Positions 1-58,571 of a stretch of 58,571 nt of DNA are shown here, piece after piece. How positions within the stretch are numbered: the stretch's first letter is position 1; each line of letters opens with the position of its first letter. Origin of the DNA: Calothrix anomala FACHB-343 (GTDB taxonomy: Bacteria > Cyanobacteriota > Cyanobacteriia > Cyanobacteriales > Nostocaceae); contig NZ_JACJQG010000064.1 of NCBI RefSeq assembly GCF_014696435.1, forward strand, positions 1 through 58,571. The letters run 5' to 3'. The position numbers were made by a program, and so were the translations under genes. The notes below the pieces were generated by a model that ran no database searches, was not told where the DNA came from, and saw only the letters and a list, made by a program, of their open reading frames with translations.

Positions 1-60
1 GACGATAGTTTGAGGGTTGCCTCCTGCTACAATAGCTCGATGCCAGGTCTATTTTTCACA

Positions 61-96
61 AAAAGCCGCTTCTACACAAGAGTAGAAGCGGCTTTT
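61..96. terminator. Rho-independent terminator hairpin
   Basis: A perfect 15 bp inverted repeat (61-75 with 82-96) with a 6-nt loop. Both flanks end in A/T runs, so it could terminate transcription in either direction. It lies 130 bases beyond the 3' end of the leftward csx3 gene and may also serve a gene outside the window. Confidence 0.85.
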
Positions 97-229
97 TGCT
101 TAGTGGGAGATCAGTTTTGAATTTGAGGGTTTATAGCAAGGTTATTTTAGTCCACATCGCTAGAACTTGAACGGCTTCTTGAATAACTTGTAACGCTGCT
201 TGTTGTGAAACTGGTAATTGATTCATTGT

Positions 230-1144
230 TTACTTACCCAAACCTACCAATACTTTTGCTAAAGCCTGTACCATCTCTCGTCCAGAGACATCTTCTCCTC
301 TGATCAGATGATGAACCGTACCAGTTAACATAGGTAACTCAGACTCAATCGCATCTTCTTTCCCTTTGATATCGCTGTGAATAATTGCAACTATCCGCAA
401 TCCCAGAGATTGACAAAATTCTTGCCATTGGGGAATTTTCTCTTTGTTTCCAGATAAAATAACGGCGTGAGTCGCTTCTCGCATAATGACTCGATTTTCA
501 TCAGTAATTCTTCCCCCAACATCAATGATATTTAGAGTTGTGTTTGCAATCCGCACCCAACCCGCAGCTTTTTGTGCAAACTCTGGGGTAAACTTGGCTT
601 TATACTCAGCTTTCAGTCTTGTTGCTAATTCTAAATCGCGCTGTGCGGCTTCTGAAAACCATGCACCTTCGCCATCAGGACAAGCGGTAATTACATAGGG
701 ATAAGGTGCGCCTTCAATGTTAGAAATTGCTTGCTTTAAACCTTCCCGCAGACATGATTTTCCTGACTGTTTAGGCCCGCAAATTACAACTTTTGGGTTG
801 ATTTTATCTTTCTGTGGTTCGTCGGTTTCGATGAGTTCGCCTATTTTATAGGCTGGACTGTGGGAAACTGCTGTAATGAAAGTTTTATACCCTTTTCTGC
901 CAATTTTGGGGTCGAAAATGGCGATCGCACTGTAAAGATGAGATACTTTATGGGCGATTAGGTAACATACTGGTAGCGATGCTGGCCCATCGATTTTTAG
1001 CAACCTTCCACCCTTAACTTCTCCTGATTCTATCAATTCCTCTAAACGTGCTGCTGCATCGCGAACTATTTGATCGCCGGAGGCTGGTGTATCAAATTTT
1101 ACTTTTAAAACATCGCCTTCTATATTAATGTGGTAAGTACTCAT
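230..1144 (-). CDS. csx3: Csx3 (ring-nuclease family) fused to P-loop ATPase
   Basis: Predicted 304-residue CRISPR type III accessory protein. Residues 1-105 look like Csx3, with the family signature GPASLP, an AHKxxHxY stretch (H65, H69), D78 in FDP and the closing SHSPAYKIGELI. Csx3 (Crn3) enzymes degrade cyclic tetra-adenylate, the second messenger made by type III effectors. Residues 115-304 form a P-loop ATPase/kinase domain with Walker A GPKQSGKS at about 123-130; Csx3-ATPase fusions are known in cyanobacteria. I start at the ATG at 1144 because Csx3 begins right there; the open frame extends 57 codons further but that part resembles nothing and would run into the divergent neighbour. 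The next gene right is divergent, leaving about 120 bases for two promoters. No type III effector is visible, so its partner must lie elsewhere. Confidence 0.85.
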   Translation of the reverse strand: MSTYHINIEGDVLKVKFDTPASGDQIVRDAAARLEELIESGEVKGGRLLKIDGPASLPVCYLIAHKVSHLYSAIAIFDPKIGRKGYKTFITAVSHSPAYKIGELIETDEPQKDKINPKVVICGPKQSGKSCLREGLKQAISNIEGAPYPYVITACPDGEGAWFSEAAQRDLELATRLKAEYKAKFTPEFAQKAAGWVRIANTTLNIIDVGGRITDENRVIMREATHAVILSGNKEKIPQWQEFCQSLGLRIVAIIHSDIKGKEDAIESELPMLTGTVHHLIRGEDVSGREMVQALAKVLVGLGK

Positions 1145-1263
1145 ACTTCTAGGTAGCCATTGCTTCCAGCTTTTAATTATTGGATACATCATACATGATG
1201 TGGGAAGAAGCTTCTTCCAAAAGGGTTTATGCTGGTAACTGAAATTAACTAGGAAATTGTCTG

Positions 1264-2673
1264 GTGCAAATTTTTTCTGATGTTCCGCAAGTCGAATTGC
1301 TGCAATGGTTAGCACGAGGTTCTCTCAAGCAAAACCTGCTGCGTGCGATTCGGTTGTGGGTATGGTTGCGTTCGCTTTATGGTGAAACTTCAGATCGCTT
1401 GCTGCTGGATGATAGTTTTACTTTTGCTGGGTGGAGGGATGCTTTTTTTAGTTCCACACACCCGAAAACAGATGTCATACCCCAGTTACATGATGTTAAT
1501 TGTGTTTGTGCGAAAACAACGGCGGAGTGGTTATTTAATAGCAAAACCGGAATTTCTCAATCGCAATGGAAGCGATCGCTCTTAACTCATCTTAGTATTT
1601 CTCATTCAGTAGGGGAAATAAAACCTTCGGTGGCGAAAAATCCTTGTTCTCTCAAATCAGAATCTGATTTGGATGAACTACTCAAGCGGCGTTTATTTGC
1701 GGTAACTCGTCGTTCCCTACAAGCAGATTTAGAAATTTTAGAAGAATTAGGTTGGCTGAAATATCAACAGCAGCAATATCACAGAGTTAGTAATTTACCT
1801 TTTCGTCCGATGACGACAAATATAGAAGTAGCTTCTACCAAGATTAATAGTGATGAATTAAACTTTGTGAATCAAGAAGATTTAGCTGCGATCGCGCAAA
1901 ATCTCTCACAGAAAATTGGCGGAATCCAGCGCTTTTTCTTTAAGCTTGATTATGTTATTCCTCGGACTACTATAGACTCTGTTGATGATTGGCAACATAA
2001 ATTGCGAGAAATTTGGGGACAAATTCCTGTACCTGCAATTATTATTAATTACAACAGTGCTCGGTTAGGAAAATATGTAGAATGTTTTGTTTATCCAGTT
2101 TGTATATATTATGTGCAACGTGCAGTTTATCTGTGTGCTTTTGGCGAAAGTCCCGATCGCAATCATGACTGGTATAACTTTCGGTTAGACAGAATTGAAA
2201 ATATTACGCCGATTGCATGGACAAATTCTGCAATTCCTAAAGTGCTACAACAGCGTTATCAAAAAGCAGATTTACCTCGTCCTGAAGAAATTGAAGCGCA
2301 AATGTCTAAAGCTTGGGGGTTTGATTTTTATTTAGAACCTCGGCTGATGTTATTACGATTTGAGAAAGAGTATCACGAACGCTATATTCGCAATACTTTT
2401 CGTCATGATACTTTTAAAGCGATCGCCTATTCCCAAGCTGAACGTTTAATTAAGCAAAAAACACCGCTATCTCAACAGCAAGAATTACTACAAATTCTGG
2501 CTGCACGTTCTTGTGATGATGCTTACTACCGTGTTTACTATCGACATGGAGATAATAATGTGAGTATGCGTTTACGTGCTTGGCGTCCAAAAGTTGAGGT
2601 AATTATGCCTTGGGATTTACGTCAAAGTATAGCGGCTGATGTTAGCAAAGAATTTCACCTTTATCATAATTAA
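1264..2673 (+). CDS. TIGR03985-type CRISPR-associated WYL-domain protein
   Basis: Predicted 469-residue protein of a family seen in cyanobacterial CRISPR loci. The N-terminus (DVPQVELLQWLARGSLKQN) and a helix-turn-helix-like region around 130-165 (RRLFAVTRRSLQADLEILEELGWL) suggest DNA binding. The middle (about 270-330) has WYL-domain features, ending in WYNFRLDRIENI. WYL proteins are ligand-sensing transcription regulators, several tied to CRISPR control. The start is a GTG with a weak ribosome site; it is chosen because the conserved N-terminus begins there. It is divergent from csx3 and only 7 bases ahead of the HD gene, so it probably co-transcribes with it. The regulatory role is inferred from the family, not shown by the sequence. 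Confidence 0.75.
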   Translation: MQIFSDVPQVELLQWLARGSLKQNLLRAIRLWVWLRSLYGETSDRLLLDDSFTFAGWRDAFFSSTHPKTDVIPQLHDVNCVCAKTTAEWLFNSKTGISQSQWKRSLLTHLSISHSVGEIKPSVAKNPCSLKSESDLDELLKRRLFAVTRRSLQADLEILEELGWLKYQQQQYHRVSNLPFRPMTTNIEVASTKINSDELNFVNQEDLAAIAQNLSQKIGGIQRFFFKLDYVIPRTTIDSVDDWQHKLREIWGQIPVPAIIINYNSARLGKYVECFVYPVCIYYVQRAVYLCAFGESPDRNHDWYNFRLDRIENITPIAWTNSAIPKVLQQRYQKADLPRPEEIEAQMSKAWGFDFYLEPRLMLLRFEKEYHERYIRNTFRHDTFKAIAYSQAERLIKQKTPLSQQQELLQILAARSCDDAYYRVYYRHGDNNVSMRLRAWRPKVEVIMPWDLRQSIAADVSKEFHLYHN

Positions 2674-2680
2674 CTAAACT

Positions 2681-3250
2681 ATGAATTCAGTAAAATTGAC
2701 CGAAAAATTTGAAGCAGCGTTAGTTTATGCTAATCGTTTACATGCAGAACAAAGCCGAAAAATTAGCGGTGTTCCTTATATGACTCATTTAATGAGTGTA
2801 GCGGCTTTAGTATTAGAATCTGGGGGAAGCGAAGAAGAAGCGATCGCGGCTTTGTTGCATGATAGTATTGAAGACCAAGGTGGTAAACCTACTCGCGAAG
2901 ATGTTCGTCAACGTTTTGGCGATAGAGTTGTAGAAATAATTGATGGTTGTACAGAATGGGATAGTTTACCTAAACCACCTTGGCAAGAACGTAAAAATAG
3001 ATATTTAGAAAATCTGCGTCATACTTCTGCTTCTGTGCGCAGAGTATCTTTAGCAGATAAGTTGCATAATGCTAGATCGTTATTAATAGATTCGCGGATA
3101 TATGGTGATATTGTTTGGAGTCACTTAAAAATTGGTAGGGAAAAGACTTTATGGTTTTATAAGTCGTTGTTGGAAGTTTATCGTGAAACTGGTGATGATT
3201 GGATGACAGATGAATTTGCAAGAATTGTAAGTCAGTTGGCTGAGGAGTAA
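2681..3250 (+). CDS. HD-domain hydrolase, SpoT/MESH1-like
   Basis: Predicted 189-residue stand-alone HD phosphohydrolase. Residues match the RelA/SpoT hydrolase pattern: H36, H60-D61, E64-D65, and D126...N130 inside SLADKLHNARSL. The 24-residue gap from H36 to the HD pair and the 4-residue D-N gap equal those in the SpoT hydrolase active site. There is no synthetase, TGS or ACT domain, so it resembles small alarmone hydrolases (MESH1-like) that remove the 3' diphosphate of (p)ppGpp. It starts 7 bases after the WYL gene and ends about 150 bases before the CRISPR array, so it appears to belong to the CRISPR island. The substrate could be ppGpp or another nucleotide signal; that is open. Confidence 0.8.
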   Translation: MNSVKLTEKFEAALVYANRLHAEQSRKISGVPYMTHLMSVAALVLESGGSEEEAIAALLHDSIEDQGGKPTREDVRQRFGDRVVEIIDGCTEWDSLPKPPWQERKNRYLENLRHTSASVRRVSLADKLHNARSLLIDSRIYGDIVWSHLKIGREKTLWFYKSLLEVYRETGDDWMTDEFARIVSQLAEE

Positions 3251-3403
3251 TTTTGTCATTTGTCATTAGACATTTTGCATAAATATTTTTTTGTCTCACG
3301 CAAAGGCGCAAAGACGCAAAGAAGAAGCTAAGAATAAGAATTTTTGCAAGAAGTCTATTGAGTAATTCGTTAGGCGATCGCTTTTTTTGAAAATAATATA
3401 TTT

Positions 3404-3807
3404 CTTTAAATCCCCTTGCGGGGTAATAGGTTTTTGAAACATGCAGTAGTTAGACCTAGCATCAGGGACAGGCCTTGTTTCAACCCCCTTGCGGGGTAAT
3501 AAGTTTTTGAAACATTGCGCCGTGTTGGTAGATCCCGACAAAAACATTTTTGTTTCAATCCCCTTGCGGGGTAATAGGTTTTTGAAACTCTGCGCTGTAA
3601 TAGATATCTTGACAGATATTTGTTTCAATCCCCTTGCGGGGTAATAGGTTTTTGAAACTCACAAATTATTTATCAATTCCCCATCAATGTAAGAGTTTCA
3701 ATCCCCTTGCGGGGTAATAGGTTTTTGAAACCCAGAGCATTGGTATTGGGCTTATAAATATGAGGAGAAAGTTTCAATCCCCTTGCGGGGTAATAGGTTT
3801 TTGAAAC
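3404..3807 (-). CRISPR. CRISPR array, six 37-bp repeats and five spacers
   Basis: Repeats lie at 3404-3440, 3477-3513, 3552-3588, 3622-3658, 3695-3731 and 3771-3807; the last four are identical. Spacers are 36, 38, 33, 36 and 39 bases. Repeat 3404 has two changes at its outer end and repeat 3477 has two internal changes, so the left end is the old, decaying end. On the minus strand every repeat ends in ATTGAAAC, the usual 5' handle of type III/I crRNAs. Both facts say the array is transcribed leftwards with its leader right of 3807. The repeat has a short internal stem (CCCC/GGGG). Confidence 0.95.
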
Positions 3808-4074
3808 CCCGGGTGCTGAAACTAATACACCGTAGGCTTTCTGGGAAGGATTTTGGCAGATCGAAAAAAATGGTCGTTTTCAGCCTACCTTATTGCAACT
3901 AATTTGCAACTTCCCGAAGACTCGAAACCCTGTAATTATTGATTTGTCAAGGTTCTGGCGTTTTTGGCGGAACCCCCCAGGTTTTTACACCCGCTTGGAT
4001 ATGCCAAATGTCAAGCTAACACATGAATAATCAAATTATACTCAACTCTTGGCGAGAGATTCCTTGGTAGTTCT
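3808..4074 (-). promoter_or_regulatory. Probable CRISPR leader
   Basis: This 267-base gene-free stretch adjoins the intact end of the array and precedes it in the inferred direction of transcription. Read leftwards it contains two TTGACA boxes (complement of 3945-3950 and 4009-4014), neither with a convincing -10 at standard spacing. It also holds the 3' untranslated region of the leftward mscS gene, so the array could be read partly from mscS. Confidence 0.5.
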
Positions 4075-5082
4075 TTAAGATTGATTGCTGTGAGAATCTA
4101 CTTTGTGATTACCATCTGATGAGGTGTGAGACTGAGCAAGCAACCTGAGTGAATCGCTGATGCGGCGAGGCTTTGGGACTTTACCTTTAACAGCAGGCCA
4201 ACCTTCGCGTTGACGAGAGCGATCGCCATCTGTTTCTTCTGTCTGATCGTGAAAGAGAATTTGCTGGGTAGGGAAGGGTAAATCAATTCCGTTTTCCATC
4301 AGCTTTTTCTTAATCGCAGATAGCACTTTATCCCGCGATTTTAAATCATCTATACGGCGTGGGGGATGAATCCACCAGCGCACGCGGATATTCACAGTAC
4401 TTTCTGCAAGTTCCATCACCAAAACATCAGGAGCAGGTTCTTTTAAAACTTCTTCGATGCTATACATGGCTTCTAACATTAATTCTTTGGCTACATCAAT
4501 GTCATCGCCATAACCTATGCCAACATCGTACTGTAATCGGCGGTTGTCAAAGGCAGTATTTACAGTTACAGAATTGGTAAATAATTCGGAGTTAGGAATT
4601 ACAATTCGTCTACCATCGTAGGTTTTAATTGTTGTGGCGCGGGTTTCAATATTTTCTACAGTTCCTTCAAAGTTTTTAAAGACAATTTGGTCGTTAATTT
4701 GGAAAGGTTCTGTCAGCAGTATTAAAATTCCAGCTAGGAAATTTTGGAGAATATCGCGGAATGCAAAACCAATCGCGACACCGCTAATTCCTAAAAGTTG
4801 GACTAAATCTCCGGCTCTAAATGTGGGGATGACAATCGAAAGGGAGATAAATAACCCAATCAAGATTGTAACTCCCTGGGCTAATCTTCCCAAGACTAAA
4901 CCTAAATTTCGGGCGTAACGACGGTTATGAGTTAAACGCTTAACAACGGCTTTAATTCTGCTAGCAATAAATAGAAATAAGATAAAGACAATCAACGCCA
5001 AGAGGATATTCGGTAGCAAAGCGATGAATCCGTTAATCATGCTTTGAACCTTTTCCCAAGCTACGGATAGTTCTGTATTCAT
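4075..5082 (-). CDS. MscS-family mechanosensitive ion channel
   Basis: Predicted 335-residue small-conductance mechanosensitive channel of the inner membrane. Three hydrophobic segments are visible at about 18-42, 65-90 and 94-125; the third has the glycine/alanine-rich pore-helix pattern (GISGVAIGFAFRDILQNFLAG). The soluble beta domain follows (EPFQINDQIVFKNFEGTVENI, then the TYDGRRIVIPNSEL signature), then the alpha/beta domain up to about residue 270. The last 60 residues are polar, Ser/Arg/His-rich and probably unstructured. Such channels release solutes on hypo-osmotic shock. It is monocistronic, with the CRISPR leader downstream. Confidence 0.9.
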   Translation of the reverse strand: MNTELSVAWEKVQSMINGFIALLPNILLALIVFILFLFIASRIKAVVKRLTHNRRYARNLGLVLGRLAQGVTILIGLFISLSIVIPTFRAGDLVQLLGISGVAIGFAFRDILQNFLAGILILLTEPFQINDQIVFKNFEGTVENIETRATTIKTYDGRRIVIPNSELFTNSVTVNTAFDNRRLQYDVGIGYGDDIDVAKELMLEAMYSIEEVLKEPAPDVLVMELAESTVNIRVRWWIHPPRRIDDLKSRDKVLSAIKKKLMENGIDLPFPTQQILFHDQTEETDGDRSRQREGWPAVKGKVPKPRRISDSLRLLAQSHTSSDGNHKVDSHSNQS

Positions 5083-5177
5083 GCGATGATGGATGTTACG
5101 TCACACAGCTAACCATCTTGTTTTTTAGGCGATCGCTCTACTATCCCAAGTAATATTTTGTTAAATTAATTTATTGG

Positions 5178-5335
5178 AAGTCGGCGGGAAACTCCATCCC
5201 CTTGTGGGTGGAGAGGGATAGCCGCCCGCCGACTTGGGGCATTGGGCATTGGGCATTGGGCATTGGGAACTCTTACCCATGCCCCATGCCCCATTCTCCA
5301 TGCCCTAAAACTCCATCCCCTTGTGGGTGGAGTTT
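5178..5335. repeat. Nested hairpin plus second copy of inner hairpin
   Basis: An 11 bp perfect stem (5178-5188 with 5225-5235) encloses a smaller hairpin (5189-5213). The inner hairpin is repeated at 5308-5335, there followed by a T-run. Between them lie GGGCATT heptamers in both orientations (5236-5300). The second copy is well placed to terminate the leftward acetyltransferase gene. The rest of 5083-5424 shows nothing else. Confidence 0.6.
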
Positions 5336-5424
5336 TTCATATTTTGTAGCACTAGATAAAATTAATGCGATCGTTCTTCTACCAAAAGAAATATTTATGA
5401 ATCATTGAGGATTGCTCGCAATAC

Positions 5425-5934
5425 TTATACTGTTGCAAAAGCTGGGGGATAAATAACCTTACCTTTATAGTTCTGCTGATAATTTTGTAGTGGTTTCACC
5501 ATAAAAAACTCCTCTGGAACTGGAAAAGGTGACTCAATTCCATAATTAACTGATGGTTCAAAACCAAAGCGATTATAAAATTGAGGATGACCCAGGACAA
5601 TTACCATAGATTTACCTCTCGCATTTGCTATTTCTAAACCAGCCTTTACCAGTGCGCTACCAATTCCCTGTCGTTGAAAATGTGGTAAAACTGCCATAGG
5701 TGCTAAACCAAGTACCCGTAATGTTTCTTCACCTACTAAATCAATATAGCTAAAGAGAATGTGAGCAACTACAGCAGTTTCAACTTCTGCAATTAACGAT
5801 AATTCAGGAATATAACGTTCCGAATTACGAATTTCCTCCACTAATTTAGCCTCATTTTCCTGTCCAAAAGCTAATCTATTTACTTCAGCTATAGCTAGAT
5901 AATCTTGAATACCTTCACCGCGTATATTCATCAC
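5425..5934 (-). CDS. GNAT-family N-acetyltransferase
   Basis: Predicted 169-residue acyltransferase transferring acetyl from acetyl-CoA to an amine. The GNAT acetyl-CoA motif is clear: LAPMAVLPHFQRQGIGSAL at about 77-95 with the Q/RxxGxG/A loop, followed by VLGHPQFYNRFGFEP, typical of the YhbS-like branch. It fills a normal length for a single-domain GNAT. The substrate cannot be told. It stands alone, leftward, with a hairpin terminator candidate about 90 bases downstream. Confidence 0.85.
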   Translation of the reverse strand: MMNIRGEGIQDYLAIAEVNRLAFGQENEAKLVEEIRNSERYIPELSLIAEVETAVVAHILFSYIDLVGEETLRVLGLAPMAVLPHFQRQGIGSALVKAGLEIANARGKSMVIVLGHPQFYNRFGFEPSVNYGIESPFPVPEEFFMVKPLQNYQQNYKGKVIYPPAFATV

Positions 5935-6136
5935 CTTAAACTCAATTCTCTAAAAACCCAGTTTGCTCAAAATACCATAATAACTTCGCCCTTCTCAAAA
6001 TCTGCTTCAATTCCATCAAACCTCCGCGTACCTACCCTGCGGGAACGCCTAACGGCGAATGCGTAAACCTCCGCGTACCTTTGCGTTAAAAAATATATTC
6101 TTCCTCAACCTCACCAATAAATCCTATAACCTTCCA

Positions 6137-7018
6137 ATGGTAACAATTCCTCTAATTAATTTAGCCAACTTCAATCAAGATAATACATCCAAACAAACTG
6201 TAATTAAAGAAATTTATCAAGCCTGCAATGAAATCGGCTTTATGTATCTGCAAAATCATGGAATATCACCAGAGCAAATCTTCCAACAGAGCCAAGCTTT
6301 ATTTAATTTACCATTACATATTAAACAACAGCTAGCTTGGAGCGATGAATTTAGCAATATAGGCTATGTTGGCATAGAAAGAGAACGCCTTAACCCAAAT
6401 AATCCAGGAGATTTAAAAGAAGCATTTAATATTAGCAAACAAAATAATATCGAAAAATTTTCACCCGAATTAAATACAGTCGAATTTTATGATGCTTGTA
6501 CAGAATTAGCTAACAAGATTCTCCAAGCTTTTGCTTTAGCTTTGGAATTACCAGAAGACTTTTTTACATCTAAACACAATCAACAAAATCATACTTTAAG
6601 ATTGTTGCATTATCCGCCGTTAACAACAACGCCTAAACCGGGACAAGTACGTGCTGGCGAACATTCCGATTATGGCAGTATTACTTTATTATTCCAAGAT
6701 GATATTGGCGGATTAGAAGTACAAACTACAGCCGGAGAATGGATAGCAGCACCATCAATTCCCGGTACGGTAATCGTAAATACTGGCGATTTAATGGAAC
6801 GTTGGACAAATCATGTATTTTGCTCAACAAAACATCGGGTAATGATCAAGCGCGATCGCGCAATGAAACAGTCTCGTTATTCTATAGCTTTTTTCTGCCA
6901 TCCTAATGATGATACAGAGATTGCTTGTCTTGACAGTTGCCGAAATTATCATTCTCCCATCGATCCTCCCATCCTTGCGGGAGAATATCTGTTGAGCCGT
7001 TTACAAGCGACATATTAA
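6137..7018 (+). CDS. 2-oxoglutarate/Fe(II)-dependent oxygenase, IPNS family
   Basis: Predicted 293-residue non-haem iron oxygenase of the isopenicillin-N-synthase type. The DIOX_N part begins at the chosen ATG (VTIPLINLANF, then EIGFMYLQNHGI), while the 26-codon upstream extension is unlike the family. Iron ligands are in the HSDYGS motif (HxD) and a distal H in STKHRV; the 2-oxoglutarate-binding RYS follows (SRYSIAFF). It ends in TAATG, sharing one base with the next start, so it is translationally coupled to the FAD oxidoreductase. The pair may act in one oxidative pathway on a small molecule, which I cannot name. Confidence 0.85.
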   Translation: MVTIPLINLANFNQDNTSKQTVIKEIYQACNEIGFMYLQNHGISPEQIFQQSQALFNLPLHIKQQLAWSDEFSNIGYVGIERERLNPNNPGDLKEAFNISKQNNIEKFSPELNTVEFYDACTELANKILQAFALALELPEDFFTSKHNQQNHTLRLLHYPPLTTTPKPGQVRAGEHSDYGSITLLFQDDIGGLEVQTTAGEWIAAPSIPGTVIVNTGDLMERWTNHVFCSTKHRVMIKRDRAMKQSRYSIAFFCHPNDDTEIACLDSCRNYHSPIDPPILAGEYLLSRLQATY

Positions 7019-8169
7019 TGAAAACTTACGACTGGATTGTTGTTGGTGGTGGAATTACAGGCGCAGCACTTGCTTATGAATTAGCAAAAACAGGCTTTTC
7101 GGTGCTGTTGTTAGAGCAAAACCAAGTACCTGATAATGCAACCCGCTATAGTTATGGAGGATTGGCTTATTGGTCAGGTAATACACCCATAACTCGCCAA
7201 CTATGCGCAGATGCGATCGCGCGTTATCAAATCCTCCCCGAAGAATTAGACGCTGATATTGAATTTCGCGAATTAGACTTATTATTGACTATTCCCACGG
7301 ATGAAGACCCAGAATTAGCTGCTGAATCTTATGCTAATTGTGTCATCCCTCCCAGATTACTCACAGTTACAGAAGCTGGCGAATTAGAACCATTATTAAA
7401 TCGAGATGGAATTCCTGGTGCTTTAACTGTCAAACACGGTCATATTCACCCAGAAAAAACATTACAAGCTTACATTCAAGCTTTTTTACGTATTGGCGGC
7501 GAAATGCATATAGGGCAGGTGTTACAGGTATTAACTAATGGTGTAAAAACAGCTACCGAAACTTTTACCAGCGCTAATGTAGTGATTTGTGCAGGTGGAC
7601 TCAGCCGCCAACTTTTAAAAGCTGCGGGGATACCAATTAAACTATATTTCACCCATGCAGAAATTATTGAAACGCCGCCTGTAGATTTGCGCTTAAATAC
7701 TTTGGTAATGCCAGCAACTATCCAACGCTTTCAATTAGAAGCTGAATCTACCCAAATGGATGAATTATGGGATGAACCAGGAAATGAGCCGGCACCACCG
7801 ATTTTAGATGCAGGTGCAATTCAATTTCTAGATGGTAGCTTGCGTTTAGGACAAATTAGCCGCACTCTTACAGATCCTCATGCTAAAATCAACGCCCAAG
7901 CAAGCGAACAGTGGTTACGCAGCAGCATTAGCCAGATTTTGCCTGCGTTAGCAAATTTACCAGGGACTTGGTATCATTCTTTAGTTGCTTTTACTCCTAA
8001 TCGCCTACCTATAATTGGCGAGATTCCAGGGTTTGCAGGGGTGCATATCTTTTCTGGCTTCAGTAATCCCTTAGTTCTCATACCACCATTAGCACAGCGT
8101 TTTGCTAAATTTGTCTCCGGTCAGGAAGATGAGATTATTAGCCAGCTATTAAGCACTCGCCCTGACTGA
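7018..8169 (+). CDS. FAD-dependent oxidoreductase (DAO family)
   Basis: Predicted 383-residue flavoprotein of the glycine/D-amino-acid oxidase type. The N-terminus has the Rossmann dinucleotide motif (DWIVVGGGITGAALAYELA) with the acidic end of the fold at LLEQ. A second FAD contact is VVICAGGLS near 190. The C-terminus has the typical FTPNRLPIIGEIPGFAGVHIFSGFS stretch, split here as the conserved TPNRLPIIGE and GFSNP parts. The ATG overlaps the stop of the upstream oxygenase by one base, arguing for a co-expressed pair. The substrate, probably an amine or amino acid, is unknown. Confidence 0.85.
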   Translation: MKTYDWIVVGGGITGAALAYELAKTGFSVLLLEQNQVPDNATRYSYGGLAYWSGNTPITRQLCADAIARYQILPEELDADIEFRELDLLLTIPTDEDPELAAESYANCVIPPRLLTVTEAGELEPLLNRDGIPGALTVKHGHIHPEKTLQAYIQAFLRIGGEMHIGQVLQVLTNGVKTATETFTSANVVICAGGLSRQLLKAAGIPIKLYFTHAEIIETPPVDLRLNTLVMPATIQRFQLEAESTQMDELWDEPGNEPAPPILDAGAIQFLDGSLRLGQISRTLTDPHAKINAQASEQWLRSSISQILPALANLPGTWYHSLVAFTPNRLPIIGEIPGFAGVHIFSGFSNPLVLIPPLAQRFAKFVSGQEDEIISQLLSTRPD

Positions 8170-8193
8170 GCAGTTTACTTTCAGCTGTACTAG

Positions 8194-8622
<429 letters not shown>

Positions 8623-8657
8623 GGACTAGGCGAGTACTGTTTATATTTAGTGGAAAA

Positions 8658-8691
8658 TGCGATCGCTACTCCAACGCTTTTGGCGATCGCA
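8658..8691. terminator. HIP1-based hairpin after the zinc-ribbon gene
   Basis: Two HIP1 octamers extended to 9 bp (8658-8666 and 8683-8691) form a perfect inverted repeat with a 16-base loop, 36 bases past the stop. There is no T-run, so termination is only a possibility. Confidence 0.4.
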
Positions 8692-8710
8692 CTCAACCAA
8701 ATTTTCCAGA

Positions 8711-8791
8711 GCATACTACATGTCTGTTTCTCGCTCAGGTATTGAAGCCCAGACAGATTTTTTCAGATAGTGCAAAAAATTTGTAGTATGC
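8711..8791. ncRNA. Inverted-repeat structure at the border of the RNA locus
   Basis: A 10 bp perfect inverted repeat (8711-8720 with 8782-8791) encloses a second 6 bp stem (8721-8726 with 8750-8755) followed by a T-run and an A-rich stretch. The right arm contains TGTAGTAT, the octamer also found upstream of RNAs E and F. It may be a small RNA, a terminator, or a border repeat of the locus. Confidence 0.4.
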
Positions 8792-8793
8792 CC

Positions 8794-8830
8794 TTGACAC
8801 CCTGTAAGTTTTGTATTACAAATGTAGTAT
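8794..8830 (+). promoter_or_regulatory. Promoter candidate for the RNA-rich locus
   Basis: A consensus -35 TTGACA (8794-8799), 17 bases, then TACAAA (8817-8822) as a fair -10. A TGTAGTAT octamer follows at 8823-8830. Transcription would run rightward into the first tRNA-like element. Confidence 0.5.
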
Positions 8831-8903
8831 CAAGAGTTAAGCCTCCGCAAAGGTGAAAACTCGAACTGCTCAAGACCTTGCAATTACCATAGATGTTACT
8901 TTT

Positions 8904-8984
8904 GGGGTCGCGATTGGCGTTCGACTGCTCTGAAACCAACAAACGGACAGCTGCAGGATTTGGGTTCAATTCCCAACGACTCCA
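8904..8984 (+). ncRNA. Degenerate tRNA-like element
   Basis: A 7 bp acceptor-like stem (8904-8910 with 8977-8983, one G-U) closes a perfect T arm: 5 bp stem 8960-8964/8972-8976 with loop TTCAATT, followed by A8984. The 49 bases between do not fold into normal D and anticodon arms, and no CCA is encoded. It is a tRNA relic or mimic rather than a working tRNA. Confidence 0.55.
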
Positions 8985-9047
8985 TTTGCTTTAACTTCTA
9001 TTGAAACTGCAAACATATCAATTACAGCATCGCAATTATGCACACTT

Positions 9048-9586
<539 letters not shown>

Positions 9587-9594
9587 TCAGCTTG

Positions 9595-9735
9595 ATTCCG
9601 CGCCCTAACTTGTGAAGCATACACACTCTATCCGCAAGGATATACAGGTTCAAATCCTGTCGCTCCCTCTCATGGGAGCGTAGCCAAAATGGTAAAGGCA
9701 AATGTGCAAAACTGCTTTGCTGACTTGTGCGGAAT
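9595..9735 (+). ncRNA. Y-like RNA B carrying a circularly permuted class-II tRNA
   Basis: Terminal stem 9595-9601 with 9729-9735 (7 bp perfect), internal loop CCCTAAC (9603-9609) opposite GACTTG, inner stem 9612-9619 with 9713-9720 (8 bp with G-U). Inside, tRNA parts occur in permuted order: long variable arm 9629-9633/9638-9642 with GCAA loop, T arm 9644-9648/9656-9660 with loop TTCAAAT, 3' acceptor strand 9661-9667, hexaloop TCTCAT, 5' acceptor strand 9674-9680 (7 bp perfect), D arm 9683-9685/9697-9699 with GG in the loop, and a 4 bp anticodon-stem-like pairing (9622-9625/9703-9706). The molecule is therefore opened at the anticodon and closed at the acceptor. The variable arm is Leu-like. 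Confidence 0.7.
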
Positions 9736-9799
9736 TCCCATGATGCCAAATGTATTAATTTATTACCTGAACTCAATCACATATATGGAGGTAAATTTC

Positions 9800-10613
<814 letters not shown>

Positions 10614-10619
10614 AATTTT

Positions 10620-10752
<133 letters not shown>

Positions 10753-10777
10753 ATTCATTATCAATTATGAGTTAACT

Positions 10778-11178
<401 letters not shown>

Positions 11179-11349
11179 TCTTATCTTTCTTCTTTGCGTC
11201 TTTGCGTCTTTGCGTGAGATTTTTTTTTTAAACGAACCGCGTTCGCGAAGCGTCTCGCAGAGAAGTCGCGAAGTACACGAAGGAAGAGAAAGAAGATTTT
11301 ACTGATGAATTAGAACTGGCACATACAACTTTATTATTGGCAGTTGTTG

Positions 11350-11417
11350 CCGCGCCCCGATCGCAGAAGCATACATAACTCTGATTCAGTTACACAACGC
11401 TTCTACAACTTGCGCGG
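11350..11417 (+). ncRNA. Y-like RNA D, minimal form
   Basis: Terminal stem 11350-11355 with 11412-11417 (6 bp perfect), internal loop starting CCC opposite CAACTT (11406-11411), inner stem 11365-11370 with 11399-11404 (AGAAGC/GCTTCT), then the TACATA box and a hairpin with a 5 bp stem (11376-11380/11388-11392) and a 7-base loop CTGATTC, the geometry of an anticodon arm. It is the shortest member and has no cloverleaf. The rest of 11179-11522 holds common repeats (GCGTCTTT at about 11195-11225) and a run of AAAATCTAA copies near 11480. Confidence 0.6.
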
Positions 11418-11495
11418 TGAATTTATCGCCCCGCGTGCAACATCTGCCTCCTTCAATTTTGGATTTTAGATTGCAATCCAAAATCTAAAATCTAA

Positions 11496-12956
<1,461 letters not shown>

Positions 12957-12968
12957 TTTCTAACTTAT

Positions 12969-13004
12969 GGTAATGCTTATTATTATAATATAGTAAGCAT
13001 TGCC
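12969..13004 (+). terminator. Terminator after the TROVE-like gene
   Basis: An 11 bp hairpin (12969-12979 with 12994-13004, one G-U) followed by TATTTT, 12 bases past the stop. It could also stop the convergent leftward gene. Confidence 0.75.
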
Positions 13005-13017
13005 TATTTTATAAGTT

Positions 13018-13857
13018 TTAAATACTGAGATTTTGCTCAAGCCAAACAACTAAATCAGACATACTTGAAAAGTATAAAAAATCCTCCCCTAAGCTTTCTA
13101 ATTGCTCAGTAGATAATACTTGTAGACGTTCAAGTATTACTGATTCTATCTCACCAAAGCGTCTATTTATAAGGCGTAAAGTATATTTTAATGCTTCTTT
13201 TTGCTCTCCTCTTTGTTCTCCCTTCTGCAAAATATCTTGATAAATTACTGACTCTTGCATAAGCTCCTCTCGTAACAATTGACGAATAAAATATTTTTCA
13301 AACTTTAATCCTGCTAAAATTTCAGTATAAGCAGCAGTATTTTGTCTTGTCTCTATATCTGGAATTTTAGCAATTTCCTGGGCAACCTGCGATAATAATG
13401 CCGTGGGTGAATCGGTTCGCGTTAACGGTGCAAAAGGTAATAACGCTAGATTTCCAAGAAATATTGCCGAATCTTGCTCCCACATCCGTATAACTCGATA
13501 ACGGTGGGTTGTTACCTCACTAATATACTCCTCAGTAAAGGCGATTTCGTCACTTGTTTCTTGTAAGAAAATTACTACTTGTGTGACAGGAACTTGATAT
13601 TTACGTGTCAATCTCACGTAATAATCTAGCATCCTTAAAGCAATTGGTGTTTGTGACTTAATAGTAGTTTGAAATTCTAGGTGTAAAATCCGATTTTCTG
13701 TTTGTAAAAAGGTGACTGAGTCAGCACGTATCGGTTCAATACTCAATTCAGTTTTTAAAATTTCAATTTTTTGTGGTTCTTGATTTAATAACCAACGGGT
13801 AAAATCAAAAGGGTACTTTTCTGCGAGGATTTTACAGAGGTTGTCATATTCTGCCAT
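13018..13857 (-). CDS. Rpn/PD-(D/E)XK family nuclease, DUF4351-type
   Basis: Predicted 279-residue protein of the recombination-promoting nuclease (Rpn)/transposase-like family abundant in cyanobacteria. The nuclease core is RADSVTFLQTENRILHLEFQ (D, then E-x-Q), followed by ALRMLDYYVRLTRKYQVPV. The C-terminus (LKYTLRLINRRFGEIESVIL... LSTEQLESLGEDFLYF) is DUF4351-like. The start at 13857 (MAEYDNLCKIL) fits the family; 21 upstream codons do not. It is convergent with the TROVE-like gene and separates it from RNA E, probably a later insertion. Confidence 0.8.
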   Translation of the reverse strand: MAEYDNLCKILAEKYPFDFTRWLLNQEPQKIEILKTELSIEPIRADSVTFLQTENRILHLEFQTTIKSQTPIALRMLDYYVRLTRKYQVPVTQVVIFLQETSDEIAFTEEYISEVTTHRYRVIRMWEQDSAIFLGNLALLPFAPLTRTDSPTALLSQVAQEIAKIPDIETRQNTAAYTEILAGLKFEKYFIRQLLREELMQESVIYQDILQKGEQRGEQKEALKYTLRLINRRFGEIESVILERLQVLSTEQLESLGEDFLYFSSMSDLVVWLEQNLSI

Positions 13858-13984
13858 CTCAAAGTTGAGTTTTAGTTTTCTTGATGATTTTATCTTATAT
13901 TGGCTTGTAACCAGTTCCATTCATTAGTGATTTTAAGTGGCGATCGCACTATTGTAAAATCTCTGTTTTCATCTTTGAGCATAT

Positions 13985-14010
13985 TTGTAGTATAGTGTAC
14001 TATATAAATA
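13985..14010 (+). promoter_or_regulatory. Promoter/operator of RNA E
   Basis: Contains TGTAGTAT (13986-13993), a 14-base palindrome TATAGTGTACTATA (13991-14004) and TATAAA as -10 (14003-14008 region) just before the RNA. RNA F has the same block with one change. The palindrome over the promoter suggests a repressor site. Confidence 0.55.
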
Positions 14011-14011
14011 T

Positions 14012-14219
14012 CCTGCGTGCCCCAACTTGTGTGAGCCTACATACTAGTACGAGAGGAAGGTAACACTGTCAAATTCAGTGGGCGTGTGTGAACGGGGAGT
14101 GCGAAGAACCTGGAAAGTGAACTTAGAAGTACCCATCTTTGAAAGAGTGTGTAACAACTCACCAGTCGAGTCCCTCTAGTAACTGAGAACACGCAATGCT
14201 CTACCAACTTGCTCGCGGG
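14012..14219 (+). ncRNA. Y-like RNA E: sarcin-ricin loop joined to GTPase-centre mimic
   Basis: Terminal stem 14012-14020 with 14211-14219 (one T-T, one G-T), internal loop CCCAAC opposite AACTT, inner stem GTGAGC/GCTCTAC. The cargo is 23S rRNA-like. 14044-14057 is CTAGTACGAGAGGA, the universal sarcin-ricin loop. A CACTG/CAGTG hairpin follows (14064-14080), then stem 14082-14087/14189-14194 enclosing 14108-14166, which matches the L11-binding domain (helices 42-44, E. coli about 1051-1108): CTTAGAAGT, then GAAAGAGTGTGTAAC and AACTCACCAGTCGAGT. The basal pair of that domain is swapped (CTGG/CCAG against CCAG/CUGG in rRNA), keeping pairing. In E one helix-43 stem (AAC/CCC) is broken, which F retains. 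Confidence 0.8.
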
Positions 14220-14336
14220 AAATGATTATATAAACTCCTAACGTTACTGAATTAACTTATAAACTCCTCTTTGCGCCTTTGCGTGAGTGACGGAAATGTT
14301 GAGTCCATCAATTGATTGATTACCTTGGGATTCACG

Positions 14337-15956
14337 CTAGTCATCTTCCAGCGATAGAAGTGTCTCATCCAAATCTTTGATGTAGGGCTGCACTAAATCT
14401 TCTGGCACAATTCGTTTGCGGAGTGCATCGCTAACTGCAACCTTTTCTGCTAGCAGCAGTCGCCGGCGAATTCTATCTAGCCCAGTGCGATCGCCCGATC
14501 GCTGCCCTGCTCGATATTTATTATAGAGATCGCGCAGCACTCGTTCAGACTTTGCCACCCGCACTTGATAAGATGACCATAGCTCCTCATATACTGCTTT
14601 CGGCAATACGCCCGATTTCAGCAGACTATCTAACTCATCCTGAGCAGCTTTAGCCGCAATCAATTGAATCTGTAACTTCCCAGTTTCTTGCATAACGTCA
14701 GAAGCACGGCTGATATTTAGCCGTTTAATCGCCCAAGGTAAGGCTAATCCTTGTATCACTAGGGAAAATAAAACCGAACCAAACACCAGTTGAATCAGGA
14801 GATTTCGTTCTGGTAGGGACAAGGGAATAGCAACTGCTAACGCCATTGAGAGCGAACCTTTAATATTCCCTAAAACCAAAACATGCTGCCACAATAGCGG
14901 GATCGGACGATCAAACCAACGCAACCCTGCTAATAATAAATAGACTGAGAGAATCCGTCCTAGTTGATACGCCAGAATCACGAACAAAATCGAGGGTACA
15001 ATTTTCCACAGCGACGCAGGATTAATTTCAATCCCAATCAGCAGAAAAATAAACGTATTGACGCTAAAACCAGCATATTCCCAGAAACTTAATAAGGTAA
15101 TTCGATCCGAAGCCGACGAAGTGCGAGGAAGCCCAAGATTGCCAAAAATCAGTCCGGCGATCACTACAGCCACAGCACCGGATACGCCCAAAAATTGCCC
15201 TATTTGGAAGGTTCCTAATGCTAAAGCCACGGTTAGCAACAGGCTACTTAAGGGATCTTTTAAGCGATTGAATATTGGTAAGCTTAAGTAACCTAAGACT
15301 GCTCCCACCAACCCCCCGCCTAAAGAAACTAGGAGCAGTTCCTTCACTCCTTGTACAACAGTGAGAGAGCCTGTTGCATAAATTACTAAAAGCAAATTGA
15401 ATGAAATCAGCGCAGCCGCATCATTAAATAGGGTTTCTCCCTCAACAATAGTGCTTAATCGCGAAGGCACACGTATATCCTTGAAAACAGCAATTATCGA
15501 GACTGTATCAGTGTTAGCCAGGATGACTCCAATCAGCAAAGCGGGAATCCAGTCTAACCCCAGCCCAAATTTAACCAGCGCTGCAATAATTGCTGAAGAA
15601 AAAATTGCACCAGGCCCAGCTAAAAGTGCGATCGCCTTAAAAGTGCTGCGCAGACGGCTAATATCTGTATTGATCGATGCTTCAAAAATCAGAATCGGCA
15701 AGAAAAGGTTTAATACTAAAGATGGATCTAACCCAATCCGACGCGACCAAAGTTCCGTAATCGGTAACCCTGCTAGCACCAATCCTGTTACATAAGGAAT
15801 TCGTAGTCGCTGAGTTATCAATGCAACAGCAGTGGCAATCAGTAACAAAATAATCAAGATGATGACCAGTTCAGGAATGGTTCCTGCTGTTTGGCTATCT
15901 ACAGGAGAATTGCTGTTTAAAGGGTTTTGTTGGGCTAAAATCCACTCCATTACCAA
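14337..15956 (-). CDS. Na+/H+ antiporter, CPA1/NhaP family
   Basis: Predicted 539-residue inner-membrane cation/proton antiporter with about 12-13 hydrophobic segments between residues 28 and 410. Family landmarks: ANTDTVSIIAVFKDI (the TDP motif region), the acidic ion-site motif VEGETLFNDAAALISF, and later GNIKGSLSMALAVAIPLSLP. The soluble tail (about 415-539) is charged and helical, as in cyanobacterial NhaS/NhaP proteins. It exports sodium in exchange for protons. It sits between the two rRNA-mimic RNAs and reads leftward against them, so it was probably caught between duplicated copies rather than being part of the system. Confidence 0.9.
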   Translation of the reverse strand: MVMEWILAQQNPLNSNSPVDSQTAGTIPELVIILIILLLIATAVALITQRLRIPYVTGLVLAGLPITELWSRRIGLDPSLVLNLFLPILIFEASINTDISRLRSTFKAIALLAGPGAIFSSAIIAALVKFGLGLDWIPALLIGVILANTDTVSIIAVFKDIRVPSRLSTIVEGETLFNDAAALISFNLLLVIYATGSLTVVQGVKELLLVSLGGGLVGAVLGYLSLPIFNRLKDPLSSLLLTVALALGTFQIGQFLGVSGAVAVVIAGLIFGNLGLPRTSSASDRITLLSFWEYAGFSVNTFIFLLIGIEINPASLWKIVPSILFVILAYQLGRILSVYLLLAGLRWFDRPIPLLWQHVLVLGNIKGSLSMALAVAIPLSLPERNLLIQLVFGSVLFSLVIQGLALPWAIKRLNISRASDVMQETGKLQIQLIAAKAAQDELDSLLKSGVLPKAVYEELWSSYQVRVAKSERVLRDLYNKYRAGQRSGDRTGLDRIRRRLLLAEKVAVSDALRKRIVPEDLVQPYIKDLDETLLSLEDD

Positions 15957-16122
15957 TCCTCCTATACAGCGCTTTCATCAAAAGTTGTGAGTCAACTATT
16001 GTTTGAGTGTACAGGAAGGCAGAGGGGCAGGGAGCAGAGAGCAGGGGGAGAAATAAAAATATCTTCTCTCGGAAATTGGATAATTTATTTTCTGGAAGTC
16101 CCTAAAAAGTAACAGGATTTTT

Positions 16123-16150
16123 TTGTAGTATAGTGTATTATATAAATATC
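16123..16150 (+). promoter_or_regulatory. Promoter/operator of RNA F
   Basis: Same block as upstream of RNA E: TGTAGTAT (16124-16131), near-palindrome TATAGTGTATTATA (16129-16142), TATAAA -10 region and CCTGCGTG start. The inverted sequence TATACTACAA lies just after RNA F (16361-16370), so the RNA gene is flanked by a 10 bp inverted repeat. Confidence 0.55.
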
Positions 16151-16357
16151 CTGCGTGCCCCAACTCTTGTGAGCTTACATACTAGTACGAGAGGAAAAGT
16201 AACACTGTCAAATTCAGTGGGCGTGTGTGAACGGGGAGTGCAAAGAACCTGGAAAGTCGGCTTAGAAGTAGCCATCTTTTAAAGAGTGTGTAAAAACTCA
16301 CCAGTGGAGTCCCTCTAGTAACTGAGAACGCGCAATGCTCCATTAACTTGCACGCAG
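16151..16357 (+). ncRNA. Y-like RNA F: second sarcin-ricin/GTPase-centre mimic
   Basis: A diverged copy of RNA E. Terminal stem 16151-16158 with 16350-16357 (8 bp, perfect), internal loop CCCAAC (16159-16164) opposite AACTT (16345-16349). Sarcin-ricin loop at 16182-16195, identical to E. L11-binding mimic at 16247-16305 with the helix-43 arm intact (GGCTTAGAAGTAGCC, one base from the E. coli sequence) and the helix-44 loop GTAAAAACTC. The outer stem 16221-16226/16328-16333 has a T-G where E has T-A, so pairing is kept despite change. Differences between E and F fall so that most stems survive, arguing for selection on structure. Confidence 0.8.
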
Positions 16358-16448
16358 AACTATACTACAACTTTCAATCAATTGTTAGTAGTAACATCGC
16401 CAAATTCTTGTGAAAAGTTAGCGATATTAACTTTAATAATTAACAAAA

Positions 16449-16841
16449 TTAAACTTTATCTGAAGTCTTGGACTTTAGTACTTCTATTGCTTTAAATCCT
16501 TGTATAGTTTGACTTAAAAATATCATGGGAAGAATCAAGCCAAAAGGTTTACCAGTTTGAATCATATTAAAAATGCCAGTTAACACATTTAGTGACATCA
16601 ATCCTACTGCAATACCTAATGCAGTTTTTGATTTACGTTGAACAAAATAACCTAAACAGAGATACAGTAAGCCAAAAAATAAAAAACCAATTACTAATAT
16701 TAAATAATCTGGTAATTGATTACCAACAAGAAAGAAGAGAATACTAAAAAAAATGCACAGGACTCCAACTGCGTAAACTGCACGATAAGCAGATGCTAAC
16801 TTTTTTCTCGACTCGGATATTTGTTGTATCTCAGTAGTCAT
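16449..16841 (-). CDS. Small four-TM membrane protein, unknown
   Basis: Predicted 130-residue integral membrane protein with four hydrophobic segments (about 18-40, 46-66, 73-93 and 98-118) and a short charged N-terminus. No family recognised. It lies leftward between RNA F and the downstream rightward pair. A link with the RNA locus is not evident. Confidence 0.6.
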   Translation of the reverse strand: MTTEIQQISESRKKLASAYRAVYAVGVLCIFFSILFFLVGNQLPDYLILVIGFLFFGLLYLCLGYFVQRKSKTALGIAVGLMSLNVLTGIFNMIQTGKPFGLILPMIFLSQTIQGFKAIEVLKSKTSDKV

Positions 16842-17036
16842 AATTTTTGTAGTTTTTCAGTTTTTGAAGGTAAATGGTGTACAAAAGCAAAGTAGTTAGA
16901 AATCTGTAACAGCTTTTTTCTGTGTTTTATCTGTTGGCAATAATTGTCTAAATAGCTGTCAAAAAATGCCACTATGTTTTTTATATACTCAAAAATTTTA
17001 AATTGCTTATGTAATTATGCGTAAAAGAACTAAACT

Positions 17037-17870
17037 ATGCCTGATATTCGTAAGTTAATTAATCAAATTGCTGATGCAGAAGCACAGTTATCCGCTACCC
17101 AATTCCTTGCGCCTTGTGTCAAAGGTGGACGAGTTCGCACAAAGGTAGCGGGAATGATCTATACATTCACGCCAAAGCCGCGTCAATTTGCAGGTTGGGG
17201 TATCTTTCAGTCTGTGGATGCAAAGACAGCAAAGGTTGTCGAAGAAGCAGATTTACCCCAAATTGCCGAATACTTACAACATTTCCCCCAAATCCGGCTG
17301 CGGTTAGCACATCAATTGCAGGGACAAACTTGGTTAGCATATCCTGTAAATGAAGTTGATATGCGTCAACGGTTGAAGGTGGTAAAGCCGATCGCAGTCC
17401 ATTTAGTAACTGAGGGTGTGGCTTTTGAGCAAATCATTACCCGGTGGAATGGACAGTCATGCTGGTTTGAGGAAATCGATCGCCGTACCGATCCGATAAT
17501 TGGGGAAACTCTGCAATCTGCAATTAAGGAATTAACCCCAGTTGGGGAATTGCAATTTAAAGGGATGACTCCAGAGATGCGCACAGTATATGAATTAACC
17601 ACGGCGCAAATTGCAGAATTCAGTCAACCCCAACAAGATGAAAAACGACTGCGTAAAGCTTTACAGCAAGGTGGTGGGGAATTAAACGAATTTCAGGATC
17701 GTGGCGATTACTGGACAGTTAATTGGCGTACTGCTGATGGGATTAGCCACACAAGCGCGATCGCCAAAACTGACTTGACTGTGATTAGTTCTGGTATTTG
17801 TCTGAGCGATCGCGATCGCGATTTTGATCTGCAATCCTTAGTGGGTGTAATCGAACAACAAGAGTGGTAA
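17037..17870 (+). CDS. Unknown 277-residue protein paired with E1-like enzyme
   Basis: Predicted soluble protein I cannot assign. The N-terminal third has a Cys in FLAPCVKGGRVRTKVAGM followed by YTFTPKPRQFAGWGIFQ; two further Cys lie in NGQSCWFEE and SSGICLS. The C-terminal third (EKRLRKALQQGGGELNEFQDRGDYWTV split around the triple glycine) could be a separate small domain. The stop is 5 bases before the ATG of the ThiF-like gene, so the two are one unit. As a partner of an E1 enzyme it might be a conjugation target, carrier or E2-like protein, but no E2 signature is visible. Confidence 0.55.
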   Translation: MPDIRKLINQIADAEAQLSATQFLAPCVKGGRVRTKVAGMIYTFTPKPRQFAGWGIFQSVDAKTAKVVEEADLPQIAEYLQHFPQIRLRLAHQLQGQTWLAYPVNEVDMRQRLKVVKPIAVHLVTEGVAFEQIITRWNGQSCWFEEIDRRTDPIIGETLQSAIKELTPVGELQFKGMTPEMRTVYELTTAQIAEFSQPQQDEKRLRKALQQGGGELNEFQDRGDYWTVNWRTADGISHTSAIAKTDLTVISSGICLSDRDRDFDLQSLVGVIEQQEW

Positions 17871-17875
17871 GGACG

Positions 17876-18514
17876 ATGAGCATTTTTTTTCACGAACAGC
17901 TTTACCGCAGCAATGCTGTGATGAAAAAGCTGAAGGATTATCCTGTGACTATCTGTGGTGCTGGTGCCTTAGGCGCTAACATTGCAGAAAACTTAGCTCG
18001 GTCTGGTTTTGATAAACTGACTGTGATAGATCGCGATCGCATTGAGGAACGTAATCTTTCCACTCAGCCTTATTACCGTTCCGATGTGGGCGCATTTAAA
18101 GCCAAAATTTTAGCCAATAATTTATATCGCGCTATTGGTACTAAAATTGATGGCAAAACAAAAGAGTTGACACCAGCAAATACAAATCAACTCCTCAAAG
18201 ATAGTCAGCTAATTATTGATGCTTTTGATAACAGTATCGCCCGTCAAGCAGTCAAAGATTATGCGGAGAAATTCAATATACCTTGTCTTCATGCTGGACT
18301 ATCAGCCGATTATGCAGAAGTGATTTGGAATGACGTTTATCGCGTTCCTTCTGATGTGAATGATGATATTTGTGATTATCCCTTAGCACGAAATTTGGTA
18401 ATGTTAACCGTTGCTGTAGCTTGTGAAGCTGCAATTTCCTTCATTGCGACAGCAGAACAGCGTAACTTTACCATTACCCTCAAGGATATGACAGTTCAAG
18501 CCTTGGTGCTGTAG
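17876..18514 (+). CDS. E1-like ThiF/HesA/MoeB-family adenylyltransferase
   Basis: Predicted 212-residue enzyme activating the C-terminus of a ubiquitin-like protein with ATP. The nucleotide loop is CGAGALGANIAENLARSG (about 27-44), the acidic strand end LTVIDRD, the arginine-finger region ERNLSTQPYY, and the adenylate-binding IIDAFDNSIAR. The CxxC zinc pairs of MoeB/ThiF are absent. A candidate catalytic Cys is in NDDICDYP. Start: ATG at 17876, with AAGGA just upstream; the frame extends to a GTG at 17864 that overlaps the previous gene. A small ubiquitin-like gene in the same locus (9386-9586) is its natural candidate partner. Confidence 0.8.
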   Translation: MSIFFHEQLYRSNAVMKKLKDYPVTICGAGALGANIAENLARSGFDKLTVIDRDRIEERNLSTQPYYRSDVGAFKAKILANNLYRAIGTKIDGKTKELTPANTNQLLKDSQLIIDAFDNSIARQAVKDYAEKFNIPCLHAGLSADYAEVIWNDVYRVPSDVNDDICDYPLARNLVMLTVAVACEAAISFIATAEQRNFTITLKDMTVQALVL

Positions 18515-18625
18515 AATACTGTAAATCCTGCTGTCACCCAATAAGAGACTTCCAGAAATTAAATTATCCCAGTTTCAGAGCATAATTCTTCCTCTGCTGA
18601 AACAGCGATAGGGTATTTTTGTATC

Positions 18626-19174
18626 TTACCCGGCTCGACAAAGGTCTTGTGGTAATCGCTGAATTACTCGTTGAAAAACAGATGGATCGTTTAACCCTTG
18701 AGACAGAATTAATGATCCCTGAATCATGATTACCGCATCTTCCCCCCGGTGGCGGGCTAATTTTTGATTTATCCCCGCTCCAATTAAGACATTAGCGATC
18801 GCATCAATCCAGGTGTGCAAAAGTGCTTTGACTGAATTATGAAACACATCACGCGCCGAACCCAGCAATAAAATCGCAAATAGACAGGGTTGCTCTCCTC
18901 CTTCATAGAGTTCATTCAGGCGATCGCACATACGTTGCAATTTTGTTAGAGCATCCCCTTCACTTTGGAGTGCTGACAAAATATTTTGACCTAACCACTG
19001 CTGAATATAATCCAGCACCGTCTCCACCATCTCATCTTTACCACCGGGAAAATGATGGTAAAGGCTAGCTTTACCCAAGCCTGTGGCTTCAGAAATTTTA
19101 GATAAGGTGGCACCATCGTAGCCATACTGGCGAAACAGACGCAAAAGGCAGGGAATATAAGTCTCTTTAGGCAT
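18626..19174 (-). CDS. TetR-family transcriptional repressor
   Basis: Predicted 182-residue regulator. N-terminal helix-turn-helix: LRLFRQYGYDGATLSKISEA then GLGKASLYHHFPGGKDEM, classic TetR. The C-terminal ligand domain (about 55-182) contains a Cys in EQPCLFAILLLG. Divergent from the gst gene with a large palindromic operator between them, so it very likely represses itself and the gst-PNPOx unit, released by an electrophile or xenobiotic. Confidence 0.9.
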   Translation of the reverse strand: MPKETYIPCLLRLFRQYGYDGATLSKISEATGLGKASLYHHFPGGKDEMVETVLDYIQQWLGQNILSALQSEGDALTKLQRMCDRLNELYEGGEQPCLFAILLLGSARDVFHNSVKALLHTWIDAIANVLIGAGINQKLARHRGEDAVIMIQGSLILSQGLNDPSVFQRVIQRLPQDLCRAG

Positions 19175-19208
19175 TTTGTGAATATAAAAACATTACCTGT
19201 TGACATTG

Positions 19209-19251
19209 TACCGTTCGTTCGGTAAGGTATTTGTATACCGAACGAACGGTA
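19209..19251. promoter_or_regulatory. TetR operator pair
   Basis: Two 16-base sites, TACCGTTCGTTCGGTA (19209-19224) and its exact reverse complement (19236-19251), separated by 11 bases. Each half is itself nearly palindromic (ACCG...CGGT), so two repressor dimers could bind. It lies 35 bases upstream of the repressor start. Confidence 0.9.
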
Positions 19252-19422
19252 CACAAAACTCTGAATCGTCTATTCCCCTATTTTTCATCTATCAAGCTGA
19301 AATTTGCCAGTTGGGATACCTGATGTACCCTCACCCCGCTAGCATCTCTAGAACGTGAATCCTTCCCAACTGACTGTCTCTTATTTACCAATTTGTATTG
19401 ATCTCATTTAGAGGATTAACTC

Positions 19423-20040
19423 ATGATTCAGCTTTATGGTCACGAATTGTCTGGTAATAGTTACAAAGTCAAACTGATGCTGTCTGTGTTGGGTTTAGAC
19501 TACGAGTGGATCAAAGTCGATTTGATGGCAGGAGCGCACAAGCAACCGGAATTCTTGGCATTGAATCCTTTTGGACAAGTACCACTGTTAGTAGACGGCA
19601 ATACAGTGCTGGCCGATGCTCAAGCAATTCTGGTGTATCTGGCACGACAGTACGGTGGTGAATCATGGTTGCCGTTAGAGCCACAAGCAATGAGTCGGGT
19701 AGTGCGTTGGCTTTCTACAACCGCAGGAGAGATACGGCAAGGGCCGGAATCGGCGCGTTTATACCACTTATTTAAAGCTACTAGCATTAATATAGAACAG
19801 GCGATCCAAAAATCAGAGTTCATTTTGACCCAATTGAATGACCATTTAGCGAATCAACAATGGCTAGAGTTAGGGCATCCGACAATCGCCGATGTGGCAG
19901 TCTTTCCTTATGTGGCCTTGGCTGGCGATGGCAAAGTTGACCTCACTCCCTATACCAACGTGTTGGCTTGGATAGATCGCATCAAACATCTCCCTGGTTT
20001 TGTGGGGATGATTGGCATTGAAGCAGCAATTGCAGTTTAG
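19423..20040 (+). CDS. Glutathione S-transferase
   Basis: Predicted 205-residue cytosolic GST. The thioredoxin-like domain is at 1-78 with active-site-region SGNSYKVKLML and the cis-Pro/glutathione motifs GQVPLLVDG and LADAQAILVYLA. The all-helical domain covers 88-205 with the N-capping/hydrophobic staple region TIADVAVFPYVAL. It conjugates glutathione to electrophiles or reduces peroxides. Six bases separate it from the PNPOx-like gene, and both are predicted to be controlled by the divergent TetR. Confidence 0.9.
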   Translation: MIQLYGHELSGNSYKVKLMLSVLGLDYEWIKVDLMAGAHKQPEFLALNPFGQVPLLVDGNTVLADAQAILVYLARQYGGESWLPLEPQAMSRVVRWLSTTAGEIRQGPESARLYHLFKATSINIEQAIQKSEFILTQLNDHLANQQWLELGHPTIADVAVFPYVALAGDGKVDLTPYTNVLAWIDRIKHLPGFVGMIGIEAAIAV

Positions 20041-20046
20041 GAGGGG

Positions 20047-20655
20047 ATGATGCCACGTAAATTTGGTGAAATTGCTTTCACAACAGAAGTAAAAGCAGCC
20101 CAGGAACAGCGAGGTTCACGACAGACCTACGATCGCTATATCGCCAATGGCCCTGCTAATGATACCGTCACTCCCAAGATTGCAGAATTTATTGCTCAAC
20201 TGGAAGGATTTTATCTGGGAACAGTCAATTCCAATGGCTACCCCTACATCCAATTTCGGGGAGGGCCACCCGGTTTCCTCAAGGTGCTAGATGAAAAGAC
20301 ACTGGGTTTTGCTGACTTTTCGGGTAATGTGCAGTACATTACCGTCGGCAATCTATCTGGTAATGACAAAGCGTTTCTGTTCTTAATGGATTATCGCCAT
20401 CGCCGACGGATCAAGATTTGGGGTAGAGCCGAATACGTTGAAGGCGAATCAACTTTATTAGAGCAAGTGCGAGTTCCCGATTATCCGGCACAGGTGGAAC
20501 GGGCTATTTTATTTCATGTCGAAGCAACCAGTGAGAACTGTCCTCAACACATTCCCATCCGCTATTCCGAAACAGAAGTTGCAGCCATGATAGCTCCTTT
20601 ACAAAATCGGATTGCCGAATTGGAACAGCAGTTACAGCAGTTTTCACCTATTTGA
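20047..20655 (+). CDS. Pyridoxamine-5'-phosphate-oxidase-like flavin protein
   Basis: Predicted 202-residue FMN split-barrel protein. Landmarks: FYLGTVNSNGYPYIQFRGGPPGFLK (split as FYLGTVNSNG and PYIQFRGGPPGF), the LGFADFSGNVQYI strand and DYRHRRRIKIWGRAEYV. The C-terminus is a short coiled coil (NRIAELEQQLQQF). Such proteins bind FMN or F420/haem and reduce small molecules; pairing with a GST suggests detoxification. Two ATGs start the frame (20047, 20050). Confidence 0.85.
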   Translation: MMPRKFGEIAFTTEVKAAQEQRGSRQTYDRYIANGPANDTVTPKIAEFIAQLEGFYLGTVNSNGYPYIQFRGGPPGFLKVLDEKTLGFADFSGNVQYITVGNLSGNDKAFLFLMDYRHRRRIKIWGRAEYVEGESTLLEQVRVPDYPAQVERAILFHVEATSENCPQHIPIRYSETEVAAMIAPLQNRIAELEQQLQQFSPI

Positions 20656-20667
20656 ACCACATCTATC

Positions 20668-20970
20668 GTAGGGGCACGGCACAGAAAATCTTTTGATACA
20701 TACAATAATTTTACTGATGCCGTGCCCCTACAGCGTGGTCTATTTACAGGAAGATGCTGTAAGCATAGAGGCTGCCAGGACTCAAAAGCCATCAGGATAG
20801 CCTCTCATCTAGGTAGGCTGTGTTATGGATAGCCCCAGGCTTCCAGCCTGCGGTCGGTATGGCTGGTACAGGCGAAAACTGTTTATATCTTCCCTAACTT
20901 GCAGCTAAGGCATCAAGTAAAAATAAGTAGTGCGAGCATCTTGCTCGCGCGGGCAAGATGCCCACACTAC
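20668..20970. repeat. Two palindromic elements between PNPOx and leuD
   Basis: 20668-20731 is a 64-base element with 14 bp perfect inverted ends (GTAGGGGCACGGCA). 20927-20970 is a second palindrome (GTAGTG...CACTAC enclosing CATCTTGC/GCAAGATG) 26 bases past the leuD stop, which may terminate leuCD. Nothing else is seen in 20656-20995. Confidence 0.7.
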
Positions 20971-20995
20971 AAATATTAAATTGTTCAACTTATTT

Positions 20996-21604
20996 TTACA
21001 CGACTCCTAAATTACCCCATGCTACATAAGGTAACTTCGCCGCAGTCGCCCGAACTTGATCGGCGTTCGCTACCAACTGTCCGCAAGCGTCCCAAGTTCC
21101 CGCAGTAAAGGTAGTTCGCGTACCTTCATTGATAGATACTGAAGTCGTGTAATCGCCAATTTGCACTTGTAAAGTTTCCAAATTGATGGTGACAGCAGCT
21201 TGAGGATGAGCGGTGACTAATTCCTGTAACTTTTTGACAGTCGCACTATCAGCAGTTACACAAGGAATACCCATCGCCACGCAGTTACCGAAAAAGATTT
21301 CCGCGAAGCTTTCACCAACTAAAGCTTTAATTCCCCATTTTGCTAATGCTTGGGGTGCGTGTTCCCGTGAGGAACCACAGCCAAAGTTGCGGTTAACGAT
21401 TAAAATACTCGCGCCTTGGTATTGTGGCTGATCGAAAGGATGCTCGCCTTTAAGTGCTGTGCGATCGTCAATAAATGCGCCTTCGCCTAACCCATCAAAG
21501 GTAATGGCTTTTAAATAACGCGCTGGAATAATGCGATCGGTATCGATATCATCGCCTATCAAAGGTACGCCGCGACCCGCGACTGTTTTAACTTCACTGA
21601 CCAT
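20996..21604 (-). CDS. leuD: 3-isopropylmalate dehydratase small subunit
   Basis: Predicted 202-residue swivel-domain subunit of isopropylmalate isomerase, leucine biosynthesis. Landmarks: [16 protein letters not shown] at the N-terminus, [17 protein letters not shown] in the centre, and [16 protein letters not shown]. Normal length. It follows leuC on the same strand with about 108 bases between, the expected order for the heterodimer. Confidence 0.97.
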
Positions 21605-21712
21605 AAATCTTACCTATTACTTCAAAGGATATCCGAACCGCAGATCAAGACATTCCCAATGACAACATTTCATTACCATGTATAAAAATGGACATTGGGA
21701 AACAGTCAACCG

Positions 21713-23128
21713 TCAACCGTCAACCGTCAACAAATCCCGCACATCTGCGACTTCGCCTTTAATCGCCGCAGTCGCCACCATCGCCGGACTCATCAGCAAT
21801 GTGCGCCCGGAAGCTGAACCTTGTCTTCCTTTAAAGTTGCGGTTGGAGGAGGAAGCGCTAATTTGTCTTCCCTGTAGTTTGTCTGGGTTCATGGCTAAAC
21901 ACATAGAACATCCTGGTTCGCGCCATTCAAACCCGGCTGCTTGAAAAATTTTGTCTAATCCTTCGGCTTCGGCTTCTTTTTTAACTCTTTCGGAACCTGG
22001 AACCACAAAAGCTTTGACTCCCTCAGCTACATGGCGACCTTGGGCAATTTTCGCCGCTTCCCGTAAATCGCTAATTCTCCCGTTGGTGCAGCTACCAATA
22101 AAGCAGACATCAATTTTTGTGCCTTTGATTGGTTGACCGGGGAATAAATCCATGTAACTGTAAGCTTCTTCAGCAACAAAGCGGTCTTCTTCTGGGAGTT
22201 CGTCGGGTTTGGGTATGAACTGGTTAACACCGATACCTTGACCGGGGGTAATTCCCCAGGTAACTGTCGGGGGAATTTCCGCAGCGTCAAACACGACAAC
22301 ATCGTCGTATTCAGCATCAGCATCACTCTTGATAGATTCCCACCAAGCCACAGCTTGATCCCAATCTGCACCTTTAGGTGCGAAGTCTCTACCTTTGAGG
22401 TAATCATAAGTAATTTGATCGGGGTTGACGTAGCCACAACGCGCACCGCCTTCGATCGCCATATTGCAGACAGTCATCCTCTCTTCCATGTTCATCTGCT
22501 CAAAGGTGGTACCTGCGTATTCGTAGGCGTAACCTACACCACCTTTGACACCCAAGGTGCGGATGATATGCAAAATCACATCTTTAGCGTAGACACCAGG
22601 GTTGAGAGTACCGTTAACTTCGATTTTGCGGACTTTTAATTTAGATAAAGCTAGGGTTTGGGAAGCGAGAACATCACGTACTTGACTAGTACCAATACCA
22701 AATGCGATCGCTCCAAAAGCACCATGACTAGAAGTATGACTATCACCACAAGCGATCGTCATTCCCGGCTGTGTCAGCCCTTGTTCTGGCGCGATAACGT
22801 GAACAATACCTTGACTGCCAGAACCAATATTATAAAAAGTTATGCCATTTTCCTTACAGTTCTGCTCTAGCGCCTGAATCATTTCCTCTGCCATAGTATC
22901 GACAAAAGGACGCGCTTGATTATCTGTAGGTACAATGTGATCTACCGTGGCGATCGTGCGCTGGGGAAACAGTACTTTCAAACCCCGTTCCCGTAGCATA
23001 GCAAAGGCCTGGGGACTGGTGACTTCATGGATAAGGTGAAGTCCGATGAATAGCTGCGTTAGCCCTGATGGAAGCGTGCCGACGGTATGTAAGCCCCAAA
23101 CTTTATCGAACAATGTGCCTTTGCTCAT
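21713..23128 (-). CDS. leuC: 3-isopropylmalate dehydratase large subunit
   Basis: Predicted 471-residue aconitase-family subunit carrying the [4Fe-4S] cluster; interconverts 2- and 3-isopropylmalate. Cluster cysteines are in [10 protein letters not shown] and in [11 protein letters not shown]. Substrate motifs: [13 protein letters not shown] and [15 protein letters not shown] at the N-terminus. Full length. Forms an operon with leuD. Confidence 0.97.
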
Positions 23129-23197
23129 ACATCTATCGTTGTTGAACGAGTGAGAGTTTTTATAGTATCAAAAAAGCTATGTCTTTGGGCATGGCGC

Positions 23198-23398
23198 ATT
23201 GGGTATGGGGCATTGGGCATTGAAACAATTTTGGATTTTGGATTTTAAATTTTAGATTGGAATCCAAAAGACGCTCGCGGACTCGCTCTAAGCGAAGCTA
23301 TGCTGAAGGCTTTACGCTGCGCTATCACAAATCTAAAATTCCTTGTCCTCCTTGTCCTCCTTGTCCTCCTTGTCTTCCTTGTCCCCCTTCTGCCATCT
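23198..23398. repeat. Short tandem repeats and palindromic debris
   Basis: GGGCATT heptamers (23198-23222), a TTTTGGATTTT run (23229-23265), and CCTTGTCCT nonamers repeated about six times (23341-23388). No gene or promoter evident in 23129-23409. Confidence 0.75.
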
Positions 23399-23409
23399 GC
23401 CTTTTCCTC

Positions 23410-24225
23410 TCAACTACTTAAACGCTTAATAACTTGCGATAAATGTTCAATAAACTCTTCATCAGTCCAGTAACCGTCATGGCTTTGCGGATTCCACGAT
23501 TGCCAAAGATTTCCGGAATCAATCTCTATATCTTTATCGACTACTAAATCATAAGAAGGTGATAAAGGTTTTAAAGGCCAGCCTAAAACATCATCTTTAT
23601 CGTAATAATTAAACCATTTAAAATCAGGATTTGGTTTAGAAATTGCTACAATATCTGCAAACCCTGCCACAAATAACGGGATATTACAGCCAGTCGTAAA
23701 TAAATAGCGGAGATATTTCAACTTTAAAAAATCTTCTTGCTCTGGAGGAAATACAGGATAATCGGGGCTACCTTGTTGCCAAATGCCTTTATTTTTATGA
23801 CTATCCCAAAGATAATTAGAAATAACTTGGCAACCTAAAGAATGAGCCAAAATAATGATAGGTACATCATTTGTAGAGAATTGATTTCTGGCAATTTTTA
23901 AAGAATAAATAATCGATTTTTGAATCTTTTTGTATACGCTACCATCATCTGTAGCTCGATGTTCTAAGGCTGATGCATCGCTAAAGCCAAACAACATAAA
24001 TTTGCGCAAATCTTGCCAAGACAGAGGCGCACGTTGACGCATCTTTTCCCAAACGTTATATTGGTACTCTTGCAAATCAGAATGATAGTAAATTGGTTCT
24101 AAATGAACTGTAGACCAAATATCTTTGCCTAAAGCTTTTTCTAGAGATTGTTTGAGAATATGGTAATAGTCTTTCTCCGTTTCTCCCATGCCATGTATGG
24201 TGAGAAATGCTAATTTTTTAGCCAT
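23410..24225 (-). CDS. Alpha/beta-hydrolase-like protein
   Basis: Predicted 271-residue soluble protein. LAFLTIHGMGE at the start gives the oxyanion HG, and IIILAHSLGCQVISNYLW gives a nucleophile elbow of the AHSLG type, so Ser in the middle is the likely nucleophile. The catalytic Asp and His may be in the D-rich segment after 225 and in SHDGYW near the end. Lipase or esterase function is probable; substrate unknown. It is alone, leftward. Confidence 0.7.
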   Translation of the reverse strand: MAKKLAFLTIHGMGETEKDYYHILKQSLEKALGKDIWSTVHLEPIYYHSDLQEYQYNVWEKMRQRAPLSWQDLRKFMLFGFSDASALEHRATDDGSVYKKIQKSIIYSLKIARNQFSTNDVPIIILAHSLGCQVISNYLWDSHKNKGIWQQGSPDYPVFPPEQEDFLKLKYLRYLFTTGCNIPLFVAGFADIVAISKPNPDFKWFNYYDKDDVLGWPLKPLSPSYDLVVDKDIEIDSGNLWQSWNPQSHDGYWTDEEFIEHLSQVIKRLSS

Positions 24226-24491
24226 AGGGGAATTTTGGCAGCGTGTGAGTTTGGTTAGTTTATCAGGAGTTTAGGTAATAGAGGATGTGGGGTGATGGGT
24301 CGATTAGCATTAATTTTATTGTTAACTTAACTGAAGCGACAGTAATGACTGTTGGAAATGCACCGCCAACTGCGCCAAGTATGCCAATGTAGGATAAAAG
24401 TATGGGTAAGTTGGTGATGCATACTCTAGAGAAAGTATTGGAGATTTTATTTCCGTAAAATAAAAATCAAGAAGTAGCAGAAATTGGGATT

Positions 24492-24617
24492 ATGATGCAA
24501 TCCACAGCAAAACAAACTGCACGTGGAAGGCGAATTTTTTCAGAACGGACTTTATCGCCAGAGGAACTTGCTAGGCGTAAAGCTGAAGATGAAGCTTTTT
24601 ATGAGCGTATGTTTTAA
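24492..24617 (+). CDS. Possible 41-residue basic protein
   Basis: A short frame (MMQSTAKQTARGRRIFSERT then LSPEELARRKAEDEAFYERMF) with two ATGs and a coherent helical, charged C-terminus like a small antitoxin or truncated regulator. No clear ribosome site. Sequence after it, to 24823, is cyanobacterial dispersed repeat (GTTGGGTT.../...AACCCAAC palindrome about 24695-24795). Confidence 0.3.
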   Translation: MMQSTAKQTARGRRIFSERTLSPEELARRKAEDEAFYERMF

Positions 24618-24823
24618 CGAACCGCATACTCCAAAGGAGAACCCGCAGGGTAGGCGCAAAGAAGGCGAAGGTAAGAGGATTAAAGGGGTAAGTCGCGTAG
24701 GTTGGGTTGAGGAACGTAGACGCGGAGCGGCTTCCCGCAGGGTAACCCAACATTTTCGGCGATTTGTTGGGTTTACACACGGTAAGCCCAACCTACATTT
24801 ATCCTTAACTGAAGCGTATTGGA

Positions 24824-26296
24824 TTAAAGGGGTAAGTCGCGTAGGTAGTAAAAGCGATCGCGTCTTGAATCTTCTCCTTTAACTCGTCCTAAATAGCCTG
24901 TTAAGGGCGATGATAATTCAATCAGAATTTCGTGCATTTCTTGTGGTTTTAATGGCTGTGGTGGATTTGAGCCAAAATACGCGCCATGTAAACTATCGAC
25001 ACCAGCAGATTCTATACCTGAGTTTTGCAAATAATTTTTGACAAGCTGGATGATGTGCGATCGCAATTTAATTTCTTTGGAAACTTTTTCAATATATTTT
25101 TCAACTTCGTCATCACATTTACCAGCTTTAAGATATTCTCTTAACTTAAATAAGTCTATTGAATTTCGATAATTACTTTGTAATTTGACTAGTTTCTCTA
25201 ATGTTTCTGGATTAATAATAGCCATATCTTGTACTTTTGCTGCATCTTGAAGTTGAGTAGTAGGTTCACCTGGGCCAATAATTAATTTAGTTGCTTGCTT
25301 GAATAATTCTTGACTTTTCAGACGTAGTGTTCCCAAATTTAGTAATTGCACAGCAGTATCATTGGGAATTCTTTTACCAGCTTTGCATTCTCCAACAAGT
25401 GGATATGGTTGTGAACAAAATACATCTACACCACCAGCACCGCCTCTATGGAAATAATCAACTGTAAAGCCTAAAAATTCAAGGCTCTGGCGAACTATAT
25501 TTTCAAATTCTGTGCCAGCTTGATAATTACTTTTACTCTCGTCTTTTTCTTGGCTTCGATTACCCAATGCTGCAATATCATTTATCCAAGCTAAATCAGG
25601 ATCGGATTGCTTAATTAATTTATTACTACTCCAACCTAAAAATACTTTGATATCATTATCTAATTCTTTAGCAGTTGGATTATTCATACTAAATAAGGCT
25701 AATGAACTCTCCAATTCTTCCAATTCTGGATACAGAGGTGGTTCTAAATTTTCTAACTGGCGTTTGCGTTGAGCGAAAGTGCGATCGCTTAATATAGGAT
25801 TTGCCTCAGAACCACTCACAGCAGCAGGTACACTCATAAGTTTTCCTAGTTTTTCTTGAACTAGGTTATTAACTGATACTTCTTGCGCATCGGGTAATTG
25901 ATAAACACGCAAGTAAGTTAAGAAAATATATTCCTGTTGTCGGAGAATCTCTTTTAGTCTTTCAGGTGTCCATATTGTTAACTGAGACAAAATATCTAAT
26001 GGCTTACTTCCATCTAAAATTTGGCACAGTTCACATTTAGCCCAAGCTATAATTACAACTTTTTGGGAATTATCTGGATTGAGATTAGCAGTTTTAGCTA
26101 TGGGTAATACACCTGAGTGGTAGTATTGCTCAAGTGATAATGAAGTATGTAAAAAATTGGCTGGGTAAAGAGCAAATCTTTGCCCAGGACGGATAAACAT
26201 TTTGGGCATTGCGGCAATTGTCTGCCCCTGTATTAATGCTTCAATATCAGGGACGGGTAGACACAATGCTGTTGGTAGTGCAAACAGCTGATTCAT
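24824..26296 (-). CDS. DUF1802-like protein with restriction-endonuclease-type domain
   Basis: Predicted 490-residue protein, last gene of a three-gene leftward operon. Residues about 1-170 resemble DUF1802 (FIRPGQRFALYP, then an AWAKCELCQIL strand). Residues about 265-360 hold a PD-(D/E)XK nuclease core: GTEFENIVRQSLEFLGF, then GGAGGVDVFC (D) and LVGECKAGK (E-x-K). The C-terminus is helical. The nuclease signature with an ATPase and a winged-helix neighbour suggests a DNA-targeting defence or repair effector. Ten bases follow the ATPase gene. Confidence 0.7.
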   Translation of the reverse strand: MNQLFALPTALCLPVPDIEALIQGQTIAAMPKMFIRPGQRFALYPANFLHTSLSLEQYYHSGVLPIAKTANLNPDNSQKVVIIAWAKCELCQILDGSKPLDILSQLTIWTPERLKEILRQQEYIFLTYLRVYQLPDAQEVSVNNLVQEKLGKLMSVPAAVSGSEANPILSDRTFAQRKRQLENLEPPLYPELEELESSLALFSMNNPTAKELDNDIKVFLGWSSNKLIKQSDPDLAWINDIAALGNRSQEKDESKSNYQAGTEFENIVRQSLEFLGFTVDYFHRGGAGGVDVFCSQPYPLVGECKAGKRIPNDTAVQLLNLGTLRLKSQELFKQATKLIIGPGEPTTQLQDAAKVQDMAIINPETLEKLVKLQSNYRNSIDLFKLREYLKAGKCDDEVEKYIEKVSKEIKLRSHIIQLVKNYLQNSGIESAGVDSLHGAYFGSNPPQPLKPQEMHEILIELSSPLTGYLGRVKGEDSRRDRFYYLRDLPL

Positions 26297-26306
26297 TATT
26301 ATTTAT

Positions 26307-28163
26307 CTATAGTGCTAGTTCGACATTATCGGCAGTAGCAACGCTTTGAGGAATACTAAGAGGTAAACCATCATCAGTTAAATTAGTAGGTTCCTGTCCA
26401 GATGGATCGCTGAGTATTTCTCGAATTAAAGGGTTATTTTTCGCCAAATGTTTTTGTTCAATAAATTCAAATATTTGTTCTTCTGTCAGATTATTCTTTT
26501 GACGCTGATTGTAAACAAATAATATCGCCAATAAAGGTTTAATATCTTGGCTTTGTAAGCTTACCCATTCTCCACCTTGTTCTTGCAAAAGTTTTCTCAA
26601 ATGATTTCTAGCTAATACTGCATTGGTACTAATTGTTTTTGAACGCACTAAACAACCGCGAGTTATGTTAAACCTTTTGTAATCAATTAATCTTCCTAAA
26701 GCAGCACTGATAACATGACGGTCTTGCTGAACTACATCTAGTCCAATTCTCACTGTTCCGTTATTCCCAATAATTTTAAAATCCATAAAGCCATTATTTG
26801 CTGCACTAGGCTCGATTTCTGCAATAGATTCAATCTTAATTCCCTCTAACGTTTCACCTATTAAGCTTTTGAAAGCAAGCCTGAGAGCATCAGCAATTTC
26901 CACTTCTTTGTGTATTAATGAAGTCATAGAAGCTTCTACATTTGCTAATTCCTTATCAAAATATTCTTGAACTGGCGAAATTTTTTGAGAATCGCCAATA
27001 GGTACAAAATTTTCTGCACACCAATTTAAAACTACTCTACTGCTAGGTTTTCCTCTACCCATACTTCTAAGTTTTGTTTCATCAAATGGGTAAAGACTAT
27101 GAGGAGGATTTATTTGATGTTGTTGATAAAAATTTTGTAACCATTTTTGAGTAAGAGAAATAATGTCATCTGCATTGAGATATTTTAAATCTATTGGTTG
27201 TCTATTGGCTTGTTCGCTGACTAATCTATCAATTGCAGCTTCAGCTTGTGGCAAAAATCTAATTTGGTCATTCCAAGTTTCTGGATACATTGTCAGTAGG
27301 AATATACCTTTATTAAGATTATTGTAAAGATCCTTAACTAAACTGCCAATAACTTGTGCTGTTGTTAAGCCATTATCTGCAACATCGGCGTTATCTAATT
27401 CATCAAAGCAAAACACAGGAATTTTATAACGACTAGTAATATTAATAATCTGACGCACATTTCGTAATGATTCAGTTTCTCTATCTTCTTTATTTAGATT
27501 TGGTAAACCCATCACTCTTGCATCTTCTGGGGTTATTTCTAAACCTGCTAGCCAGCAGTTTGCATAATTAACATGGACTGGAGAAAGTGTCCATAAAATT
27601 GCCTGAACAATGTAAGGATTTGTCAGTTCAGGTATTAATGAGTGAACGAGTTTTGCCAATTGTTCAACAAATTTATGTGAGAATTTTCTTAACCAAGTTG
27701 GATATTGAGTAATATACTTTTGTGGTGTGTAATCCCATTGCTTGACTTCGTTAATTAAAGCCGCAGCAATTTCTTGCCACTGCATCACATCTTGATTACC
27801 AAATGCTCTTAAGCTGGAGGCAACATTTTGGAGGAATTCATATTTAATTTGATTTAAGTTGTCATATTTATTCATGTAGATAAATAAACTATCACCTTCA
27901 GCCTTTATTCGATGACGAACTCGACTAATAATATGGCTTTTACCTAGCCCTTTTTCTGCTGTAATCGTGATACCTACAGTTGTACGCTGACCTTGACGAA
28001 TTTTTTCAACTGCATCAAATACTGCATTAGAAGCATGAGAATTAATTGAAGGTACATCAGGAAAACTATTACCCCATATCTGCTGCGATTTAACAATAAA
28101 ATGCCCTGCAAATGGGTTATGATTTTTAATCAATTCATCAATATCAGATGTATGGGTAATCAT
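26307..28163 (-). CDS. AAA/STAND-like P-loop ATPase of a putative defence operon
   Basis: Predicted 618-residue ATPase. Walker A is TAEKGLGKSHIISRV (about 54-62), Walker B is PVFCFDELDNADVADNG (about 250), and the sensor region follows in GIFLLTMYPETW. The layout is ORC/Cdc6-like, with a helical lid (LTQKWLQNFYQQH; MGRGKPSSRVVLNWC). The C-terminal third (RIGLDVVQQDRHVISAALGR; ITRGCLVRSKTIS) looks like a separate alpha/beta domain. Centre of a winged-helix/ATPase/nuclease operon, gaps 43 and 10 bases. The specific defence family is not identified. Confidence 0.7.
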   Translation of the reverse strand: MITHTSDIDELIKNHNPFAGHFIVKSQQIWGNSFPDVPSINSHASNAVFDAVEKIRQGQRTTVGITITAEKGLGKSHIISRVRHRIKAEGDSLFIYMNKYDNLNQIKYEFLQNVASSLRAFGNQDVMQWQEIAAALINEVKQWDYTPQKYITQYPTWLRKFSHKFVEQLAKLVHSLIPELTNPYIVQAILWTLSPVHVNYANCWLAGLEITPEDARVMGLPNLNKEDRETESLRNVRQIINITSRYKIPVFCFDELDNADVADNGLTTAQVIGSLVKDLYNNLNKGIFLLTMYPETWNDQIRFLPQAEAAIDRLVSEQANRQPIDLKYLNADDIISLTQKWLQNFYQQHQINPPHSLYPFDETKLRSMGRGKPSSRVVLNWCAENFVPIGDSQKISPVQEYFDKELANVEASMTSLIHKEVEIADALRLAFKSLIGETLEGIKIESIAEIEPSAANNGFMDFKIIGNNGTVRIGLDVVQQDRHVISAALGRLIDYKRFNITRGCLVRSKTISTNAVLARNHLRKLLQEQGGEWVSLQSQDIKPLLAILFVYNQRQKNNLTEEQIFEFIEQKHLAKNNPLIREILSDPSGQEPTNLTDDGLPLSIPQSVATADNVELAL

Positions 28164-28206
28164 TATGGTGGCAGTAAAATTAATGAGTGAAGAGTCGGAA
28201 TAAAAA

Positions 28207-28887
28207 TTAAGGTGTTAAAAGCTTGGCGTAGCAGCGTAATCCACTAAGTTCTGTAGTAATAGAATCTTCAATTTTGTCACGTGCATTATCTTCTACAGTT
28301 CCGCCTTGAAGTTGGAAAATATCATCGGCTTGCATTTCCAATAGCCAATCATTAAATTCTGTACGATTTATGCGATCGCCTATTGCTCTCCTCATCCGAT
28401 AAATTGGCACTAGATGATTAAAGTTGTATTCATAATTCAATTTGTCGTATACTGCCAACGCCACTGGCTTAAACTCTTCGTAAGATGCGATCGCATTTTT
28501 TGCACTTTTACCTTTGACTAATGCAGATGTACTATCTACTGCCACATTTATCTGATTAATCCATTTCACCAACGCATTCGCAGCCCAAGTACCAACTATT
28601 GTGCCTTCAAACTTAAAATTGCTATCTTTCAAACCCTCACCCAATACCTCTAAACCTTTGGGAGATGCTAAAGAGTATCCCTTTTTAGAAATAGCGATCG
28701 CGCCTTGTTTGTGCAATTCTTCAAAGATTCCCTGATACTCTGCTACTTTCTTACCCTTGGGTACAATCCTCTTAGCCAATAAACCTTTTGTTACCTCTTG
28801 CTGCGTTCCTCCCAAATCCCACAAAGCTAGCAGCAGACGAGTTTTTGTTTGATTCGCCGCCAAGACACTATGATTTTTCATACCCAT
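28207..28887 (-). CDS. Winged-helix-like protein, first gene of ATPase/nuclease operon
   Basis: Predicted 226-residue protein. Residues about 12-80 form a winged-helix pattern (TRLLLALWDLGGTQQEVTKG, then FEELHKQGAIAISKKGYSLA). The rest (GTWAANALVKWINQIN; YNFNHLVPIYRMRRAIGDRI) is alpha-helical. It is probably the sequence-recognition or regulatory part of the operon. The start could be the first ATG or two codons on. The upstream 28888-29346 contains no other gene. Confidence 0.6.
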   Translation of the reverse strand: MGMKNHSVLAANQTKTRLLLALWDLGGTQQEVTKGLLAKRIVPKGKKVAEYQGIFEELHKQGAIAISKKGYSLASPKGLEVLGEGLKDSNFKFEGTIVGTWAANALVKWINQINVAVDSTSALVKGKSAKNAIASYEEFKPVALAVYDKLNYEYNFNHLVPIYRMRRAIGDRINRTEFNDWLLEMQADDIFQLQGGTVEDNARDKIEDSITTELSGLRCYAKLLTP

Positions 28888-29346
28888 GAAATGTAGCCTA
28901 TTTAACGCACTTACACCATCATAGGTTTATATTTTTTACAATGCCTACTGAGAAAGCATGGAAAAGTTACCTAAACTATCAGACAAATATCAGTATTTTC
29001 AACTAAAAATAGACAGTAATCTTGTTTTGAGGCTAGATTGATTGACTTTGAATAGCTTACAGCTTGCGAGTAATTAAAAATCTATGTACTAAATAATAGC
29101 GATCGCTTTCCTCTCCCAAAAGCTACTAGGTTAAATCCCAAGATATTACTTAAGGATGAATGCGGTTTATTTCAAAGGCAAGATGGAATACTTGCAAAAG
29201 TGCATCACTATACATAGAAGTGAAACGCTTTACTTGTGCTGTTGTGAATGAACCAATATTTTTTCTACATCAGGAAAAATCTAGGGAATTCTGATTCTGT
29301 ATTTTGCAACAGCACGGCTTTAGCAAATGCAGGTAATAAAAAAACG

Positions 29347-29838
29347 ATGAACACAACATACAAAGAGCGTAAATTTATTTCGCGTCTGCTGGCTATTTGT
29401 CTGTCAGCATTGCTAATAGTACCCGTGCTGACTAGCTGCGGAGGTTCCCGAACTGCGAATGTACCACCACCAGTTGATGATACGGTTGGTAGAACAGTGA
29501 GCGATCGCAACACCGCAAACCAACCCGAAGCTAAGAAGGGGCTAGGTACAGGACAGAAAGTAGCAATTTTGGCAGGAGCAGCAGCACTTTACTACCTCTA
29601 CAACAAGCATCAGAACGCCCAACAAGAAGGGCCTCAAGGTAAATATTACCTTTCTAAAAATGGGCGTGTATACTACCGCGATGCTGAACATCGCGCACAT
29701 TGGGTAACTCCACCATCAGAAGGAATCCGCATCCCTGAATCTGAGGCGCAAAGATACCGCGACTTTCAAGGTTATAACGGGCGTTCTACAGGTAGAGATT
29801 TAACTGGTATCTCTGCAACTGAAGCTCCAGCATTTTAG
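29347..29838 (+). CDS. Lipoprotein, unknown function
   Basis: Predicted 163-residue exported lipoprotein. Signal peptide residues 1-28: positive KERKFISR, hydrophobic LLAICLSALLIVPVL, lipobox VLTSC with Cys near 29. A glycine/alanine segment (KVAILAGAAALYYLYNK) near 70-87 could be a membrane or fibre-forming region. The C-terminal part (GKYYLSKNGRVYYRDAEHRA) is YxxxxGxxYYRD-like, seen in other cyanobacterial lipoproteins. The start at 29347 is chosen because the lipoprotein signal begins there; 33 upstream codons do not fit. Confidence 0.75.
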   Translation: MNTTYKERKFISRLLAICLSALLIVPVLTSCGGSRTANVPPPVDDTVGRTVSDRNTANQPEAKKGLGTGQKVAILAGAAALYYLYNKHQNAQQEGPQGKYYLSKNGRVYYRDAEHRAHWVTPPSEGIRIPESEAQRYRDFQGYNGRSTGRDLTGISATEAPAF

Positions 29839-30075
29839 ATAATTAGGACTTACCCACCCAACACAAAAACCCCCACAAGGGTGGTCAAAAGTCAATAGTC
29901 AATAGTCAAAATTCACGTTTTTGGACTATGGACTATTGACCATTGACAAAAAGCATGAAAAATATCTGACACTGCGTAAGTCCTAACAATTCAAACCTGT
30001 GTGTAAGCAAAGCGACTTGAGAGAATAACGCCTGTCACGCAGGTGAAACTACAATATTCACAAAGGAGACAGATC

Positions 30076-30450
30076 GTGGTAGATGATTTTTTCCGCAGAG
30101 CGAGAGATTTGTTTTTAGGAAACAAAGACAATCAAGCTGAAGACGAATACCGCGATCGCGATGTCCGTCCAGCCAGTGAAGATCCATACGGTGATCCCGC
30201 AGACCAAGACGTTTATGGAAACGCCATCCCAGCTAGTCAAGACCCCTACGGCGACCCTGCAGACGTTTACGGAAACGCCATCCCCGCCAGCCAAGACCCC
30301 TACGGCGATCCGGGAGACTATTACGGAAACGCTATCCCAGCGAGTCAAGACCCCTACGGTGACCCCGCAGACCAAGGATCTTTTGGTGATGTCCGTCCAG
30401 CTAGCGAAGACCCCTATGGCGATCCCGCCGATGACGAATACCGTCGTTAA
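30076..30450 (+). CDS. Acidic DPYGDP-repeat protein
   Basis: Predicted 124-residue protein. After a short basic N-terminus (VDDFFRRARDLFLGNK) come six copies of an 18-22 residue unit built on PAS(Q/E)DPYGDPAD, alternating with VYGNAI. No transmembrane or signal segment. It looks like a low-complexity, probably disordered protein. The start is the GTG at 30076, preceded by AAGGAGA at a good distance; an earlier in-frame ATG exists. A strong terminator follows. Confidence 0.7.
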   Translation: MVDDFFRRARDLFLGNKDNQAEDEYRDRDVRPASEDPYGDPADQDVYGNAIPASQDPYGDPADVYGNAIPASQDPYGDPGDYYGNAIPASQDPYGDPADQGSFGDVRPASEDPYGDPADDEYRR

Positions 30451-30499
30451 AGCTAACTAGGATTGTTGAGGCTTCGATAACTTGGTAGATAGCAGATAA

Positions 30500-30528
30500 G
30501 GCAGTAGGATTGAAAACTACTGCCTTTT
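30500..30528 (+). terminator. Terminator of the DPYGDP-repeat gene
   Basis: Perfect 8 bp stem GGCAGTAG/CTACTGCC (30500-30507 with 30517-30524) followed by TTTT. The region to 30769 then carries a dispersed palindrome (AGCCTGCC-type, 30641-30658), otherwise nothing. Confidence 0.9.
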
Positions 30529-30769
30529 ATATAGGTGAAAACTGCTGTAAACAAACTCGGCATTTGCGAATCAGCAAATAGTTCTCTTGCTCACCCGATA
30601 TACCGCCCACAGGCTAGAAGCCTGGGGCTATTACTACCAAGCCTGCCTTTGCAGGCTTTGTTCAATTAGCCGCACCCTTGAGGGTAGCGGCGGGATTGCG
30701 GGATCAGCGAGGGCTATTATTCTGAATCACCAACTTTGCTAAACTGTGAAATTTCTCCGTTTGTGTTGA

Positions 30770-31750
30770 TTAAACGCTCACAGCCGCTAGAATTTCCTGC
30801 GCTCGGTCAATATTTTGACGTACAGATTGGGCAGAAAGATGTAAAGCAGCTTTTTCTTCGTCGGTGATATTTAATTCCAATACGCTCTCGATTCCACCGC
30901 AACTCAAGCGACAGGGAACGCCAATGAAGACATCATTTAAGCCGTATTCGCCTTGGAGATAAGCGGCTACAGGTAACAATCGCGACTGATTGAGCAATAT
31001 GGATTCCACCATGACGCTAACAGCAGAAGCAGGAGCAAAAAAAGCACCGCCTGTCTGCATTAATTCGACAATTTCCGCACCACCATTGCGGGTTCTTTCT
31101 ACTAAGCGTTCAATGGTAGCTGCATCTAATAATTCTGTAATGGGAATGCCGTTGACGTTAGCATAACGGGGTAAAGGAACCATTAAATCGCCGTGGCTAC
31201 CTAATACCATTGCTTTGACATCGGCGGGTAAAACTCCTAATTCTAAAGCAATAAAAGCTTCAAATCTGGCTGAGTCTAACACGCCAGCCATACCCATAAC
31301 GCGATCGCGTGGTAATCCGCTAGCTTGCCAAGCTAAATAAGTCATCACATCTAAAGGATTGGTGACAACTATTAAAATTGCATTGGGAGAATGAGCGATC
31401 GCATTTTTGGCTGCTTCCACCACAATCTTGGCATTGGTTTTGAGTAAATCATCTCTACTCATACCGGGTTTGCGGGGAATCCCTGCGGTAATTACAACAA
31501 TTTCTGAACCCGATGTATCAATATAGTCGTTAGTGCCGATAATTTGACGATTATGGATTTCAATTCCCCTAGCTTCCATTAAATCGAGCGCCAAGCCTTG
31601 AGGCATACCTTTGACGATATCTAGCAATACTACATCTGCTAGGTTTTTCTCTGCAATTCTTTGGGCTAAGGTACTACCAACTCTACCAGCACCAATAACA
31701 GTCACGCGGGGTAAATGACATACAGCCGGAGATTCAAGATAAGAAGACAT
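30770..31750 (-). CDS. mdh: Malate dehydrogenase
   Basis: Predicted 326-residue NAD-dependent malate dehydrogenase (LDH-like type). Coenzyme motif VTVIGAGRVGSTLAQRIA, substrate loop AGIPRKPGMSRDDLL (substrate-binding arginines), active-site segment VLGSHGDLMVPL with catalytic His, and the conserved NPLDVMTYLAW. Catalyses malate/oxaloacetate interconversion. Monocistronic; the upstream 31751-31999 carries only small GGACAAAAGTCC-type palindromes. Confidence 0.93.
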   Translation of the reverse strand: MSSYLESPAVCHLPRVTVIGAGRVGSTLAQRIAEKNLADVVLLDIVKGMPQGLALDLMEARGIEIHNRQIIGTNDYIDTSGSEIVVITAGIPRKPGMSRDDLLKTNAKIVVEAAKNAIAHSPNAILIVVTNPLDVMTYLAWQASGLPRDRVMGMAGVLDSARFEAFIALELGVLPADVKAMVLGSHGDLMVPLPRYANVNGIPITELLDAATIERLVERTRNGGAEIVELMQTGGAFFAPASAVSVMVESILLNQSRLLPVAAYLQGEYGLNDVFIGVPCRLSCGGIESVLELNITDEEKAALHLSAQSVRQNIDRAQEILAAVSV

Positions 31751-31999
31751 ATATATAAGCGACTAAATAGTCGGAGATAGTATTCCACCACCTACCTCAA
31801 CGATAGATTAGTGGTTTGGTTGATAAATTATGATGAGTTTGTTTTCAGCACAGGAGATGTTTTCCAACCAAGGACAAAAGTCCTGACTAATAGGTTTAAA
31901 AGTTTTTTATCAGCACAGTAGTGCTGGAAAATATAGGACTGAAGTCCCGATTACTAGCTGGATCAACCCCAGACTAAAAATTAGCCTGAGGGGAGAGAA

Positions 32000-32215
32000 T
32001 TATTTAAATTCTTCCAGTTGATCTACACGTAACCAAATGTTGGGTGTTGGAACTTGGCCAAACTTCACCAAGGCGTAATCCCCTTTGAGATCAACAATTT
32101 CGCCTTTGCTGTCAAACAAATAGTTAGGAAAGCGGGTATCGCTAGCTTTTGCTTCTAAGCTGTTTTCCAGCTTTTCGCGAACAGCGCGAACCATATCACC
32201 TCTTTTGATTGGCAT
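32000..32215 (-). CDS. ndhO: NAD(P)H-quinone oxidoreductase subunit O
   Basis: Predicted 71-residue NdhO, a cyanobacteria/chloroplast-specific peripheral subunit of the photosynthetic NDH-1 complex. [20 protein letters not shown] begins the family; the rest ([20 protein letters not shown]) is a small beta barrel. The start at 32215 matches the known N-terminus; 20 upstream codons do not. Normal length. Confidence 0.95.
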
Positions 32216-32638
32216 GAGTTCCCCTCTCGATTTTATAAATCCTTTTATACAGGATCTTAGCTCGTGCCAATACACAAAGGCTAAAAGCTGGCATTGGTAT
32301 CTTTAAATATCAAGCTTTAACTTCCCAATGTATTACGAAACGTAAATAAGCTTACTATCAATTTACAGCAGATTGCCAATTGCTGAGGTACAGATGATCG
32401 TTGATTGTAGAGTTACTGGCACTGCCATGCCCACCTGTGTCAACTTAAGGTGAAACCCTTGCCAAGATTCGATTTTTAATTCCATCGCCTACCATTAAGC
32501 TCCGCGTTACCCCACCCCAGTTTTGTCTAAAGCCAAAACTTCCCCTCCCCTTGGCAAGGGGAGGGGTTAGGGGAGGGGTAAAAGGCTTGTGGGGTAAGCA
32601 TTTGAATTTAAGTTGACACCAATGTGCCATGCCCCTAC

Positions 32639-33499
32639 CTAATGTTGACATTCAGGGCAAAAGTGGCTCGAACGCCCTCCTAACTTTATGCGCTGTATCA
32701 CATTACCACAGACGCGGCAAGGTTCTCCCGTGCGGTTGTATACTAACGCTACACCGCCATAGTTACCATTAACACCCTTAACATTGAGGAAATTACTAAA
32801 AGTCGTGCCGCCAGCCGCAATACTTGCTTCTAATACTTGAATTATGGCAGTACGCAAAAGTTCGATTTGCGATCGCTCTAAATTTGTACCAAGAGTTTCT
32901 GGCAAAATCCCGCTCTTAAACAGTGCTTCATCAGCGTAGATATTACCCAACCCCGCCACCACTGACTGATCCAATAAAGCAGTCTTAATCGGACGGCGGC
33001 GATTTTGCAATTTTTGCACCAAGTAATCAACTGTAAACTCTGGGGAAAACGGATCTACCGCCAGTTTAGCTAAACCTGTCATTGCAGTTTCCACAGGTAC
33101 GTTTGGCGGAACCCACCACATTTGCCCAAAGGTACGCTGATCGACAAAGCGTAATTCTTGTTGATCCCCAAAGAATAATCGCACTCGCGTGTGCTTGTGT
33201 AATGGCTCATCTCGATGCAGCCAGAGTAATTGTCCAGTCATCCGCAAATGCGCCCCTAGATAGCCAGTATGGGAAGAAGGAGATGGGGAGGACAAAGGAG
33301 ATAATTCTGCTAGGAGATACTTTCCTCGACGATGCCAAGTAGAAATAGTATTTCCTTTAATTCCATTAATAAACTCACCAACAGAAAACGGGTAGGCAAT
33401 GGTGCGATCGAGCAACACATCTCCACCCGTAATTTCTTGATTTAGGGTCAACTGATTTAGACCCCTGCGTACTGTTTCAACTTCAGGCAGTTCAGGCAT
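32639..33499 (-). CDS. mutM: Formamidopyrimidine-DNA glycosylase
   Basis: Predicted 286-residue base-excision repair glycosylase/lyase. N-terminal catalytic PELPEVETVRRGL, with Pro2 and Glu3. Helix-two-turn-helix at DQSVVAGLGNIYADEAL. Zinc finger CRVCGNVIQ...HFCPECQH at the C-terminus. Removes 8-oxoguanine and Fapy lesions. It reads toward ndhO with a C-rich palindrome between (32547-32580). Confidence 0.95.
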   Translation of the reverse strand: MPELPEVETVRRGLNQLTLNQEITGGDVLLDRTIAYPFSVGEFINGIKGNTISTWHRRGKYLLAELSPLSSPSPSSHTGYLGAHLRMTGQLLWLHRDEPLHKHTRVRLFFGDQQELRFVDQRTFGQMWWVPPNVPVETAMTGLAKLAVDPFSPEFTVDYLVQKLQNRRRPIKTALLDQSVVAGLGNIYADEALFKSGILPETLGTNLERSQIELLRTAIIQVLEASIAAGGTTFSNFLNVKGVNGNYGGVALVYNRTGEPCRVCGNVIQRIKLGGRSSHFCPECQH

Positions 33500-33649
33500 T
33501 CAAGCTGATTAAGCAACCAAATTGCTATTTGAGGATAGAGGATAACAGAGCAGGAGGTAGCGAACACCTCCAAAATTCCAATGGTTAGCTTGTAACCTGG
33601 GAATCCTTCTCTATCATCCCATGAAAAAATCCCCTGATAGCTCAATTAC

Positions 33650-33862
33650 TTACTTTTTAGCTTTTGCTGCTGGGGCTGCAACCTCTACTAATTCGTCTGG
33701 GGAAAAGTTATTGGTGTTAACACCTGCATAATTTACCTTCTCAAAACGGACAATCACTGAATACTTGATACCGCTTTGGTCAACAGAAGCCACGGTGCCG
33801 ACATCTTGAAACCAGTAGGACTCTGGGCGGAGAATACGTACTTTAGAACCACGTTGAACCAT
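33650..33862 (-). CDS. psaE: Photosystem I reaction centre subunit IV (PsaE)
   Basis: Predicted 70-residue PsaE, stromal-side PSI subunit that helps ferredoxin docking and cyclic electron flow. [20 protein letters not shown] opens the SH3-like fold, then [19 protein letters not shown] and [11 protein letters not shown] lysine/alanine tail follows. Complete and normal length. Confidence 0.97.
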
Positions 33863-34023
33863 GAGTTTTTTCCCTTTTAGTTATGAATTGCCAATAATAA
33901 CGGCTAATTGATTTCACTCTACAACTAGAAGGACGCAGCCAGAAGCTTTGTTAAGTTATTTTTCTTGTTAGTTAGTTGTTAGAGACGCGATTAATCGCGT
34001 CTGTACAATTGTCATCATTTGTC

Positions 34024-34100
34024 CCCCAATGCCCAATGCCCAATGCCCAATGCCCAATGCCCAATGCCCCATGCCCCATGCCCAATGCCCCATGCCCAAT
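34024..34100. repeat. Heptamer tandem repeat array
   Basis: About ten copies of CCCAATG/CCCCATG in tandem upstream of psaE's neighbour. The rest of 33863-34186 includes the psaE leader; no other feature seen. Confidence 0.85.
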
Positions 34101-34186
34101 ACTTAAAAAAGTATGAAATACATCTTGACAAAAATCTGACTATAGTTTAATTTCGTGTCGTTCGCAGATAACACTTCAGGAAAACC

Positions 34187-34777
34187 TCATACTTTATTCA
34201 GTACAAACACACTACCCTCGTTCCCTCTACCGATCCGTAGATCGTTATCTAAATAAGTGATATCTAACCATCCTTGTTGTTTATCACTGTTAATCGCAGT
34301 ATCAATCGCTGTGAATTTGTTACCAGATTCAATTTGTTGGATAAAATTATCTGGCGAGTTGTAACCTAATAACCGTTGCCAACCGATGATACTTCGATTA
34401 AATTTGACTTGGACACGACGACCTGAGACTGGCTCGAATTTGGCAGCAACGCTGACTAAACCTTCTAAAAAAGGTAAGCCATAAATCTCGGCTATATTGT
34501 AAACGCTAGTATTTTCTACGCGAATGTACTGGTAAATTTGTCCCAGTTTAAAAAAGGGTAATCGATCCAGATTTAATAGAGCTTTGCTTGTGGTGTATAT
34601 TAATCGCCAGTTACCATCAAGCAATTCAGGAGCTTCTACAGGTCGTGGTGTGGGGTTGAAATCTTCTAAAGTGGCGATCGCTGCTAAGATAGCTTGCTTC
34701 TGTTGGTCACCAGCAAGTAAACCGCGATTAGTGCCTGCGATCGCATCTAAGAGAGCCGATTTTCCCAGCATCGTCAA
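34187..34777 (-). CDS. PAP/fibrillin-family protein
   Basis: Predicted 196-residue plastid-lipid-associated (fibrillin) protein. Landmarks: LLDGNWRLIYTTSKALLNLD, YQYIRVENTSVYNIAE and LDITYLDNDLRIGRGNEGSVFVL. In cyanobacteria and plastids these lipocalin-like proteins associate with thylakoids and plastoglobules. Start could be the second Met (two codons in). Alone, leftward. Confidence 0.85.
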   Translation of the reverse strand: MTMLGKSALLDAIAGTNRGLLAGDQQKQAILAAIATLEDFNPTPRPVEAPELLDGNWRLIYTTSKALLNLDRLPFFKLGQIYQYIRVENTSVYNIAEIYGLPFLEGLVSVAAKFEPVSGRRVQVKFNRSIIGWQRLLGYNSPDNFIQQIESGNKFTAIDTAINSDKQQGWLDITYLDNDLRIGRGNEGSVFVLNKV

Positions 34778-35014
34778 TTACCTCAAAAACATCAGGATGA
34801 AATTCAGTATCAAACATATAAAAATATCGAATGTATTCGGTCTTCCCAGATCGTCAATCAGGTTCCGTCATCTGTCATAAGGTAATTAAATAAATGTCTT
34901 TTGATAGATTACGGATTAATCAACTCTTGAGTTGAATTAATAACTAAATTAACTCATATCCAGTGATAGACTCTTATTGTCTAGCTACTTGACTTTCTCG
35001 TTTCTCAGACCATT

Positions 35015-35254
35015 ATGTTGAACTCTCCATTACGTGAAGAACCTCGCAATCAGCGAGCTGCTGTGATTCCTTTAAAACAAGAGACCTCTCTTTTAGACTG
35101 GTTGCAAGCGAGCGGTCGGATTATCGCGAGAGACGTTCACGAACCTGATTTTCTCGAAGATGAAGAAGAAATATCAGAGTTTCTCGGTGGAGAAGATGGT
35201 ATCGGTGATTACGATCTTGATGACGACGATGATATAGCTATTGCCGATGACTAG
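35015..35254 (+). CDS. Small acidic protein, DUF3134-like
   Basis: Predicted 79-residue cyanobacterial protein. A conserved N-terminal half (RNQRAAVIPLKQETSLLDWL, then ASGRIIARD) precedes a very acidic tail (DDDDDIAIADD). Function unknown. mraY begins 80 bases downstream, so they may share a transcript. Confidence 0.7.
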   Translation: MLNSPLREEPRNQRAAVIPLKQETSLLDWLQASGRIIARDVHEPDFLEDEEEISEFLGGEDGIGDYDLDDDDDIAIADD

Positions 35255-35334
35255 CCTAATTATGGCTGAGAAATTTGTGGCTTATATCGTCACTATTGTT
35301 CAGCTTTGTAAGTGTGGAGTGAAGGGAAATTTCC

Positions 35335-36432
35335 GTGGACGCTAAACTATCTCCTGACCAAGGGTTAAACTTTTCTGGAATCGGTATCGCTTCTTGTTTG
35401 GCTATCGGGCTAGGCGGGGCAGCATTGATTTTAGATTCAATGGGTAATAGATTGCCTTGGCAGGGTATGTCTTTAACCCTGCCCCTATTATTGTGTGCAT
35501 TAATAACAGCAGCTTTGGGCTTTTGGGTAATCCCTCTGCTACAAGCACTCAAAACTGGGCAAATTATCCGTGAAGATGGCCCCCAAGCCCATCTCAAAAA
35601 AGCAGGTACACCCACAATGGGGGGAATATTCTTTATTCCTGTGGCGGTAGTAGTTGCTTGCATCTTGTCTAATTTTGCTAAAGAAGTGGTAGCTGTTTCT
35701 GCATTGACACTCAGCTATGGGTTTATTGGCTGGTTAGATGACTGGCAAATTTTACGCCGCAAGTCGAATAAGGGTATATCTCCTCGGACGAAACTAGCTT
35801 TGCAAATCGGTTTTGCAGTTTTGTTTTGTGTGTGGCTGATGTTCAATCAACCGACTGGAATCACAAGTATTGCTTTACCCTTGGTTAGTGTTTCCATTCC
35901 TTTAGGATTTCTCTTTTGGCCTTTAGCAGGCTTTGCTTTAGTCGCAGAAAGTAATGCAACCAACCTGACTGATGGTATTGACGGTTTAGCAGGTGGAACT
36001 GTTGCGATCGCACTTTTAGCACTTGCTGCTGTAGTTGCACCCACCGCACCAGGACTAATGGTTTTCTGTGCTGCATTAAGCGGCGCTTGTTTAGGTTTCT
36101 TAGCCCATAACCGCAACCCAGCCCGTGTTTTTATGGGAGATACCGGTTCCCTGGCTTTAGGGGGCGCTCTAGCGGCTGTAGCATTGTTAACTAACAGCTT
36201 AGTGGTACTGTTTATTCTCAGTGGTATCTTCTTCGTCGAAACCCTCTCTGTAATGGCGCAAGTAAGTTACTACAAAGCCACCAAAGGCCCCGATGGTAAA
36301 GGTAAGCGACTTTTCAAAATGGCACCTTTACACCATCATCTAGAACTCACTGGTTGGTCAGAATTGCAAGTGGTCGCAGTATTTTATTTAATCGCCGCAA
36401 TCTTAGCTACAATCACGATGGCGATCGCTTAA
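35335..36432 (+). CDS. mraY: Phospho-N-acetylmuramoyl-pentapeptide transferase
   Basis: Predicted 365-residue integral membrane enzyme that makes lipid I for peptidoglycan. About ten transmembrane segments. Catalytic motifs: [16 protein letters not shown] (first cytosolic loop), [29 protein letters not shown] (Asp pair) and [11 protein letters not shown] (HHH near the end). The start is the GTG at 35335; the family N-terminus in cyanobacteria is long as here. Confidence 0.95.
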
Positions 36433-36477
36433 TTCGCAACTTGTTTAACAAAATCATTTGAAATAAAAATCAACCCT

Positions 36478-36501
36478 CCCCACATCACAGTGGGGTTTTT
36501 T
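36478..36501 (+). terminator. mraY terminator
   Basis: 6 bp stem CCCCAC/GTGGGG (36478-36483 with 36490-36495) followed by six T, 46 bases past the mraY stop. Confidence 0.9.
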
Positions 36502-36506
36502 GTTTT

Positions 36507-36617
36507 GGGGCATTGGGCATTGGGCATGGGGCATTGGGCATTGGGCATGGGGCATTGGGCATTGGGCATGGGGCATGGGGCATTGGGCATTGGGCATTGG
36601 GCATTGGGCATTGGGCA
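36507..36617. repeat. GGGCATT heptamer array
   Basis: About 15 tandem or near-tandem copies of GGGCATT/GGGCATG directly after the mraY terminator. This is the classic short tandemly repeated repetitive (STRR) sequence of heterocystous cyanobacteria. No coding role. Confidence 0.95.
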
Positions 36618-36677
36618 CAGACGCGATGAATCGCGTCTCTACAATTGTCCTCCTTGTCCTCCTTCTCTTCCCTTCCC

Positions 36678-37181
36678 TTATCCTCTCATTTGTTTGACTA
36701 AATGAACTAGTTCTGGTATAATTAACTTCTCCATACCCAGGCGTACTGCATTACTAGAACCTGGAAGGGAGAAGATTAACTGATTTTGATAAACACCAGC
36801 AACAGCGCGAGATGCGATCGCTCGCGAACCAATTTCTTGATAACTGAGAAACCGAAACAATTCTCCAAATCCGGGTAAGGTTTTCTCTAATAATTTCTCA
36901 ATAGCATCATAGGTGGTGTCTCTGGGCGCAATACCTGTGCCACCATTGAAAATCACCACATCCACATTTGCACTTTCACCCAGCAGTTTTATCTGTGCTT
37001 GAATTTGTGCTGGCTCATCTTTGATAATTTTGTGCGCTACTACAGCATGATTAGCAGCTAAAAGTAATTCCTTAATTAACTGACCACTTTTATCTGTTTC
37101 TAAAGAACGTGTATCGCTAACAGTGACAACAGCACAATTTACCGCGATTCCCACTGAATCTGGATGAGGTTGTTGCGTCAT
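36678..37181 (-). CDS. moaB: Molybdenum cofactor biosynthesis protein B
   Basis: Predicted 167-residue MoaB/Mog-like molybdopterin adenylyltransferase family protein. Landmarks: AVVTVSDTRSLETDKSGQLI, FNGGTGIAPRDTTYDAI and FSLPGSSNAVRLGMEKLI. Acts in molybdopterin maturation, here near no other moa gene. Confidence 0.9.
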   Translation of the reverse strand: MTQQPHPDSVGIAVNCAVVTVSDTRSLETDKSGQLIKELLLAANHAVVAHKIIKDEPAQIQAQIKLLGESANVDVVIFNGGTGIAPRDTTYDAIEKLLEKTLPGFGELFRFLSYQEIGSRAIASRAVAGVYQNQLIFSLPGSSNAVRLGMEKLIIPELVHLVKQMRG

Positions 37182-37310
37182 AAATTTAATTTTTGCACGG
37201 TAAGTTATTAGTCATTAGTCTTTAGCTAATGACTAATGTAGGGGCGAGTTCACAGGTATCCGCAAATATCCATAAATATCTCGCATAAACCCGCCCCTAC
37301 TAATGAATAA

Positions 37311-37646
37311 TTAAGATTTGCTCAATCCTAGACCGTTTTCATCAGCGTAACGCTCCATGAAGCGCATAAAGCGATCCCATTCTTCAACGGATTTCATCAG
37401 GTATATTGCTTCTAATACTTCTGGCTTACCGTTAACAAATTTAGCCTTCACTTCACGGGTAACGATTTCGCCTTCTTCGTCAATCAGGTACATCCCGGTG
37501 ATATCTTCGGTAGTGGTTTGAGCTAAAGCTTTAGGATTTATAAAAGTAAATGTTGCAGTACTACTTTCACCACTACGCGATCGCGTTAAGCGGACATCAG
37601 GTACTACATCTTCGTCTATACCTCTAGAAAATTGGATTTTCGCCAT
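37311..37646 (-). CDS. psb28: Photosystem II assembly protein Psb28
   Basis: Predicted 111-residue Psb28, a PSII assembly factor binding CP47/D1-D2 intermediates. Landmarks: [20 protein letters not shown] at the start, then [15 protein letters not shown] and [19 protein letters not shown]. Complete. Confidence 0.95.
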
Positions 37647-37752
37647 GATGAGTGAACTTAAAGTTTTGTAATGATTAATATATTATTCTCTCATCATTTG
37701 CGAACCAAGCAATCTTTACTATTACGGAGATTCTTACGTTAAGGATAAACAC

Positions 37753-38205
37753 TTAACTAGCTTCTCTTTCTAGTATTAAAGTTACCGGGCCGTCATTTTC
37801 AATGCTAACTTGCATCATCGCGCCAAATTCGCCAGTTTCCACTTTTAAACCACTGGTACGTAACTTAGTAACAAATTTTTCATATAAATCTTGAGCTAAT
37901 GAGGGAATAGCCGACCGGTCAAAGGAAGGACGGCGACCTTTGTGACAATCACCATAAAGCGTAAACTGGCTAACTACCAGTAAATCACCACCAATTTCTT
38001 GCACAGATTTTTGCCAGCGATCTCCTCCCTCTTCATCAGGAAACAACCGCAATTCCAAACATTTACGCGCCATCCAGTCGAGTTCCGCATCGGTATCAGT
38101 ATCAGCAATCCCTACAAGTAAGTTGAGTCCCCGATCAATTTTGCCGATAATTTCTCCATTAACAGTCACTTGAGATGATTTAACTCGTTGGATAATAACG
38201 CGCAT
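37753..38205 (-). CDS. dtd: D-aminoacyl-tRNA deacylase
   Basis: Predicted 150-residue Dtd that hydrolyses D-amino acids from mischarged tRNA. Landmarks: [38 protein letters not shown] (active-site SQFTLYGD) and [18 protein letters not shown] (the GxPxx-like loop region NDGPVT). Start at MRVIIQ, 15 codons into a longer frame. Confidence 0.95.
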
Positions 38206-38269
38206 GTAAAGATAATAAATTGCAAAATAAGAACAAAATAAGAATAACAATAATAATATTTAAACTAGT

Positions 38270-38578
38270 TTAAGGAGTTCTCTCTCCATAAATACTTTCC
38301 CGACTAATATCTTCATCATTTAAAGTCGGGAGATTCATATCTTGATGGCTTTCTACCCATTTTTGAAATGCGGCTATCCACTCTTGTGGGGTTGCGGTTT
38401 CATAACAAGGTTGTTCTATGACAGGCTGTATTAGCTGCTCAAGCATGATATCCAAGTGTGGTTGAATTTCTGATATATTACGCTTGGATATCTTTGCCAA
38501 CAAAAGCTTTATTGTCTCAATTTCTTCTATATAAAATTGTTCTAACTCATTTAAATTTGGTTTTGGTTGACTGTTCAT
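38270..38578 (-). CDS. Hypothetical protein
   Basis: Predicted 102-residue helical, acidic protein (NELEQFYIEEIETIKLLLAK; TPQEWIAAFQKWVESH). The start MNSQPKPNLNE at 38578 is favoured over an upstream Met. It resembles small unknown proteins often found in cyanobacteria, some of them beside toxin genes, but no partner is present here. Confidence 0.5.
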   Translation of the reverse strand: MNSQPKPNLNELEQFYIEEIETIKLLLAKISKRNISEIQPHLDIMLEQLIQPVIEQPCYETATPQEWIAAFQKWVESHQDMNLPTLNDEDISRESIYGERTP

Positions 38579-38645
38579 ATTTCCAACCTCATTAATTATT
38601 AGTAGGCTGAACATTGCCCAGCCTACAAAATGTAATTCATCATCT

Positions 38646-38721
38646 TTCATTTTCACTAGTCAATTTCATTACAAATGACTAATGACTAATGACTAATGAC
38701 TAATGACCAATGACAAATGAC
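38646..38721. repeat. Heptamer array (GACTAAT)
   Basis: About six copies of GACTAAT followed by GACAAAT/GACCAAT variants between two leftward genes. Confidence 0.85.
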
Positions 38722-38727
38722 CAATCC

Positions 38728-39897
38728 TTACTTCCCAAAACCCTTACCCCGACTTACGGAAGGAAGACAAAGACAATTTTCTAGCTGACTGAACAAAGCT
38801 TCTTTATCTAAATTTTGACCAATCAAAACTAACTGGTTCTTAGGTTGACCTTTCCATTCATCATCATCCATTGTGAAGCGCTTGCCACACAAGTGAAAAA
38901 TATGACGTTTGGGACTTTCTTCAAACCACATAATCCCCTTAGCACGAAAGACATCGGTGGGTAGTTGGTTATCTAAGAAATATTGGAATTTTCTAATAGA
39001 AAATGGCTTGTCACTTTGGAAAGATAATGATGTAAACCCATCATTTTCTAAATGGTCGGAATGATGGTGATGATGCTCATGATCGTGGTCATGATCGTGA
39101 TGGTCATGACCGCAAGTAGAATGATCGTGGTCGTGGTCATGGCCGCAGGTAGAATGGTCATGATCGTGGTCATGATCGTGATGAGCGTGAGCATGGTCGT
39201 GGTCATGATCGTGATGCTCATGTTCATCGTCTACATTATCAAAATACTTGTCAGACTCAAACAAACCAACACTAAGAATTAAGGGAAGTGGTACTTCTGA
39301 ACGGGTGGTGCGGAGAATTCGCGCATCTTCTTTGACTTCACCAATTTTTCTTTCTAATTCATTTAAAGCAGTCTCATTAACTAAATCTACTTTATTGAGA
39401 ATAATCACATCACCATAGGCAATCTGACTATATGCTGCTTGAGAATTAAATAAATCTAGGCTGTAATTCGCCGCATCTACTACGGTAATAATTGAATCTA
39501 AACGAGTTAAATCTCGTAATTCTGTACCGAGAAATGTTAAAGCAACTGGCAATGGATCTGCTAGTCCAGTTGTTTCTACAACTAAATAATCTAATTTTTC
39601 TTCTCGTTCTAGAACTTTGTAAACCGCATCAACTAAATCACTGTTAATTGTGCAACAAATACAACCATTACTTAATTCCACCATGTTTTCATCGGTGGAA
39701 ACAATTAATTCGTTATCGATGCCAATTTCACCAAATTCATTAACTAAAACAGCCGTTTTTAATCCTTGCTGATTAGTCAGGATATGATTAAGTAATGTTG
39801 TTTTACCACTACCAAGGAAACCTGTAATAATTGTGACAGGTATACCTTGTTTTGGCGCATCCATTGCTTGAGATTCAGGAGTAACTGCTGATTGCAT
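38728..39897 (-). CDS. CobW/ZNG1-type GTPase with His-rich loop
   Basis: Predicted 389-residue G3E-family metallochaperone GTPase. Walker A VTIITGFLGSGKTTLLNHIL, the CxCC metal site NGCICCTI, Walker B VVETTGLADP and NKVDLV guanine specificity. Between the GTPase domain and the C-terminal domain lies a segment of about 55 residues made mostly of His and Asp with two STCGHD units, a probable zinc or cobalt reservoir. The C-terminal CobW domain (FRAKGIMWFEESPKRHIF) is intact. Likely delivers Zn(II) to client enzymes under zinc limitation. Confidence 0.92.
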   Translation of the reverse strand: MQSAVTPESQAMDAPKQGIPVTIITGFLGSGKTTLLNHILTNQQGLKTAVLVNEFGEIGIDNELIVSTDENMVELSNGCICCTINSDLVDAVYKVLEREEKLDYLVVETTGLADPLPVALTFLGTELRDLTRLDSIITVVDAANYSLDLFNSQAAYSQIAYGDVIILNKVDLVNETALNELERKIGEVKEDARILRTTRSEVPLPLILSVGLFESDKYFDNVDDEHEHHDHDHDHAHAHHDHDHDHDHSTCGHDHDHDHSTCGHDHHDHDHDHEHHHHHSDHLENDGFTSLSFQSDKPFSIRKFQYFLDNQLPTDVFRAKGIMWFEESPKRHIFHLCGKRFTMDDDEWKGQPKNQLVLIGQNLDKEALFSQLENCLCLPSVSRGKGFGK

Positions 39898-40147
39898 AGC
39901 GCTCTAATCAAAACAAAATAAAGTCAAAAAGGTAGGAGTGTAGCGCAACGAGTCCAGAAAAAACTAGCATAGGGATGCTGGACTCTCATCCCTGGTGCTT
40001 TACCCTATTATTACGTATCTATCTATTTATCAATTACTGAATGTAGCTGTCTTTGCTTTAATGTTGCATATAGATAGATCGCTAAGATGTTTAGCACATA
40101 ATGGTTTTTCCATTCTGAATCTTGAATAACTGAATTTTGAACTGCTT

Positions 40148-41605
40148 ATGACCCTAACCCTTTACAATACCCTCACCCGTCGTCAGGAAACCTTTACAAC
40201 CGTAGAACCAGGCAAGGTTAAGATGTATTACTGCGGCGTGACGGTATATGACTATTGCCATTTGGGTCATGCTAGAGCTTGTATTGTTTGGGATGTAGTC
40301 CGGCGATACCTCCAGTTTAGCGGCTATGAAGTGCGCTATATCCAAAATTTTACCGATATTGATGACAAGATTTTAAATCGAGCAAGGCAAGAACATTCTT
40401 CAATGGAAGCTGTAGCCGATCGCTTTATTAAAGCCTACTTTGAGGATATGGCTAGATTGGGCATCAAAGAAGCTGATGAGTATCCCCGCGCTACCCATAC
40501 GATGAATGGGATTCAACGGCTAATTCACGATTTAGAAAATAAAGGCTATGCTTACCCTTCTGCTGGTGATGTTTACTATGCTGTGCGGCAGTTTTCTGAT
40601 TATGGTAAGCTTTCTGGACGAAAATTAGACGATTTGCAAGCTGGTGCCAGCGATCGCGTTAATATCGAAGATCCAGAATACCAAAAGAAAAAAGATCCCT
40701 TTGATTTTGCTTTATGGAAAGCCGCTAAACCAGGGGAACCCGCTTGGGAATCGCCTTGGGGTTCAGGGCGTCCCGGCTGGCATATAGAATGTTCTGCAAT
40801 GGTACGCGATCGCCTGGGCGATACCATAGATATTCATGCTGGTGGTGCTGACTTAATTTTCCCGCACCACGAAAACGAAATCGCCCAATCGGAAGCGGTA
40901 ACGGGTAAGCCTTTAGCTACCTACTGGCTGCACAATGGCATGGTGAAAGTAGATGGTGAGAAAATGTCCAAATCTTTGGGCAACTTTACCACCATTCGCG
41001 ACCTCTTAGATCGAGATGTAGAACCAATGGCGGTGCGGTTATTTGTCCTGCAAGCCCAATATCGTAAACCTATTGATTTTACTGACGAAGCGATCGCGGC
41101 CGCTACTAATGGTTGGCATACTTTAAAAGAAGGATTGCTTTTCGGCTATGAATACGGCGAAAAACTGGGATGGGAAGTAAAAAACGCGGGAAATGAAACA
41201 GAAATCTCCCCAGAATATGTCAACCGTTTCCGAGAAGCCGTAGACGATGATTTTAACTTTCCTGGCGGTTTAGCAATCATCTTTGAATTAGCCAAAGAAC
41301 TGCGCCGCGAGGGAAATATCATTGTCCATGAAGGGAAAACTGCAACACCAGCCGCAGAATTACGCCAACAATGGCAAACCCTGGTTACCTTAGCGGGAGT
41401 TTTAGGCTTAGAAGCCACAAAAGAAGCCGAAAAACCAGCCAATAATAATTTAAGCGATGCAGAAATAGAAGATTTGATTGCCCAACGCCAAGCAGCCAGA
41501 AAAGCCAAAAACTTTGCAGAAGGCGATCGCATCCGGAATGAACTCCAAGCACAAGGTATTACTCTAATTGATAGTAAGGATGGCACACGCTGGCACAGGG
41601 GTTAA
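40148..41605 (+). CDS. cysS: Cysteinyl-tRNA synthetase
   Basis: Predicted 485-residue class I aminoacyl-tRNA synthetase. Zinc/HIGH region YYCGVTVYDYCHLGHARAC, zinc ligand segment WHIECSAM with HHENEIAQSE, and KMSKS (GEKMSKSLGNF). The C-terminal helical tRNA-binding region ends in ARKAKNFAEGDRIRNELQ. Complete. Confidence 0.97.
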   Translation: MTLTLYNTLTRRQETFTTVEPGKVKMYYCGVTVYDYCHLGHARACIVWDVVRRYLQFSGYEVRYIQNFTDIDDKILNRARQEHSSMEAVADRFIKAYFEDMARLGIKEADEYPRATHTMNGIQRLIHDLENKGYAYPSAGDVYYAVRQFSDYGKLSGRKLDDLQAGASDRVNIEDPEYQKKKDPFDFALWKAAKPGEPAWESPWGSGRPGWHIECSAMVRDRLGDTIDIHAGGADLIFPHHENEIAQSEAVTGKPLATYWLHNGMVKVDGEKMSKSLGNFTTIRDLLDRDVEPMAVRLFVLQAQYRKPIDFTDEAIAAATNGWHTLKEGLLFGYEYGEKLGWEVKNAGNETEISPEYVNRFREAVDDDFNFPGGLAIIFELAKELRREGNIIVHEGKTATPAAELRQQWQTLVTLAGVLGLEATKEAEKPANNNLSDAEIEDLIAQRQAARKAKNFAEGDRIRNELQAQGITLIDSKDGTRWHRG

Positions 41606-41624
41606 CAATTCAAAATTCAAAATT

Positions 41625-41990
41625 ATGAGTAACTACAAAGCAATTACTGATAGGACTTTTGAGTTTGCTGTTCGGATTGTTAACCTGTGTAAAGTGCTAG
41701 ATGAGACTTCTGGAGTGAGTCGTACAATCTCAAAACAGTTGCTCAGATCTGGTACATCGATTGGGGCAAACGTTGAAGAATCCCAAGCCGCACAAAGTAC
41801 GGCTGATTTTGTTCATAAGCTAGAAATTGCCCTGAAAGAGGGCAGAGAAACTAGATACTGGTTAAGAATTCTGATTGCTACTGAATTAATTGCCGAGGAA
41901 CGCTTACTACCAATTTTGGGAGAAACTAATGAGTTAATCAAAATAATTGCCGCAATAGTCGTCAAAACAAAGCAAAATCGTCAACAATAA
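41625..41990 (+). CDS. Four-helix-bundle (S23-like) protein
   Basis: Predicted 121-residue protein of the TIGR02436 family, named for proteins encoded in 23S rRNA intervening sequences. Landmarks: FEFAVRIVNLCK, SKQLLRSGTSIGANVEESQA and FVHKLEIALKEGRETRYWL. Function unknown. It lies between AT-rich AATTTTGAATT-type repeats (41609-41624, 42000-42028). Start at MSNYK. Confidence 0.85.
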   Translation: MSNYKAITDRTFEFAVRIVNLCKVLDETSGVSRTISKQLLRSGTSIGANVEESQAAQSTADFVHKLEIALKEGRETRYWLRILIATELIAEERLLPILGETNELIKIIAAIVVKTKQNRQQ

Positions 41991-42034
41991 CTTCTTCATT
42001 TTGAATTTTGAATTTTGAATTTTGAATTGAAATT

Positions 42035-43474
42035 ATGTTTTCTGAACTCACAAACGCGATCGCGAATATCAATATTCCTGCTGATTGGGTTGGTATTCGA
42101 GTTGTCAAAGAAACAGCCGTTAACCGTCATGTCCGTGATGGCTTACCCCAAGCTAATGGCAAATACTCCACCAAAGGAGCAATGCTAGAAGTATTGGTAA
42201 ATGGCTGTTTGGGTTATGCAGCTACTAATTATTTAGATATTGCTAGCTTACAAGCCGCCGCAGAAATAGCGTATAAACAGGCACTTGTAGCTAGTGAATG
42301 GCGAATCTATGATTTCCGAGAAACTCAGCGTCCTAAAGTTGTGGGTGAATATCAATCACCATTTGTAAAACCATTAGATGCGCTCACCCCCAGAGAAATC
42401 AACGATTTACTCGTGCGGATTTGTCAAACCCTAAAAGTTAGCGACAAAATTGTCCAAACTACAGCCAGCTTTAGCAGCAACGAAAAAGAGACATGGTTTG
42501 TCAGTAGTAATGGCTCCCAAGTATACCAAAAGTTTCTCTCTGTTGGCGCACATTACGGAGCTACAGCCCAAGATGGCGCGATCGTCCAGCAGCGTACTAA
42601 CAACGGTTGGCACGCAAACTGTTATCAAGGCGGATTGGAACTGTTAAAACAAGATGGACTATGGGATCGGGTGCAGCAAGTTGGAGAACAAGCAGTAGAA
42701 CTCTTGACAGCCGACGAATGCCCAACAACCCGCACCAATTTAGTCTTAGCACCAGACCAAATGATGCTGCAAATCCATGAAAGCGTCGGACATCCCCTAG
42801 AAATTGACCGAATTTTGGGAGATGAGCGGAACTACGCTGGTGGTAGCTTTGTCAGCAAGAGCGATTTTGGCAACCTAGTTTACGGTTCGCCACTGATGAA
42901 CATTACCTTTGACCCCACCGTACCCGGTGAATTTGCTAGCTATAACTTTGACGACACTGGCGCAGTAGCCACCAGAGAGTATGTAATCAAAGGCGGGGTA
43001 CTTCAGAGAGGTTTAGGCAGCCTAGAAAGCCAAGCCAGGGCGGGAATAGCAGGCGTAGCTTGTGCCCGTGCTTCCTCATGGAATCGCCCCCCGATAGATC
43101 GCATGGCTAACTTAAATTTAGAGCCAGGAAACGCCACCTTTGAGGAAATCATCGCCGGGGTGGAAAATGGTGTTTACATGGAATCAAACCGTTCCTGGTC
43201 AATAGACGATCGCCGTTATAAATTTCAGTTTGGTTGCGAGTATGCCAAATTAATTGAAAATGGCAAACTCACCAAAACCCTGCGTAACCCCAACTATCGC
43301 GCCACCACTCCCGAATTTTGGCAAAGTTTAACCAAAGTTGGTAATAATTCCAATTGGCAAATTTACGGTACTCCTTACTGCGGTAAAGGCGAACCAAATC
43401 AAGCTATTTGGGTAGGACATGGTTCACCAGTTTGTCTATTTGCTAATGTCGAAGTATTTGGTGGTGGAAGTTAA
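42035..43474 (+). CDS. TldD-like metalloprotease subunit
   Basis: Predicted 479-residue TldD/PmbA-family protein. The zinc site HESVGHPLEIDR (HExxxH) is present at about 249-254, marking the catalytic TldD-type subunit; a later Cys (CARASSWNRPP) matches the second metal region. Family members cleave peptides such as microcin leader peptides in a TldD-TldE heterodimer. A partner of the inactive type follows after 105 bases of short repeats. Confidence 0.85.
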   Translation: MFSELTNAIANINIPADWVGIRVVKETAVNRHVRDGLPQANGKYSTKGAMLEVLVNGCLGYAATNYLDIASLQAAAEIAYKQALVASEWRIYDFRETQRPKVVGEYQSPFVKPLDALTPREINDLLVRICQTLKVSDKIVQTTASFSSNEKETWFVSSNGSQVYQKFLSVGAHYGATAQDGAIVQQRTNNGWHANCYQGGLELLKQDGLWDRVQQVGEQAVELLTADECPTTRTNLVLAPDQMMLQIHESVGHPLEIDRILGDERNYAGGSFVSKSDFGNLVYGSPLMNITFDPTVPGEFASYNFDDTGAVATREYVIKGGVLQRGLGSLESQARAGIAGVACARASSWNRPPIDRMANLNLEPGNATFEEIIAGVENGVYMESNRSWSIDDRRYKFQFGCEYAKLIENGKLTKTLRNPNYRATTPEFWQSLTKVGNNSNWQIYGTPYCGKGEPNQAIWVGHGSPVCLFANVEVFGGGS

Positions 43475-43579
43475 TTTGTCAATGCTCAGAGACGCGATGA
43501 ATCGCGTCTGTACAATTGTCTTCTTTATTCTCCTTGTCCCCCTGCTCCCTGCTCCCCTGCTCTTTAATACCCCCTGCTC

Positions 43580-44926
43580 ATGAAAATTGACGAATTATCT
43601 GCATTAGAAACTAGCTTTAATCAGCTAATTGAAACTCTCCTGATCAAGAAAACTGCAACTGAAGAATTCACTGTTAAACTTAACAGCGAACGCAGTCAAT
43701 TTACACGATTTAATCATGCGAAAGTTCGCCAAACTGGTTATGTTGCTGATGGTTGGGTTGAACTAACTTTAATGGAAGAGCAACGTACTGGTATGCGTCA
43801 GTTTCCTTTTACTGGAAATTGGGAGATTGATTGGCAGACAGCATACACAGCTTTACAAGAATTACGGGAAGAAATTCGCTTTTTACCTGTCGATCCCTAT
43901 CTGGTTTTACCATCAGGAAATAACACTAGTAGAGAAATACATTCTGGTAAATTATTAGCTAATGAAGCGGTAGTACCTACAATTCTAGAATTAGTTGCCG
44001 ACCTAGATTTTACCGGAATATACGCCGGGGGTGTGGTGATTCAAGCTTACGGCGATTCCCAAGGACAAAAACATTGGTTTGCTACCGATACATTTACCTT
44101 AGATTATTCTCTGTTTAAACCATCAGGGCAAGCTGTTAAAGGTACCTTTGCTGGTAGTAATTGGGATGAAGCTGCTTATATAAAGAGAATTCAAGAAGAT
44201 AAAAAACAATTAGAATTACTTTCTTTAACTACAAAGGAAATACCTAGAGGCAATTATAAAACTTATTTCGCACCTGCCGCAGTTGCCGATTTAGTAAATA
44301 TGCTTTCTTGGGGGGGTGTGAGTGAAGCCGATATCCAACAAGGAAATAGTTCATTAGCTACATTATCCCGCGAAGAAAAATTACTTTCCCCTAAGTTTAA
44401 TTTAAAAGAAAACTTTCAGCTAGGATTAGTGCCGCGATTTAATGAATTAGGAGAAATGGCAGCACCAGAGTTACCTATAATTGCCAAAGGATATTTAATC
44501 AATAGTTTAGTTAACTCTCGGACTGCTAAAGAATATCAAAAAACGGCAAACGGTGCGAATAGTTATGAAAGCTTACGCGCGCTTGAAGTCAGTCCGGGTA
44601 ATTTAGCTTTTGAGCAGATTTTACCGAGTTTAGATACAGGCTTATATGTATCGAATTTACATTACTTGAATTGGAGCGATCGCCCTACGGGTAGAATTAC
44701 AGGTATGACCCGTTATGCTTGCTTTTGGGTAGAGAAAGGCGAAATTATTGCGCCTATTGAAAACCTGCGTTTTGATGAAAGTCTCTATCGTTTTTGGGGA
44801 GATAATTTAGTAGATTTGACTAATTTTCAAGAATTTATCCCTGAAGTTGGAACTTACGAAAACCGTCAACTTGGAGGTAGCCTTGTTCCCGGAATGTTGG
44901 TAGAAGATTTTACATATACTCTGTAA
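43580..44926 (+). CDS. TldE/PmbA-like partner subunit
   Basis: Predicted 448-residue PmbA/TldE-family protein without an HExxxH motif, so the non-catalytic partner. Landmarks: RFNHAKVRQTGYV near the start, FTLDYSLF and LRALEVSPGNLAFEQILPSL. It follows the TldD-like gene, forming the usual pair. Confidence 0.85.
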   Translation: MKIDELSALETSFNQLIETLLIKKTATEEFTVKLNSERSQFTRFNHAKVRQTGYVADGWVELTLMEEQRTGMRQFPFTGNWEIDWQTAYTALQELREEIRFLPVDPYLVLPSGNNTSREIHSGKLLANEAVVPTILELVADLDFTGIYAGGVVIQAYGDSQGQKHWFATDTFTLDYSLFKPSGQAVKGTFAGSNWDEAAYIKRIQEDKKQLELLSLTTKEIPRGNYKTYFAPAAVADLVNMLSWGGVSEADIQQGNSSLATLSREEKLLSPKFNLKENFQLGLVPRFNELGEMAAPELPIIAKGYLINSLVNSRTAKEYQKTANGANSYESLRALEVSPGNLAFEQILPSLDTGLYVSNLHYLNWSDRPTGRITGMTRYACFWVEKGEIIAPIENLRFDESLYRFWGDNLVDLTNFQEFIPEVGTYENRQLGGSLVPGMLVEDFTYTL

Positions 44927-44985
44927 CTAAGCAACAGCACAAAGCACAATTCAAACTTCAAGCAGAGCTAGGATTTTAAGTCTGT

Positions 44986-45058
44986 CAATAGTCAACAGTC
45001 AACAATCAACAGTCAACAGTCAACAGTCAACAGTCAACAGTCAACAATCAACAGCCAT
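44986..45058. repeat. TCAACAG heptamer array
   Basis: About ten tandem copies of GTCAACA with few variants, immediately after the TldE-like gene. Confidence 0.95.
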
Positions 45059-45143
45059 AGCAAAAAATAATAGGGAACATTATAAAGTTTGGGAATACAA
45101 CCTGATTATCAAAATTAGTAATTTCACAGTAGCTGGGATGGAA

Positions 45144-45785
45144 TTAAACCACAACTGTATTACCTACCATCGTAATTAAGAAATTAATTGCATAATCTCC
45201 GCCTTTGTGAATTTTGCTCAATTGACAACCATTAGCCATGATAATTTCTATCGCTTCATGGCCTGATTGTTGATGTTCTTTTTCTACTGCATCATGGATA
45301 ATAAAATACTCTGATTGCAATACATCTATTTCTGGTATATCTACAGCTATAAAAGATTGCTTGAGTAAATGTAAAATATCGTATGCAGGAGCTTCTAAGC
45401 CGACAATAAATCCAATCGCTTCATCCTGACTCATCTGGGATAAATGGCTAATGGTGTGTTCAAAAAATTGGGCTAAAAATGGATCTATCTGTTGGGTAAT
45501 AAGTTGAGCATTAGGAGATTGATTAATTAATTCCAGCAGTAATTTGCTATGAATTTTACTTTTGTTTCCAGAACCACATTCACCGTAAGCTATTTCTGCT
45601 AACAAATATTGGATATCTGGGATATGTATTCTAGCTAATGCTGCTCCATGTAAGCGAACAACTTGACTCGAAAGATATGACCATCGGCGTAAAAATGTGA
45701 CTGCATCTTGAATTCCTGGTTCTACAACTTGCTTGCGGAATTCTAAGCGAAGGACATCTTCAATATTTTCTATCGACAGTAACAT
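45144..45785 (-). CDS. CADD/haem-oxygenase-like fold protein (DUF3865-like)
   Basis: Predicted 213-residue all-helical protein. Metal-ligand-like pattern: AEIAYGECGSGNKSKIHSK and later FIIHDAVEKEHQQSGHEAIE, as in iron-containing redox enzymes of the TENA/CADD superfamily. A cyanobacterial DUF3865 protein with a CADD-like fold is the closest I can name. Start at 45785 is favoured by GGAG 6 bases upstream; 36 further codons are open but lack family features. It is alone; the 45894-46364 stretch upstream is AT-rich without any gene I can support. Confidence 0.65.
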   Translation of the reverse strand: MLLSIENIEDVLRLEFRKQVVEPGIQDAVTFLRRWSYLSSQVVRLHGAALARIHIPDIQYLLAEIAYGECGSGNKSKIHSKLLLELINQSPNAQLITQQIDPFLAQFFEHTISHLSQMSQDEAIGFIVGLEAPAYDILHLLKQSFIAVDIPEIDVLQSEYFIIHDAVEKEHQQSGHEAIEIIMANGCQLSKIHKGGDYAINFLITMVGNTVVV

Positions 45786-46364
45786 AGATACTCCAAATAT
45801 ATGTGTTGACTTACCAAGCAGCATATCCAGGATTTTTCGCCTGAACACAACTAAAATATAATCAAGGAAACACATATTTTCCAATGGTGTCATTACTTAT
45901 TTAATACGAGTATTTGATGAAGAATTACTAGGTTATATTTAACAAATTTAAAGCTTAAATAAAATATTTTTGTCAGTAATTAAGATATATATTATGCTGG
46001 ATTTCTCGTCTCTATGATTCTGCTTAACACTTTTGAAAATACTTGCGTCAGCAGTTTTGAGGTACGGAGGAAGAGTAGGAACTAAAAAATCAGCATTTTT
46101 GATTTTGAGTATTACTGAATTTCTCCAATCAGCAAATACTAATGCTATAGATAGATTAGACATTTAATACAGAAATTAATTTTTGCATCACAATAGCGTG
46201 TGAATAATATATTCATCAAGATTTTTGATGAAATATATAAAAAACTAAAAATATTCATTACAAAAATTAACATGATTTTCCGGATAAACTCTGCAATACT
46301 TTGAGCAAAAATTATCCTCATTGAGTAATTTTTTACTACGAATGCAACCAAACTCAGAAAAATC

Positions 46365-49121
46365 ATGAAACAAATTATCAAAAGCAGATTGAGCAAAGTT
46401 CCTATACGCACAATTTTAATTGTTCCTTTTGTCATACAAATCTGCGTCACTGTGGGATTAGTGGGATATTTTTCATTTAGAAATGGACAAAGAACAGTTA
46501 ATGATTTAGTTATTAAATTACAAAATGAAGTAAATTCTAAGGTATTTTTACATCTCGATTCTTACCTCAAAGACCCGGTAAAGTTAAATCAAATTAACGC
46601 TGATTTAATCAAATCTGGAGTTTTAGATTATCAAAATTCGGATAAATTAGAAAAATATTTTTATGCCCAAATTAAAAATTCTAATATTAGCTATATAAAT
46701 TTTGGTCATGCACAGGGTAAATTTACGGGGATTCTTAAAGAAAAAAAGGATGAAAATATAGTTAATTTCAACCTAGAAGTTTTCAATGCTGCATCTGATA
46801 AAAAAATGTATGTCTATAACCTAAAACCTGATGGTTCTAGGGATAATATATTAGAAGTTCGCGATATCAATCCTTTATTAGATCCCTGGTATACGGATGC
46901 AGTGAAAGCTGGTAAACCAATTTGGAGCCAGATTTACCAATGGCAGAACTTAGGGATTATATCTATTTCTTACAGCTATCCAGTATATAATCAACAAAAT
47001 CGTTTAGTTGGTGTGTTAGGAACAGATTTAAAGCTGTCTTCAATTGGCAATTTTTTAAAAAATATCAATATTAGCCCCAATGGTAGAGTATTTATTTTAG
47101 AACGTAATGGATTTCTAGTAGCTAATTCTAATATTCAACCGCCGTTCAAGTATGAAAAGGGCAAGATTCTCAGATTAAAAGCAGAAGAAAGTGATGACGA
47201 TTTAATCAAAGCTACAGCCCAATATTTAAAAGCTAACTTTGATTTTTACAACATTCAACGAGAGGAACATCTACAATTTGTAGTCAATAGAGAAATAATT
47301 TTTGTCAAAGTTGCTCCTTGGAAAGATAAATTTGGTTTGAATTGGCTGGTGGTAGAGTCAGTTCCCGCAGCAGATTTTATGGGGCAAATTTATGAAAATA
47401 ATCGGAATACGCTGATTTTATCATTGTTAGCTTTATTAATATCTATAGGAGTTGGAATTCTCACAGCTCGCTGGATTACTAAGCCAATTATTAAGCTGAA
47501 AGATGCCGCAACTGCTTTTGCTAATGGGGAATTTGGGCAAACAATTCCTACACAGAGAAAGGACGAACTAGGTATTTTAACCATAGCTTTTAATAGTATG
47601 GCTGGGCAATTGCAAAACGCTTTTGCAACTTTGCAAAAAACTAATTCTTTATTAGAACAGCGAGTTGAAGAACGAACTGCTGAACTCAAAGAAGCTAAAG
47701 AAATGGCTGATGCAGCTAATGCAGCTAAGAGTGACTTTCTAGCCAATATGAGCCATGAATTAAGAACTCCCCTCAATGGTATTTTGGGTTACGCGCAAAT
47801 TTTGCAGCGAGACAAGAAATCTACAGCTAAACAATTAGATGCTTTCAATATTATTTATCAATGTGGTTCTCATTTATTAACATTAATTAATGATATTTTA
47901 GACCTTTCTAAAATAGAAGCGCGGAAGTTAGAACTGGTAAATCAAGATTTTCAATTTAATAGCTTTCTCAACAGTATTGTAGAAATTTGTCGCATTCGTG
48001 CGCAACAAAAAGATATTGAATTTAGTTATGAAGCTGTGAATAAATTGCCGCAGTTTATCCATACTGATGAAAAACGCTTAAGGCAAGTATTAATTAATTT
48101 GTTGGGTAATGCTATCAAGTTTACCGATCGCGGTAGTGTTTTACTGAAAGTCAGTGTTATAAATGAATCAATTCAGGGTAAGTATTGTCTCCGCTTTGAA
48201 GTCACAGATACGGGAGTAGGGATGACACCAGAGCAATTAGACAAAATTTTTATACCTTTTGAGCAAGTTGGCGATCGCCAGCGAATGGCTGAGGGTACAG
48301 GGTTAGGATTGGCAATTAGTCAGCAGATTGTGGAATTGATGGGTAGTCAAATCCAAGTCAAAAGTACTTTGGGGGAGGGTAGCACCTTTTGGTTTGATGT
48401 AGATGTGCTTGCGGCTGCTGAGTGGCGAGAAATTCCGCCGCAAACCTCTACTGAAAACATTATTGGTTATGAAGGCAAACGACAACAAATTTTGATAGTT
48501 GACGATCGCTGGGAAAATCGCTCTGTAATCTCCCATTTATTGGGATTACTAGATTTTGAATTAATTGAAGCCAGTAATGGTGCGGAAGGATTAGACAAAG
48601 CTATGATACACAAACCAGACTGTATCATTACTGACTTGTCTATGCCTGTGATGGATGGATTAGCAATGGTAGCAAAATTGCGATCGCTTCCCCAATTTCA
48701 GCAAACCATAATTATTGCTGCTTCTGCCAGCGTCTTTGATTTTAACCGCCAACAAAGCCAAACTGCGGGTTGCAATGGCTTTCTACCCAAACCAATACAA
48801 TCTGATGAATTGCTGTCACAGTTGAGCGTTCACTTGGGTTTAACCTGGATTCGCGAAGCCGAGACTGTGCCTATTGTTGTAAATGATACTGCAAATCAGG
48901 CGATCGCCTTAGTCTTACCGGATATTCAAGAATTAGAAAATCTGCAATTAGCAGCACGCATGGGTGACATTGACACCCTAGAACAAGCAGCACAGCACCT
49001 GATGCAATTAGATCGACGCTACGAGCCTTTTGCCGCGCAATTACTACAACTGCTACAGGAGATGAACGAAAGCGCGATCGTTAAATTTATTCAACAGGCA
49101 ATAGCGGAGGTTAAATCATGA
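46365..49121 (+). CDS. Hybrid sensor histidine kinase
   Basis: Predicted 918-residue membrane kinase. Order: TM about 15-38, periplasmic dCache sensor about 40-335 ([17 protein letters not shown] is typical), TM about 345-368, HAMP ([16 protein letters not shown]), coiled coil, HisKA with His464 ([17 protein letters not shown]), HATPase ([26 protein letters not shown]), and a receiver domain about 705-825 ([20 protein letters not shown] phospho-Asp). The tail may be a degenerate Hpt-like region. Its stop overlaps the next start by 4 bases (ATGA), so the pair works together. Confidence 0.95.
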
Positions 49122-50452
49122 ATTCAACTCAACCCAACCAAATTTTGATTGTCGATGACAATCCCACTAATATTAAAGTTTTATTTGATTGTTTAAAATC
49201 AGCAGGATATCGAGTCTTTATTGCGCAAAGTGGCGAGAGTGCTTTAGAAAAATTGGCGGTAATAACTCCAGATTTAATTTTATTAGATGTCATGATGCCA
49301 GGAATTGATGGTTTTGAAACCTGCCAACGGCTGAAAAATATTCCTAACAATCAAAATATACCTGTAATTTTCATGACGGCTTTAAATGAAACAGAACATA
49401 AAGTTAAAGCTTTTTCTTTAGGTGCAGTTGACTATATTACTAAACCATTTCAACAAGAAGAAGTTTTAGCTAGAGTGAACGTGCATTTACAACTGTGTAA
49501 CCTGAATCAAGAACTACGCAGTATGAATGAACAATTAGAAAAAAGGGTAGCTCAAAGAACAGCTAGACTGAGTTATACCCTTGAGCAAATGCAAGTTATG
49601 CAACTGCAACTAATCCAAAATGAGAAAATGTCAGCCTTGGGTAATTTAGTTGCCGGAGTAGCACATGAAATTAATAATCCCATCAGTTTTGTAGCTGGTA
49701 ATATTTTTCCTGCTCAAGAATATCTCAAGGATTTATTTAAATTAATTGCATTGTATCAACAAGAATATCCCCAGCCGAGTGCGGTAATCCAAAAAACTAT
49801 TAAATCTATTGATTTAGAATATATCAAAAAAGATTTTCCCGAACTGCTCAATTCAATGGAAATTGGCATTGAACGGATTACTAATATTAGTCATAGTTTA
49901 CGCAGCTTTGCTCGTAGTGATACAGCAAAAAAGCAACTATTTGATATCCATGAAGGGTTAGATAGCACCCTGTTAATTCTCAAGCATCGCTTAAAAGCTA
50001 ATGAGGATCGTCCGGAAATTGAAGTTATTAAAAATTATGGTGAATTACCGCTAATTGAATGTTTACCAAGTCCCATAAATCAAGTTTTTATGAATATTCT
50101 GGCTAATGCCATCGATGCTTTAGAAGAGGCGAATCGAGGCAGAAGCTTTGCGGAAATTAAAGCTAAACCAAATTGCATTACTGTGACTACAAATCTCAGT
50201 CAGGATGAGCAATATGCAATAATTTCTATTAAAGATAATGGCACAGGTATGCCACAACATATTAAGAAACAAATTTTTGAATATCTTTATACAACTAAAG
50301 CTGCTGGGAAAGGTACGGGATTAGGTTTAGCAATCTCCTATAAAATTATTGTTGATGAACATCAGGGAAAAATTGAAGTAAATTCTCAACCTGGTGCATG
50401 GTCAGAGTTTATAATTACTATTCCAGTTATGGCAAGTAAAGGAGTGAGCTAG
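49118..50452 (+). CDS. Response regulator fused to histidine kinase
   Basis: Predicted 444-residue soluble phosphorelay protein. Receiver 1-125 ([18 protein letters not shown]; phospho-Asp in [15 protein letters not shown] Lys), coiled coil, HisKA-like with His near 183 ([15 protein letters not shown]) and HATPase ([26 protein letters not shown]). Overlaps the upstream kinase gene (ATGA), so probably receives phosphate from it. No DNA-binding output domain. Confidence 0.95.
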
Positions 50453-50516
50453 GTAGGTTCGTGAGATTTAAAGATAACTGTCATTTGTCATTTGTCATTT
50501 GTCATTGGTAAACCAA

Positions 50517-50932
50517 TTTAAATGATTTTTGCGGCATATCAATATATTCTAAAAACCCAACAAAAACCCGGTAATGTTGGGTTTCGTTCCTCAAACGCCA
50601 CTCGCCTCAAGCCGGGAAACCCGTCCACGGCGGTGGCTCCCCAACCTACAATTTATCTTTTACTGAACCATATTATAATTTAAATAGTTTTTGCGGCATA
50701 TCAATATATTCTAGAGGGCATGGCACTGCCATGCCCCTACCATCCGCGTATTTTTTTAAATTGGTATAAGAATTCAATTCTATAGGATTCATATTTGATT
50801 TTTGAACAAATACGTAGGGTGTGTTGTCGCGCAGCGCAACGCACCAAACCCCGTAATACGGTGCGTTACACTTCGTGATAACGCACCCTACATATACTTA
50901 GATTTTTTCAGAAATCAAATCGGATTCCTATA
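50517..50932. repeat. Dispersed repeats including a 152-base MITE-like element
   Basis: Two copies of a TTTTTGCGGCATATCAATAT block (about 50517-50555 and 50676-50715; third copy near 58325-58363), a GTTGGGTT-type repeat (50575-50645), the GGGCATGGCACTGCCATGCCC palindrome (50716-50740), and a MITE-like element 50781-50932 with ends TATAGGATTC/GAATCCTATA-like and inner arms GTAGGGTG/CACCCTAC. The element stops 5 bases before the DUF554 stop codon. Confidence 0.7.
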
Positions 50933-50937
50933 GGGAC

Positions 50938-51675
50938 TTACTTAATAGTTAATAAATAAAGTAGAGGTGCAATGAGTAAACTTGGTAGTAAAGAAGCGAC
51001 TCTGATTTGGGTTACTGCCAATAAGTTTAATCCCAATCCGAGAATTGTTAAGCCACCTACACCTGTAATTAATAACAAGCAGGGATGATTGGTTGGGTTG
51101 GGTAAGACTTGGATCAACAATCCAGCGATTAGGGAGACAGTACCTTGATATAACAGCAGGATAATGGCGGAAAATCCTACGCCGATACCATAGCTGCTAC
51201 TAAGTGCGATCGCGCTGATGCCATCCATTGTGGCTTTGAGCATTAATATAGTGTTATTCCCGGTTAAACCATTGTTAAAACTGCCAATTAAAGCCATTGG
51301 CCCAACACAAAATAGTAAACTACTAGCAACAAAACCATCTGTAAAATAGTCGCTTCCGGGAAAAAGCGCTTTAATAAAGTCGCCTAAAGAATAGAGTCTT
51401 TCTTCTAATTTCCACCACTCGCCTAAAACTCCGCCAACTGCGATCGCAATTAGTCCTAATACTATGCCATCAACGCGAGTATTTTTCACTTGCGTTAAAC
51501 TACCAGCCATTTGCAAACCAATAAAGATGGTGATTAACGCTACTCCTTGGGTAATTATCAGCTGCATTTTTGCGGGAAGATGCTTCTTTAAAAGAAGTCC
51601 GCTAATTGTACCTGCAATAATACTGATAGCATTAATCCAAGTGCCGTTAGTTCGCACCCAAAAATCTAGCGTCAC
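50938..51675 (-). CDS. DUF554 membrane protein
   Basis: Predicted 245-residue inner-membrane protein with about seven hydrophobic segments. Landmarks: GTWINAISIIAGTISGLLL, GGVLGEWWKLEERL and FCVGPMALIGSFNNGL (CVGxMAIxGS), typical of DUF554/YdfK. Function unknown. Confidence 0.9.
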   Translation of the reverse strand: MTLDFWVRTNGTWINAISIIAGTISGLLLKKHLPAKMQLIITQGVALITIFIGLQMAGSLTQVKNTRVDGIVLGLIAIAVGGVLGEWWKLEERLYSLGDFIKALFPGSDYFTDGFVASSLLFCVGPMALIGSFNNGLTGNNTILMLKATMDGISAIALSSSYGIGVGFSAIILLLYQGTVSLIAGLLIQVLPNPTNHPCLLLITGVGGLTILGLGLNLLAVTQIRVASLLPSLLIAPLLYLLTIK

Positions 51676-51792
51676 TTTAGTTCACCCCTGATAAAGTTTC
51701 ATATAGCAATCCTATTTTATATACGCAGAAAAAGGACAAGGGGGACAAGGAAGATGGGTGTTTGTCAGTCCTAAACGGATTGCTATAAATAG

Positions 51793-52064
51793 GTTGTTAA
51801 TAAACATTGTATTTTAGCAATCAAGCGAAAAACCAAGTTTATTAGCCTGCATAGTCAGGCTAAGTTTGTATAACCTCAGATAAATGTAGCGCCGAAAATG
51901 TTGGGTTTCGTCCCTCAACCCAACCTACGCCAAATCTGTTTTTTGACGCTAACTGAACCGTATTGTGTTATGGATAAGTTGTTAATGAACATTGTATTTT
52001 AGCAATCAAGCGAAAAACCAAGTTTATTAGCTTGTCTATGCAGGCTAAGTTTGTATAACCTCAG
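51793..52064. repeat. Direct repeat, two 87-base copies
   Basis: 51793-51879 and 51978-52064 are nearly identical (a handful of changes) and each ends in a hairpin built on AGCCTG/CAGGCT. The 98 bases between carry another GTTGGGTT palindromic repeat. No gene in 51676-52111. Confidence 0.85.
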
Positions 52065-52111
52065 CCTTCTAGGGTGTAAGTGCAAGATATCAATCTCTAT
52101 TTTAACTAACA

Positions 52112-52450
52112 TTATCTATTGCGAGAAATTTCATTTACCAGCAAGTCTTTGATGCAGAAATAAAGAATTAATATAGTTAATAAAAATTGGGCAAACTGTA
52201 AAATCGGATCTAATCGCCAACCCTGAAAAACAAAGATAAAACCTACAAGCAACATAACACTTGGTACTAATAAAGCTTGCAGCAGATAAATTACAAAAGC
52301 TATACCATTAAGGCTACTAGCTCTTCTAAATAGCAAAGTTACCATAAAAAGCATGTAAAATATACCAAAAAGTATATATATTATTCCTAGCAAGCTAGCT
52401 ATATTCAAACCAAAATTCACTTGCATTAAAATTAAATTATTGATAGGCAT
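52112..52450 (-). CDS. Small membrane protein, unknown
   Basis: Predicted 112-residue protein with three to four hydrophobic segments (about 12-38, 46-72, 82-100). No family recognised; basic C-terminus (LLVNEISRNR). Confidence 0.5.
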   Translation of the reverse strand: MPINNLILMQVNFGLNIASLLGIIYILFGIFYMLFMVTLLFRRASSLNGIAFVIYLLQALLVPSVMLLVGFIFVFQGWRLDPILQFAQFLLTILILYFCIKDLLVNEISRNR

Positions 52451-52494
52451 AATCTTCTAACCCGGAATTTATATAATTTATTTTGCTACAAAAT

Positions 52495-52534
52495 TAAATA
52501 AGTTCGTAGTCAGATTTTACTACGAACTTATTTA
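52495..52534 (-). terminator. Terminator of the coaD operon
   Basis: A 16 bp perfect hairpin (52495-52510 with 52519-52534) with 8-base loop, A/T-rich at its base. It lies downstream of the leftward coaD/coiled-coil pair. The rest of 52451-52752 shows nothing else. Confidence 0.85.
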
Positions 52535-52752
52535 GATTAATGAATTTAAAATGCCTCCAGGTCAATCTGAAAAATTAAATTGAAATTTGTTTTCTCAACA
52601 AAGTATTTTCTTAAATCTAAGAACAAAGCTAGCTCTCACAGATTGAATTTACCGCTAATTAATAGCGATAATTCTTGCTGTGCGGACATAATTTGATTTT
52701 TAATTTTGATTTCTTTAACACAGTTTTGTGAAATTTTCAACCTCCATCAAGC

Positions 52753-53421
52753 TTATCTTTTCTTGGGTGGGGGAGAATTTCGTTGCGGAGGCATTTCTGC
52801 TCGCAGTTCTTGTCTGCCATTGGTAACAATTCGCAACATATCTTTAAGATCCTGTTCAATACCTTCTAGGACGCTATCAGCATATTGATCCGCACCATTT
52901 TCTATTTCTTGAGCTTGAGCGATCGCAGCTTGTCGCATTTCTTCTAACTCTTGCATACAAGCACGGCGCTTTTCCTCAATTTCTGCCAGAGTTTCTTGCA
53001 TCATGGCGTCGCATTCTTGTTGCACTTGTCGTCTTAGCTGTTCAGCTTCGCGTTCTGCCTGCTTGATAATATCGCTTTCCGCCAAGATTTGAGCGCGTTT
53101 CGCTTGCGCCGCCTCAACAACTTGCTGGCCATATTCTTCAGCTTCCAGCAAAATTTCCTCTTTTTGATCGAGGATTAATCCTGCTTCTTGAAAAACTGAT
53201 GGTAAAGAAGCCCGAATAAAATCGAGCTGCTCTAACAGCTTTTCATCATCAACTAAAGTGCGTCCCGTTAGGGGAATGCGGAATCCACTAACGATAATAT
53301 CCTCGAGACGAGCGAGTTCCTCCTGAAGATCTATGGTTCCCGCTCCTTCGGGATAGTCTTCAGAGGGGAGATTGTTTCCGTTGCGATCGGGTTCAACATT
53401 GGAGAGTTGTGGTTGTAGCAT
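52753..53421 (-). CDS. Coiled-coil protein downstream of coaD
   Basis: Predicted 222-residue protein, mostly a long coiled coil (about 70-190; [20 protein letters not shown] then [20 protein letters not shown]), with a proline-rich basic end ([12 protein letters not shown]). The N-terminal [20 protein letters not shown] is DivIVA-like in feel, so a scaffold or cell-division role is possible but unproven. As annotated its start overlaps the coaD end by 91 bases in another frame. Confidence 0.7.
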
Positions 53422-53882
53422 TGGTATATTTCTAAAGCAACGTGTGGGGGAACGAGATGATCGACAGAGCCACCAAACCTTGCAATCTCTTTTACCACAC
53501 TACTACTTAAAAAACTATACTCATTGGAGGTGGCTAGAAAAACAGTCTCTATTTGGGTAGAAAGAGTTTTATTAGTATGAGCCATCTGCAGCTCAATTTC
53601 AAAGTCGGAAACTGCTCTTAAACCCCTTAATAAAACTTGTGCTTGTCGTTTTTGAGCATAGTTGACTGTCAAACCATCAAAGCTATCTGCTTCAACATTA
53701 GGTAAATGTTGTGTAGATAGACGAATTAGCTCTAGCCTTTGCTGTACGGTAAACAACGGTGTTTTATTGGGGTTGCGCAGAACAGCCACAATTACCCCAT
53801 CATACAATCGGCTAGCCCGTTGGATGATATCCAGATGTCCCAAGGTAATCGGATCAAAGCTACCAGGGTAAATAGCAATCAC
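53331..53882 (-). CDS. coaD: Phosphopantetheine adenylyltransferase
   Basis: Predicted 183-residue enzyme of CoA synthesis (ATP + 4'-phosphopantetheine). Landmarks: [19 protein letters not shown] (TxGH), [19 protein letters not shown] and [15 protein letters not shown]. The start is a GTG at 53882 with GGAGGT just upstream. It has about 20 extra C-terminal residues compared with the usual 160, and these overlap the next gene. Confidence 0.95.
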
Positions 53883-54117
53883 CAGTACCTCCGCGCCGAG
53901 GAAGCCCCTAGTTTTAGACATAGGGGTAAGGTATGAGCAAATTTATGCGCCGTCTCAAAATACATAACTGTAATAATCTTCGATGCATCAAAGTGATGTA
54001 GGTGATTATATCGGAACCTGTTGATAAACCTATTACATCTCCGAGAAATATTATTTTTGTTAGAGAAATTAACGATACTAAGTAATTATTAGTAACTACG
54101 TATATTTATCGTTAGGC

Positions 54118-54168
54118 TAGGGATTAGGGGCTAGGGGCTAGGGGCTAGGGATTAGGGGCTAGGAGAGA
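54118..54168. repeat. GGGGCTA heptamer array
   Basis: Seven near-tandem copies of GGGGCTA/GGGATTA. Remainder of 53883-54344 is gene-free and holds the coaD and lgt upstream regions. Confidence 0.9.
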
Positions 54169-54344
54169 TTTGTATGTTTGGTTGTGAGATTTTTTCGTGA
54201 TTAGCTGACTAACAGATAGGTTTTTACCGCAAAGCAAAACCTGCTCTAATTAGTTATATACTCAAAGCCCCTGGTTTCTTGTTTTATGATGGGAAACTGC
54301 TCAGGCTGATTAATAATTTTAGTTATCTAGCTAGGTACTTTTGC

Positions 54345-55220
54345 ATGGCACTGGATATTTCCACTTTGCCTTTGGCATTTCAATTTACTTCTCCAGGCCC
54401 TGAGATCTGGAAAATAGGGCCAATAACTATTCGCTGGTACGGCTTATTAATCGCCTCAGCAGTGTTAATTGGTGTCAGTCTTTCGCAGTATTTGGCAAAG
54501 CGTCGGAATGTTAACCCAGATTTACTCAGCGATTTGTCAATTTGGTTGGTAATTGGGGCAATTCCCGCAGCTAGGTTATATTATGTTTTGTTTCAATGGT
54601 CAGAATATGCCCAGCACCCAGAACGAATTATCGCGATTTGGCAAGGGGGGATTGCGATTCATGGCGCGATTTTGGGCGGTTTGGTTGCAGCTTTAATCTT
54701 TGCCAAACTCAAGCAAGTTTCTTTTTGGCAACTAGCAGATTTAGTAGCGCCTTCACTGATTTTAGGGCAGGCGATCGGGCGGTGGGGAAATTTTTTCAAC
54801 TCGGAGGCCTTTGGCGACCCTACCAATTTACCTTGGAAGTTATATATCCCACTAGAACGCCGTCCCCCAGAATTTATTAATAATGAATACTTTCATCCCA
54901 CATTCCTCTATGAATCTTTGTGGGATTTAATGGTGTTTGCCTTGCTGATAACTTTGTTTTTTCGCAGTTTGCAAGGAAAACCACGCTTAAAGATAGGTAC
55001 GTTATTTCTCACTTACTTGGCAGCTTACAGCTCAGGACGCTTGTGGATTGAAGGGTTGCGGACTGATAGCTTAATGCTAGGCCCTTTAAGGATGGCTCAA
55101 GTTGTAAGTTTAATTGGGATTACTTTAGGATTAGCCGGATTAGCTTGGCTTTATTTAGCGAAACGCCCTTTACCAGATGTCGTTTCTACCCCCAGGAGTA
55201 ACGGCGCGATTGGGGAATAA
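54345..55220 (+). CDS. lgt: Prolipoprotein diacylglyceryl transferase
   Basis: Predicted 291-residue inner-membrane enzyme that adds diacylglycerol to lipoprotein cysteines. About seven TM segments. Signature [21 protein letters not shown] is seen as [28 protein letters not shown] and [15 protein letters not shown] are also conserved. Start at MALDIS (54345); 22 upstream codons do not fit. Confidence 0.95.
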
Positions 55221-55445
55221 GCAGATAGGGAGACGCGGATAGGCGGAGATTAAAAGACAGGGGAATATAACCAATGCCCCATGCCCAATGCCCAATGCCC
55301 AAAAATAAAAAATGCCCCAGAGGATTCTCCAGGGCTTAACCAGGGTGCATCTACCATTACTCTCTACTAGAGGAATAGAGATTATCCGGAAAGACACTGA
55401 AAATTTATCAAAATTTTTTTTTGCAGAGTTAAAGTCTATGCTTTT

Positions 55446-56252
55446 ATGAGTGAATTTACTGCTAGAACATGTGAGCCAAAAACCTTGCAGCCTCTAGAAC
55501 CCAGGGTTTACATTGTGGGTGCTGGGCCTGGAGATCCCGATTTATTAACGGTGAAGGCACAAAAACTTCTGGCTGTAGCGGATGTGATTTTATTTGCGGA
55601 CTCTTTGATCCCTGTACAGATTTTAGAGCTTTGTCGCCAAGATGCGGAGATTATTCGGACGGCGAATAAAACTTTAGAAGAGATTGTACCTTTAATGGTG
55701 GAGCGGGTGCGATCGCAAAAATCTGTGGTTCGTCTCCATTCCGGTGATCCCAGTCTCTACAGCGCCATACACGAGCAAATGTACCTGCTATCACAGGCGA
55801 ATATCTCTTTTGAAGTTATCCCCGGTATCAGCGCTTTTCAAGCCGCAGCAGCTAAATTACAAGTAGAATTAACTGTACCGGGTTTAGTGCAAACTATTAT
55901 TCTCAGCCGTATCAGTGGACGTACTGAAGTCCCCGCTAGTGAAGAATTAGCCACACTCGCCGCACATCAAGCTAGCCTGTGCTTATATTTGAGCGCCCGT
56001 CATGTAGAAGATGCGCAAGCCAAATTATTAGAACATTATCCCAGCGACACCCAAGTAGCAATTTGTTTCCGTGTCGGCTGGCCTGATGAAAAAATTCGGG
56101 TGGTTCCGTTGAATGAGATGGCTGACTGTACCCGCAAAGAACAGCTAATACGCACCACACTTTACATTATCAGTCCGGCACTTTCAAAAGCAACAGGGCG
56201 ATCGCGTTTATATCATCCCGAACATCAACATTTATTTCGATCGAGTCATTAG
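55446..56252 (+). CDS. cobM: Precorrin-4 C11-methyltransferase
   Basis: Predicted 268-residue SAM-dependent tetrapyrrole methylase of cobalamin synthesis. Landmarks: VYIVGAGPGDPDLLTVKAQK at the start, VRLHSGDPSLYSAIHEQM, and VIPGISAFQAAAAKL. Full length. Confidence 0.93.
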   Translation: MSEFTARTCEPKTLQPLEPRVYIVGAGPGDPDLLTVKAQKLLAVADVILFADSLIPVQILELCRQDAEIIRTANKTLEEIVPLMVERVRSQKSVVRLHSGDPSLYSAIHEQMYLLSQANISFEVIPGISAFQAAAAKLQVELTVPGLVQTIILSRISGRTEVPASEELATLAAHQASLCLYLSARHVEDAQAKLLEHYPSDTQVAICFRVGWPDEKIRVVPLNEMADCTRKEQLIRTTLYIISPALSKATGRSRLYHPEHQHLFRSSH

Positions 56253-56451
56253 TTATGGGGCATTGGGCATTGGGCAACTCGTCGCCGCCCAAAAATTCAT
56301 CTCATCACTCGTCCTTCGGACGCTCGTGAGAGGCTTCTTTTTGTTTAAGCTAAATACTGTTGACCGTTGACCGTTGTACAGACAATGGTTATCGCGTCTC
56401 TACTGACCATTGACTATTGACTGTTGACTTTGGACTATTAAATTTTTGACT

Positions 56452-56805
56452 ATGCCATTAATTAAAGTACAAACTTCTGTATCTGCGCCGGAAAAAGCTG
56501 AAGTTGAGGCGATGCTATTAAGCTTATCGGCTAAATTAGCAAAGCATTTGGGAAAACCAGAATCTTATGTAATGACGGCTTTTGAACCGGGAATTCCGAT
56601 GACATTTGCTGGGACTACAGACCCGGTTTGCTACATTGAAATTAAAAGTATTGGCTCAATGAAACCTGACCAAACTCAAAGTATGAGTCAGGATTTTTGT
56701 CAAGAAATTAATCAATCTCTCGGTGTAGCAAAAAATCGCATTTACATTGAATTTGCTGATAGCAAAGGTGCAATGTGGGGTTGGAATGGGACAACATTCG
56801 GTTAG
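56452..56805 (+). CDS. MIF/tautomerase-family protein
   Basis: Predicted 117-residue tautomerase (phenylpyruvate tautomerase-like). Starts MPLIKVQTSV, giving the catalytic N-terminal Pro after Met removal; NRIYIEFADSKGAMWGWNG is the family C-terminus. The ATG at 56452 is required for the Pro to be N-terminal. Its TAG stop shares bases with the end of a MITE-like element. Confidence 0.9.
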   Translation: MPLIKVQTSVSAPEKAEVEAMLLSLSAKLAKHLGKPESYVMTAFEPGIPMTFAGTTDPVCYIEIKSIGSMKPDQTQSMSQDFCQEINQSLGVAKNRIYIEFADSKGAMWGWNGTTFG

Positions 56806-56915
56806 GGAACTCCAAAAAATCAATCATACCAATTGTAGGGGCGGGGTTACCCCGCCCCTACGAGTCGCGGGTTTGGTAAGTTTTTAATGATTGCAATATT
56901 TTTTCATTTGCTCGT
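56804..56915 (+). mobile_element. MITE-like element, left copy
   Basis: About 112 bases beginning AGGGAACTCCAAAAAATCAA, with a central palindrome GTAGGGGCGGGG-TTA-CCCCGCCCCTAC and a long stretch matching the inverted copy at 58148-58259. Its first bases form the stop codon of the tautomerase gene. Confidence 0.7.
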
Positions 56916-57083
56916 AAGCTATTCTGCTTTTAAGTTCACAATCCATTGTGAGGGCTGTTAACAGCCCATAAAGTAGTTATGCAATTTAGACTCGCCTTAG
57001 CTGATCTTTTTCTTTTTTGGTCTACTCCAGGATTGAACCAGAAGATATAGGATAGAGATTCTAGCATCAACTGGCGATCGCTT

Positions 57084-58136
57084 ATGTCTGTTACACCGCT
57101 CATTTCTTCTGTTGAGTTAAATTCCCCATTATTAGGTGCTTCTGTAGCTGAATTGACTGCTTGGGTACAGCAGCAAGGACAACCTGCTTATCGAGGTAAG
57201 CAGCTACATGATTGGCTTTATCATAAAGGTGTGCGATCGCTAGCTGATATTTCTGTTTTCCCTAAACAATGGCGTGGCGAAGTCGCAGATATCCCCGTTG
57301 GGCGTTCGACAATTCATCACCGCGCTGTTGCTGCTGATGGCACAATTAAGTATCTCTTGCAACTTGCAGATGGGCAAATTGTGGAAACTGTGGGGATTCC
57401 CAGCGATAAGCGGTTAACTGTCTGTGTTTCTACCCAGGTGGGTTGTCCGATGGCTTGTGATTTCTGCGCTACGGGTAAAGGTGGTTACAAGCGCAATTTA
57501 GCCCGTCATGAAATTGTCGATCAAGTATTGACGGTACAAGAAGATTTTCAGCAACGAGTCAGCCATGTGGTATTTATGGGCATGGGTGAACCGTTGTTAA
57601 ATACTGAGAATGTTCTCGCAGCGTTAAGATCCTTAAATCAAGATGTCGGAATCGGACAGCGATCGCTTACTGTTTCTACTGTGGGAATTCGCGATCGCAT
57701 TCGTCAGTTAGCCCAGCATAATTTACAAATTACTCTCGCTGTCAGTCTCCACTCGCCTCATCAAGAACTCCGACAACAGCTAATTCCTAGCGCCCGTTTC
57801 TACCCCATTGAAGATTTATTGGCAGAATGTCGGGAATATGTGGAAATTACTGGCCGCCGCGTCAGTTTTGAATACATACTTTTAGCGGGAGTGAATGATT
57901 TACCAGAACATGCTTTAGAATTAGCCAAACGCTTGCGCGGTTTCCAAAGCCACGTGAATCTGATTCCTTATAATCCCATTCAAGAAGTCGATTATAAACG
58001 CCCTAGTAGCGATCGCATTCAAGCTTTTGTTAATGTCTTAAAGCAGCAATTTATTGCTGTCAGCGTGCGTTATTCCCGTGGTTTAGAAGCTGATGCGGCT
58101 TGTGGACAATTGCGATCGCAGAAATTAGGGCAGTAG
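57084..58136 (+). CDS. rlmN: 23S rRNA (adenine-2503-C2)-methyltransferase
   Basis: Predicted 350-residue radical-SAM methylase acting on A2503 of 23S rRNA and A37 of tRNA. Radical SAM cysteines in [27 protein letters not shown] and [15 protein letters not shown] are conserved, and the methyl-carrying Cys is near the end (AACGQL). Flanked by inverted MITE-like copies. Confidence 0.96.
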
Positions 58137-58147
58137 GCAGAATTTTT

Positions 58148-58259
58148 AGGGACTTCCAAATAAAAAATATTCCAATCATTAACTTACCAAACCCGCAACT
58201 CGTAGGGGCGGGGTAACCCCGCCCTACAATTTGGCATAATTTATTTTTTGGAATTCCCT
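58148..58259 (-). mobile_element. MITE-like element, right copy (inverted)
   Basis: About 112 bases with terminal inverted repeats AGGGACTTCCAAATAAAAAA and its mirror at 58239-58259, and the same GC-rich centre as the left copy. No transposase gene is nearby. Confidence 0.75.
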
Positions 58260-58282
58260 GAACAATCATAAATATCAATATA

Positions 58283-58315
58283 AAAAGCGTTGTGTTAACC
58301 ACACAACGCTTTTTG
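58283..58315 (+). terminator. Terminator downstream of rlmN
   Basis: 13 bp perfect stem (58283-58295 with 58301-58313) with 5-base loop and T-run, 147 bases past rlmN. Confidence 0.85.
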
Positions 58316-58524
58316 AATGATACCAATTTAAATATTATTTGCCGCACATCAATATATTCTATAGGGCATGGCATTGCCATGCCCCTACAATCTGTCACAT
58401 TGTTTCTGCCAAATATTCAGGCTATCTAATAGCGAAAAAATTTGATGAAAGAGGCGCAAATAACGGGAGCATCCCAAATGTGCAAAAACGCCCTCACCCT
58501 ATAAGGGTGGGGCTAGAAATACGA

Positions 58525-58571
58525 AGCCTGCCTTCGCAGGCTATCAAACTTTTAGCCTGCGAAGGCAGGCT
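58525..58571. repeat. Double palindrome at the window end
   Basis: 19-base arms 58525-58543 and 58553-58571 are perfect reverse complements and each arm is itself palindromic (AGCCTGC...GCAGGCT). A related copy lies at 30641-30658. A further TTTGCGG(CA) block lies at 58325-58363. Confidence 0.85.

Follow-up and report, generated by a model that had tools for sequence, protein, structure and literature searches.

RNAs joining the sarcin-ricin loop to an L11-domain-like module in Calothrix anomala: candidate Y-RNA-like partners of a cyanobacterial Ro60-fold protein

Introduction

To which cellular system do two RNAs belong that carry, outside the ribosome, both parts of the GTPase-associated centre of 23S rRNA? 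The window, i.e. the whole stretch of 58,571 nucleotides from Calothrix anomala FACHB-343 analysed here, holds two such RNAs, E and F, of about 208 nt each, which an earlier note had taken for free-standing titrators or sensors. Their genes lie in a cluster with a relative of Ro60, a human autoantigen. Bacterial Y RNAs, of which YrlA (Rfam RF02553) was reportedly described by Chen and co-workers in 2014, mimic tRNA.

Results

RNAs E and F combine two separate parts of 23S rRNA

14012..14219, plus strand: RNA E, frame RNA with sarcin-ricin loop (SRL) and L11-domain module, 213 bits to model R1
14044..14057, plus strand: exact SRL 14-mer of RNA E
14108..14166, plus strand: L11-binding-domain-like part of RNA E
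16150..16358, plus strand: RNA F, frame RNA with the same module, apparently intact, 241.7 bits to model R1
16182..16195, plus strand: exact SRL 14-mer of RNA F
16247..16305, plus strand: L11-binding-domain-like part of RNA F, with an Rfam LSU match at 16249-16304

The exact sarcin-ricin loop noted earlier, CTAGTACGAGAGGA, occurs at these two sites (14044-14057 and 16182-16195) and nowhere else in the window (0 expected), and the L11 domain, said to follow about 50 bases later, begins 51 nt after the end of the motif. RNA F keeps its place, although the model sets each of its ends one base outside the earlier 16151-16357. As a 23S reference we used one real cyanobacterial rRNA operon (three sequences, L121, L116 and L122, joined), in which the L11 domain (3956-4024) precedes the SRL core (5544) at a natural spacing of about 1.5 kb, confirming that the order in E and F is the opposite one. 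The base of the L11 domain is indeed swapped, with CTGG/CCAG in E/F versus CCAG/CTGG in the reference 23S, and this stem covaries within the E/F family (38 sequences: U-A 23 and C-G 15; G-C 27 and A-U 9). SRL core and L11-domain positions are kept in the family's module, and the pairs conserved there are those of an SRL joined to an L11-binding domain; the equivalent of A1067 (alignment column 125) is a G in 8 of the 38 sequences.

The Rfam model LSU_rRNA_bacteria matches copy F at 16249-16304 (52.3 bits, E 9.8e-13, gathering score 50), and copy E stays below its gathering score. The match of copy F depends on the search mode, because a permissive-filter Rfam run over 8700-16500 lists no LSU match, F included. 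Only model positions 1093-1148 are covered, not contiguous 23S domains in rRNA order.

Copies E and F can be aligned column by column. The earlier statement that their differences keep stems paired fails for the h43 hairpin, all three apical pairs of which (alignment columns 118-134, 119-133 and 122-132) are broken in copy E; its terminal stem also contains one U-U. Copy E may therefore be decaying, whereas copy F looks intact and folds, as a single sequence, modestly better than shuffles (z -2.01). The view that these are no decayed rRNA fragments is upheld: covariation over 38 sequences speaks strongly against such a fragment and for a folded, selected RNA that unites SRL and L11 domain. The earlier note had staked its proposal on homologues conserving the structure, and such homologues were found. 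Its impression that the combination is undescribed agrees with the absence of any account of an SRL and L11-domain RNA among the matches listed in the open-access literature, and Rfam 15 shows the LSU part only.

A common frame with different modules

8904..8987, plus strand: minimal tmRNA-like tRNA domain, outside the frame set, 37.8 bits (below the gathering score of 47)
9083..9209, plus strand: frame RNA whose module is tRNA-like (matched by the tRNA model at 9108-9181)
9595..9735, plus strand: frame RNA with permuted tRNA module (T-arm, then D-arm), with a slight, non-significant resemblance to YrlA (20.2 bits, E 1.6)
10621..10746, plus strand: frame RNA whose module is tRNA-like (matched by the tRNA model at 10646-10719)
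11347..11420, plus strand: mini frame RNA, module nearly absent

Six RNAs of the window, E and F included, are built on one frame, which consists of a terminal stem P1, a CCYAAC/ACUUG internal loop, a second stem P2 and UACAUAC; the outer part of E and F is the same as in siblings that lack the GTPase-centre module. Over 140 RNAs, P1 and P2 are 97.0% paired and show covariation. Among 261 frame matches, a set that includes truncated E/F copies and weak matches (down to 16.8 bits), 254 have a CCYRAY-like and 257 an ACUUG-like internal loop sequence. The frame thereby shows one mark of Y RNAs, namely 5' and 3' ends paired to a stem with a conserved internal loop or bulges. A further type of sibling module resembles H69-H71 of 23S rRNA: for its 5' part, 0 of 500 shuffles reach the similarity in all seven members tested (of 20), and that of its 3' part, equalled by 6 to 131 of 500 simple letter shuffles, is not significant in every member.

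A Ro60-fold protein and its neighbours

9386..9586, plus strand: 66-aa conserved protein with C-terminal VYG
9882..10613, plus strand: 243-aa conserved protein without family (42 of 77 loci)
10801..11178, plus strand: L7/L12 ribosomal protein paralogue
11523..12956, plus strand: Ro60-fold protein of helical repeats and vWA, 477 aa
17037..17870, plus strand: 277-aa conserved protein without family (56 of 77 loci)
17864..18514, plus strand: ThiF/E1-like protein (54 of 77 loci)

The Ro60 assignment rests on fold comparison. In its AF2 model (pLDDT 85.4, pTM 0.80) the protein shows a TROVE ring and vWA fold across the whole length, and the ten best rows of the comparison with VIA-align are all Ro60, Rsr or TROVE-domain proteins with 418-439 residues aligned, at an identity to Ro60 of about 14%. 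When the Ro60-like profile was run against PDB sequences, the result was weak, with the best TROVE rows at E 1.3 and an unrelated protein ranked above them. The window protein does not reach the Pfam TROVE gathering score; its matches are all to vWA models and fall just short of the respective cut-offs. PF25045 (vWA_Ro60) was found in 7 of 28 homologues, at a best E of 0.003. RNAs E and F are encoded together with a Ro60 orthologue, as Y RNAs are. Among the neighbours, the L12 paralogue is encoded in 21 of the 77 Ro60-like loci. The 66-aa, 243-aa and 277-aa proteins drew no significant match in either Pfam or NCBIfam; the first of them is, by eye, possibly ubiquitin-like.

Distribution of the RNAs follows the Ro60-like gene

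Two draws of 291 genomes, whose identifiers agree, were treated as one set. Model R1 found some match in 148 of these genomes and a full-length match in at least 23 (8 candidates scored per genome). Because real 23S genes match the model as well (about 50-63 bits, at model positions of about 85-168), counts of E/F-type RNAs use full-length matches only; a tally of 87/291 mixes real 23S and E/F-type RNAs and was not used as a count. E/F-type RNAs are spread over many genera and their presence follows the Ro60-like gene: a full-length RNA without this gene occurs in 4 of 23 genomes, and the gene without a listed full-length RNA in 11 of 30. Within the flanks fetched for the 77 Ro60-like loci, BLAST did not match the RNA at 31, and at 35 an intact copy was absent. 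A close relative of the locus is that of Calothrix brevissima NIES-22 (L036), whose Ro60-like protein is 99% identical.

RNA E matches 23 plasmid records, two of which cover at least 80% of it, and RNA F matches 11 phage records, none covering at least 80%. The short plasmid and phage matches resemble real L11 domains. Seven viral contigs carry Ro60-like genes (44-50% identity), and a frame RNA was found among them in L129 only (E 6.5e-11); two other frame rows of this contig are chance matches (E 2.1). The viral frame RNA lies in a 390-kb IMG/VR contig.

A TrcR-type motif precedes the RNAs

8782-8789 and 8823-8830, plus strand: tandem pair of TGTAGTAT, upstream of the cluster's first RNAs
13986..13993, plus strand: TGTAGTAT, starting 26 nt ahead of RNA E
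16124..16131, plus strand: TGTAGTAT, starting 26 nt ahead of RNA F

The motif TGTAGTAT occurs at 7 sites in the window (1.58 expected). An identical sequence has been published as the TrcR site of the Anabaena trn operon, where it overlaps the -10 box (PMC10272220); the -10 TAGTAT of that promoter is part of the motif. E and F are preceded by this operator, and relatives carry the motif too: it lies ahead of the RNA in 30 of the first 37 (Nostocales-type) copies and in 0 of the 35 others, which limits the argument for stress control to one group. A sigma-70 consensus scan gave no promoter on the plus strand; its two sites both lie on the minus strand, and shuffles yield more. The argument for a -10 draws on the published TrcR site instead; read in this way, TGTAGTAT would be the working -10 at E and F. 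No plus-strand terminator was found directly after either RNA. The sole plus-strand terminator-like site lies at 16460-16478. Many cyanobacteria possess such a cluster around a Ro60-fold protein, apparently under stress control, with small structured RNAs resembling parts of the translation machinery.

Discussion

The shared frame, the Ro60-fold protein, the sibling modules and the TrcR-type motif make a Y-RNA-like role within a Ro60 particle our first hypothesis. We consider it probable that E and F belong to a cyanobacterial Ro60 system as its Y-RNA-like members, i.e. mimics of the translation machinery that are held by Ro60. Upon translation stress, repression by TrcR would be lost and E and F switched on; Ro60 would hold the frame in the way it holds the stem of a Y RNA, and the module would be presented as a docking site or competitive decoy for recognisers of the real GTPase centre. 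Candidates for such recognisers are L11, L7/L12 or the cluster's L12 paralogue, translational GTPases, and enzymes that attack or repair this site. The siblings would serve likewise for tRNA and 23S H69-H71, so that the whole would form a Ro60-held set copying vulnerable parts of the translation apparatus.

A wider reading, which we offer tentatively, is that of a stress-induced Ro60 machine in cyanobacteria and, going by the one viral frame RNA, perhaps in large phages. Its RNAs, all mounted on one Ro60-binding frame, would mimic tRNA in normal and permuted form, the GTPase-associated centre and 23S H69-H71, often with an L12 paralogue of their own and a ThiF-type protein at their side, and would capture or outcompete ribosome-targeting factors, nucleases or modifying enzymes, as an RNA counterpart of decoy immunity for translation. 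If the Y-RNA-like role is true, a Y-RNA-like RNA rebuilds the ribosomal factor-binding centre beside siblings that mimic another 23S region, and Ro60 is tied to the cyanobacterial TrcR translation-stress regulon. The purpose of Y RNA modules, an open question, would become testable, as each module names its likely ligand, and a natural minimal GTPase-centre RNA would be at hand for structural and antibiotic work.

As it stands, the earlier reading of E and F as free-standing titrators or sensors is not supported: both belong to a frame-sharing, Ro60-linked RNA set. In its general form, that of RNAs which soak up or sense L11, L7/L12, translational GTPases or RelA independently of Ro60, it draws on the retained SRL core and L11-domain positions, on the L12 paralogue of the window and 21 of 77 loci, and on the four genomes with the RNA but without the Ro60-like gene; we regard it as unlikely, given a frame that is identical in siblings without the GTPase-centre module and an RNA presence that tracks the Ro60-like gene.

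Somewhat less credit is due to a role of the module as template or chaperone in repair or maturation of damaged 23S rRNA, where it would hold RtcB-type ligases or rRNA-modifying enzymes and be no decoy. The genes rtcB and rsgA are likewise under TrcR control (PMC10272220), and Rsr of Deinococcus acts in rRNA maturation during heat stress and in rRNA decay during starvation (PMC4726728), both of which would suit such a role; the module itself, which mimics rRNA in the sense orientation, gives no direct sign of it.

The RNA might instead be a cis-acting, rRNA-mimicking 5' leader of the 277-aa/ThiF genes. The 277-aa gene is the next long same-strand gene after E and F, and among 46 such RNAs, 26 share its strand and precede it by 0-250 nt. 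In the window, however, the distance to it is 2818 nt for RNA E and 679 nt for RNA F, with opposite-strand ORFs following both RNAs; at four other loci, L074 (for one of its two copies), L087, L090 and L096, the RNA lies upstream of the Ro60-like gene, and the terminal stem is the same as in siblings of other kinds. We thus think it improbable that the RNA is a leader.

An origin as rRNA pieces that were copied by a mobile element and are now decaying, as the broken h43 stem of copy E and truncated copies at L046, L065 and L106 might hint, is very hard to reconcile with the covariation over 38 sequences, the reversed order within a conserved frame and the occurrence in many genera.

Comparison with known systems

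With the rRNA-mimicking leaders of ribosomal-protein operons, E and F share rRNA mimicry outside the ribosome; unlike these, they have no ribosomal protein gene after them in the window, and their frame is closed and common to other RNAs. The GTPase-associated centre of 23S rRNA (SRL H95 and L11-binding H43/H44) is approached in the SRL core AGUACGAGAGGA and in the secondary structure and tertiary positions of the L11 domain. E and F depart from it in the reversed order of parts joined via about 50 nt, in the swapped base stem, in a U-U-A triple, and in the closing frame, which is absent from rRNA.

The operator TGTAGTAT is shared with the trn operon of Anabaena PCC 7120, which, in the accessible part of its description, comprises 26 tRNA genes, with a frame RNA unmentioned there. 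Long tRNA arrays also accompany some of the Ro60-like genes: ARAGORN found five or more tRNA genes in 13 of 77 loci, and 33 in Kovacikia.

Like YrlA, E and F have paired ends whose stem is interrupted by an internal loop close to the presumed site of Ro60 binding, a Ro60 relative encoded beside them and a structured module resembling a translation RNA; the 3' internal loop is ACUUG in both (YrlA consensus line, by eye). Against the YrlA gathering score of 69, E and F give no match, and the best scanned sibling, from Kovacikia, scores 32.7 bits. In contrast to YrlA, the module of these RNAs of about 208 nt is an rRNA module (SRL and L11 domain) and not a tRNA, the 5' loop CCYAAC differs, and the YrlA terminal stem aligns to P2 of the frame, not P1 (Kovacikia alignment).

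The Ro60/Rsr ribonucleoproteins, RYPER in Deinococcus and the products of the rsr-yrlBA-rtcBA operon of Salmonella, share with the cyanobacterial cluster the Ro60 fold, structured RNAs nearby and a link to RNA repair or translation stress. The cyanobacterial Ro60 is far diverged (about 14% identity); its common neighbours are the 66-aa protein, the 277-aa protein and the ThiF-like E1, with the L12 paralogue in part of the loci, and its cluster carries a whole set of module types.

Results

The rRNA-like module of RNAs E and F

RNAs E and F join a sarcin-ricin loop (SRL) to an L11-binding domain. The motif CTAGTACGAGAGGA occurs exactly at 14044-14057 and 16182-16195 and nowhere else in the 58,571-base window (0 expected), which confirms the exact SRL of the earlier note, and L11-binding-domain sequence begins 51 bases past it in both RNAs, close to the 50 bases proposed. 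Copy F reaches the gathering score of the Rfam LSU model (52.3 bits), a match that a permissive-filter run did not list for this region. In a cyanobacterial rRNA operon joined from L121, L116 and L122, the L11 domain spans 3956-4024 and precedes the SRL core, found at 5544. The order is thus reversed in E and F, and the spacing is about 50 nt versus about 1.5 kb, as had been claimed, and the base stem is indeed swapped relative to rRNA. The claim that all E/F differences leave the stems paired did not hold, however: in a 38-sequence alignment, three h43 pairs are lost in copy E and kept in copy F. A DNA search of the own genome found two copies only, E and F. When that genome was searched with a 23S model, RNA F was the sole match among the 12 candidates scored of 130, and real 23S genes therefore seem to be missing from this assembly.

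Conservation

E/F-type RNAs are a conserved RNA family. Long homologues turned up when 291 genomes from the order and a set of plasmid records were searched at the DNA level; of the 23 plasmid records matched, two are covered to at least 80% (Dolichospermum pAfl69 and Kovacikia pA). We gathered 72 copies with distinct cores, aligned 38 picked for diversity, and drew the pairing scheme by hand from this alignment and the known L11 fold. Pairing is kept in 95.2% of 1590 cells, and both sides have changed in 18 of 42 pairs. Covariation is 0.253 versus 0.140 after shuffling (0 of 500); slid partners reach at most 0.108, a control that flatters the structure, since it was drawn from the same 38 sequences. 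The covariance-model search for structured homologues suggested in the earlier note likewise succeeded, with 47 E/F-type matches.

All but one of the 38 RNAs, in which it is altered, retain the SRL core (32 with exact columns, five with the last A gap-shifted). In E. coli numbering, the equivalents of U1060 and A1088 are invariant, that of A1095 is A in 37/38, and that of A1067 varies (A in 30 RNAs, G in eight). The 1072/1092/1099 triple is U-U-A in 35/38 and C-C-G in the one cyanobacterial 23S read; U-U-A is a natural replacement of C-C-G in this triple.

A frame shared with other RNAs

The ends of E and F belong to a larger RNA family, whose common frame consists of P1, a CCYAAC/ACUUG internal loop, P2 and UACAUAC. 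A covariance model (R1) built from the 38 RNAs was run on the window, 77 loci holding a Ro60-like gene and two real 23S stretches. Of its 225 matches, 47 are E/F-type RNAs (136-255 bits) and two are the 23S stretches, matched over the L11 part alone (59 bits); the 176 others (17-51 bits) mostly have both ends aligned and the middle deleted. The window holds these frame RNAs, listed with the Ro60-like gene:

9083-9209, frame RNA
9595-9735, frame RNA with T-arm before D-arm
10621-10746, frame RNA
11347-11420, frame RNA
11523-12956 (+), gene for a Ro60-fold protein
14012-14219 (+), RNA E
16150-16358 (+), RNA F

The window, the 77 loci and a Kovacikia locus make up 79 sources, and in 74 of them two runs with stored alignments yielded 261 frame matches: 26 mini, 114 of tRNA size, 48 of 135-165 nt, 22 of about 185 nt and 51 of at least 200 nt. 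By pattern match, the loop reads CCYRAY in 254/261 and faces ACUUG in 257/261; 251/261 carry a UACAUAC-like sequence (exact ACATAC in 207). Across unlike RNA kinds, P1/P2 covariation is 0.527 versus 0.260 (0/500) with 97.0% paired, in a set of 140 of the 261 RNAs that is biased toward the model by its alignment to R1.

Sibling modules

Two tRNA-size window RNAs, the members of that class (n=114) that were scored, match the tRNA model with 60.1 and 49.8 bits, with the frame's UACAUAC as acceptor strand. RNA 9595-9735 has the permuted arm order of YrlA; its YrlA match is non-significant (E 1.6), and that of its Kovacikia homologue reaches 32.7 bits (E 7.2e-4).

The 185-nt type is absent from the window. 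Elsewhere, 17 of its 22 members match 23S within operon positions 4806-4831 (E down to 2e-6), the position of helices H69-H71; one further member of this length class, a truncated E/F copy, hits 23S in the L11 region. Among 20 motif-picked RNAs with this module (L040:8208-8392, L042:6352-6535, L097:9490-9676 and 17 more), 22 of 40 predicted pairs are doubly changed at 95.6% pairing, figures that carry no shuffle control. The 3' part of the module resembles the upstream 23S stretch, significantly in some members only, as if the region had been circularly permuted at the H69 loop.

By eye, a second tRNA-like body (9050-9090 and 9203-9262; acceptor GGGTCTG/CAGATCC, D-arm, T-arm) seems to wrap frame RNA 9083-9209, as if the latter replaced its anticodon arm. 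Minimal tmRNA-like tRNA domains, with a short loop in place of the tag region, lie at window 8904-8987 (37.8 bits) and L040 7585-7668 (42.8 bits; gathering score 47).

A TrcR-type motif

According to PMC10272220, the targets that TrcR represses in Anabaena PCC 7120 include the trn operon with its 26 tRNAs, rtcB and rsgA. The TrcR site, TGTAGTAT, has the -10 box TAGTAT within its overlap, and translation-targeting antibiotics relieve the repression. The window has seven such sites (1.58 expected), six within 8713-16369, and one starts 26 nt upstream of E and likewise of F; an inverted site follows RNA F directly (16362-16369, minus strand). In 42 Nostocales-type loci, hand-chosen from 78, the window included and some near-identical, 110 sites compare with 11.25 expected (20 shuffles, maximum 18), mostly before the whole cluster and before the E/F-type RNA. 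A site lies at most 60 nt upstream of 29/45 E/F-type RNAs versus 3/210 other frame RNAs, and among the 72 copies precedes 30/37 Nostocales-type versus 0/35 remaining ones. From this placement, E/F-type RNAs in Nostocales seem to have their own promoter.

Neighbour genes and spread

A tblastn survey of the 77 loci (window queries, two from Kovacikia), with counts lowered by contig ends and distant relatives, found near the Ro60-like gene a 66-aa protein (67 loci), a 277-aa protein (56), a ThiF-like protein (54), a 243-aa protein (42), an L7/L12 paralogue (21) and at least five tRNAs (13). Besides the window copy, the own genome encodes a canonical L12, in a stretch where the other ORFs resemble L11, L1 and L10 by eye; the window copy is therefore a paralogue. 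It keeps TGLGLKEAKD, lacks the alanine-rich hinge, and occurs in 16/42 loci with an intact E/F-type RNA versus 5/35 without (p 0.023).

The 66-aa protein (9386-9586) ends in VYG and shares the cluster with a ThiF/E1-like protein (17864-18514); the two may form a pair for ubiquitin-like conjugation within this Ro60 locus. Viral-collection contigs L123, L125, L128 and L129 carry Ro60-like genes (44-50% identical) near 15, 5, 4 and 4 tRNA genes, respectively; L129, a 390-kb IMG/VR contig, has a frame RNA at 1706-1779 (33 bits, E 6.5e-11). Two MAGs labelled Actinomycetota (L094) and Blastocatellia (L096) hold the Ro60-like gene with cluster neighbours, L096 also an E/F-type RNA and 30 tRNAs, through either transfer or mis-binning. 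The window further contains a six-copy CRISPR-like repeat array (3389-3807) and the nitrogen-stress RNA NsiR1 (55306-55356, minus, 50.5 bits).

Discussion

Y RNAs are bound by Ro60 via their end stem. PMC4726728 describes a Deinococcus PNPase that is tethered to Rsr and gated by Y RNA, and PMC7790460 gives the YrlA tRNA-like domain as a proposed competitive inhibitor of an anticodon nuclease. The frame, the conserved module pairing, the Ro60-fold neighbour and the operator motif most likely point to a Y-RNA design with an rRNA module, in which a Ro60 particle would present the GTPase-associated centre during a translation block. Candidate recipients are L11, L12 or the L12 paralogue, GTPases, and enzymes that target this site. 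That E and F are Ro60-held mimics as such appears to us somewhat more probable than not; a docking variant and a decoy variant are each less so.

Neither Rfam 15 nor the matches listed from open-access literature included an rRNA-mimicking Y-like RNA. E and F are not rRNA, and they fall below the YrlA gathering score and are thus not YrlA members. In anatomy and neighbourhood, they are alike to Y RNAs.
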